This document shows positions 1 to 36,100 of a stretch of 36,100 nucleotides of DNA, one piece after another. Source of the stretch: Synergistaceae bacterium (GTDB taxonomy: Bacteria; Synergistota; Synergistia; Synergistales; Aminobacteriaceae); the NCBI GenBank assembly GCA_031280635.1, contig JAITGK010000038.1, positions 1-36,100 of the forward strand, read 5' to 3'. Position 1 is the stretch's first letter, and each line of letters begins with the position of its first letter. The notes under the pieces are model-generated. The model did no database searches. It was not told where the DNA came from and was given only the letters and a program-made list of their open reading frames with translations. The translations under genes and the position numbers were made by a program.

Positions 1-190
1 GCTTGGTCTGGGCAGTTTGGAATATGAACTGATAAATTTGCGATGACCGAGACCGTAACAAGGGAACTCATCTACCTCTGGTACTATTTTGGGAGGTGTT
101 GTTTTTCTAATGATTTGACCAGGGGGAAGTCTTGCAATATAAGGGATTGCCTGAGCAATATCATTAAAAAAGCAACACTCCCGATATTTT
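1..190. other. Left-edge stretch, no confident gene
   Basis: No convincing gene start or ribosome binding site is seen. One minus-strand frame stays open from about position 190 to the left edge (roughly 63 codons, containing residues ARLPPGQII and GLGHRKF) but has no ATG and no Shine-Dalgarno site. It could be the beginning of a broken gene continuing out of the window, or chance. The DNA is more AT-rich than the neighbouring genes and directly abuts a dispersed repeat. Confidence 0.3.
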
Positions 191-282
191 TATAGCGGGT
201 TGCATAATCATGCGCGGAAATAAGAGACCAAAATCGGATATAAACGGCAAAAACTTTGCGCGGAAAAGAGCCAACGGCTTTA
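191..282 (+). repeat. Dispersed intergenic repeat, family R, copy 1
   Basis: A 92-bp full-length copy of a repeat seen throughout the window. It begins TATAGCGGGTTGCATAATC, carries two GCGCGGAAA boxes about 45 bp apart, and ends AAGAGCCAACGGCTTTA. The closest relative is the copy near 26632-26730. It lies upstream of udp and contains no gene. The translation of its minus strand is open, which creates false short open frames in every copy. Confidence 0.85.
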
Positions 283-422
283 AACCAAACACTTGCGGCG
301 CAATAATCTTCAAAATCATGATACACATGTTGAAAAATCGTATGACACGTGGATTTTTCGCGATATGATTATTGTTGGGGCAACACTTTCCCAATTCCCA
401 CCTATAATAAGGAGGCGTGTCC

Positions 423-1259
423 ATGACCGGCGCCAACGCACCTAAGGCCGCCAATGACGGCGTTTACCATCTTCAACTGAAACCAGGCGACGTCCCGGGG
501 TACGTCATTCTGCCCGGCGCGCCAGAGCGCGCGACGCTGATCGCGAAACGCTGGACCGGCGTCCGCGAGTTGGCGTCCTACAGGGAGTTCAAAACCGTGA
601 CCGGCGAGTACGATGGGATGAAGTTGGCCGCGACTTCCACTGGCATAGGCGGTCCCAGCTCCGAGATATGCCTTCATGAGCTGAACGTCCTGGGCGTCCA
701 CACCTGTATCCGGGTAGGTACCACCGGCAGCATCACGCCGCGCTTTGACCTAGGGGACTTGATCATTCCCGTCGCCTGTGTCCGCAGGGATGGTACCTCC
801 ACGTCCTACGTGGGACCAGAGTTCCCAGCTTTCGCGGATACGCAGGTTGTTCTGGCCCTGGCGCAGGCCTGTGAAAAATTGGGATTCCGCTATGGGCTGG
901 GACTCGCCTGCACGGTGGGTTCCTTCTACATCGGACAGGGGCGCCCCCTCGGCGAGGGAGGGTACTGGCCCAGTTTCGCGGAGCGGATCATCCCCGACTT
1001 GCGGCAGGCCCGTGTGACGAACCTAGAGATGGAGACCGCGGCCCAGTACGTGGTGGGCTACCTCCATGGAATGCGCATGGGCGCGGTGTTGTCGGTTATC
1101 GCCAACCGTCCGCTGAACCGCTGGGGCGACGAGGGCGGTGAGGAAAAAGCCTGTCTCGCCGCTTGCGAGGCCATGAAAATCTTGGAGCAGGGGCAAACCC
1201 CTGGTTCCGTTAGCCTTCGATTCAACACGTCAAGAGAGGGCGTCAGGGCAAACGCGTGA
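423..1259 (+). CDS. udp: Uridine phosphorylase
   Basis: A 278-residue cytoplasmic nucleoside phosphorylase of the PNP/UDP family, which cleaves uridine with phosphate to uracil and ribose-1-phosphate (pyrimidine salvage). Visible family signatures are the phosphate-site loop STGIGGPS, the strongly conserved RVGTTGSI, and LEMETAA near the C-terminus, which carries the ribose-binding Met-Glu pair. The order and spacing match E. coli Udp, and the length is slightly above the usual 250-260 residues. An in-frame GTG lies at 417, but AAGGAGG at 409-415 is spaced correctly (7 nt) only for the ATG at 423, so that start is chosen. The last codons and the stop lie in an 18-bp sequence repeated at 3455-3472. 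The gene stands alone and converges on the histidine kinase. Specificity for uridine rather than another nucleoside is inferred from overall resemblance. Confidence 0.93.
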   Translation: MTGANAPKAANDGVYHLQLKPGDVPGYVILPGAPERATLIAKRWTGVRELASYREFKTVTGEYDGMKLAATSTGIGGPSSEICLHELNVLGVHTCIRVGTTGSITPRFDLGDLIIPVACVRRDGTSTSYVGPEFPAFADTQVVLALAQACEKLGFRYGLGLACTVGSFYIGQGRPLGEGGYWPSFAERIIPDLRQARVTNLEMETAAQYVVGYLHGMRMGAVLSVIANRPLNRWGDEGGEEKACLAACEAMKILEQGQTPGSVSLRFNTSREGVRANA

Positions 1260-1299
1260 GTCTCACCTTGAATTTCTTTCCGTCGACGCGTTTTGCGAC
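1243..1299 (+). repeat. Partial copy of the 3455-3582 element
   Basis: Bases 1243-1260 (18 bp, through the udp stop codon) are identical to 3455-3472. Weaker similarity continues for about 40 bp (shared TTGAATT and TTTGCG). Both copies have the same orientation and flank the histidine kinase gene. No matching right end was found here, so this is a fragment or a decayed copy. Confidence 0.5.
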
Positions 1300-1347
1300 G
1301 CGGTACGAGGCGTATCGAGAATATTCTCTCCACAAAATAACGCGGTA

Positions 1348-1373
1348 CTAAATCTATTTGGTGAGAGATTTAG
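1348..1373. terminator. Hairpin between convergent udp and kinase genes
   Basis: CTAAATCT and AGATTTAG form an 8-bp stem with a 10-nt loop in the 128-bp gap between two converging genes. A 12-bp palindrome, GAGAATATTCTC, lies at 1317-1328. Neither hairpin is followed by a clear T-run, so a bidirectional terminator is only suggested by position. Confidence 0.3.
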
Positions 1374-1387
1374 GCGGGCATTCAGGT

Positions 1388-3256
<1,869 letters not shown>

Positions 3257-3374
3257 AATGCCTGACCCTCCGTTCGGCGTGCCACAAGACCGGCCAAGTC
3301 CAAACCCGCGAACAAAACTTTTACGTCCATGCGCCTGATTCGCTTCCCTCCGGCGTCACCTTCCACCGATACAA

Positions 3375-3403
3375 ATAATACCCGTTATCGTTCAATCCAG
3401 CAA
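3375..3403 (-). promoter_or_regulatory. Candidate promoter for the hybrid histidine kinase
   Basis: On the minus strand TTGCTG (3398-3403) and TATTAT (3375-3380) are separated by 17 bp, which fits a sigma-70-type promoter. It would give a leader of about 110 nt before the TTG start at 3256. Confidence 0.45.
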
Positions 3404-3455
3404 CCTTGGGCAAGCCTTTTATCACTTCTCGACACCGCGCTTAACGTACTCATTT

Positions 3456-3582
3456 CAGGGCAAACGCGTGAGCTTGACGTTGAATTATCGCGACAACTGA
3501 CTTTGCGTTATTTACCTAGGTATTTCCGTCTAAGGAAAAATTCAGTCATATCAATACTTTATATCTTCAAGCGTTTGCCCTG
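3456..3582. mobile_element. 127-bp element with 12-bp inverted ends
   Basis: CAGGGCAAACGC at 3456-3467 is exactly inverted at 3571-3582. The interior is AT-rich and non-coding. The left 18 bp recur at the end of udp (1243-1260). Size, perfect inverted ends and a second partial copy suggest a miniature inverted-repeat element, but no target duplication is evident and no related transposase is in the window. Confidence 0.45.
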
Positions 3583-3655
3583 GCGCTTACTTATGGAGGT
3601 ATTGCTTTTTTAAGGAAACGATGTAAAATTACACAAAACTTCATAGGGATTCCGC

Positions 3656-3705
3656 TTACGATAACGCGCTGGGAAAGTCAACGGCTTTAGCCATTGGATA
3701 AAAAC
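3656..3705 (+). mobile_element. IS200/IS605-like end remnant, copy A
   Basis: This contains GGGAAAGTCAACGGCTTTAG and can fold into a hairpin (TCAACGGC against GCCATTGGA, loop TTTA). Copy C on the minus strand at 26802-26857 matches it closely, including the flanking ACGCG and GGGAAAG. The CTTTAGCC hairpin followed by GTGGGAGTATGTCAA is typical of the right ends of IS200/IS605 group elements. Here only the end sequence is left. Confidence 0.5.
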
Positions 3706-3811
3706 CGCAACATCACCACGGTGCCCGCTTTGTTTTTTTGGCTTCTTGCCGCGTCAAGGTGGCTGTAAATATACTCAGAGCGGGGACATCCACTCTTAAG
3801 GGAGAAGATGT

Positions 3812-3876
3812 AAGACTGGCTTCGGTCGGTTGTCTTTGTTGAGTGCCCACTGGCTTTAGCTGTGGGAGTATGTCAA
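3812..3876 (+). ncRNA. Orphan structured right end resembling a TnpB omega-RNA 3' part
   Basis: Two consecutive hairpins can be drawn. AAGAC (3812-3816) pairs with GTCTT (3832-3836), and CCCAC (3846-3850) pairs with GTGGG (3862-3866) around GGCTTTAGC. The tail GTGGGAGTATGTCAAG follows. From family knowledge, this arrangement matches the right end of IS605/IS1341-type elements, which doubles as the scaffold end of the TnpB guide RNA. No TnpB or TnpA coding sequence remains beside it, so it is either a relic or a stand-alone guide RNA. Expression is unproven. Confidence 0.45.
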
Positions 3877-3948
3877 GAAAAACACAAATTTCTCGTAGAA
3901 AGAAGTTTAAATATCATGTGTTTTACCGACGTTTTATTTGATTCGATA

Positions 3949-3957
3949 TGGTATAAT
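3949..3957 (+). promoter_or_regulatory. Extended -10 promoter ahead of the G-rich tandem repeat
   Basis: TGGTATAAT is a perfect extended -10 (TGnTATAAT). No good -35 is seen, as is usual for this promoter type. Transcription would begin about 7 nt downstream, inside the 8-bp tandem repeat, and read toward the gene at 4307 with a leader of roughly 340 nt. The same TGGTATAAT stands before the next gene (6296-6304), which supports a real promoter. Confidence 0.55.
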
Positions 3958-4069
3958 TTCAGGGGTTCAGGGGTTCAGGGGTTCAGGGGTTCAGGGGTTC
4001 AGGGGTTCAGGGGTTCAGGGGTTCAGGGGTTCAGGGGTTCAGGGGTTCAGGGGTTCAGGGGTTCAGGGG
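3958..4069 (+). repeat. 8-bp tandem repeat, 14 copies, GGGGTTCA
   Basis: A 112-bp perfect array of the unit AGGGGTTC, with no interruptions and no spacers. Because the unit is not a multiple of three, all three plus-strand frames read through it, giving a false GFRGSGVQ-repeat open frame. Four-G runs separated by TTCA fit the pattern for G-quadruplex formation on the plus strand and its RNA. Perfect identity points to recent expansion by slippage, so the copy number is likely to vary between cells. Confidence 0.97.
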
Positions 4070-4306
4070 CTGAATCGCGTCCTTCTAATCGTTTTGCTCC
4101 CTCGGTACTTCATTCTCAATCCATTGCCCGCGCTCAAACCCACGAAGCGCCGCGTCCATGTGTTGAGCTGATGTTTGCCTCCATTCACTGGCGTTTCCCA
4201 AACGTTTCCTCTCATATTGATTGCTCATGACACACAAAGAAATAAACAAACCAACGGACACAACAGAGCTGCGGCTCTAAAAATTCGAAAGGGAGGTTCA
4301 CATGGT

Positions 4307-6190
4307 ATGAGACTTAGGTCAACAGTCAAATGGGCGCTGGTGGTGTTGTTGCTGTTACTTTTCGCGGCGTTGGTGGTGGCCACGGCGCGGGAGGCCGTCG
4401 TGGCAAGCAACGTCTCCAACACCGCGGCCTTCCACGAGCTTTCGGGAATCCAGGGCGCGGACACGACGCAAAACGTCGCTCAACAGAAAAAGGTCATGGA
4501 CGCGGGCAAGGAGGCGGAGGCCAAAGAGCTGGCCGAGATACGCCAGAAGAAGGTAGGGCACTTCAGGGTCATCAGCGCGGCTCAGGAGGCCCAGAACAAC
4601 TACTACAAGGCCAACACCGAAGGCGGGGACATCTCCGCTCGCCGCGCCGAGCTGGAGCAGCGCATCCCAGAGGCCCGCGGCTCTTTGGAGGAAGTTCGGC
4701 TGCTGACGGACAGGGAGGTCGCCATTTTGGAGGAACTCGGCAACAGCGAGGCCGCCATTTCCATCGCGAGGTCTTTTTACAAGGCCTTGGAAACCACCGT
4801 CAACACGCTCCAAGTGGAGGACTTGACCGAGCAACAGATGGAAGAGCGGGAGAAAAACATCCGTATAGCGGGTAACAGCGCCATAGCCACGGCCCACAAC
4901 ATGGCCCGCGGCTTCAGACAGAACGATATGAACGAGGAGGAAAAGACGACGCTGGACAAGGATGTGGTGGAGCCGGGAGAAAAGGCCGTGAAGGGCCTGG
5001 GGTCCGTGCTCACCAACATGCCGCAAATCATCTGGGCCTCGTTCCAGGGGCTTTCAGAGAGTTACAACGTGGCCACCCAAGCCTTGAAGAGTTACCAGAA
5101 CGCCCAAGGCGGGTTGGGGCAGATGTTGCACGACCTCAGTTACAACCAGGGGATGTTCAGTCGCGGCAACATGAGCGCCTATCAAAAGCGACTGGACGCC
5201 TTCAGCGCGGGCGTTCAGCAGTTCCTGGGAACCTATTCCCCCTTCGTAAAGACCGTGGGGCAGAGCATCGGACGCCAGGCGAACCTGGACGCTATGGGAT
5301 ATGGGGAAAACGTCGTCATTCGGTTTGCCGACGCCTACAGCCGCCTCTACGTCGTGAGTGAAAACGACCACATGCGCGTCCTGGTGGACAAGACCAGAAC
5401 CCAATGGGGTGACGGCGACCACGAGGTTCGCACGATGATCATCTACGAATACGACGACGAGGGAGTCGAAGACGCCGTGGAGGACATTGAGCAGTTCGCC
5501 CCCGGCTTCTCGCGCTATATCCGGGACTCGCGCATCGTTTACATTTATCGGGGTTACCGACCCTCTGTCTGGAAAGCCTTTCTGTACGAGATCAACTTCC
5601 AGGACGCCAATGGACAGGAGAGGTACCACTATAGCGACCCCACCATTCCCAAGGGAGATTTCATCCGCAGACACTCCTGGGACAGCGAGGTCTTGGAGAA
5701 AATAGCGGTGCTCACGCCGCCCAAAGACCCCAGCGTGTTCCGCGGACGCTTCGGGGACAGGGTCGTGCCCAAAAAGGGCGGAGAGAACACGGCAACGCCA
5801 GCGGGAGACAAGAAGCCCAAAAAGGAAACGCCCAAACCAGGGGCAAAGCCGTCCAAAGTGTCGAAGAAGGGCTCGATCCAGCCTCCCACCGAGGGAGTCG
5901 AGTTATTTAACGGCTTTGACCTCGACGAGGCACAGAAGTCCGCCCTCGTGGAAGAGCACAACAAGGGCGTCGAGAACTACAACGCGGGCAAGTACGCCAT
6001 CGCCGCGCGGCAGTTCGGGCGCGCGGCGTCCATGCACAAGGAGAACCACCTGGACGCTTACTGGGCGGCGCTGGCCGCGCACAACGCCAAGAACAAGGCG
6101 GGCGCGAAAGAATGGTTGGATCGCTGCGTCGGCATCAAGGGCGACTATCTGCCCGCGCTTGAGATGAAAAAGGCTCTGGGCCTGAAATGA
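4307..6190 (+). CDS. Membrane-anchored periplasmic coiled-coil/TPR protein of unknown function
   Basis: A 627-residue protein, first gene of the exported CHAT locus. The in-frame ATG at 4307 is chosen because GGGAGG (4291-4296) precedes it and the product then begins with a charged stretch and a hydrophobic helix (about 8-26). That helix is either a signal anchor or an uncleaved signal. Residues about 40-300 are highly charged and helical, with likely coiled coils. Residues 300-480 look like a mixed globular domain that I do not recognise. A Lys/Pro-rich linker (about 488-530) leads to a C-terminal TPR-like unit (about 545-627, NKGVENYNAGKYAIAARQF). The Lys/Pro linker and TPR recur in the downstream proteins, which suggests that they work together. 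A terminator candidate follows directly. No catalytic motif is visible, so a scaffold role is an inference. Confidence 0.85.
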   Translation: MRLRSTVKWALVVLLLLLFAALVVATAREAVVASNVSNTAAFHELSGIQGADTTQNVAQQKKVMDAGKEAEAKELAEIRQKKVGHFRVISAAQEAQNNYYKANTEGGDISARRAELEQRIPEARGSLEEVRLLTDREVAILEELGNSEAAISIARSFYKALETTVNTLQVEDLTEQQMEEREKNIRIAGNSAIATAHNMARGFRQNDMNEEEKTTLDKDVVEPGEKAVKGLGSVLTNMPQIIWASFQGLSESYNVATQALKSYQNAQGGLGQMLHDLSYNQGMFSRGNMSAYQKRLDAFSAGVQQFLGTYSPFVKTVGQSIGRQANLDAMGYGENVVIRFADAYSRLYVVSENDHMRVLVDKTRTQWGDGDHEVRTMIIYEYDDEGVEDAVEDIEQFAPGFSRYIRDSRIVYIYRGYRPSVWKAFLYEINFQDANGQERYHYSDPTIPKGDFIRRHSWDSEVLEKIAVLTPPKDPSVFRGRFGDRVVPKKGGENTATPAGDKKPKKETPKPGAKPSKVSKKGSIQPPTEGVELFNGFDLDEAQKSALVEEHNKGVENYNAGKYAIAARQFGRAASMHKENHLDAYWAALAAHNAKNKAGAKEWLDRCVGIKGDYLPALEMKKALGLK

Positions 6191-6193
6191 ACA

Positions 6194-6217
6194 AGGGGGG
6201 CCTTCCCTCCTTCTTTT
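6194..6217 (+). terminator. Candidate intrinsic terminator after the 4307 gene
   Basis: AGGGGGG and CCCTCCT pair (one G-U) around a CCTT loop, followed by TTCTTTT. It begins four bases after the stop codon. The T-run is interrupted by one C. Confidence 0.5.
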
Positions 6218-6218
6218 C

Positions 6219-6277
6219 ATAGCCCATTCGCGTAGCTGAACGCAAACAGCAAAAATTTCGCGCGGAAAAGAGCCAAG
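6219..6277 (+). repeat. Dispersed repeat family R, copy 2 (internally deleted)
   Basis: The two ends of family R are recognisable (ATAGCCCATTCGCGTA and GCGCGGAAAAGAGCCAA). The middle with the first GCGCGGAAA box is missing. It sits between a terminator and the promoter of the DUF4384 gene. Confidence 0.65.
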
Positions 6278-6295
6278 TAAAAACCGCTCTAAGAT

Positions 6296-6304
6296 TGGTA
6301 TAAT
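6296..6304 (+). promoter_or_regulatory. Extended -10 promoter of the DUF4384 gene
   Basis: TGGTATAAT, identical to the element at 3949-3957, lies just behind repeat R copy 2. Transcription would start near 6311 and give a leader of about 140 nt to the ATG at 6452. Confidence 0.55.
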
Positions 6305-6410
6305 CTTCAATGCGCGGTCAAGGAGGTGGGGGTCGGCGGACGTGGGTAACAGCGGATAATGAGGAGAAGAGCGTGGAGCGGGAGGGGCCTGGCTTGTGCT
6401 TCTTTGGGAA

Positions 6411-6428
6411 CCGGGGTCGCGTCCCCGG
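6411..6428 (+). promoter_or_regulatory. GC-rich leader hairpin before the DUF4384 gene
   Basis: CCGGGG and CCCCGG form a perfect 6-bp stem with a 6-nt loop. It ends 23 bases before the ATG and just ahead of the ribosome binding site GAAAGGGGA. The core GGGGTCGCG resembles the inner hairpin of repeat family E, so it may be a fragment of such a repeat. It could influence translation; no ligand-type riboswitch is recognised. Confidence 0.35.
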
Positions 6429-6451
6429 AATTTACGAAAGGGGATTTTGTT

Positions 6452-7426
6452 ATGAGGAAATTTATTGGGTTGTTGTTGGCAGCGGCGTTATTGGCGGGAA
6501 ACGTCGCCTGGGCGGACATCAAGACCAGCACTACCACGGCCACGCGGGATATTCTGCTGGTTGACGAGGACGAACCCGCGCTTGCCCAGACGAAGGTCGA
6601 GGAGATGTCCCAAGGCGACTTCGCCGTGTCGCTTTCCACCGACAAGAAAGACAGCGTTTACAGTTCAGGCGAGAAGATCGTTCTGACCTTCAAGTCCGAG
6701 AAGGACTCCTATCTGACCATTCTGGATTTCACCCCCAGTGGTCAGATCGTGGTACTGTTTCCCAACAAGTGGGTGGAGAACAACTTCGTCAAGGCCGGTC
6801 AGGAGATAAAAATCCCCGCCGAGGGGCAGAAGTTCGCCATGAGAGCTGGAAACGCCGTGGGGGTGGACGTGGTCAAGGCCATCGCTACGGAGAAAGACGT
6901 CCAGGTGTTCAACCTCGACAACAAGCAGCTCGCCGGCCCCTTCTCCGTCCTTCAGGACGCTAAGATGGGAACGCGGGACATCCTGCTTTTCGAGGAAGAG
7001 GCTGAGTCCGCTTCGGCGACAGACCCGCTGAAGTGGACCGTGGCCTCTCTCGCCCTGATGACGAAGGGTGACGGCCCCTCTGGCTTCGCGACCGCGGACG
7101 GCCAGGAAGCGGCGGTCAAAATGTGGACCAACGTGGCAAGCTACTTGACGGGGGACAACGTCTTCGTCAAGTTCTTGAGCGACAAGCCCGGCAAGCTGGT
7201 TTCCCTGGTCAACATCGGCGCCAGCGCGTCGGAGAACAACCTGTTGCCCGCGGACGCGGACGTGTCCTTGAAGGCCGGGGAAATTCTCGTCCTGCCCCGC
7301 AAGGACGATAAGTGGAAGCTGGTCGCGTCGGGCAAGGCGGGCAAGGACATCGTGAAAGGAAAGCTGGCGTTTGACGACGGCACGGAGATGGAACTCGCTC
7401 TTGAAGTGACCGTCGAAGAGGATTAA
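6452..7426 (+). CDS. Exported protein with two DUF4384-like domains
   Basis: A 324-residue protein with a classical signal peptide (RKFIGLLLAAALLAG, cleavage after AWA near residue 21). The ATG at 6452 is preferred over upstream in-frame starts because GAAAGGGGA precedes it and the signal peptide begins there. Residues about 56-150 fit DUF4384: a VYSSGEKIVLTF strand, a SYLTILDFTPSGQ strand, then VLFPNKW, an AGQEIKIP turn and a terminal VVKAIA strand. The second half (about 190-320) shows the same plan more loosely (DNVFVKFLSDKPG, AGEILVLP, GKDIVK). Each half is preceded by a TRDILL plus acidic segment, consistent with an internal duplication. From family knowledge DUF4384 is often fused to or encoded beside caspase-like proteins, which fits the CHAT protein two genes downstream. 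It is followed after 12 bases by the next gene and is probably cotranscribed. The binding partner is unknown. Confidence 0.85.
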   Translation: MRKFIGLLLAAALLAGNVAWADIKTSTTTATRDILLVDEDEPALAQTKVEEMSQGDFAVSLSTDKKDSVYSSGEKIVLTFKSEKDSYLTILDFTPSGQIVVLFPNKWVENNFVKAGQEIKIPAEGQKFAMRAGNAVGVDVVKAIATEKDVQVFNLDNKQLAGPFSVLQDAKMGTRDILLFEEEAESASATDPLKWTVASLALMTKGDGPSGFATADGQEAAVKMWTNVASYLTGDNVFVKFLSDKPGKLVSLVNIGASASENNLLPADADVSLKAGEILVLPRKDDKWKLVASGKAGKDIVKGKLAFDDGTEMELALEVTVEED

Positions 7427-7438
7427 CGTCGGTTGACG

Positions 7439-8830
7439 ATGAAGACCAAAACGCTTGGGGTTCTGCCCCAAACCGCGCTGAAGGGTCCTGGGCCCTTCAG
7501 CCCTCTGTTTCAGCGCATACCATGCCTGGCGCTCCTTTTCGTGACCCTTTTGTTCCTTTTAACACCACTCTCCCTCTCCTTCGCCGCCGCTTCATCCAAC
7601 ACGACGCTGATGGAGCGGGCCAAAAACCTTTACTCCATTCAGGACTACAACAACGCCCTGACGCTGTTCGAGAAACTTCTGACGATGGAGCCGGAGAACG
7701 GCGAGGCCTGGGACTACGCGAGCTGGTGCCATCGCTATTTAGGGAACTGGAACCAGGCGCGCCAGGGATTCGAGCGGGCGGAGACGCTTTTGCCGGGCGC
7801 GGAGGCCAAATGGGTTAAGGTGGGACTGGGTGAGACGTTCCTGGGAGCCGGGCAGGGAGGCAATTCCGCTCGAGCCTTTTCTGAGGCCATCGAACTGGCG
7901 CCGGAGGACAACGAGTTGGTGGTCCGGTCGCTGAAGGGCCTTGTTCTGGCGCGCGCCTCCATGGGGGAAGCCCCCCAGATGGAGGAAGCCCTGAACCGCC
8001 TGAAGGAGAAAGACGCCGCCGCCGCTGAGATCATCAAGAACGACGCCACGACGCTCTTGGAGAAAAACAAGCCCGCGGAGCCGGGGAAGAATCCGGAGGA
8101 GGATGAATCCCCCAAACCCGAGCCGGGGGAGCTGACAGACCTGAGTGCGCGCCAGTGGCTGGCCGCCAAGAGCGTGGTCTGGGTCAAGAAACCAGCCTCC
8201 CCCGAAGCCCAGGCCGCTCAGGATACCGTGCCCAAAGAACCTGTGAATGACGTGTCGGTCGCGGAGCCTACCTCTTCGCCAGAGGATGAAAAAACGCCGG
8301 AGGGCAAAAAAGCGCCGCTTGTGGTTTGGGGTCTCCCTGTTGGGGAGCCCATTCAGGCCGCGGTGGTCCAATTGGTCGGAGAGGAGATCGAGGTACAAAA
8401 AAACGAAGAGCCTACGAAATTCGGCTCCTGGTTCTACACGGCGAAACTTCCTTACTTCTCGTCCCTGCTGCCGGAATTGGCGCGGACGGACGCGGACTCA
8501 GCGCTTCTTATCTTGGAAGAGTACCAGGAGAAGCTACTCTCCATAAGCGTCACCGCCACGTGGAAGGAGCGCAAAAACAGCATAAGCCTGAAGGAAGAGC
8601 TTTTTGTGGAGCTGTCGGGTAAGCTTGGCCAGAAATATGGCCCCTCCGCGGGCCTCAACGATAATGGTATCTTCGCTGAGGCGCAGTGGGTTCCTGACGA
8701 CAAACGCTTCATCGCCCTGGAGGTCACGGCGGGTCTGGACGGGCAGGTCGTCTTGAACGTCAGCTACAGCGACCTTCCAGGTTTGAGCGTTTTCTGGGAA
8801 GAAACCGCGCAGACCAGCGAGCGAAAGTGA
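7439..8830 (+). CDS. Exported TPR protein, paralogue of the 13874 gene
   Basis: A 463-residue protein. The ATG at 7439 is chosen; a TTG two codons earlier is possible, and neither has a strong ribosome binding site, so coupling to the preceding gene (12-bp gap) is likely. The signal peptide is odd: about 28 residues precede the hydrophobic core (CLALLFVTLLFLL), and cleavage is near FAA. That long first part is encoded by a copy of repeat family E. Residues about 56-190 form TPR units (ERAKNLYSIQDYNNALTLFEK, WCHRYLGNW). A Pro/Glu/Lys-rich linker (about 200-290) follows, then a C-terminal domain starting at VVWGLPVGEPI. The same three-part plan and close sequence similarity occur in the protein encoded from 13874. 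A strong terminator follows. The function is unknown; a periplasmic scaffold is likely. Confidence 0.85.
   Translation: MKTKTLGVLPQTALKGPGPFSPLFQRIPCLALLFVTLLFLLTPLSLSFAAASSNTTLMERAKNLYSIQDYNNALTLFEKLLTMEPENGEAWDYASWCHRYLGNWNQARQGFERAETLLPGAEAKWVKVGLGETFLGAGQGGNSARAFSEAIELAPEDNELVVRSLKGLVLARASMGEAPQMEEALNRLKEKDAAAAEIIKNDATTLLEKNKPAEPGKNPEEDESPKPEPGELTDLSARQWLAAKSVVWVKKPASPEAQAAQDTVPKEPVNDVSVAEPTSSPEDEKTPEGKKAPLVVWGLPVGEPIQAAVVQLVGEEIEVQKNEEPTKFGSWFYTAKLPYFSSLLPELARTDADSALLILEEYQEKLLSISVTATWKERKNSISLKEELFVELSGKLGQKYGPSAGLNDNGIFAEAQWVPDDKRFIALEVTAGLDGQVVLNVSYSDLPGLSVFWEETAQTSERK
7445..7519 (+). repeat. Repeat family E, copy inside a coding sequence
   Basis: When compared with the inverted form of 8888-8983, about 75 bp align with roughly two thirds or more identity. 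Shared features are CTTGGGG, TGCCCCAAACC, the AGGGTC palindrome and the end TTTCAGCGC. The copy keeps the reading frame and encodes the stretch before the signal-peptide core. Inner palindrome arms CTGAAGGG and CCCTTCAG remain perfect. Confidence 0.65.
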
Positions 8831-8850
8831 ACGTGGAGACAAACCAAAGC

Positions 8851-8887
8851 GGGGGTGAGGCCAAGGCGCGGCTTCATCCCCCTTTTT
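8851..8887 (+). terminator. Strong intrinsic terminator after the 7439 gene
   Basis: GGGGGTGAGGCC pairs with GGCTTCATCCCCC (one bulged A, one G-U) and is followed by TTTTTT. It closes the DUF4384-TPR transcription unit 20 bases after the stop codon. Confidence 0.85.
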
Positions 8888-8983
8888 TAGGGAAGCGCTG
8901 ATTAAATGGGGTTCTTAGGGGTCCGCGACCCCTAAGTCGGGGTTTGGGGCAAGGCCCCAAAGTGTTTGATCAGCGTTTCCTTA
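8888..8983. repeat. Repeat family E, full-length copy with inverted ends
   Basis: A 96-bp palindromic element. The left end TAGGGAAGCGCTGATT is inverted at the right end GATCAGCGTTTCCTTA. Inside lie two further hairpins (CTTAGGGGTC against GACCCCTAAG, and TTTGGGGC against GCCCCAAA). It begins immediately after the terminator and runs directly into repeat R copy 3. It is non-coding; the layout resembles a miniature inverted-repeat transposon or a REP-type element. Confidence 0.75.
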
Positions 8984-8999
8984 GAGCCATTAGCTCTTT

Positions 9000-9067
9000 T
9001 AGCCGTTGGCTCTTTTACGCGCAAAGTTTTTACCGTTTTCCGCGCGTGATTGCGCAATCCGCTATAG
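9000..9067 (-). repeat. Dispersed repeat family R, copy 3 (inverted)
   Basis: An inverted copy: read on the minus strand it starts CTATAGCGGATTGCGCAATC, with one GCGCGGAAA box and AAAGAGCCAACGGCT at the end. The middle part is shortened. It ends only five bases before the ribosome binding site of the CHAT gene, so that gene's leader, and perhaps its promoter, lie in repeat DNA. Confidence 0.75.
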
Positions 9068-9083
9068 GTATGGAGGAAGCAGG

Positions 9084-12000
9084 ATGAAGACAAGGACAAA
9101 GTTTTTTGTGGTTTTGACCCTTTGCCTCGCGCTTTTGAGGGGGACGGCCTGGGGCGCGGAAGGGGACGCGCTCTTCAACAAGGCGATAGCCGCCTACCAG
9201 GCGGGAAAGTGGGTAGACGCCGCCGAGGCCTTTGGGCAGGCGGGCGAGGCCTATGAAAAGGAAAAAAACAACCTGAAGGCCGCGCAGTGCTACTATAACC
9301 AAGGATTGTGCCTGAACGCCGGACCCCAAACGGAGCCTGCCGTCGAGGCCTTCGAGCGGGCCGCGCCCATTTACCAAAAAATAGGCGATGCCGTGGGGGA
9401 GTGCAACGCCCGCTTCTCCGCCGCGCAGATTCATATGGCCGCCGCCCGGTGGGACAAGGCCGAGGAGCACTACACGCGGGGCGTTAAGATCGCCAAGACC
9501 CCGCTGTTGCGGGGGCTGGCCCAGGAGGGGGCGGGTCGCGTCCATCGGGAAAAAGGGGCTTTGGACGCGGCGGAAAAATCTTTCAAATCGGCGGAAAGGC
9601 ACTTCAAAGACAATCTGGGCAGCCGGTTAAGGGTGAGACTACAGTTGGCCTACATCACCGGTCTGCAGGGAAACATCCTCGAAGCGCTTAAAATCTACGA
9701 CTCCGTCGCCGCCGACGCCGCCGCTCTTCAAAAAAACGAAAAGACCCGCGCCGAGGGCAACAGACTCGTTTTTTACGCTTTGAGCGACAAGGGAACCCTT
9801 TTGCTGACCACCGGTTGGTTCTCCGAGGCGCAGAAGACCCTAGCCGAGGCTCTGACGGCGGCCGATGATCTGGGGACGCCCTACGCCCCGGAGGTTCTGG
9901 GCGCGAAAAATAATTACGCCGAGACCTTCATGTACCTGGGGGACTTCGACAAGGCCGAGGCGGAGTTGAGCGAGCTTTTGAACGTGGCGGTGGGGTCGAG
10001 GAACGAGGTTTTGACCCTGGAACTCAACGCGGAGCTGGGGGTGCTGAACCGCATGAGGGGCCGCTACGAGGACGCCTTGACCTTCTTTCAGGGATTCAAG
10101 TCCAGGGCGGAGAAAGCCGGTTTGGGGCAGCGCCTCGCCCAGGCCTACATCCAGTTGGGCAACCTGTACGGACACACCGGTGTTTGGAACGAGGCGGCGA
10201 CCCACTACCAGGAGGCGTTCTCCGTCGCCCTCAGGGCGCGAGACATGGACAGCGCCCTGCTGGCCATGCAGGGCATCTACGCGGGGGACATCCGAAGCGA
10301 GCTGGGGCTTGTGGGCAAGGTGGATTACCGGTCGGCGCAGGGCCTTCCATGGCGAGCCGCGCTCACGGCGCGGACGTTCAGCGATAAGCAAGATACAGGT
10401 TTCTTAATGGCATGGGAGAAGGTGGACTCCTTGCGGAAGGAAATCTTCGCGCCCATCCCCAGCCTGGACGGGTTCCGCCTGATCCGCGAAATGGCCTTCC
10501 GGGGCGCTCCCGAGATACGCCACTACTATCAAGAGGCCAAGACAGCCTGGGACGTGGGGGACGCGACGCTGCGCCGGGCGGCGGGGCGCCTGCGGACGGC
10601 GCGAAGCGCGGAGAAGGCGCTTCTAGAACTGGCCGCTCGCGTGGGGGAGGCCGCCGACCGCCAGTACGTTCAGCGCGCTTTCTCCACATCCCTGGACCTC
10701 CTGCGCGCTCTGGCAGGTGAGGAGACGTTATCCGCTCCCAAGGAAGGCGTGTTCATTCAGATCGGCGGGATACTCCTTGACGCGACGGACCCGGAGGAAC
10801 AATCCGCCGCCGAGGCCGCGAAAGCCGGAACCCTGGAGGCGGACCTTAGAGCTTTGTCGCGGATGGTTCCGCTGCTGTCCCTGAAGCCAGCCGAATCCGA
10901 CAGACTCCAAAAGGCCCTGATCGCCGGCGAGCCCTTCCCCGGTCCCATGAGGGACAAGCTGAGAAAAACCCTTTTCTCTCAAGCCCTCAAAGCGACTCCC
11001 TCCCGTGAGGAGTTGCGAAAGACCCTTCTGAGGCTCTTGGAAACCACTCACCCCTCGCTGAAAAAGGATGCTGGGAGCCTGGCTTCCCAAGGGGGTAAAC
11101 TCTATAGTTATGCCAAGAAAAAACTGAAAAATCAGCAGGAGCAGTTGGAGAAGGACGCCGAAAAACTGCTTCCGCGGACCTCGGAGTATCTTCTGCTCAC
11201 CCTGGGCGCTGGAGAGGATATCCTCGCCTACCTGGACGCCTGGCGGGACGTCCGCCGCCGCGTTCTTGTCCTGCGGGAGGTCGGGGTGTCCCTCAAGGCC
11301 AACAGAAATTGGGAGGCGTTTTTAGCCCAGTTCGGGGACGCCGTCACGAAGGGCAAGAGCGCCTTCAAGTCCTCCTTCGCTCTAACCCCAGAGAAATCGG
11401 ACGCGGCGGCGGTGAAGAAACTTCGGGCCCTGGCGGAGAAACTGGCCCTGCTGGAGCTGCGGGAGGAGGCCGAAAACATCACGGGCCTTCTGGCGGCGGA
11501 GGGAAAGGTCTCCCATGACGACCGCCTGGCCCTTCTGGAGCTGCAGTCCCGCGTTTTTTACGCCCTCTCCGAGCCCGCCAAGGCGGAGGAGTTGGCCAAA
11601 AAGCTGCTTACCCTCGTGAGCGGCCCCGGAGGCCAGCCCACCGAGGCCCGGCCCGACGCGCAGTGGCGAGCCTACGCCCTGCTGGCCCAGACCGCGGAGG
11701 ATCGGAAGGACTACGGCAAGGCGCGGGATCTGTACGCCGCGGCGCTTTCCCAGGTGGAGAAAATCCACCCGGTGGAAGGGAACGCCAGCCAGAGCGCCTC
11801 CGACCGGGTCGCCCTTTACGGCGGGGCCATCCGCTCCGCCTTTGCCCTGTGGCGGGACAACCCCTCCGCCAAAGCCGCTGAGAACATCTGGAGTCTATTG
11901 GAGGGCATGAAAGGCCGCCAGTGGAGGGAGATGCTGGCCACCACGGGCGGGGAGTTCCTGAACGCCCTGCCGCCTGAGGTCCGCGCCCAGGTGCGGGAGC

Positions 12001-13523
12001 TGGAGATGAAGCGGGTGGCCTTGGAGGGCGCGTACCGCCGGGCCAGCTTCGAGGGGCAGCGCGAGGTGATGGCTCAGGTCAACGCCGACATGAAAAGCCT
12101 GCGGGAAAAACGCGCGAAGCTGACTCAAGGCCTGACGGTGGACGTGGACGCCATACCAGGAACCGAAGCCACGCGGGCCCTGCTGCCCCAGGACTGGGCC
12201 CTGGTTGACTATTACCTCTCATCCTCCCTGTCCTTTGCCGTTATGCTGAGAAAAGAGGGAGAACCCAAGATCGTTCCCCTCGACGTGGACTACGACTCCC
12301 TCTTTGGCTACGCCTATTGGATGCGTTACACTGTGCCGGATCAGATATATGAATACCAGCAGGACAAGATTAGCCAGAAACGTCCCGTCACCGCCTGTGG
12401 ATTGTTGCCGGAGGACGTGGGAAACGTCCTTTTCCAGCCTGTGGCCGCCGAGTGCGGAGATTTGAGGAAGCTCTTGATCATCCCTCACGACATCCTCTAC
12501 ATCCTTCCCTTTGAGGCCATGCGGCGTACCGATAAGGACAACAAAGTTTACCTGATCCGGGACTGGACCTTCGCGGAGCTGCCCAGCGCGTTTTTGCTGA
12601 CCCGTCCGGCAGCGCGGGCAATCGGGCCGGAGGATGGAAAGTCCCTGCTTTTGCTGGCCAACCCGGCCTACGGAAAGTTGTTCCGGAAGGTGGACGGCGA
12701 GACATGGAGCGAATTTTCAGGAGCGTGGCGGAGCGTCATCAAGCACAACCCAGAGATGCGGGCCGCCCTTGAGGAACACGTGAAGGACGCGCCTTTGTCC
12801 CGACTTACCGCCTCCAAGGCCTCGCCGGAGGAACAGAAGGCGTTTAGAGACATCCTGGAGGCGGCCTGGAAGAAAATCCTCTCCGAGACGGAGAAGGAGG
12901 CGAAATGGGCCTCCGTGGTCAAGGAGGACTTCGCGCAGTCAATGAAACCGCTGCCGGGTTCCCAGTTCGAGGCCGACATTTTGACGAGGCTGTGGGAGGA
13001 AAAGGGCGCTCCCGCTCCCGTCCTGTTGCTGGAGGAACGCGCCTCGGAACAGGTCTTCTGGGAGAGTACCCCCGCGCGGTTCCGCTACGTCCACATCGCT
13101 TGCCACGGGTACGACCGGGGAAGCATCCCCGACCTTCAGCCGGGGCTGGCCCTCTCGCCCGTCCTGGACCTTCACAACGACTCATTCCTGCAAATGGGGG
13201 AGCTGGCCACCGTCCGGTGGGACGCGGAACTCATCAGCCTGTCCGCCTGCGAGACGGGGTTGGGAGACCTCTACGTGGGAGACGGCATGTTTGGGCTCTC
13301 CACGGTGCTGCTGGCGGGCGGGGCCAAGGGCTCCATCCTCACCCGGTGGCGGGCCGTGGACGAGAGCGCCCCCATCCTCATGGAAAAAATGTACTCCGCT
13401 ATCTTGGACGGCGCGTCTCCCGTGGACGCCCTCCGTCGGGCCCAGTTGTTCCTGTTGGACGAGGATTCCTTCAAAGCCCCCCAGCATTGGGCCCTCTTCA
13501 AATACGTCGGCATCCCCTGGTAG
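9084..13523 (+). CDS. Exported TPR-CHAT protease-like protein
   Basis: A 1479-residue protein. The ATG at 9084 has GGAGG seven bases upstream and opens a typical signal peptide (KTRTKFFVVLTLCLALL, cleavage near AWG/AEG). Residues about 25-420 hold some eight or nine TPR units. The middle (about 420-1000) is mainly helical with further TPR-like and coiled-coil parts (NQQEQLEKDAEKLL). The C-terminal CHAT domain (about 1025-1479) has the caspase-like dyad: His1341 in VHIACHG and Cys1389 in LSACETGLG, plus the conserved AGGAKGSI and HWALFKYVG segments near the end. Both catalytic residues are intact. CHAT is a clan CD cysteine peptidase fold known from separase-like, gasdermin-linked and TPR-CHAT (Craspase) proteins, which are mostly cytoplasmic. 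This one is predicted to be secreted to the periplasm, which is unusual. The substrate is unknown; neighbouring TPR or DUF4384 proteins are candidate partners. Confidence 0.93.
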   Translation: MKTRTKFFVVLTLCLALLRGTAWGAEGDALFNKAIAAYQAGKWVDAAEAFGQAGEAYEKEKNNLKAAQCYYNQGLCLNAGPQTEPAVEAFERAAPIYQKIGDAVGECNARFSAAQIHMAAARWDKAEEHYTRGVKIAKTPLLRGLAQEGAGRVHREKGALDAAEKSFKSAERHFKDNLGSRLRVRLQLAYITGLQGNILEALKIYDSVAADAAALQKNEKTRAEGNRLVFYALSDKGTLLLTTGWFSEAQKTLAEALTAADDLGTPYAPEVLGAKNNYAETFMYLGDFDKAEAELSELLNVAVGSRNEVLTLELNAELGVLNRMRGRYEDALTFFQGFKSRAEKAGLGQRLAQAYIQLGNLYGHTGVWNEAATHYQEAFSVALRARDMDSALLAMQGIYAGDIRSELGLVGKVDYRSAQGLPWRAALTARTFSDKQDTGFLMAWEKVDSLRKEIFAPIPSLDGFRLIREMAFRGAPEIRHYYQEAKTAWDVGDATLRRAAGRLRTARSAEKALLELAARVGEAADRQYVQRAFSTSLDLLRALAGEETLSAPKEGVFIQIGGILLDATDPEEQSAAEAAKAGTLEADLRALSRMVPLLSLKPAESDRLQKALIAGEPFPGPMRDKLRKTLFSQALKATPSREELRKTLLRLLETTHPSLKKDAGSLASQGGKLYSYAKKKLKNQQEQLEKDAEKLLPRTSEYLLLTLGAGEDILAYLDAWRDVRRRVLVLREVGVSLKANRNWEAFLAQFGDAVTKGKSAFKSSFALTPEKSDAAAVKKLRALAEKLALLELREEAENITGLLAAEGKVSHDDRLALLELQSRVFYALSEPAKAEELAKKLLTLVSGPGGQPTEARPDAQWRAYALLAQTAEDRKDYGKARDLYAAALSQVEKIHPVEGNASQSASDRVALYGGAIRSAFALWRDNPSAKAAENIWSLLEGMKGRQWREMLATTGGEFLNALPPEVRAQVRELEMKRVALEGAYRRASFEGQREVMAQVNADMKSLREKRAKLTQGLTVDVDAIPGTEATRALLPQDWALVDYYLSSSLSFAVMLRKEGEPKIVPLDVDYDSLFGYAYWMRYTVPDQIYEYQQDKISQKRPVTACGLLPEDVGNVLFQPVAAECGDLRKLLIIPHDILYILPFEAMRRTDKDNKVYLIRDWTFAELPSAFLLTRPAARAIGPEDGKSLLLLANPAYGKLFRKVDGETWSEFSGAWRSVIKHNPEMRAALEEHVKDAPLSRLTASKASPEEQKAFRDILEAAWKKILSETEKEAKWASVVKEDFAQSMKPLPGSQFEADILTRLWEEKGAPAPVLLLEERASEQVFWESTPARFRYVHIACHGYDRGSIPDLQPGLALSPVLDLHNDSFLQMGELATVRWDAELISLSACETGLGDLYVGDGMFGLSTVLLAGGAKGSILTRWRAVDESAPILMEKMYSAILDGASPVDALRRAQLFLLDEDSFKAPQHWALFKYVGIPW

Positions 13524-13632
13524 GGGGCCCGTTCAAAGAGCAACCGGGAAATCCCTCCCGTTGACCGAGGCATAGGGGCAAAGCAAACGGCCAACGGGAG
13601 CGGAATCCTCGCTTCCCTTGTGGAATGGAGGG

Positions 13633-13680
13633 TTAAGGAAGCGCTGAACCGGGGGCTTCGCCCCATGCCCCGGAACCCCA
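13633..13680 (+). repeat. Repeat family E, truncated copy
   Basis: It begins TTAAGGAAGCGCTGAAC, the family E end, followed by GGGGGCTTCGCCCC as in the first inner hairpin. The second half is missing. It joins directly to repeat R copy 4, the same E-next-to-R arrangement as at 8888-9067. Confidence 0.55.
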
Positions 13681-13681
13681 T

Positions 13682-13848
13682 TTATAGCGGATCGCGTAAT
13701 CACGCGCGGAAATGAGAGACCAAAAGCCGGACATAGCGAATCGCGTAATTATGAATATCAAAATAGCGCTAAAAAGCTCATAACCACCGTCAAAGTTTTG
13801 TTCAGAAAAGAGCCGACGGCTCCAAACGGCAAAGACTTTGCGAAGAGT
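13682..13848 (+). repeat. Dispersed repeat family R, copy 4 (expanded)
   Basis: It starts TTATAGCGGATCGCGTAATC with GCGCGGAAA and GAGAGACCAAAA, then repeats the motif ATAGCGAATCGCGTAATTATG. It ends with AGAAAAGAGCCGACGGCTC and a second AACGGCAAAGACTTTGCG. At about 165 bp it appears to be two merged or partly duplicated R units. Confidence 0.7.
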
Positions 13849-13873
13849 CCACGACTTTAAGAGGGAAGAAACC

Positions 13874-15085
13874 ATGATGAGAAAAGTTGCTTTATTTTTG
13901 CTGGCGGCGCTGCTGTTTCCGGTGGCGGCGGTGGGGGCGGACGCGGAAAGGGCGCTGCGCGAGCGCGCGAAGAACCTCTATGATGTGGGGGACTATCGCA
14001 TGGCGTTGAACCTTTACGAAAGAATTTTGGAGCGAAACCCCAAGGACGGCGCGGCGCTGGACCTTTCCGGCTGGTGCCTCCGCTACCTGGGCGATCGGAA
14101 GAGCGCGGAGGAGCGATTCGAGAACGCCCTGACGTGGTTGAGCGGCGAGGACGCCGTGTGGGTGCTGATCGGCTTGGGAGAACTTTACTTGGACGGGAAC
14201 CTCTACGACAAGGCTCAAACGCGTCTGGAGGAGGCTCTGAAAGTCGCGCCGAGCAACGCCGAGGCCGTCGAGCGAGCCGCGCGAGGACTGACGGCAGCCA
14301 GGAAAAACCTGGAAAAAGCCGCGTCAACGCCGGCAACAATGACGACGGCGCTGGACAACGCGGACGACCGGAAGTTGCAGGCGTTTCGTCCCCAGATTGA
14401 CCAAGTCGACTGGACGTCCCCAGAGGAAACGCCGAAAGAAGCGCCTGAGGAAACACCGAAAGAAGCGTCAAAGGAAGCGCCCAAGAAAACGCCAAAGGAG
14501 ACGTCAAAGGAAGCGCCCAAGGAGACGCCAAAGGAGACGCCAAAAGAGAAACCAAAGGAAAAACCGCGCGAAAAACCGAAAAAACCTGAAAAACCGGCTC
14601 GGCGCGAGGTTGTTTATGGAGTGTCCCTGGGGGTAGACATCGAAACGGCGCTGGCGGACTTAGAAAGAGCCGGACACCCGCTCGCGGACGAACCTTTCAC
14701 CAAAGCGGGTAAGGTCTACTATCTCCTGCGAGGACTGCCCGCGAGGCCGCCGCGTTCCCTGAACAGCGAAGCGACGCGCTTCTACATCACTGCCTACAAC
14801 GGCGCGGTACTGTCGGTCATCATCCAAACGAGCTACGGCAAGGAGCGCTCCTTTGACGAGGTGAAGGAGCTTCTACGGGAGACCCTGGCGGAAATAGGCG
14901 AAAGAGACGCGCGGGGACTCAAGATAACGGAGAACATTTTCAGCTACGAGATGAGCCTGGCCCTCTCCAACTCTCACGGGCTGTGGCTCAGCGCGGTGGA
15001 CAAGGCCAACGGCAGCAGCTTGGTGGAAATCGAACACATCGATCTGGTCAACGTGAGTCACTACTGGATGGCTGGTGGAAGGTGA
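13874..15085 (+). CDS. Exported TPR protein with Lys/Pro/Glu repeat linker
   Basis: A 403-residue protein, paralogous to the 7439 gene product. The ATG at 13874 has GAGGGAAG just upstream; a second ATG follows directly. The signal peptide is short (RKVALFLLAALLFPVAA, cleavage near VGA). TPR units cover about 25-140 (ERAKNLYDVGDYRMALNLYER, WCLRYLGDRK, GLGELYLDG). A low-complexity linker (about 183-242) of four-residue units such as ETPK and EAPK follows, then a C-terminal domain from VVYGVSLGVDI to the end. The paralogue has the matching VVWGLPVGEPI start, so the C-terminal domain is shared too. The end overlaps the 3' end of the opposing uvrC gene by 25 bp. The gene is separated from the CHAT gene by repeats but is most likely part of the same system. 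No enzyme motif is seen. Confidence 0.85.
   Translation: MMRKVALFLLAALLFPVAAVGADAERALRERAKNLYDVGDYRMALNLYERILERNPKDGAALDLSGWCLRYLGDRKSAEERFENALTWLSGEDAVWVLIGLGELYLDGNLYDKAQTRLEEALKVAPSNAEAVERAARGLTAARKNLEKAASTPATMTTALDNADDRKLQAFRPQIDQVDWTSPEETPKEAPEETPKEASKEAPKKTPKETSKEAPKETPKETPKEKPKEKPREKPKKPEKPARREVVYGVSLGVDIETALADLERAGHPLADEPFTKAGKVYYLLRGLPARPPRSLNSEATRFYITAYNGAVLSVIIQTSYGKERSFDEVKELLRETLAEIGERDARGLKITENIFSYEMSLALSNSHGLWLSAVDKANGSSLVEIEHIDLVNVSHYWMAGGR
14419..14596 (+). repeat. Degenerate 12-bp tandem repeat coding a Lys/Pro linker
   Basis: About fifteen units of a 12-bp pattern like GAAACGCCGAAA encode ETPK, EAPK, EASK and EKPK. The number of units is in frame, so expansion or loss would only change linker length. 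Such Lys/Pro/Glu linkers are common in periplasmic proteins that span the cell-wall layer. Confidence 0.85.
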
Positions 15086-16530
15086 GGGGTTAGGTGTTCA
15101 AGTATCTTTTGGGCTAAGGCGGGGCCAATGCCGGGGGCGGCGGCAAGCTCCTCGGGGGTCAGTTGGGAGATGCGGCGGACGCTTCCAAATCTCACGATAA
15201 GTTGCGTGGCCCGGGCCTTGCCGATCCCCGTCACTTCCTCCAGCGCGGAACGACGCAGACGGCTGGCCCGCGCGCCCCGGTGCGTGGTGATGGAGTAACG
15301 GTGCGCTTCGTCGCGGAGGCGTTGCAGGAGCTTCAGCGTTGAGTCGTCCAGGGAAAGGGGCTCGGTTCGAGCCGGAAGATAGACCAGCTCTTCGCGTTTG
15401 GCCAAAGCGACGACGGGGAGGTCCAGCTTCAGCTCCTCTAGTGACCTCACAGCGAACTCCAATTGCACGGGTCCGCCGTCGATCAAGGCAAGCTGCGGCA
15501 GGGGTTCGGCGTTTTCCAGCACACGGCGGTAGCGTCGCAGCACCGTCTCCTGAATCGCGCGGAAATCATCGACCTCACACTCCGCGAGAGAGAGGATTTT
15601 GAAGCGCCGGTAAAGCGAGGGGTTGGGTCGTCCCTGTTCAAACACCACACAACACCCGTACATCTCGCGCCCCGCCATGTGAGAGATGTCAAAGGCGTCG
15701 ATCCGCCAAGGAAGGGTTTTCAGGCCCAATATCTCCTGCAGTTTCGTCAAGACCTGCCAGGTCTCGGAGTCCAGGTCTTCTTGAAGCGCCTCGGAAACGC
15801 GCTGGCGCGAGATCCGCCAGAGGGCGCGTATGGTGTCCCGGTAATGGGCGGCCTCCTCAAAGGCCAGACTCCTTGCCGCCGCGTCCATGCGCCGCCTCAT
15901 CCGCTCCACCAATTCCGCGGAGCCGCCCCGCAACAGCAGGGCTACGTCGTTCACCCGCTCGCGGTATTCGACTTCCGCGCAGCGGCCCGCGCAGGGTCCT
16001 AGACAGCGACCCAGCGAGAACTCCAGGCAGGGACGTCTGTCGGGAGTTCCCTTCAAGAGTTCGCCTTTGCAGTGGCGCAAGGGAAAGTACCGCTCCACCA
16101 GGCGCAGCAGAGCGCGGATGTTCCCCGCGCTGACGTAGGGGCCAAACCAAGCCGAATCGTCGTTTTCTTTCCGGCGCGTCACGGTCAGGCGTGGAAAGGG
16201 CTCGTTTGTAAGGCGGATGTAGGGGTAGCGGTCGGTCATCTTAAGGTCGATGTTGAAAAAGGGGGAATAGCGCCGGATGAGCTTGGCCTCAACGATGAGC
16301 GCCTCGGCCTCCGTCTCGGTGCGCAGGATAGAGATGTCCTCCACAAGCTCCACCAGCTTGCGCAGGCGCGGCGACGCGAAGTTTGAGTGTCGGAAATAGG
16401 ACGAGACCCGACGTTTCAGTCGCTTGGCCTTGCCCACATAAAGAACCTCCCCTTTCGCGTCCCGCATGATGTATACGCCGGGCCTCTCGGGGAGGTTTTT
16501 CAAAATAGCCGTGATGTTCGGCTTTGTCAT
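15061..16530 (-). CDS. uvrC: Excinuclease ABC subunit C, short form
   Basis: A 489-residue nuclease subunit of nucleotide excision repair that cuts on both sides of a lesion with UvrA and UvrB. The order is: GIY-YIG domain (RPGVYIMRDAKGEVLYVGKAK, about 15-95), the usual Cys-containing segment (RPCLEFSLGRCLGPC), a UVR motif for UvrB contact (about 205-240), the RNase H-like 3' nuclease and a C-terminal helix-hairpin-helix pair (VTGIGKARA, APGIGPALA). Nuclease residues are visible: Asp281 in FDISH, Asp351 in LIDGG and His410 in RDEAHRY. The family is normally about 600 residues; here some 90-100 residues are missing between the UVR motif and FDISH. Ends and motifs are intact, so this is a compact form, not a pseudogene. 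The start at 16530 has a weak ribosome binding site and lies 39 bp after glgC, suggesting cotranscription. Confidence 0.93.
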   Translation of the reverse strand: MTKPNITAILKNLPERPGVYIMRDAKGEVLYVGKAKRLKRRVSSYFRHSNFASPRLRKLVELVEDISILRTETEAEALIVEAKLIRRYSPFFNIDLKMTDRYPYIRLTNEPFPRLTVTRRKENDDSAWFGPYVSAGNIRALLRLVERYFPLRHCKGELLKGTPDRRPCLEFSLGRCLGPCAGRCAEVEYRERVNDVALLLRGGSAELVERMRRRMDAAARSLAFEEAAHYRDTIRALWRISRQRVSEALQEDLDSETWQVLTKLQEILGLKTLPWRIDAFDISHMAGREMYGCCVVFEQGRPNPSLYRRFKILSLAECEVDDFRAIQETVLRRYRRVLENAEPLPQLALIDGGPVQLEFAVRSLEELKLDLPVVALAKREELVYLPARTEPLSLDDSTLKLLQRLRDEAHRYSITTHRGARASRLRRSALEEVTGIGKARATQLIVRFGSVRRISQLTPEELAAAPGIGPALAQKILEHLTPHLPPAIQ

Positions 16531-16569
16531 GGTCGCTTTGGCGCGCCTGTGTTTCCGCTTGACTGAGTC

Positions 16570-17907
16570 CTAACTGAAGGTGGACCAGGAGAAGGCGTCC
16601 AGGGCCTTTTCATCCACGTCCTTCTGATAACGGATACGAGGCATCCCCATGGTGACGATCCCGGAGTTAGAGTCAAGGGAGTAGCTGCGCGCGTCGGCCT
16701 CGGGGTCTTCTCCGATCACGGTGTTGTCAGGGATGTAGTTGTGGGCGTCCACAATGGCGCGGCTGATACGGCAGTTCCGCCCAATGACCACGCCTTGAGC
16801 GATGACGCTCTCTTTAATAGTTGTGCCCGGCTGCACCACACAGTTCCGCGAGAGGACGGACTTGTACACCTCCGCGCCCAAGATACGGCATCCCTCCGCG
16901 ATGAGAGCGCGGTTGACGGTACATTCGTGACCCTCCGCCGGGTAAGAGTAAGAGGGCGGGTCGGCGTAGGAGATGGTGCGTATTGGCCACATCGGGTTGT
17001 AAAGCGTCATCTCGGAGTCATAAGAGAGAAGTTCCATGTGGGCCTGCCAGTAGGCCTTGATCGTGCCTACGTCGCGCCAGTAGGGCTTATCATCGCGCCA
17101 CTGGTGCATCCTTTCGATCTCGCGAGTAGAGTGGGGCAGGACGTTGGTGGAGAAGTCGTAGGCATAGACCCTGGCGTTCTGTTGTACCAGGCCGGGGATG
17201 ATGTCGCGCCCGAAGTCGTGACTGGTGGGCTGCTGGGAGTCCTGAACGAGGGCCTCCTCTAGGATGTGTCGATCGAAGATGTAGTTGCCCATGGAGGCGT
17301 AGCAGAACCCCGGCCTGTCGGGGATCTCCGGCGGTACGGAGGGCTTCTCAAGGAACTCGACGATGCGCCCGGAGGCGTCGGTCTTGATGCAACCGAACTG
17401 AGACGCGTCAGCGACGGGAACCACGTTGGCCGCGACGGTGACGTCGGCCTTTTTAGTGAGGTGGTATTGCAGCATTTGCTCCACGTCCATCTTGTAGATG
17501 TGGTCTGCCGCGAAAATGCACACCTGGTCGGCCTTGAAAAGGGAAACGAGGTGCAGGTTCTGGAAGACGGCGTCCGCCGTTCCCTGGAACCAGTGCTCGC
17601 CGCGCCACATCTGCGCGGGTACCAAGGTCACGAAGAAGTCGCGCCCGCGCATGGCCCCGCCGAACTGCCACCCCTGCTCAATGTGCTCGTTCAAGGACTG
17701 ACTCTTGAACTGGACGAGGACGTAAATGGCGTAGATACCACTGTTGACCAGATTGGAAAGGGCGAAATCGACAATGCGGTACTTGGCCCCAAAGTAAACG
17801 GCCGGTTTCGCCCGATAACGGGTCAAGGGCATAAGGCGTTCCCCTTTGCCCCCCGCGAGCACAACGCCGAGAACTCTCCCGTACTTCCCTCCGTACATGG
17901 ATGGCAT
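16570..17907 (-). CDS. glgC: Glucose-1-phosphate adenylyltransferase
   Basis: A 445-residue enzyme making ADP-glucose from glucose-1-phosphate and ATP, the committed step of bacterial glycogen synthesis. The N-terminal nucleotidyltransferase domain has VVLAGGKGERLMPLT, RAKPAVYFGAKYRIVDFALSN and FAADHIYKMD. The catalytic and sugar-binding parts FLEKP, SMGNYIF and YWRDVGT follow, then the left-handed beta-helix (roughly 300-430, e.g. VIGRNCRISRAIVD). The ATG at 17907 is chosen because AGGGAGGGG precedes it and it begins 7 bases after the glgA stop; an in-frame ATG at 17943 would overlap glgA and lacks a site. The ATG three codons later (17898) is also possible. Middle gene of a compact minus-strand glycogen operon. 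Confidence 0.95.
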   Translation of the reverse strand: MPSMYGGKYGRVLGVVLAGGKGERLMPLTRYRAKPAVYFGAKYRIVDFALSNLVNSGIYAIYVLVQFKSQSLNEHIEQGWQFGGAMRGRDFFVTLVPAQMWRGEHWFQGTADAVFQNLHLVSLFKADQVCIFAADHIYKMDVEQMLQYHLTKKADVTVAANVVPVADASQFGCIKTDASGRIVEFLEKPSVPPEIPDRPGFCYASMGNYIFDRHILEEALVQDSQQPTSHDFGRDIIPGLVQQNARVYAYDFSTNVLPHSTREIERMHQWRDDKPYWRDVGTIKAYWQAHMELLSYDSEMTLYNPMWPIRTISYADPPSYSYPAEGHECTVNRALIAEGCRILGAEVYKSVLSRNCVVQPGTTIKESVIAQGVVIGRNCRISRAIVDAHNYIPDNTVIGEDPEADARSYSLDSNSGIVTMGMPRIRYQKDVDEKALDAFSWSTFS

Positions 17908-17914
17908 CCCCTCC

Positions 17915-19630
17915 CTAAAGAATTTTTTTGTAAAGCTCTCCATAGAGACGCGCGGATTTATCCCAGGAGAAATCCTCCGCCATGCCCCGCGCGCGTATTT
18001 TCTGCCAGGCCTTGACGTTGGAGAAGCGCTCTATGGCGCGTTTCAGAGACCAAAGCATCCCTTGGGTATCGTAGGTCAGGAAAGTGAAGCCGTTGCCGCC
18101 GTTCTCCACGTCGGCGTCGGTCACGGTGTCGCGAAGCCCCCCTACCTCGCGCACCACGGGAACGGCGCCATAGCGCATGGCAATCATCTGGGACAGACCG
18201 CAGGGCTCGAAAAGCGACGGCATCAGGTAAATGTCCCCCCCAGCGTAAAGAAGATGGGCTAGGGGCTCGCTGTAGCCAGGGAAGAAGCACACGGAGTCGC
18301 TGTTGGACGCGCTGACGTCCCTCAACGCATCCTCGATCCACCGGTGTCCACTGCCTAGAAAGACGAACTTCGCCCCCAACGCCCTCACCTGTTTCAGGGC
18401 AGGCAGAACGATATCAAACCCCTTCTGCTCCACCAAACGAGAAACACAGACCACGATGGGACCGCTGTAGGCGGGGTCAAAGGAGGTGTTTTTCAGAAGC
18501 TCCGCGCGGCACGTTGCCTTGCCCGCCAGCGAGGAAGCGCTGTAGCACTCTGGCAGGAGGGGGTCTGTCGCGGGGTTCCAAAGGTCCACGTCGATGCCGT
18601 TCAAAATGCCGCTCAACTTATGGCGCTGAGAGTAGAGAACGCCCGACAGGGCCTGAGTGGACTCGTAGGTCTGTATCTCCCAGGCGTAGCGCGGGGAAAC
18701 GGTGGTCAGCGCCGACGCGGTGAAGATCGCGCCCTTCAAGAGGCTGACCTGCCCGTAAAACTCGAGCCCGCCGGCGTTGAAACAAGAGGGATCCATGCCG
18801 GACTCATCGAAAAACGAGCCCGGATAGAACATCCCCTGATGGGCGGCGTTGTGCATCGTCAAAACGCTTTTCTGCCCCTGGTCGCGGAGCTTGCGGTGCC
18901 AGGCCAAGGCGCAGGGCAGGTAAGAACTCGTCCAGTCATGGCAGTGGTAGACGTCCGGCGCCCAACCAATGACCTTTTTCAAGTCCAGAGCCTGCATGGC
19001 GAAAATGGCAAAGGGGCGCACCGTCCAGGAGTTCAAATCCCAGGGGTACATCTCGCCCGCGTAGTACTCCGACTCCAAGAAGTAGACCGGCGCCCCGTCC
19101 ACGTCAACCCGGTGCACCGTGGCGTCGGCGGCCTGCCAAGCGTAGGAGGCGCTCGCCTTTTGGGGGAAGGTGGAGACTTTGTACCCTCCCTCCCGCAACC
19201 GCTCCATGACCCCCGACCAGGCGGGCGTTACCACGCGGACGTCGATGCCCTGTTGAAGCAGGGCTTTTGGCAGGGAGCCCATCACATCTCCCAGTCCGCC
19301 CACTTTGGAGAAAGGGGATAACTCCGTCCCGACAAAAAGAACCCTCAAGTTTGACCCCTCCGAGTCTGTAATTTTCGATTCCGAAGGTTTTGGACTCAGC
19401 GACTTTGGCCCTGAAAGCTTCACCCCCGAAGAACTCGTTTTGGAAGCCGTTTTTTTGGCTGAGGCCTTAGAAGAAACTTCGGGAGCCGCGGCTGTGGAAG
19501 CCTTAGAAGCCCGTACTTTCACCACTGACTCCGACGCCGCGGCTTTAGGAGCCGCGGGCTTGGAGGCCGGACGCTTTGAACTTGGGCTTTCAGACCCCGA
19601 TTTCCGTCCGCGGTCCTGCTGCGCGGCCAT
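17915..19630 (-). CDS. glgA: Glycogen synthase with long disordered N-terminal extension
   Basis: A 571-residue GT5 glycosyltransferase that transfers glucose from ADP-glucose to an alpha-1,4-glucan end. The catalytic part begins only near residue 94 with LRVLFVGTELSPFSKVGGLGDV, the ADP-glucose binding motif. Conserved HDWTS, TMHNAAHQG, NGIDVDLWNP, CVSRLVEQKGFD and the C-terminal LFEPCGLSQM follow, as in standard GlgA of about 480 residues. The extra 93 residues are rich in Ser, Ala, Lys and Pro, without any predicted fold. No ATG occurs between the annotated start and the catalytic domain; a GTG near codons 36-37 is an alternative start. The gene begins 4 bases after the glgP stop, so translational coupling is likely. 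The role of the extension is unknown. Confidence 0.93.
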   Translation of the reverse strand: MAAQQDRGRKSGSESPSSKRPASKPAAPKAAASESVVKVRASKASTAAAPEVSSKASAKKTASKTSSSGVKLSGPKSLSPKPSESKITDSEGSNLRVLFVGTELSPFSKVGGLGDVMGSLPKALLQQGIDVRVVTPAWSGVMERLREGGYKVSTFPQKASASYAWQAADATVHRVDVDGAPVYFLESEYYAGEMYPWDLNSWTVRPFAIFAMQALDLKKVIGWAPDVYHCHDWTSSYLPCALAWHRKLRDQGQKSVLTMHNAAHQGMFYPGSFFDESGMDPSCFNAGGLEFYGQVSLLKGAIFTASALTTVSPRYAWEIQTYESTQALSGVLYSQRHKLSGILNGIDVDLWNPATDPLLPECYSASSLAGKATCRAELLKNTSFDPAYSGPIVVCVSRLVEQKGFDIVLPALKQVRALGAKFVFLGSGHRWIEDALRDVSASNSDSVCFFPGYSEPLAHLLYAGGDIYLMPSLFEPCGLSQMIAMRYGAVPVVREVGGLRDTVTDADVENGGNGFTFLTYDTQGMLWSLKRAIERFSNVKAWQKIRARGMAEDFSWDKSARLYGELYKKIL

Positions 19631-19634
19631 GACC

Positions 19635-21380
19635 CTACATTCCCCGGAAATCCACGGAGTACGCTTTCGCGGCGTATTCCCTGACCACGCGGTGGGTGTT
19701 GAAAAACGAGGCGTTGAGAGCGATGGTGTGCTGCATCATGCTCACCCATTTTTCATGGTTGTTGTAGTAAGTGGGGATGATCTTTTTTTCGAGCTTTTCG
19801 TAGAGGTCGATGGCGTCCAGGGACTCGTCATAATGGCTATCGTAGTCCGCCGCGCTGGGCTCCGGTCCGATGGACCAGCCCGTAATGTCCTCGATCCAGC
19901 CCTCGATCCACCAACCGTCTAGGACGGAGAAGTTCATGATACCGTTCATCGTGCACTTCATGCCGCTGGTACCACTAGCCTCCCGGGGGCGCATGGGAGT
20001 GTTCAACCACAGGTCCACGCCCTGGGTCAGGAGGGAGGCGATCTCCATGTTGTAGTTGTCGATAAAGACGATGGAGATGGAGTCCTGAAGGTCTTTCGCC
20101 GTCCTGTGGATTTTTTGCAACACGGCCTTGCCGCCGTTGTCGCTGGGGTGCGCCTTGCCCGCGAAGATGAACTGTACCTTGCGTCCACCCACCACCTCCA
20201 AGAAACGGTTGACATTGGAAAACAGCAGGTCGGCCCGCTTGTACGTGGCGGCGCGGCGCGCGAAGCCCAGGGTCAGCGCTTCCGGGTCCAACTGCTTGCC
20301 CGTAGTCTCCAGAACGCGGGCAAACAACCTCAACTTGGCGGCCTGGTGCGCCGCCCAAATATCCCGCTTGGGAATGGTCAGGGCCTGGACAAGGCGACCG
20401 GGGTCTTGCTCCCAGCCGGGGATGTGCTTGTTATAGAGTTTACGCATACCAGAACTGACCCAGGTGGTCGGGTGCACGCCGTTGGTCACCCAGTCCACGG
20501 TCTCCATCTTGAACATGGCGTTGCTGACCTCGGCGTGCTTTTTGGCGACGCCGTTGACATAACGGCTGTAGCGCAAGCCCAGTTCCGTCATGGACACGCC
20601 CTGCACGTCGGGCATCATTCGCCGGATGGTGGCCAACGCGTCGGGCGGGAAGGCGCGCTCAATGAGGCTGAACTCGAAATAGTCGTGGCCCGCGGGCACG
20701 GGTGTGTGTGTGGTGAAGACCACCTGCTCCCGGATTTTGTCGGGGTCGTAGTACCCCTGCTCCCGCATCAGCTCAAGGGTTAAAAATCCCGCGTGACCTT
20801 CATTTAAATGGAAGGTCTCGATATTCATGTAGCCCAGGTCGCGCAGCACGCGAAGCCCGCCCACGCCCAGAATGAACTCCTGACAGAGGCGGTAGTAGTT
20901 ATCCCCGCCGTAGAGGTACCAGCAGAGCCTGCGATCGTCGGGGTGGTTGGGCTCGAAGTCGGTGTCCAGGAAATACACGGGCAGGGGGTAGCCCGTCTCG
21001 CCAACGATCACGTACACCCACACGCCCACGTGAATCTCGCGTCCTTGAAGGGTCAAAGAAATCTTGTTGGGGAGCAGGGTCAACTCATGAGAGGGGTTCC
21101 ACTGAACGGGCTTTTCCTTCTGCCAGCCGTCCTCGTTGAACTCTTGAACGAAGTATCCTTTGCGGTACAAGAGGGTGACGCCCGCCATGGGAAGCCCCAC
21201 GTCGGCCGCGCTCTTTAAAATATCGCCCGCTAGAACTCCTAGCCCGCCGGAGTAGGTAGGAATGGATTCCTTCAACCCCACCTCCATCGAAAAGTAGGCG
21301 AGAGGCCTAAAAGCTGGGTCGTTTTCCATTAAGGTTCTCAAAGAATTGCCCAAGTCGCTCTTGTGAAGTCTCTGAATCAT
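19635..21380 (-). CDS. glgP: Alpha-glucan (glycogen) phosphorylase, short form
   Basis: A 581-residue pyridoxal-phosphate enzyme of family GT35 that releases glucose-1-phosphate from alpha-1,4-glucan. Recognisable parts are AYFSMEVGLKESIPTYSGGLGVLAGD near the start, HLNEGHAGF, THTPVPAGHD, the WVTNGVHP segment, FAGKAHPSD, and the cofactor loop GTSGMKCTMNG with the PLP lysine near residue 475. It belongs to the shorter bacterial and archaeal group (usual E. coli-type length is about 800). The ATG at 21380 is preferred over an upstream TTG because AGGAG is nine bases ahead of it. The gene is immediately upstream of glgA and could supply or recycle glucose-1-phosphate for GlgC. Confidence 0.94.
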   Translation of the reverse strand: MIQRLHKSDLGNSLRTLMENDPAFRPLAYFSMEVGLKESIPTYSGGLGVLAGDILKSAADVGLPMAGVTLLYRKGYFVQEFNEDGWQKEKPVQWNPSHELTLLPNKISLTLQGREIHVGVWVYVIVGETGYPLPVYFLDTDFEPNHPDDRRLCWYLYGGDNYYRLCQEFILGVGGLRVLRDLGYMNIETFHLNEGHAGFLTLELMREQGYYDPDKIREQVVFTTHTPVPAGHDYFEFSLIERAFPPDALATIRRMMPDVQGVSMTELGLRYSRYVNGVAKKHAEVSNAMFKMETVDWVTNGVHPTTWVSSGMRKLYNKHIPGWEQDPGRLVQALTIPKRDIWAAHQAAKLRLFARVLETTGKQLDPEALTLGFARRAATYKRADLLFSNVNRFLEVVGGRKVQFIFAGKAHPSDNGGKAVLQKIHRTAKDLQDSISIVFIDNYNMEIASLLTQGVDLWLNTPMRPREASGTSGMKCTMNGIMNFSVLDGWWIEGWIEDITGWSIGPEPSAADYDSHYDESLDAIDLYEKLEKKIIPTYYNNHEKWVSMMQHTIALNASFFNTHRVVREYAAKAYSVDFRGM

Positions 21381-21468
21381 TCCCAACTGCTCCTTTCCAT
21401 TTCCACCATACTCAACTCACATACCGAATTGAACAATCAATATGGCATGAATTATTTCCGATTGTTTC

Positions 21469-21497
21469 ATTATCTCATAATTTTCTCCGAATTTCAG
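21469..21497 (-). promoter_or_regulatory. Weak promoter candidate for the glgP-glgA-glgC-uvrC unit
   Basis: On the minus strand CTGAAA (21492-21497) and GATAAT (21469-21474) are 17 bp apart within an AT-rich 163-bp gap between malQ and glgP. The -35 match is poor, so the genes may instead be read from malQ. Confidence 0.25.
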
Positions 21498-21543
21498 AGC
21501 CGTTTCAAAAAATTTTAGAGCTTTGCCCTACGCTTTGCCCTGC

Positions 21544-23034
21544 CTATGCTCTACCGTAGAGACGGGAAAGGGTTTTGAGGTGGGTCGCTAGGGCGTCCGA
21601 AGTTTGAGCCGGCAGCATACGCCACTCCCAGTTCCCCGTGGGCGTGGAGGGGACGTTCATCCGAGCCTCTTCCCCCAGCTCTAAGTAATCCTGCATCTGA
21701 ATGACGGCCGTCTCCGCCACAGAGAACATCGCCATGCGTATCATGTCGCCGCAGATCGTCGCGCGGCTGATATTCTTGTCCAAGTAGAAAACCAGGTTGG
21801 CGATCTCCTTTGAAGTCCCTTCCTCGTCGAACCAGCCAAGAGAGGTGTTGTTGTCGTGGGTACCCGTGTAGACCACGTTGTCGGGAGTGTGGTTGTGGGG
21901 AGCGTAAAGGTTCTGTCCAGGGTCGTCGAAGCCGAAGTGTAAGATCAGCATGCCCGGAAGCCCCATGCCCTTGCGCGCGGCCTCGATCTCTGGCGTGAGA
22001 ACGCCCAGGTTCTCGGCCCAGAAGGGCCTGTTGGGAAACTCCCAGCTCAGGCGTTCAAAAAAACTCTGATGAGGCGCGGCGCGCCAACAGCCCGTCTCGG
22101 CGGTTTTCGAGCCAGCGGGTACCGCCCAATAGCCAATAAACCCCCGGAAATGGTCTATCCGTATTTTGTCGAAAACATGTAGAAGGTGACGCAGACGGCT
22201 CATCCACCACTGAAAGCCGTCGGACTCCATCACGTCCCATCGGTAGAGGGGGTTCCCCCACAACTGCCCTGTCTTGCTGAAGTAGTCGGGAGGAACGCCT
22301 GCCACGGAAATGGGCGTCAACCGCTCATCCAACTCGAAGAGGTGGGGATTTGCCCAAACGTCGGCGCAGTCAAGGGTTACGTAAATGGGCATGTCGCCCA
22401 CAAACTCAATGTCGCACTGCCGCAAACAGTCCTTTAGCGCCGCCAGCTGGGAGTAGAAAACGAACTGAACGAATCGGTGGTACTCAATTTCGTCCTGAAG
22501 GGTCTCCCAAGTTTTGTGCAACGCCTCGTGGTGACGGTATTTCAAGGGGTCGGGCCAATGGTACCAGCACTTTCCCTCCTGGCTTTCCTTGAGCGCCGCG
22601 AAGAAGCTGTAGGACTCCAGCCAGTGGCGGTGGGAGGTGAAAAATTTCTCGTACTCTGTCCTTTGCCCCGCCTTCTTGAAGTTCGACCAGGCTAGGCGCG
22701 TGAGTCTTCCTTTGTAGCCGCGCGCTAGATCGTAGTCAATCCGTCCTTGGGCGAACTCCGGGGCGTCTTTTAGGTCGTCCGCGCTCAACAAGCCTGAATC
22801 GGCCATGACCTCCGGGCTGATGAGCAACGGGTTGCCCGCGAAGGCTGACGGGGGGCTGTAGGGCGAGTTTCCGCTGCCGCCGTCTACCACGGTCAAGGGC
22901 AGTACCTGCCACACCGTCTGCCCGGCTTTTTTCAGAAACTTGGCAAACCGGAACGCCTCCGGGCCCAAGTCCCCTATGCCGTATTTCGACGACAAAGAGG
23001 TCATGGACAAAAGAATTCCACTTTTGCGTACCAT
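21544..23034 (-). CDS. malQ: 4-alpha-glucanotransferase (amylomaltase)
   Basis: A 496-residue GH77 enzyme that transfers maltosyl or longer glucan chains between alpha-1,4-glucans. The typical opening (SGILLSMTSLSSKYGIGDLG) and the catalytic residues are present: nucleophile Asp294 in IRIDHFRG, acid/base Glu341 in WAENLG and transition-state Asp394 in TGTHDNNT. The ATG at 23034 matches the normal family N-terminus and has GGAGGG upstream; a longer in-frame version from 23118 adds only unrelated residues. It lies upstream of glgP on the same strand, with a 163-bp gap. In this setting it would trim and rearrange the chains made by GlgA and degraded by GlgP. Confidence 0.95.
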   Translation of the reverse strand: MVRKSGILLSMTSLSSKYGIGDLGPEAFRFAKFLKKAGQTVWQVLPLTVVDGGSGNSPYSPPSAFAGNPLLISPEVMADSGLLSADDLKDAPEFAQGRIDYDLARGYKGRLTRLAWSNFKKAGQRTEYEKFFTSHRHWLESYSFFAALKESQEGKCWYHWPDPLKYRHHEALHKTWETLQDEIEYHRFVQFVFYSQLAALKDCLRQCDIEFVGDMPIYVTLDCADVWANPHLFELDERLTPISVAGVPPDYFSKTGQLWGNPLYRWDVMESDGFQWWMSRLRHLLHVFDKIRIDHFRGFIGYWAVPAGSKTAETGCWRAAPHQSFFERLSWEFPNRPFWAENLGVLTPEIEAARKGMGLPGMLILHFGFDDPGQNLYAPHNHTPDNVVYTGTHDNNTSLGWFDEEGTSKEIANLVFYLDKNISRATICGDMIRMAMFSVAETAVIQMQDYLELGEEARMNVPSTPTGNWEWRMLPAQTSDALATHLKTLSRLYGRA

Positions 23035-23123
23035 AAAGCTCGCTTCCCTCCGTCTAACGTTTGGGGTTCCGCTTTCGATACCCCAGACAGCTACGCGATC
23101 GCTCGCGCCCTCTCCCATTTTTG

Positions 23124-23129
23124 ATTATA
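23124..23129 (-). promoter_or_regulatory. Possible -10 box for malQ
   Basis: TATAAT on the minus strand about 90 bases before the malQ ATG. No convincing -35 at the usual distance. Confidence 0.3.
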
Positions 23130-23307
23130 CCTCAGGATATGATAAAACACTTATCTATGGAATTTTTGGTTTGAAGTCTTTGAGAAAACCCACGACTTGT
23201 TGTTCGCGAAAGCTCAACCCGCGACGTATCCTCGCCCTGATTGAGCGCGTACGTTATGATTGCGGCGTGGTATGACATTATCGGCTACACAAGCAGTCGC
23301 TCTGGGG

Positions 23308-23336
23308 TTGACAGTTAAGGGGCAAGACAGCATACT
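23308..23336 (+). promoter_or_regulatory. Sigma-70-type promoter of rnj-uppP-maf
   Basis: A perfect -35 TTGACA (23308-23313), a 17-bp spacer and -10 CATACT (23331-23336). The start of transcription would be near 23343, giving a leader of about 70 nt. Confidence 0.65.
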
Positions 23337-23374
23337 TTTCCGATAGAACGCCCATGCGGCGCGGTGAAAAAACG

Positions 23375-23405
23375 AGGCGCGTAATCGCGCGAAAACTGAA
23401 AGTAA
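23375..23405 (+). repeat. Possible decayed left half of repeat R
   Basis: GCGCGTAATCGCGCGAAAAC resembles the R segment TGCGTAATCGCGCGGAAA. Only about 25 bp are comparable, so this may be chance. Confidence 0.25.
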
Positions 23406-23414
23406 GGTGTATAA

Positions 23415-25166
23415 ATGGCTACAAAACCACATCGCAGGCGAAGCGCGCTTGCGGCGGGAAAGACAGGAAAAAGTGCGCGGTTGAGGTTCATCCCCCTGGG
23501 AGGGGTGGGAGAGATTGGAAAGAACATGTACGTCCTCGAATACGGCGACGACATCATTGTGATCGACAGCGGCCTGATGTTCCCCGACCAGGAACTACCG
23601 GGGATTGACTTCATCGTCCCGGACATTTCCTACTTGGAGGCCAACCGGGAGAAGGTGTTGGGCATCCTTCTAACCCACGGGCATGAGGACCACACTGGGG
23701 GGCTTCCTTTTGTCCTGCAGCGGCTCAACGTTCCCCTTTACGGGACGCGCTTGACCCTGGGTCTGGTGGGGAATAAGCTGCGGGAGGACCTACCCCTGTT
23801 GGAACCCCGGATGAAGGAGGTCAAGGCGGGGGACGTGGTCGAGGTCGGACCGTTCAATATCCGCTTCATCGCGGTCAGCCACTCGATACCGGACGGCGTC
23901 GCTCTCTCCATCGAGACTCCTCTGGGTCGGGTGGTTCACACGGGCGACTTCAAGCTTGACTCCACGCCCATCGACGGACGGATCACGGACTACGGGGCCT
24001 TCGCTGAAGAAGGAGACAAGGGGGCGCTCTTGTTGCTGTCCGACTCCACCAATGCTGAACGCAAGGGCTTCACTCCGTCGGAGCGACTCATTGGCGGTAC
24101 TCTCGACCACCTCTACAGGAACTACAGGACGCGGCGATTGATCATTTCATCATTCGCCAGCAACGTCCACCGCATTCAGCAGGTGGTGGACGGGGCGGCG
24201 CGCTTCAACCGCAAGGTGGTGTTTCTGGGGCGTAGCATGGTGCGCAACGTGGAACTGGCGAAAAGCCTGGGATACCTCCACGTGGACGAAAAAATGGTGC
24301 TGCCCGTGGAGGACATCGGGAAGGCCCCAGAAAACCAGCTTGTGGTTATGACCACAGGTAGTCAGGGAGAGCCCTTTTCTGGATTGGTAATGATGAGTCG
24401 GGGCGAGCACAAGCAGATCTCCCTGGGTGAGCGGGACGCGGTGTTCCTTTTGGCCTCGGTTATTCCTGGCAACGAGAAGCTGGTCAACAACACCATCAAC
24501 CGCCTGTTCTCCATCGGCTGCGAGGTTGTCTACGAGTCGGACAAGCTGACTCACGTCTCTGGACACGCCTCGTCCGAGGAGCTCAAGATCATGCTGAACT
24601 TGGTGCGTCCCCAATACTTTGTTCCCATTCACGGGGAATATCGCCACCTGGCTCATCATTCTCAACTCGCCCAGGACGTGGGGATTCCAGCGCGTAACAT
24701 CTTTATCATGGCCAACGGCGAGGTGCTGACCTTTCAGAAGGGGGCTCGGCCCCACACGCGGGAGCGCGTCCAGGCAGGGGCCGTGGTCATCGACGGGAAC
24801 GCCGTGGGCGAGATCAAGGGCCGGGTGATGAAGGAGCGTTTGGAGCTGGCGGAGGGCGGCATCATCGTGATTTCCCTGGCGCTGGGGCAGGGGGGGAGCC
24901 TTTTGGCGCCCGTGATCGTGGAGAGTCGGGGGTTTTTCGTTCAGGACGAGGACAGCGACGTTCTGAACGAGATACGTTCCGCCTCGGAGAAAGTAGTGAA
25001 GGAACTTTCAGGAAGCCAGATGATCGACGCTGAGGCGTTGGCCAAGGGAATAAAGAATCGCGTGCGGGAGGTTATGCGCCGCCGTAACGCCTCTTATGCC
25101 GTCGTTCTGCCCCTGATCTCTGTAACAGGCGGCAGTCGGGGCTCCAAGAACTGGTTCGAACTATAA
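23415..25166 (+). CDS. rnj: Ribonuclease J
   Basis: A 583-residue metallo-beta-lactamase/beta-CASP nuclease that degrades and matures RNA with 5' exonuclease and endonuclease activity. The metal-binding motif THGHEDH (His88, His90, Asp92, His93), the further ligands in VSHSIPD and HTGDFKLD, the beta-CASP segment (SSFASNVHRIQQ, TTGSQGEP, SGHAS) and the terminal HGEYRHL are present. The C-terminal tail domain is complete and the length is normal. ATG at 23415 follows AAGGTG. It is the first gene of a three-gene unit with uppP (19-bp gap) and maf. It is the only RNase J in view; a paralogue (J1/J2) could exist elsewhere. Confidence 0.96.
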   Translation: MATKPHRRRSALAAGKTGKSARLRFIPLGGVGEIGKNMYVLEYGDDIIVIDSGLMFPDQELPGIDFIVPDISYLEANREKVLGILLTHGHEDHTGGLPFVLQRLNVPLYGTRLTLGLVGNKLREDLPLLEPRMKEVKAGDVVEVGPFNIRFIAVSHSIPDGVALSIETPLGRVVHTGDFKLDSTPIDGRITDYGAFAEEGDKGALLLLSDSTNAERKGFTPSERLIGGTLDHLYRNYRTRRLIISSFASNVHRIQQVVDGAARFNRKVVFLGRSMVRNVELAKSLGYLHVDEKMVLPVEDIGKAPENQLVVMTTGSQGEPFSGLVMMSRGEHKQISLGERDAVFLLASVIPGNEKLVNNTINRLFSIGCEVVYESDKLTHVSGHASSEELKIMLNLVRPQYFVPIHGEYRHLAHHSQLAQDVGIPARNIFIMANGEVLTFQKGARPHTRERVQAGAVVIDGNAVGEIKGRVMKERLELAEGGIIVISLALGQGGSLLAPVIVESRGFFVQDEDSDVLNEIRSASEKVVKELSGSQMIDAEALAKGIKNRVREVMRRRNASYAVVLPLISVTGGSRGSKNWFEL

Positions 25167-25185
25167 AGACCTGAGGAGGGTTTTG

Positions 25186-25992
25186 GTGACAATGGATTCC
25201 GTTTGGCAAACGCTAGCTCTCGGCGCCGTGCAGGGCGCGGCGGAGTTTCTTCCGGTGAGCAGCTCCGGGCATCTGGCCCTGTTGCAGACCTTCTTCGGGA
25301 TGTCCTCCGACGGTCTTTTGGCCTTCGACCTGTTGCTCCATTGCGCCACGGCGCTGGCCGTCTTGATTTTTTTCCGCGAAGACGCGACCGCCTTCTTGGG
25401 GCAGTGGTGCAAGGGATTGTTCAGCGGGGAGACCCGCGCGTCGGAGGGTTGGCGCTACGGCTGGCTGACGCTGGCGGGAACAGCCATGACGGCCCTGGTT
25501 GCCCTGCCGCTGAAAGGCGCGGTCGAGGCGGCAATGGCGTCGCCGCTTATGGTCGGTTGCGGCTTTTTGACAACGGCAGGGCTTTTGTGCCTAGCGCCCC
25601 TGGCTCAGGAGCGGCGAGGCCTGACCCTGGCGGCGGCGTTGGTCGTGGGGTTGGCGCAGGGCTTGGCCGTTTTTCCGGGGGTGTCGCGTTCGGGGGCCAC
25701 TATAGCGGCAGCGCTATTTATGGGCCTGCCCGCGGCGGAGGCGTTTCGCTTTTCCTTTCTCATGTCCGTTCCCGCCATCTTGGGGGCGAGTTTGCTGGAA
25801 GGACTCGAATTTCCGCGCGCGCCCCTGCCCATGGGCTGGCCCTGGGCGGCTCTCCTCGCCTTTGCCCTAGGGTGCTGTTCCCTCTCGCTCCTACGTCGGT
25901 TGGTGCTGTCGGGTCGCTGGGCCTACTTCGGGCTCTACTGCTTTCTGTTGGGGCTGGTCGCCGTCGTCTCCGGCATCATGACGGCTTTCTGA
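25186..25992 (+). CDS. uppP: Undecaprenyl-diphosphatase
   Basis: A 268-residue integral inner-membrane phosphatase (BacA/UppP family) that recycles undecaprenyl diphosphate to the monophosphate carrier used for peptidoglycan and other surface polymers, and can give bacitracin tolerance. The two family signatures are clear: GAVQGAAEFLPVSSSGHL at the start and FPGVSRSGATI in the middle, with about eight hydrophobic helices. GAGGAGG at 25173-25179 is best spaced for GTG at 25186; ATG at 25192 is the alternative and changes only two residues. The stop overlaps the maf ATG by one base (TGATG), which points to coupled translation. Confidence 0.95.
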   Translation: MTMDSVWQTLALGAVQGAAEFLPVSSSGHLALLQTFFGMSSDGLLAFDLLLHCATALAVLIFFREDATAFLGQWCKGLFSGETRASEGWRYGWLTLAGTAMTALVALPLKGAVEAAMASPLMVGCGFLTTAGLLCLAPLAQERRGLTLAAALVVGLAQGLAVFPGVSRSGATIAAALFMGLPAAEAFRFSFLMSVPAILGASLLEGLEFPRAPLPMGWPWAALLAFALGCCSLSLLRRLVLSGRWAYFGLYCFLLGLVAVVSGIMTAF

Positions 25993-26582
25993 TGCCTGTC
26001 GGCGTCGACGTTGTACTGGCCTCCGGCAGTCCCAGGAGGCGCGAGCTTCTGACGGCGCTGGGGTGGGGTTTCCGCGCCGTCGTTCCCCAGATCGACGAGA
26101 CCCCCAGGCCCGGCGAGGCTCCAGAGGCCCTCTGCGCCAGGCTGGCCAGGATGAAGGCGGACTCTGTGGCCATCCGTGAGGGGAACGCTCTGGTGATCGC
26201 GGCCGATACGGTCGTTGTGATGAATAGGGACATTCTGGGGAAGCCAAGGGACAAAAGCGAGGGTCTAAAGATGATCCTGAGCCTTCAAGGACGAACTCAT
26301 GAGGTCTTGACGGGGCTTTCCCTGCGCTGGAGGAAGCGCGCGCTGGACGCTGTGGAGCGGACGCGGGTCACATTCCGCCCATTGAACGAGACGGCGGCCC
26401 GCGCTTACGCCGCCACGGGGGAGGGTATGGACAAGGCGGGAGCTTACGCTATTCAAGGCAAGGGCTCGCTACTAGTTTCCTCCATCAAGGGGGACTACTT
26501 CAACGTTGTGGGGTTGCCGCTGTGCAAGCTCGGCGCAATGGTCGGAGAATTGGGGTTGAGCCTACCCAGTTTATGGACTTAG
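25992..26582 (+). CDS. maf: Maf-type nucleotide pyrophosphatase
   Basis: A 196-residue cytoplasmic enzyme that hydrolyses non-standard or excess nucleoside triphosphates to monophosphates. The N-terminal LASGSPRRRELL loop, the E/D-containing IDETPRPGE, AADTVV, GKPRD and the C-terminal AYAIQGKGS and KGDYFNVVGLPL match the dTTP/UTP (YhdE-like) subgroup. The start ATG overlaps the uppP stop. A longer open frame in the same frame runs back through uppP to 25203, but it is an overlapping shadow. It is the last gene of the rnj unit; only a weak hairpin with TTTTT follows. Confidence 0.93.
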   Translation: MPVGVDVVLASGSPRRRELLTALGWGFRAVVPQIDETPRPGEAPEALCARLARMKADSVAIREGNALVIAADTVVVMNRDILGKPRDKSEGLKMILSLQGRTHEVLTGLSLRWRKRALDAVERTRVTFRPLNETAARAYAATGEGMDKAGAYAIQGKGSLLVSSIKGDYFNVVGLPLCKLGAMVGELGLSLPSLWT

Positions 26583-26631
26583 CGCGCGTTTTACAGCGTT
26601 TTTGATAATTAGCCATCAATGTCAACAACTT

Positions 26632-26730
26632 ATGGCGGTTTGCACAATCATATGCGGAAATAGAAATAAGAGGCCAAAAACCGGATATAAACGGCAAAAA
26701 CTTTGCGCGGAAAAGAGCCAACGGCTCTAG
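26632..26730 (+). repeat. Dispersed repeat family R, copy 5
   Basis: A nearly full-length copy. GGATATAAACGGCAAAAACT and the following TTGCGCGGAAAAGAGCCAAC are identical to copy 1. It begins ATGGCGGTTTGCACAATC and ends ACGGCTCTAG. It has a small insertion (AAATAG) after the first box. Confidence 0.85.
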
Positions 26731-26801
26731 GCGCATTTCTGGGGACATCCTGCCCATACCCAAATTTAGGATGAGTTCCGCGACTCTCAAAACGGCTCAA
26801 T

Positions 26802-26857
26802 GTTGGCATACTCCCACGGCTAAAGTCGTTGGCTTTCCCATCGCGCTGTCGTAAAAT
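26802..26857 (-). mobile_element. IS200/IS605-like end remnant, copy C
   Basis: Read on the minus strand it contains GGGAAAGCCAACGACTTTAG followed by CCGTGGGAGTATGCCAAC. The first part matches 3656-3692 and the second part matches 3852-3874, so it combines sequences that are split in the copy pair near 3.7 kb. A CTTTAG-loop hairpin can form. There is no transposase nearby. Confidence 0.5.
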
Positions 26858-26918
26858 GGAATTCAATGAAGCGAGTAAAATGTAAATAAATTTATTTCAC
26901 GAAAGGGTTTCGATTTCC

Positions 26919-29900
26919 ATGGGTTCCTTAAATTTGAAAAAAGTTTTGTTGCTGGGCTCTGGGGCCCTCAAGATCGGGGAGGCGGGGGAGTTTGACTACT
27001 CCGGATCTCAGGCGCTGAAGGCCCTTCGGGAGGAGGGGCTGACCACCGTCCTCATCAACCCCAATATCGCCACGGTGCAGACCTCTGAGGGAACGGCCGA
27101 CAAAATTTACTTCCTCCCTGTGACGCCGTTCTTTGTGGAAAGGGTGATCGAGAAGGAGCGACCCGACGGAATCTTGCTCTCCTTTGGCGGGCAGACGGCC
27201 CTTAACTGTGGCGTGGAGCTTCACCGGAAGGGCGTGTTCGAGAAGTACGGCGTTTCGGTGCTGGGGACCCCCGTGCAGTCCATTATCAACACCGAAGATC
27301 GGGAACTTTTCGTCGAGCGCCTCACCGAGATCGGCGTCAAAACCATTGAGAGCGTAGCCGTGGAGACCCCTCAGGCGGCCCGCGAGGCGGCCGCGTCCCT
27401 GGGCTATCCGGTGATCGTGCGGGCGGCCTATGCCTTGGGCGGCATGGGAAGCGGCTTCTGCGACGACGAGACCGAGCTGAACGCCGTCATCGAGAAGGCG
27501 TTCAATTTTTCGGAACAGCTCCTGATCGAAAAATCCCTGAAGGGCTGGAAGGAAGTCGAGTACGAGATTGTCCGTGACAGGTACAACAACTGTATCGCGG
27601 TCTGCAACATGGAAAACTTCGACCCATTGGGAATCCACACCGGCGAGAGTATCGTGGTGGCCCCATCCCAGACCCTGACCAACAACGAGTATCACATGCT
27701 GCGCGAGCTGGCTATCCGCGTCGTGCGCCATATCGGAATCGTGGGCGAGTGCAACGTGCAGTATGCCACCGACCCCCACTCCGAGGATTACCGGGTCATT
27801 GAGGTAAACGCCCGCCTCAGCCGCTCCTCGGCTCTGGCGTCAAAGGCCACCGGCTATCCTCTGGCCTTCGTGGCGGCCAAACTGGGTCTAGGACTGGGGC
27901 TGCATGAGCTGAAGAACTCCGTCACCAAGTCCACCACAGCCTTTTTTGAGCCCGCCCTGGACTACATCGTGTGCAAAATACCTCGCTGGGACCTGGGCAA
28001 ATTCGAGGGCGTTTCCCACGAGATCGGCTCCAGCATGAAAAGCGTGGGGGAGATCATGGCAATAGGTCGTGCCTTTGAGGAAGCGGTACAGAAGGGCCTG
28101 CGCATGATCGCTCAGGGAACGCACGGCTTCGCCGCCGGGGCCAACAGCCGCCTCAAGATGGACAGACTGACGGAAAAGGACCTGGAAAGTGCCTTGGCCA
28201 TTCCTACGGAAAACCGGATTTTCGCCGTCGCGGAGGCCTTAGCGCGGAGTTGGCCGATAGATAGAATCCACGAACTCACCCAGATCGACCGCTGGTTTTT
28301 GCAAAGACTCTCGGATATTCAGAGCTGCGCCGAGAAAATCGCTGCCCGCGACGACATCGAGGAGCTAGGGGAAGACCTGTTGCGCGAGGCCAAGCAGAAG
28401 GGGTTTTCGGACTACCAGATCGCGAAACTGGTTTACAACCCCGAGAAACCTGGCAAAAACATTGACGACCGCTTCAACGTGGCGGAGGAAAAGCGTGGGG
28501 ATGTGCGGAGCCTTCGTAAGCGTTTGGGTATCGTGCCCGTGGTGAAGCAAATTGACACCCTGGCGGCGGAGTACCCCGCCAAGACCAACTACCTCTACCT
28601 TACCTACAACGGCAGCGCCAGCGACATCGACTACAGCGGCAACGGCGACAAAAAATCCATCGTGGTCCTGGGCTCTGGGGCGTACCGCATCGGCAGCAGC
28701 GTGGAGTTCGACTGGTGCGGCGTCAACGCCCTGAGCACCCTCCAGAAAAAGGGTTGGCGCGGCGTGATGATCAACTACAATCCCGAGACGGTCTCCACGG
28801 ACTACGACGTGTGCGACCGGCTTTACTTCGAGGAACTGACCTTCGAGCGGGTCATGGACATCGTGGAGTTGGAGCGCCCCCGCGGCGTGGTGGTCTCCAC
28901 TGGCGGACAGATACCCAACAACCTGGCTCTGCCCCTTTCCCGCGCGGGGGTTCCCATTCTGGGTACCTCCGCCGCCAGCATCGACAAGGCGGAGGACCGG
29001 CACAAATTTTCCTCCATGCTGGACCGGTTGGGCGTGGAGCAGCCTCGCTGGAGGGAGCTTCGCTCTATGGAGGCCATCCACGCCTTCGTGGCGGAGGTGG
29101 GGTACCCGGTGCTGGTGCGCCCGTCCTATGTGCTGTCGGGAGCGGCGATGCACGTTTGCTCCAACGCGGCGGAGCTGGAGCACTTTTTGGGTAAGGCCGC
29201 CAGCGTGTCCCAGCACCCGGTGGTGGTGACGGAGTTCATCGAGCACGCCAAGGAAGTCGAGATCGACGCCGTGGCGGCCAAGGGCGAGCTCATCGCCTGC
29301 GCTATCTCCGAGCACATTGAGTTTGCTGGGGTGCACTCTGGGGACGCCACCATCCAGTTCCCCCCTCAGCGTCTCTATGTGGAGACGGTGCGGCAGGCGC
29401 GGCGCGTGGCCCAGCGCATAGCCGCGGAGCTGGCCATTACGGGCCCCTTCAACATTCAGTTCCTGGCGAAGGACAACAAAATCAAAGTCATCGAGTGCAA
29501 CCTTCGCGCCTCGCGCAGTTTTCCCTTTGTCTCCAAGGTGATGAAGTTGAACCTGATCGAGCTGGCCACGTCGGTGATGTTGGGAGAAGAGGCGCGGAGG
29601 CCCGCGCTAAACGAGCTGGATTTGGACTACGTGGGAATCAAGGCATCACAGTTTTCGTTCTCGCGCTTACAGAACGCCGACCCGGTGCTGGGAGTGGAAA
29701 TGGCCTCCACGGGCGAGGTGGGCTGTTTGGGGGACGACTACCACGAGGCCGTCTTGAAGGCCGCGCTCTCTGTGGGAATGCGCGTGCCGGAAAAGGGCGG
29801 AATCTTGATGTCCAGCGGCCCCCCGCGCTCAAAGGTGGATTTGCTGGACTGCGCGAAACGGCTTTATGAGAAGGGCTACCGGCTCTACGCCACGGAGGGA

Positions 29901-30218
29901 ACTTACGATTTCCTAACGAAGAACGGGGCGCCCAGCATTCGGGCCTATCAGCCCAGTGAGGTGGAGCGAGACCCAAACCTGGCGCTTCTCGGGGCGGTGG
30001 AACTGATCCGGGGGAAAAAAATCGACCTTGTGATCAACATCCCCAAAAATTTAACGGAAACCGAATTGAGCGATGGCTACAGAGTGCGTCGCGGGGCCGT
30101 GGACCACAACGTGCCCCTGTTCACCAACGCCCGCCTGGCCGGAGCCTTCATCGACGCCTTCTGCGAGCTAGAGCTTAATCGCCTGCCCGTCAAGAGCTGG
30201 GACGAGTACGGGGTGTAG
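26919..30218 (+). CDS. carB: Carbamoyl-phosphate synthase large subunit, eukaryote-like type
   Basis: A 1099-residue enzyme making carbamoyl phosphate from bicarbonate, ammonia (from the CarA glutaminase) and two ATP, for arginine and pyrimidine synthesis. Two ATP-grasp halves are present: the first from KVLLLGSGALKIGEAGEFDYSGSQ, the second from SIVVLGSGAYRIGSSVEFDWC. An oligomerisation segment lies between them, and a C-terminal MGS-type regulatory domain begins near GGILMSSGPP. In the first half INPNIATVQTS and MENFDPLGIHTGESIVVAP resemble animal CAD/CPS rather than the E. coli VNSNPATIMTD type. ATG at 26919 follows a modest GAAAGGG. No carA gene is nearby, and the gene appears to stand alone. 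Confidence 0.95.
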   Translation: MGSLNLKKVLLLGSGALKIGEAGEFDYSGSQALKALREEGLTTVLINPNIATVQTSEGTADKIYFLPVTPFFVERVIEKERPDGILLSFGGQTALNCGVELHRKGVFEKYGVSVLGTPVQSIINTEDRELFVERLTEIGVKTIESVAVETPQAAREAAASLGYPVIVRAAYALGGMGSGFCDDETELNAVIEKAFNFSEQLLIEKSLKGWKEVEYEIVRDRYNNCIAVCNMENFDPLGIHTGESIVVAPSQTLTNNEYHMLRELAIRVVRHIGIVGECNVQYATDPHSEDYRVIEVNARLSRSSALASKATGYPLAFVAAKLGLGLGLHELKNSVTKSTTAFFEPALDYIVCKIPRWDLGKFEGVSHEIGSSMKSVGEIMAIGRAFEEAVQKGLRMIAQGTHGFAAGANSRLKMDRLTEKDLESALAIPTENRIFAVAEALARSWPIDRIHELTQIDRWFLQRLSDIQSCAEKIAARDDIEELGEDLLREAKQKGFSDYQIAKLVYNPEKPGKNIDDRFNVAEEKRGDVRSLRKRLGIVPVVKQIDTLAAEYPAKTNYLYLTYNGSASDIDYSGNGDKKSIVVLGSGAYRIGSSVEFDWCGVNALSTLQKKGWRGVMINYNPETVSTDYDVCDRLYFEELTFERVMDIVELERPRGVVVSTGGQIPNNLALPLSRAGVPILGTSAASIDKAEDRHKFSSMLDRLGVEQPRWRELRSMEAIHAFVAEVGYPVLVRPSYVLSGAAMHVCSNAAELEHFLGKAASVSQHPVVVTEFIEHAKEVEIDAVAAKGELIACAISEHIEFAGVHSGDATIQFPPQRLYVETVRQARRVAQRIAAELAITGPFNIQFLAKDNKIKVIECNLRASRSFPFVSKVMKLNLIELATSVMLGEEARRPALNELDLDYVGIKASQFSFSRLQNADPVLGVEMASTGEVGCLGDDYHEAVLKAALSVGMRVPEKGGILMSSGPPRSKVDLLDCAKRLYEKGYRLYATEGTYDFLTKNGAPSIRAYQPSEVERDPNLALLGAVELIRGKKIDLVINIPKNLTETELSDGYRVRRGAVDHNVPLFTNARLAGAFIDAFCELELNRLPVKSWDEYGV

Positions 30219-30292
30219 AGGAGAAGCCTGGAAGAACGGATCCCAAGCGTCGCTCCACTTTTCAGGCGTCATGTCCAACGAAAAAAAACGAA

Positions 30293-30331
30293 AAACAGGA
30301 CGGCCCGTGGCTTGGGCAGACCGTCCTGTTT
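30293..30331. terminator. Bidirectional intrinsic terminator between carB and gntP-type gene
   Basis: AAACAGGACGG and CCGTCCTGTTT form a perfect 11-bp stem with a 17-nt loop. On the minus strand the stem is followed by TTTTTCGTTTTTTTT, a strong termination signal for the permease. On the plus strand only TTT follows, so it is weaker for carB. Confidence 0.85.
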
Positions 30332-30343
30332 GCGCGCGAGTCC

Positions 30344-30421
30344 AGCGGGTTGCACAATCGCGCGCGGAAATACGAAACCCCTGATACAAACGGCAAAAAC
30401 TTCGCGTGGAAAAAAGACTCT
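30344..30421 (+). repeat. Dispersed repeat family R, copy 6
   Basis: AGCGGGTTGCACAATC, one GCGCGGAAA box, then ACAAACGGCAAAAACTTC and GCGTGGAAAAAAGACTCTA. The end of the repeat overlaps the permease stop codon, read in the opposite direction. Confidence 0.8.
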
Positions 30422-31790
30422 AAAGGTTCGCCAAAGAGAGCGCCCACACGCTGGCGATACCCACAACGCCCTCCACAAGAGTCGCGATGGTCTGCGCCTT
30501 GTAGGCCGTGTTGAGCTTCATGTTGGAGAACTGGGACACGACCCAGAAGTAGGAGTCGTTGGCGTGTGAAACAACCATTGAGCCGCAGCCAATCGCGAGA
30601 GTTGCCAGCACTGCCCCCATCGGGGAAGCCAAACCAAGAGAACCCAAAAGCGGGTGAACGATCGTGGAGGTTGTGACCAGGGCCACGGTAGACGAGCCCT
30701 GGGCCGTTTTGAGCGCCGCGCTGATGATGAAGGGCAAAAATATCCCAAACTTGTACTGGGCAAGGGTCTCGCCGATGTACCTCCCTACCCCCGTGGCTTC
30801 AATGATAGCTCCCAAGCTGCCTCCCGCGGCTGTGATCATGATGATCGTCGCGCCGTCTTTGACGCCCCTGCCGATCCACCCACTGGTAACCTCCTCCGTG
30901 ATTTTGGGAGCGAGGAAGAGGCAGAAAATCGCGCCCACAAAGAGCGCTATCATCGGATGACCCAGAAAAATGAGGAGTTTGGAAAACCCGTACAACACGC
31001 TCTCTTGCCCCGTCTCCTCAAGAGCCTTGGCGACTGTGGGGAATTTGAGCACGGAGCTAAGGCCGATCAATATCAGTGGGACGACAATGGGGGCAAAAGC
31101 CATCATCGGAGAGGGAAGTTTCAGGTATTTTGCCTTAAGTTCCTCGAACGTGGGACCTTCAACGTCCTCCACCTTCAGTTTGGAACCGACGGTCACGGCG
31201 TAGAAATACCCAGCCAAGGCCGCGGGTATGGACACCACTATGCCCCACAGGATGACGGAAGCCAGGTTCGCCTTCAGGTTTTCAGCCGCCGCGATGGGGC
31301 CGGGAGTTGGGGGCACGAGGGTATGGGTGGCGTAAAGACCTGTGGAAAGGGCTATGGCCATGGTAGCCATTTTGACGCCGCTGCGTTTGGCAAGCGACTT
31401 ACTTAGAGAGGAAAGGATGACGAAGCCGGAGTCGCAAAAAACGGGGATGGAGACAATCCACCCGATGATGCTGATGGCCAAGGCTGGGCGTTTCGGGCCA
31501 ACCACCCTCAACACGCTGTCGGCCATGGTCAGGGCCGCCCCGCTCTGCTCCAGCATGGCCCCGATAATCGTTCCAAAGAGGATAACGATCCCGATCCCCC
31601 TACAGGTGTTGCCGAAACCCTCGGCGATCTTGTTCACCGTCTGCGCCATGGGAAGCCCCGCGGCGAGTCCCATGAGCAACGCCACGGTGAAAAGGGCCGC
31701 GAAGGGGTGAATCTTGAACTTCGAAATCATCACCACCATCAAAACTATTGCGACTATCAGTATCAATACCAGCGCTGAACCTCCAACCAC
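30420..31790 (-). CDS. GntP-family proton symporter for sugar acids
   Basis: A 456-residue inner-membrane transporter with about 12 to 14 hydrophobic helices throughout. It belongs to the gluconate:H+ symporter family (GntP), which takes up gluconate or related acids such as glycerate. Family features are SIPVFCDSGFVILS, THTLVPPTPGPIAAA, TAAGGSLGAII, KTAQGSSTVALVTT and the C-terminal SHANDSYFWVV. The GTG at 31790 is preferred because AAGGAG lies eight bases upstream; a GTG at 31799 directly abuts that site. The stop codon lies within the end of an R repeat and a strong terminator follows. The hydrolase gene lies 35 bp upstream on the same strand, so they may share a transcript. The precise substrate cannot be told. 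Confidence 0.92.
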   Translation of the reverse strand: MVGGSALVLILIVAIVLMVVMISKFKIHPFAALFTVALLMGLAAGLPMAQTVNKIAEGFGNTCRGIGIVILFGTIIGAMLEQSGAALTMADSVLRVVGPKRPALAISIIGWIVSIPVFCDSGFVILSSLSKSLAKRSGVKMATMAIALSTGLYATHTLVPPTPGPIAAAENLKANLASVILWGIVVSIPAALAGYFYAVTVGSKLKVEDVEGPTFEELKAKYLKLPSPMMAFAPIVVPLILIGLSSVLKFPTVAKALEETGQESVLYGFSKLLIFLGHPMIALFVGAIFCLFLAPKITEEVTSGWIGRGVKDGATIIMITAAGGSLGAIIEATGVGRYIGETLAQYKFGIFLPFIISAALKTAQGSSTVALVTTSTIVHPLLGSLGLASPMGAVLATLAIGCGSMVVSHANDSYFWVVSQFSNMKLNTAYKAQTIATLVEGVVGIASVWALSLANL

Positions 31791-31825
31791 GTTTACCACT
31801 CCTTTTTGGGATTTATTTTAACGCG

Positions 31826-32740
31826 TCAATACCCTATGTTCTGAAGCCATTCAAACACCCCGCGGATCATCTCCACTCGCGCTATGGAATAAACGTGGTC
31901 CGTGTCCAGAACAAGTTCCGAAACATCGTTGGGGTATTCTTTTTTAAGCGCGTCGTAAAGGGGTTTGTGGTCGTATTCCGCCGGGCAGGCTGTGTCTTGC
32001 TTGGCTGTCACCATGAGGATCTTTTTCCCTTTCAGCTCAGGAACAAAACCAACCAGGTTATGGGTATCTTTCATTGAAAGGATTTCTTCCAGCAAAAGGT
32101 CCGCGTTGACGCCTTTCAGCGGGGCCGCGCTGGCAGCCAGTCCTTGTTTGCGTTTGGCCCGAGCTTCCGCGTCGGCTTTGTTAAGGCGTTCCGCTTCGTA
32201 TCCCACGTTCCAGCCTGACAGATAGACGTAAGCCTTTACGTCCTGCCGCAGTTTAGCGATATTCATTGTCACAAAGCCGCCCATACTGTGTCCTATAACG
32301 ATGAATTTTTCCGGGGCCACACGGAATTTTTGAATGTTTTCTGGTCTCTTGAAGAAGTCTATAGCGGTCATTGTGTCCTCGACGCAGTTCTGATAAGAGA
32401 AATTGCCTTCACTGCCCCAAGCCCCGCGGTAAGCGAAAAATACCGCGTTGATGCCGGCTCGACGTAACGCCTGAGCGAGGTCGAGAGTTTTTTCATTGCC
32501 AGGAAACCCATGAAGAACCAAAGCCGTAGGGTGCGGACCCTTTCCTTCCGCCACGTAAACGATCCCATAAAGATTGCTCCCTTTAACTTGGAAAATGAAA
32601 GACGTCATATTAGGAGGAAAATCTTTATCCCCCAAGCTAACGTCCTCAGTTATAGCTTTCATGTTGATCGCGAAAGCCGAGCCGCAAGAAAAAACCAAAA
32701 CCGCGATAACCAGTATGCCAAAAGACAGCTTCTTCACCAT
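31826..32740 (-). CDS. Exported alpha/beta hydrolase
   Basis: A 304-residue serine hydrolase. An N-terminal signal peptide (KKLSFGILVIAVLVFSCGS) ends near AFA; a Cys in VFSC could also make it a lipoprotein, but the lipobox is imperfect. The fold is shown by LVLHGFPGNE (oxyanion region), nucleophile Ser152 in GHSMGG, Asp249 in TAKQDT and His282 in DTDHVYS. GAGGAGGGG lies before ATG 32740. It resembles secreted dienelactone-hydrolase-like or peptidase-like esterases; the substrate is unknown. Together with the adjacent GntP-type permease it may release and import a small acid, which is an inference from position. A terminator separates it from the upstream small gene, so it needs its own promoter in the 165-bp gap, where none is clear. 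Confidence 0.88.
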   Translation of the reverse strand: MVKKLSFGILVIAVLVFSCGSAFAINMKAITEDVSLGDKDFPPNMTSFIFQVKGSNLYGIVYVAEGKGPHPTALVLHGFPGNEKTLDLAQALRRAGINAVFFAYRGAWGSEGNFSYQNCVEDTMTAIDFFKRPENIQKFRVAPEKFIVIGHSMGGFVTMNIAKLRQDVKAYVYLSGWNVGYEAERLNKADAEARAKRKQGLAASAAPLKGVNADLLLEEILSMKDTHNLVGFVPELKGKKILMVTAKQDTACPAEYDHKPLYDALKKEYPNDVSELVLDTDHVYSIARVEMIRGVFEWLQNIGY

Positions 32741-32858
32741 AAACCCCTCCTCATTTTTTAGTGTTTTCCGGAAAAAGAAAAAGCAATCCTAAGCGAAGGT
32801 GAGCGAAAAACGAACGTCTCAAAAAAAGGCCTTTGGCGCTTGCCAAGACAAAAAAATA

Positions 32859-32893
32859 GGATAGCCCAAGATTCTGGCGGGCCATCCCGTTTT
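32859..32893 (-). terminator. Intrinsic terminator after the 63-residue gene
   Basis: GGGCCATCC / GGATAGCCC pairs (8 of 9 bases) with T-runs on both sides. On the minus strand the stem is followed by TATTTTTTT, and on the plus strand by CGTTTTTT. It lies 19 bases after the stop of the small gene. A second small hairpin (TTGGC/GCCAA) lies at about 32834-32846. Confidence 0.75.
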
Positions 32894-32905
32894 TTCACGC
32901 TCCGC

Positions 32906-33097
32906 TCAGGTGTAGTACTCCACCTTGTCGTGGATGACCACTAACGCGGTGAGGTCCTCGACCTTAGGGCGAGGCACAGCCACCGGCTCTCGCACGTGCT
33001 GGTAATTCACCTCGACCCGTTTCACCGCCGCGCCCCGCTCCATGTGGCGCGTAAATCCCGCGGTGTTGATAACGACGCTGGTTGAGACTATCTGCAT
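32906..33097 (-). CDS. Small protein of 63 residues, unknown function
   Basis: A short gene with good translation signals: AAGGAGG nine bases before the ATG at 33097, and an intrinsic terminator right after the stop. An upstream in-frame ATG at 33127 is less likely, as it would lie before that site. The product (begins MQIVSTSVVINTAGF, ends HDKVEYYT) is basic in the middle, with no membrane segment, no Cys and no motif that I recognise. It follows cysS by about 100 bp on the same strand. A regulator or ribosome-associated protein is possible, but nothing in the sequence shows it. Confidence 0.65.
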   Translation of the reverse strand: MQIVSTSVVINTAGFTRHMERGAAVKRVEVNYQHVREPVAVPRPKVEDLTALVVIHDKVEYYT

Positions 33098-33199
33098 TTC
33101 TGTTCGCCTCCTTGTCCGAACGTACAAAATGAACTGCCGATATGAAACCGATCAACCGCAACACAAATAGTTTATCACAAAATTTCACGTGACGCCGCG

Positions 33200-34621
33200 T
33201 TAAAATTTACGTTTCCACTTCGTGCCGTGGGGCGTGTCCTCTAGGATAACGCCGTGGGCAAGCAGATCGTCCCGTATTTCGTCGGAACGCGCGAAGTTCT
33301 TGGCCTTGCGGGCCGCGCCCCGCTCTTTGATCAGGCGCTCAATCTTATCCGCGTCGGCGTCCGGGGTCACTTCGACGCCAATGACGCCCAAAATTTCATC
33401 GTATTTACGTAACGCCCCCTCCGCGACCTCAAAGAACGTCAAGGGAAGGCGCTCTCGTTTCAGCCATGTGTTCACCAGCCTTACAACCTCGAAAAGGATC
33501 CCCGTCGCCGCCGCCGTGTTGAAGTCGTCGTCCATGACCTCATAAAAGCGTTCGTCCAGGGCCTTCAGTTCTTCCAAGAACGGCGCGGCGTCCCCGTCCC
33601 CCTCAGCGCGGGCTTGGCGGGCGTGCAGAAGGTTCGTCCAGCAGTTGCGCAAGCGCGTCACGCCGCCCGCGGCCTGTTCCAGGCCCTCAGGGGCGAAGTT
33701 GATGGGCGAGCGGTAGTGGGCGTTGAGCATGAAAAGGCGGATGGCTAGGGGAGGGTATTTCTCCCTGGCCGCGCGGGCGGTCATGAAGTTGCCCAAGGAC
33801 TTGGACATCTTCTCTTTGTCAATGAGCAGAAAACCGTTGTGCAGCCAGTAGTTGACAAAAGGCTTTCCTGTGGCGGCCTCTGACTGGGCCATCTCGTTTT
33901 CGTGGTGAGGAAAGGTCAAATCCACCCCGCCAGAGTGAATGTCGATGGTCTCTCCTAGGTACTTCGAGGACATGGCGCTGCACTCGATGTGCCAGCCAGG
34001 ACGTCCTCTTCCCCAGGGGCTTTCCCAGGAGGGCTCGCCGGGTTTCTCGGCCTTCCACAACGCGAAGTCCAGCGGATCGCGCTTGACCTCCCCGACCTCC
34101 ACGCGAGCGCCGGCTTCCAGCTCATCCAGGCTCTGTTTGGAGAGTTTGCCGTAGGGCGCGTAGCTCTTGACGTCGAAGTAAACATCGCCGCTTCCCGACG
34201 GGGTTTCGACTATGTAGGCGTGCCCTTTTCGCAAAATTTTTATGATAATACTGATGATCTCCGCCATATGCTCGGTGGCGCGGGGGGCGATAGTGGCCCT
34301 GTGGATTCCCAGCGCGTCGGCGTCCTTGTAGTATTCCTCGATGAAGCGCTCGGCGAGCCGCGGGACGGTAATCCCCTCGGCGTTGGCGCGATGGATCATC
34401 TTGTCGTCGATGTCCGTGAAGTTCTGGACGAACGTGACCTCATAACCCCGGTGCTCCAAGTAGCGCCTCAGCACGTCGAAGATGATGAAGGGCCGCGCGT
34501 TGCCGATATGGAAATAATCGTACACCGTGGGGCCGCAACTGTAAAAGGAAACACGCCCTTCCCGCACGGGGATGAATTTTTCTTTCGTTCGGGTCAGGTC
34601 GTTGTAAAACATAAGGGTCAA
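33200..34621 (-). CDS. cysS: Cysteinyl-tRNA synthetase
   Basis: A 473-residue class I aminoacyl-tRNA synthetase that charges tRNA-Cys. The HIGH-type motif is FHIGNARP (38-41) and the KMSKS loop is at 271-275. The zinc ligands Cys29 (YSCGPT), Cys214 (HIECSAM), His239 and Glu243 (FPHHENE) are all present. The DALR-type anticodon end is complete and the length is normal. The start is the TTG at 34621, nine bases after GGAGG; the ATG three codons later would be 18 bases from that site. A -10 candidate lies at 34662-34667. Confidence 0.96.
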   Translation of the reverse strand: MTLMFYNDLTRTKEKFIPVREGRVSFYSCGPTVYDYFHIGNARPFIIFDVLRRYLEHRGYEVTFVQNFTDIDDKMIHRANAEGITVPRLAERFIEEYYKDADALGIHRATIAPRATEHMAEIISIIIKILRKGHAYIVETPSGSGDVYFDVKSYAPYGKLSKQSLDELEAGARVEVGEVKRDPLDFALWKAEKPGEPSWESPWGRGRPGWHIECSAMSSKYLGETIDIHSGGVDLTFPHHENEMAQSEAATGKPFVNYWLHNGFLLIDKEKMSKSLGNFMTARAAREKYPPLAIRLFMLNAHYRSPINFAPEGLEQAAGGVTRLRNCWTNLLHARQARAEGDGDAAPFLEELKALDERFYEVMDDDFNTAAATGILFEVVRLVNTWLKRERLPLTFFEVAEGALRKYDEILGVIGVEVTPDADADKIERLIKERGAARKAKNFARSDEIRDDLLAHGVILEDTPHGTKWKRKF

Positions 34622-34661
34622 GGTAATACACCTCCCAAATAGATTAGGCTTTTCCGTAAAT

Positions 34662-34667
34662 ATTCTA
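34662..34667 (-). promoter_or_regulatory. Possible -10 box for cysS
   Basis: TAGAAT on the minus strand, about 40 bases before the TTG start. There is no good -35 at 16-18 bp. Confidence 0.35.
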
Positions 34668-34749
34668 GCATGGCGGCGCTCCTGAACTTGATAGAAAATT
34701 ACGGCGGAAGATCTACGAACGGCGTCGGTGATTTTCTGTCATCCCCCCG

Positions 34750-35847
34750 TTATGTCTGCTGGTGAAAGGCGCCGATGATCTGACAGTCCGGACATATTTC
34801 CAGGTAGAGGGCGCCTTCCGCGGAATCCATCAGCGCCGCCCACGGGACGGAGGCAAAGTAACGCATGGTTTTCCCGCAGTCAGGGCAAGGCTCGTACTGA
34901 AAATCCTGTATCCAATTGGCGAAGCCGCCGACGGTGATGACGTCTTCGTCGTTCCCACGCGCGAAAAACAAGGACTCCGGTCGCGTGGAGAGCGCGAATT
35001 TCTTGGTCACCATTTCGGCGTATACGTTGTCCCGCATCTTTTCACCATCCCCAAAGGGGTTTACCAACTCCATCGCGCTGTCACCGTCAAGTTGGTAACG
35101 CACAATGAAGCCCTCGCAGGAGCACTGCGGACAACACGGAACGCGAACTGTGCCAGGGAGGTTTAAAAACGCCAAGCGGCGGTCTTTGCCGTCCAACATG
35201 AGAATGTCCACGAGCCGCGTGCCGCAGTGAGGACAGGTTTCCTCCCGTGGGACGGCCACGGATACCGCGGCGTCGGAGTTGTCGGGCGAAGCGGAAAATA
35301 CCGGATAACATTTGTCAAAATTGAGCTGTATGTGATTTCCGGCCTTGTCGAACGTCCAACCGCCCGCCTGGGCATAGACCGAGAGAGGGACATGAAGTTT
35401 TTTCACCCACGGCAGGGGATTTCTCTCCAATCTCGCGAAGGTCGCCAGAACGTCCTCACCTCCGGCCAACGCAAGGCACAGCAAGATGTGGCTGGCTTCC
35501 TTGCACTCCGGAGTCTCCAGAAGCGCCAGCAGCTTTTCCCGCGCCTTGGGCGGGGCGTCCCGATACAGTTCACTGGGGTAATACACACCAACCCGTGTAG
35601 CTGCCTCCGCGATTTTTTCGGTCGAGATATCTTTGTAGGCCAGCAGTTCGAAAAATTCACGATTTTCTTCTTTTTTATAAAACTTATCGTCCAGCGCGGC
35701 GATAATCGCTCTCATTTTTCTCGCCACCTCCACGTCGCTCCATGCCTGGGCTCTTTCGCGCGATTGGCGCTGGCGGCAGTTGTAGCAAAGGCCGTCGAAA
35801 TAGATCGCTCTACCGCAGCTCTGACAGTGATACTCCGTGCGTTTCAT
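34750..35847 (-). CDS. Zinc-ribbon protein with DUF1963-like C-terminus
   Basis: A 365-residue cytoplasmic protein, ATG at 35847 with GGAGGT eight bases upstream. An N-terminal treble of CxxC pairs (Cys8, Cys11, Cys21, Cys24) looks like a zinc ribbon, followed by a helical region to about 130. A second set is CPHCG and CCPQC near 210-250, and a third is CPDCG and CPDC in the last 50 residues. The part GGFANWIQ followed by CPDCGKTMRYFASV resembles the end of DUF1963/YwqG-like and PDCD2-like proteins, where GGxPxWxQ precedes a zinc-binding CxxC. That assignment rests on motif resemblance only. The biological role is unknown. It lies 128 bp upstream of cysS on the same strand; a TATAAT lies about 130 bases before its start. 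Confidence 0.8.
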   Translation of the reverse strand: MKRTEYHCQSCGRAIYFDGLCYNCRQRQSRERAQAWSDVEVARKMRAIIAALDDKFYKKEENREFFELLAYKDISTEKIAEAATRVGVYYPSELYRDAPPKAREKLLALLETPECKEASHILLCLALAGGEDVLATFARLERNPLPWVKKLHVPLSVYAQAGGWTFDKAGNHIQLNFDKCYPVFSASPDNSDAAVSVAVPREETCPHCGTRLVDILMLDGKDRRLAFLNLPGTVRVPCCPQCSCEGFIVRYQLDGDSAMELVNPFGDGEKMRDNVYAEMVTKKFALSTRPESLFFARGNDEDVITVGGFANWIQDFQYEPCPDCGKTMRYFASVPWAALMDSAEGALYLEICPDCQIIGAFHQQT

Positions 35848-35976
35848 TAGCGTTTACCTCCAGTCGAAAAATCACTTCCGCGACAGCGCGAACTCCGCGC
35901 TTGACAGAATCCAGCTTCAAACAATGGGCGTGAGTTGTTGAGATCGTCCACAAACGCCACTTCACATGCGCTTTGT

Positions 35977-35982
35977 ATTATA
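35977..35982 (-). promoter_or_regulatory. Possible -10 box for the zinc-ribbon gene
   Basis: A perfect TATAAT on the minus strand, with TTGATA 22 bp upstream (longer than usual). The leader to the ATG at 35847 would be about 120 nt. Confidence 0.35.
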
Positions 35983-36006
35983 GCCTAAATTCCCCGGAAA
36001 TTTATA

Positions 36007-36099
36007 TCAACAAGGCAAATTGAATGCCTCAAGAATTTGGCGAACGGTTTTAGATTGGGTAAATTCGATACGTTCTCCTGCAATTTTTTGAACACGCAG
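36007..36099 (-). CDS. Possible 3' end of a gene running in from the right
   Basis: A minus-strand open frame enters from the right edge and stops at 36007 (TGA). Its 30 residues (with ERIEFTQSKTVRQILEAF) read like a helical protein end. The stretch is more AT-rich than the other genes here. Another frame is also open, so assignment is uncertain. Confidence 0.35.
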   Translation of the reverse strand: MRVQKIAGERIEFTQSKTVRQILEAFNLPC

Positions 36100-36100
36100 T

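Follow-up and report, generated by a model that had tools for sequence, protein, structure and literature searches.

The genes of the locus

The window, that is the complete stretch of 36,100 nucleotides analyzed here, corresponds to contig C181 of a 2.8 Mb genome in 187 contigs, the close relatives of which are by sequence Synergistaceae MAGs. An ORF check places five successive open reading frames, g1 to g5, between positions 4307 and 15085, as the initial annotation had described; these and all features below lie on the plus strand. Each begins with ATG, preceded by a Shine-Dalgarno-like sequence of at least four bases for g1, g2, g4 and g5 and of three bases for g3. The intergenic gaps are loose in the window (12-350 nt) and mostly below 100 nt in relatives. 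All five genes have a dN/dS of 0.17-0.22 against the sister species, corresponding to purifying selection. No RNA families were found at the locus.

Each of the five proteins begins with a hydrophobic stretch, and nearly all homologues of each open with a basic n-region followed by such a stretch, so that the N-terminal signal peptide or anchor originally ascribed to all five is conserved in relatives. From sequence and hydrophobicity, and thus by judgment and not by a trained predictor, the g2, g4 and g5-type proteins resemble Sec substrates that carry a cleavable signal peptide, and g1 looks like a signal anchor in the inner membrane. Lack of signal-peptide function in the CHAT protein would have refuted the initial proposal. 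By hydrophobicity, signal-peptide-like N-termini are found in essentially all g4 homologues.

The CHAT protein

The gene g4 (9084-13523) encodes 1479 amino acids, comprising a signal peptide, a TPR array and a CHAT peptidase domain. Pfam matches CHAT (PF12770) at residues 1113-1476, with E = 6.9e-47 and 160.7 bits compared with a curated cut-off of 24, and also matches TPR. A PDB sequence search with the CHAT part gave no informative match.

The predicted catalytic residues are His1341 (codon 13104-13106, within HIACHGYDR) and Cys1389 (codon 13248-13250, within SLSACETGL). The dyad had been reported as intact, and both residues prove invariant in 12 of 12 homologues down to ~30% identity, in the contexts HxxCH[GA]YDR and LSAC[EDN]TGL. 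The best-conserved segment of the protein is the catalytic one: identity to the window protein is 53-85% for residues 1290-1479, compared with 26-84% in the TPR part and 16-67% for residues 1200-1290. This is the pattern expected for an active enzyme.

The DUF4384 protein and its TRDI motif

The product of g2 (6452-7426) has a signal peptide followed by two units, each made up of a TRDI motif, an acidic linker and a DUF4384 domain. DUF4384 (PF14326) is matched with E = 6.9e-31, and the two domains score 79.4 and 32.8 bits, both above the Pfam cut-off of 27; the DUF4384-like assignment made at the outset is thereby borne out. Within the 61 genomes searched Pfam DUF4384 is present in 10, where it is confined to g2 of this locus and to partial g2 copies in one genome (G023). 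A PDB sequence search with g2 gave no informative match.

The TRDI motif (usually ATRDI[VLIM]L), with an acidic stretch of variable length, precedes each DUF4384 domain. In the window the first copy is ATRDILLV (residues 30-37, 6539-6562) and the second GTRDILLF (residues 173-180, 6968-6991). TRDI is kept at 34 of 34 sites in 17 g2 homologues, 12 of which defined the motif and five of which (10 sites) were held out. The residues that follow it diverge in one locus (L075). A Deinococcus DUF4384 protein and another from Rhizobium are both without it. A degenerate DNA pattern for TRDI plus two hydrophobic-type codons, limited to CGN arginine codons, matches only the two g2 sites in the 2.8 Mb genome.

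We leave three readings of the motif side by side: it could serve g4 as a cleavage site, act as a docking peptide, or play a structural role within the duplicated unit. Cleavage after arginine is frequent among peptidases of this clan, and that g4 cuts at TRDI is a hypothesis. The motif may also be no more than part of the duplicated DUF4384 unit. Craspase orthologues cleave at non-conserved sites (PMC11106740), and the Craspase TPR-CHAT protein is without the residue with which separase binds the P1 arginine (PMC9729208). A conserved arginine motif therefore need not be a cleavage site.

The helical partner proteins

The gene g1 (4307-6190) encodes a helical protein with a signal-anchor helix at residues ~5-37, a K/P-rich linker and a C-terminal TPR-like module. 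The N-terminal ~320 residues are conserved across all loci. The structure model is poor (mean pLDDT 49), too poor for a fold search. At the C-terminal end Pfam gives only a sub-threshold match to TPR_16 (E = 0.005); in the model the region is all-helical, and it recurs at the C-terminal end of other exported Synergistota proteins. These include CsgG-like and M48-type exported proteins.

The proteins g3 (7439-8830) and g5 (13874-15085) are paralogues, and both are matched by TPR in Pfam. The original count of four proteins with TPR repeats is correct; g3, g4 and g5 are supported by Pfam, and the fourth, g1, is weak by the same measure. A signal or anchor sequence is followed in g3 by TPR, a variable linker containing LTDLSARQ (residues 232-239) and a C-terminal domain. 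In g5 a signal peptide is followed by a TPR region modeled with confidence (residues 20-151), a K/P/E linker of low confidence (153-241) that is presumably disordered, and a moderately confident alpha/beta C-terminal domain (242-400). Among the matches listed, a fold search with g5 found only generic TPR domains, including peptide-binding TPRs such as CHIP.

A candidate motif in the g3/g5 linker, [LV]x[DN]xx[ED]R[QHK], was present in 18 of the first 20 sequences but strictly in only one of seven held out. A form relaxed after the fact matches six of those seven, and we keep the motif as a lead only.

Co-inheritance and gene order

When the 1479-residue g4 was searched against 101 genomes, 12 homologous loci emerged besides that of the window. 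In all but one of them g4 lies beside g1, g2 and one or more genes of the g3/g5 type. The exception is L039, which runs into a contig end; in that genome g1, g2 and the start of g4 sit together at the edge of a different contig (L079). Wherever the locus is not truncated in this way, g1, g2 and g4 are neighbors.

By profile search g2 is present in 16 and g4 in 14 of 188 Synergistota genomes, all 14 falling within the 16. Of the two remaining genomes, one (G160) has its g4 cut by a contig end. The other (G023, 75% complete) has g1-g2-g3-g5 on a short contig, with no CHAT gene between g3 and g5. The genera containing g2 and g4 are identical (9 of 63), for which the chance is 1/C(63,9), ~4e-11, counted by genus and ignoring relatedness. 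Scoring of g1 used the N-terminal 320 residues, except in G023, where it used the C-terminal half; the gene is present in the same 16 genomes, in G008 (at a contig end) and, as a distant homologue in another operon, in G080. Homologues of these proteins occurring independently of each other would have refuted the original proposal; we find the g4 genomes all within the g2 genomes, with g1 alongside. A scan of 84,980 genomes with a single protein, an approach limited to close relatives, returned only two Synergistaceae loci.

The genes had been predicted to stay together in the same order. They do stay together, but four orders were seen: the window type g1 g2 g3 g4 g5, g2 g3 g4 g1 g5 (L032), g1 g4 g3 g2 g5 (L038) and, in one genus (g9; L034-L037), g2 g1 g4 with one g3/g5-type gene. 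Flanking genes are common only to small subsets of loci. Since the order varies, flanks are unshared and gaps are short, the five genes together act like a single functional unit. Gene sets that are rearranged yet inseparable are best explained by joint function, and variable order argues for this more strongly than fixed synteny would.

One genome (G021) holds two copies of different lineages. The g4 of L033 is 77% identical to that of L031, from another genus, and 50% identical to that of L029 in its own genome. Transfer of the locus between lineages is likely; no mobile element was identified.

Further candidate members were considered and rejected. The flanking genes for the histidine kinase, UvrC and GlgC show no conservation across loci, and a cluster of exported proteins adjoining three loci is found in 22 genomes both with and without the locus.

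Comparison with known systems

The best characterized TPR-CHAT protease is Craspase (Csx29) with Csx30. The likeness is in the TPR array, the C-terminal CHAT domain with its His/Cys dyad and the dedicated partners encoded alongside. Craspase is intracellular and RNA-guided with gRAMP/Cas7-11, whereas the present locus has signal peptides, DUF4384 and membrane-anchored helical partners and no CRISPR genes among its neighbors. No gRAMP/Cas7-11 gene is found among the neighboring window genes scanned, and no flanking family of that kind is shared between loci. With its export signals and no partner of that type, the module is on sequence grounds not Craspase. Pfam finds no gasdermin among the four partners of g4. 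The distinction first drawn from cytoplasmic Craspase and gasdermin-linked systems thus stands.

Eukaryotic separase (C50) is a structural relative of bacterial CHAT (PMC9729208). It similarly combines helical repeats with a C-terminal peptidase; it is intracellular and cuts after ExxR.

Two other neighborhoods bear on the partners. A Rhizobium plasmid encodes an exported DUF4384-OmpA protein next to two further exported products, a caspase and a trypsin-caspase fusion. There too an exported caspase-fold peptidase lies beside an exported DUF4384 protein, but the peptidase is caspase C14 and not CHAT, a single DUF4384 is fused to OmpA, and there is no TRDI and no g1. In G080 the g1 homologue belongs to an operon-like row with FHA, vWA-FHA, TM2-FHA, exported trypsin-FHA and Ser/Thr kinase proteins. 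This again puts a g1-family protein beside an exported protease, one that is of trypsin type, with no CHAT and no DUF4384. By analogy, both neighborhoods fit g1-type and DUF4384 proteins as partners of exported proteases.

In the literature searched, which misses most subscription journals, no paper linked the CHAT domain to DUF4384 or to Synergistetes, or a 'CHAT protease' to the periplasm. Within those limits we found no earlier description of an exported CHAT module, and we file it among the TPR-CHAT systems.

A proposed mechanism and its alternatives

From the computed gene set, export signals, intact dyad, co-inheritance and TRDI conservation we infer, with a probability of about 0.55, that the products of the five genes make up a single exported proteolytic module, in which a latent periplasmic CHAT endopeptidase would be accompanied by g1 as anchor, by TPR adaptors, and by g2 in the role of regulator or substrate. 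In this mechanism g4 would be a separase/caspase-like cysteine endopeptidase of the TPR-CHAT type, delivered to the periplasm by Sec and held there as a latent protease. The g1 protein would be tethered to the inner membrane, its helical body lying on the outer side, and would form a membrane-bound hub or sensor that holds the complex. The g3 and g5 proteins could serve as periplasmic TPR adaptors that bind and recruit g4 or its clients, each carrying its C-terminal domain on a flexible linker, and g2 would be a regulator or the probable first substrate of g4. An envelope signal would switch g4 on, whereupon its partners, most likely g2, would be cut in exposed linkers, and this cleavage would change the envelope or release a signal. 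Formation of a periplasmic complex, and activity of the CHAT protein as a protease on its neighbors, are inferences supported by the invariant dyad, the TRDI motifs of g2 and the occurrence of such partners beside other exported proteases.

A more specific version can be offered only tentatively, and we think it rather doubtful as it stands. Here a TPR-CHAT protease in the periplasm, served by TPR adaptors and a dedicated sensor in the membrane, would respond to an envelope signal by cleaving the DUF4384 partner at its two invariant TRDI sites, which would make it the envelope's counterpart of the proteolytic switches of separase or Craspase/Csx30 type. The purpose of the module could be envelope remodeling, stress signaling or defense.

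Given the patchy distribution (16 of 188 genomes), we consider it possible, if somewhat unlikely, that the locus is an exported conflict module in which g1 senses attack by phage or a competitor and the protease triggers damage or lysis. Its mechanism overlaps that of the proteolytic module, and its purpose differs. The presence in one genome of two divergent copies, of which one is closest to a copy from a different genus, is consistent with such a role, as is the g1 homologue inside the vWA-FHA-trypsin-kinase operon, and bacterial conflict systems use CHAT and caspase domains as effectors (PMC10907252). However, PADLOC 2.0 matched only generic TPR models and no system-specific model, so that the module is not a known PADLOC system. 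Nor was any defense gene recognized among the window genes scanned, or a toxin or pore-former among the five proteins, and phage records gave no match to g1.

It is improbable that the proteins form an envelope scaffold, in which CHAT would be kept for its fold and as a platform for binding, and the five would assemble or sustain some structure of the envelope with no proteolysis involved. Such a role would accommodate the many TPR and linker regions, the lack of a known substrate and the sharing of the g1 C-terminal module with CsgG-like and M48-type proteins, but it sits poorly with a dyad and surrounding motifs that are invariant across ~30% identical homologues and with a catalytic segment that is the most conserved part of g4. 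A chance neighborhood of ordinary exported TPR genes can be set aside as very improbable, since, common as TPR and signal peptides are and loose as the window gaps may be (12-350 nt), co-inheritance with reordering in all homologous loci and the distribution already contradict it.

The co-traveling gene set points to an uncharacterized protein-cutting module in the cell envelope, and by analogy the occurrence elsewhere of g1-like and DUF4384 proteins next to exported proteases suggests a wider class. If the proposed module is real, a conserved exported TPR-CHAT protein with fixed partners would extend regulation of the caspase/separase type to the bacterial envelope. It would also assign a first function to DUF4384, a domain that in these relatives is found only with the CHAT gene, and TRDI would offer a concrete candidate substrate motif.

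Surroundings of the locus

Upstream of the five genes encoding the predicted exported TPR-CHAT module (g1-g5) there is a perfect tandem array comprising 14 copies of the 8-mer TTCAGGGG (window 3958-4069), lying about 240 nt from g1. The length of this array could vary from strain to strain. The compared stretches L028 (1097-6914), L030 (480-6332) and L075 (10523-16432) each carry a cluster of five or six genes for uncharacterised exported proteins, among them a TPR protein and one with a weak resemblance to FlgT_N. Such a cluster adjoins the g1-g5 locus in three genomes, and also occurs without it.

Related components elsewhere

The genome containing the window encodes a further TPR-CHAT protein, with its start cut off, on contig C177. 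The very next gene encodes a Peptidase_C14 caspase that seems to carry a signal peptide, the pair occupying 203-4288 of stretch L041. DUF4384, present twice in g2, is matched in 87 Rhizobium plasmid records. On a plasmid of Rhizobium sp. Pop5 (L141, 4881-10285) an exported DUF4384-OmpA protein has two neighbours that are likewise exported, a caspase and a trypsin-caspase fusion.

A g1-family protein lies within a minus-strand gene row in genome G080 (L078, 1478-10336), together with FHA proteins, exported vWA-FHA and trypsin-FHA proteins, and a Ser/Thr kinase that bears Sel1 repeats. This row may encode a trans-envelope signalling protease system. The C-terminal TPR-like module of g1 also occupies the C-terminus of other exported proteins, in L064, L065 and most of 97 Synergistota genomes. 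A CsgG-like protein and an M48-type metalloprotease are among its carriers, both family names having been assigned by eye. The module is an envelope module spread throughout the phylum.
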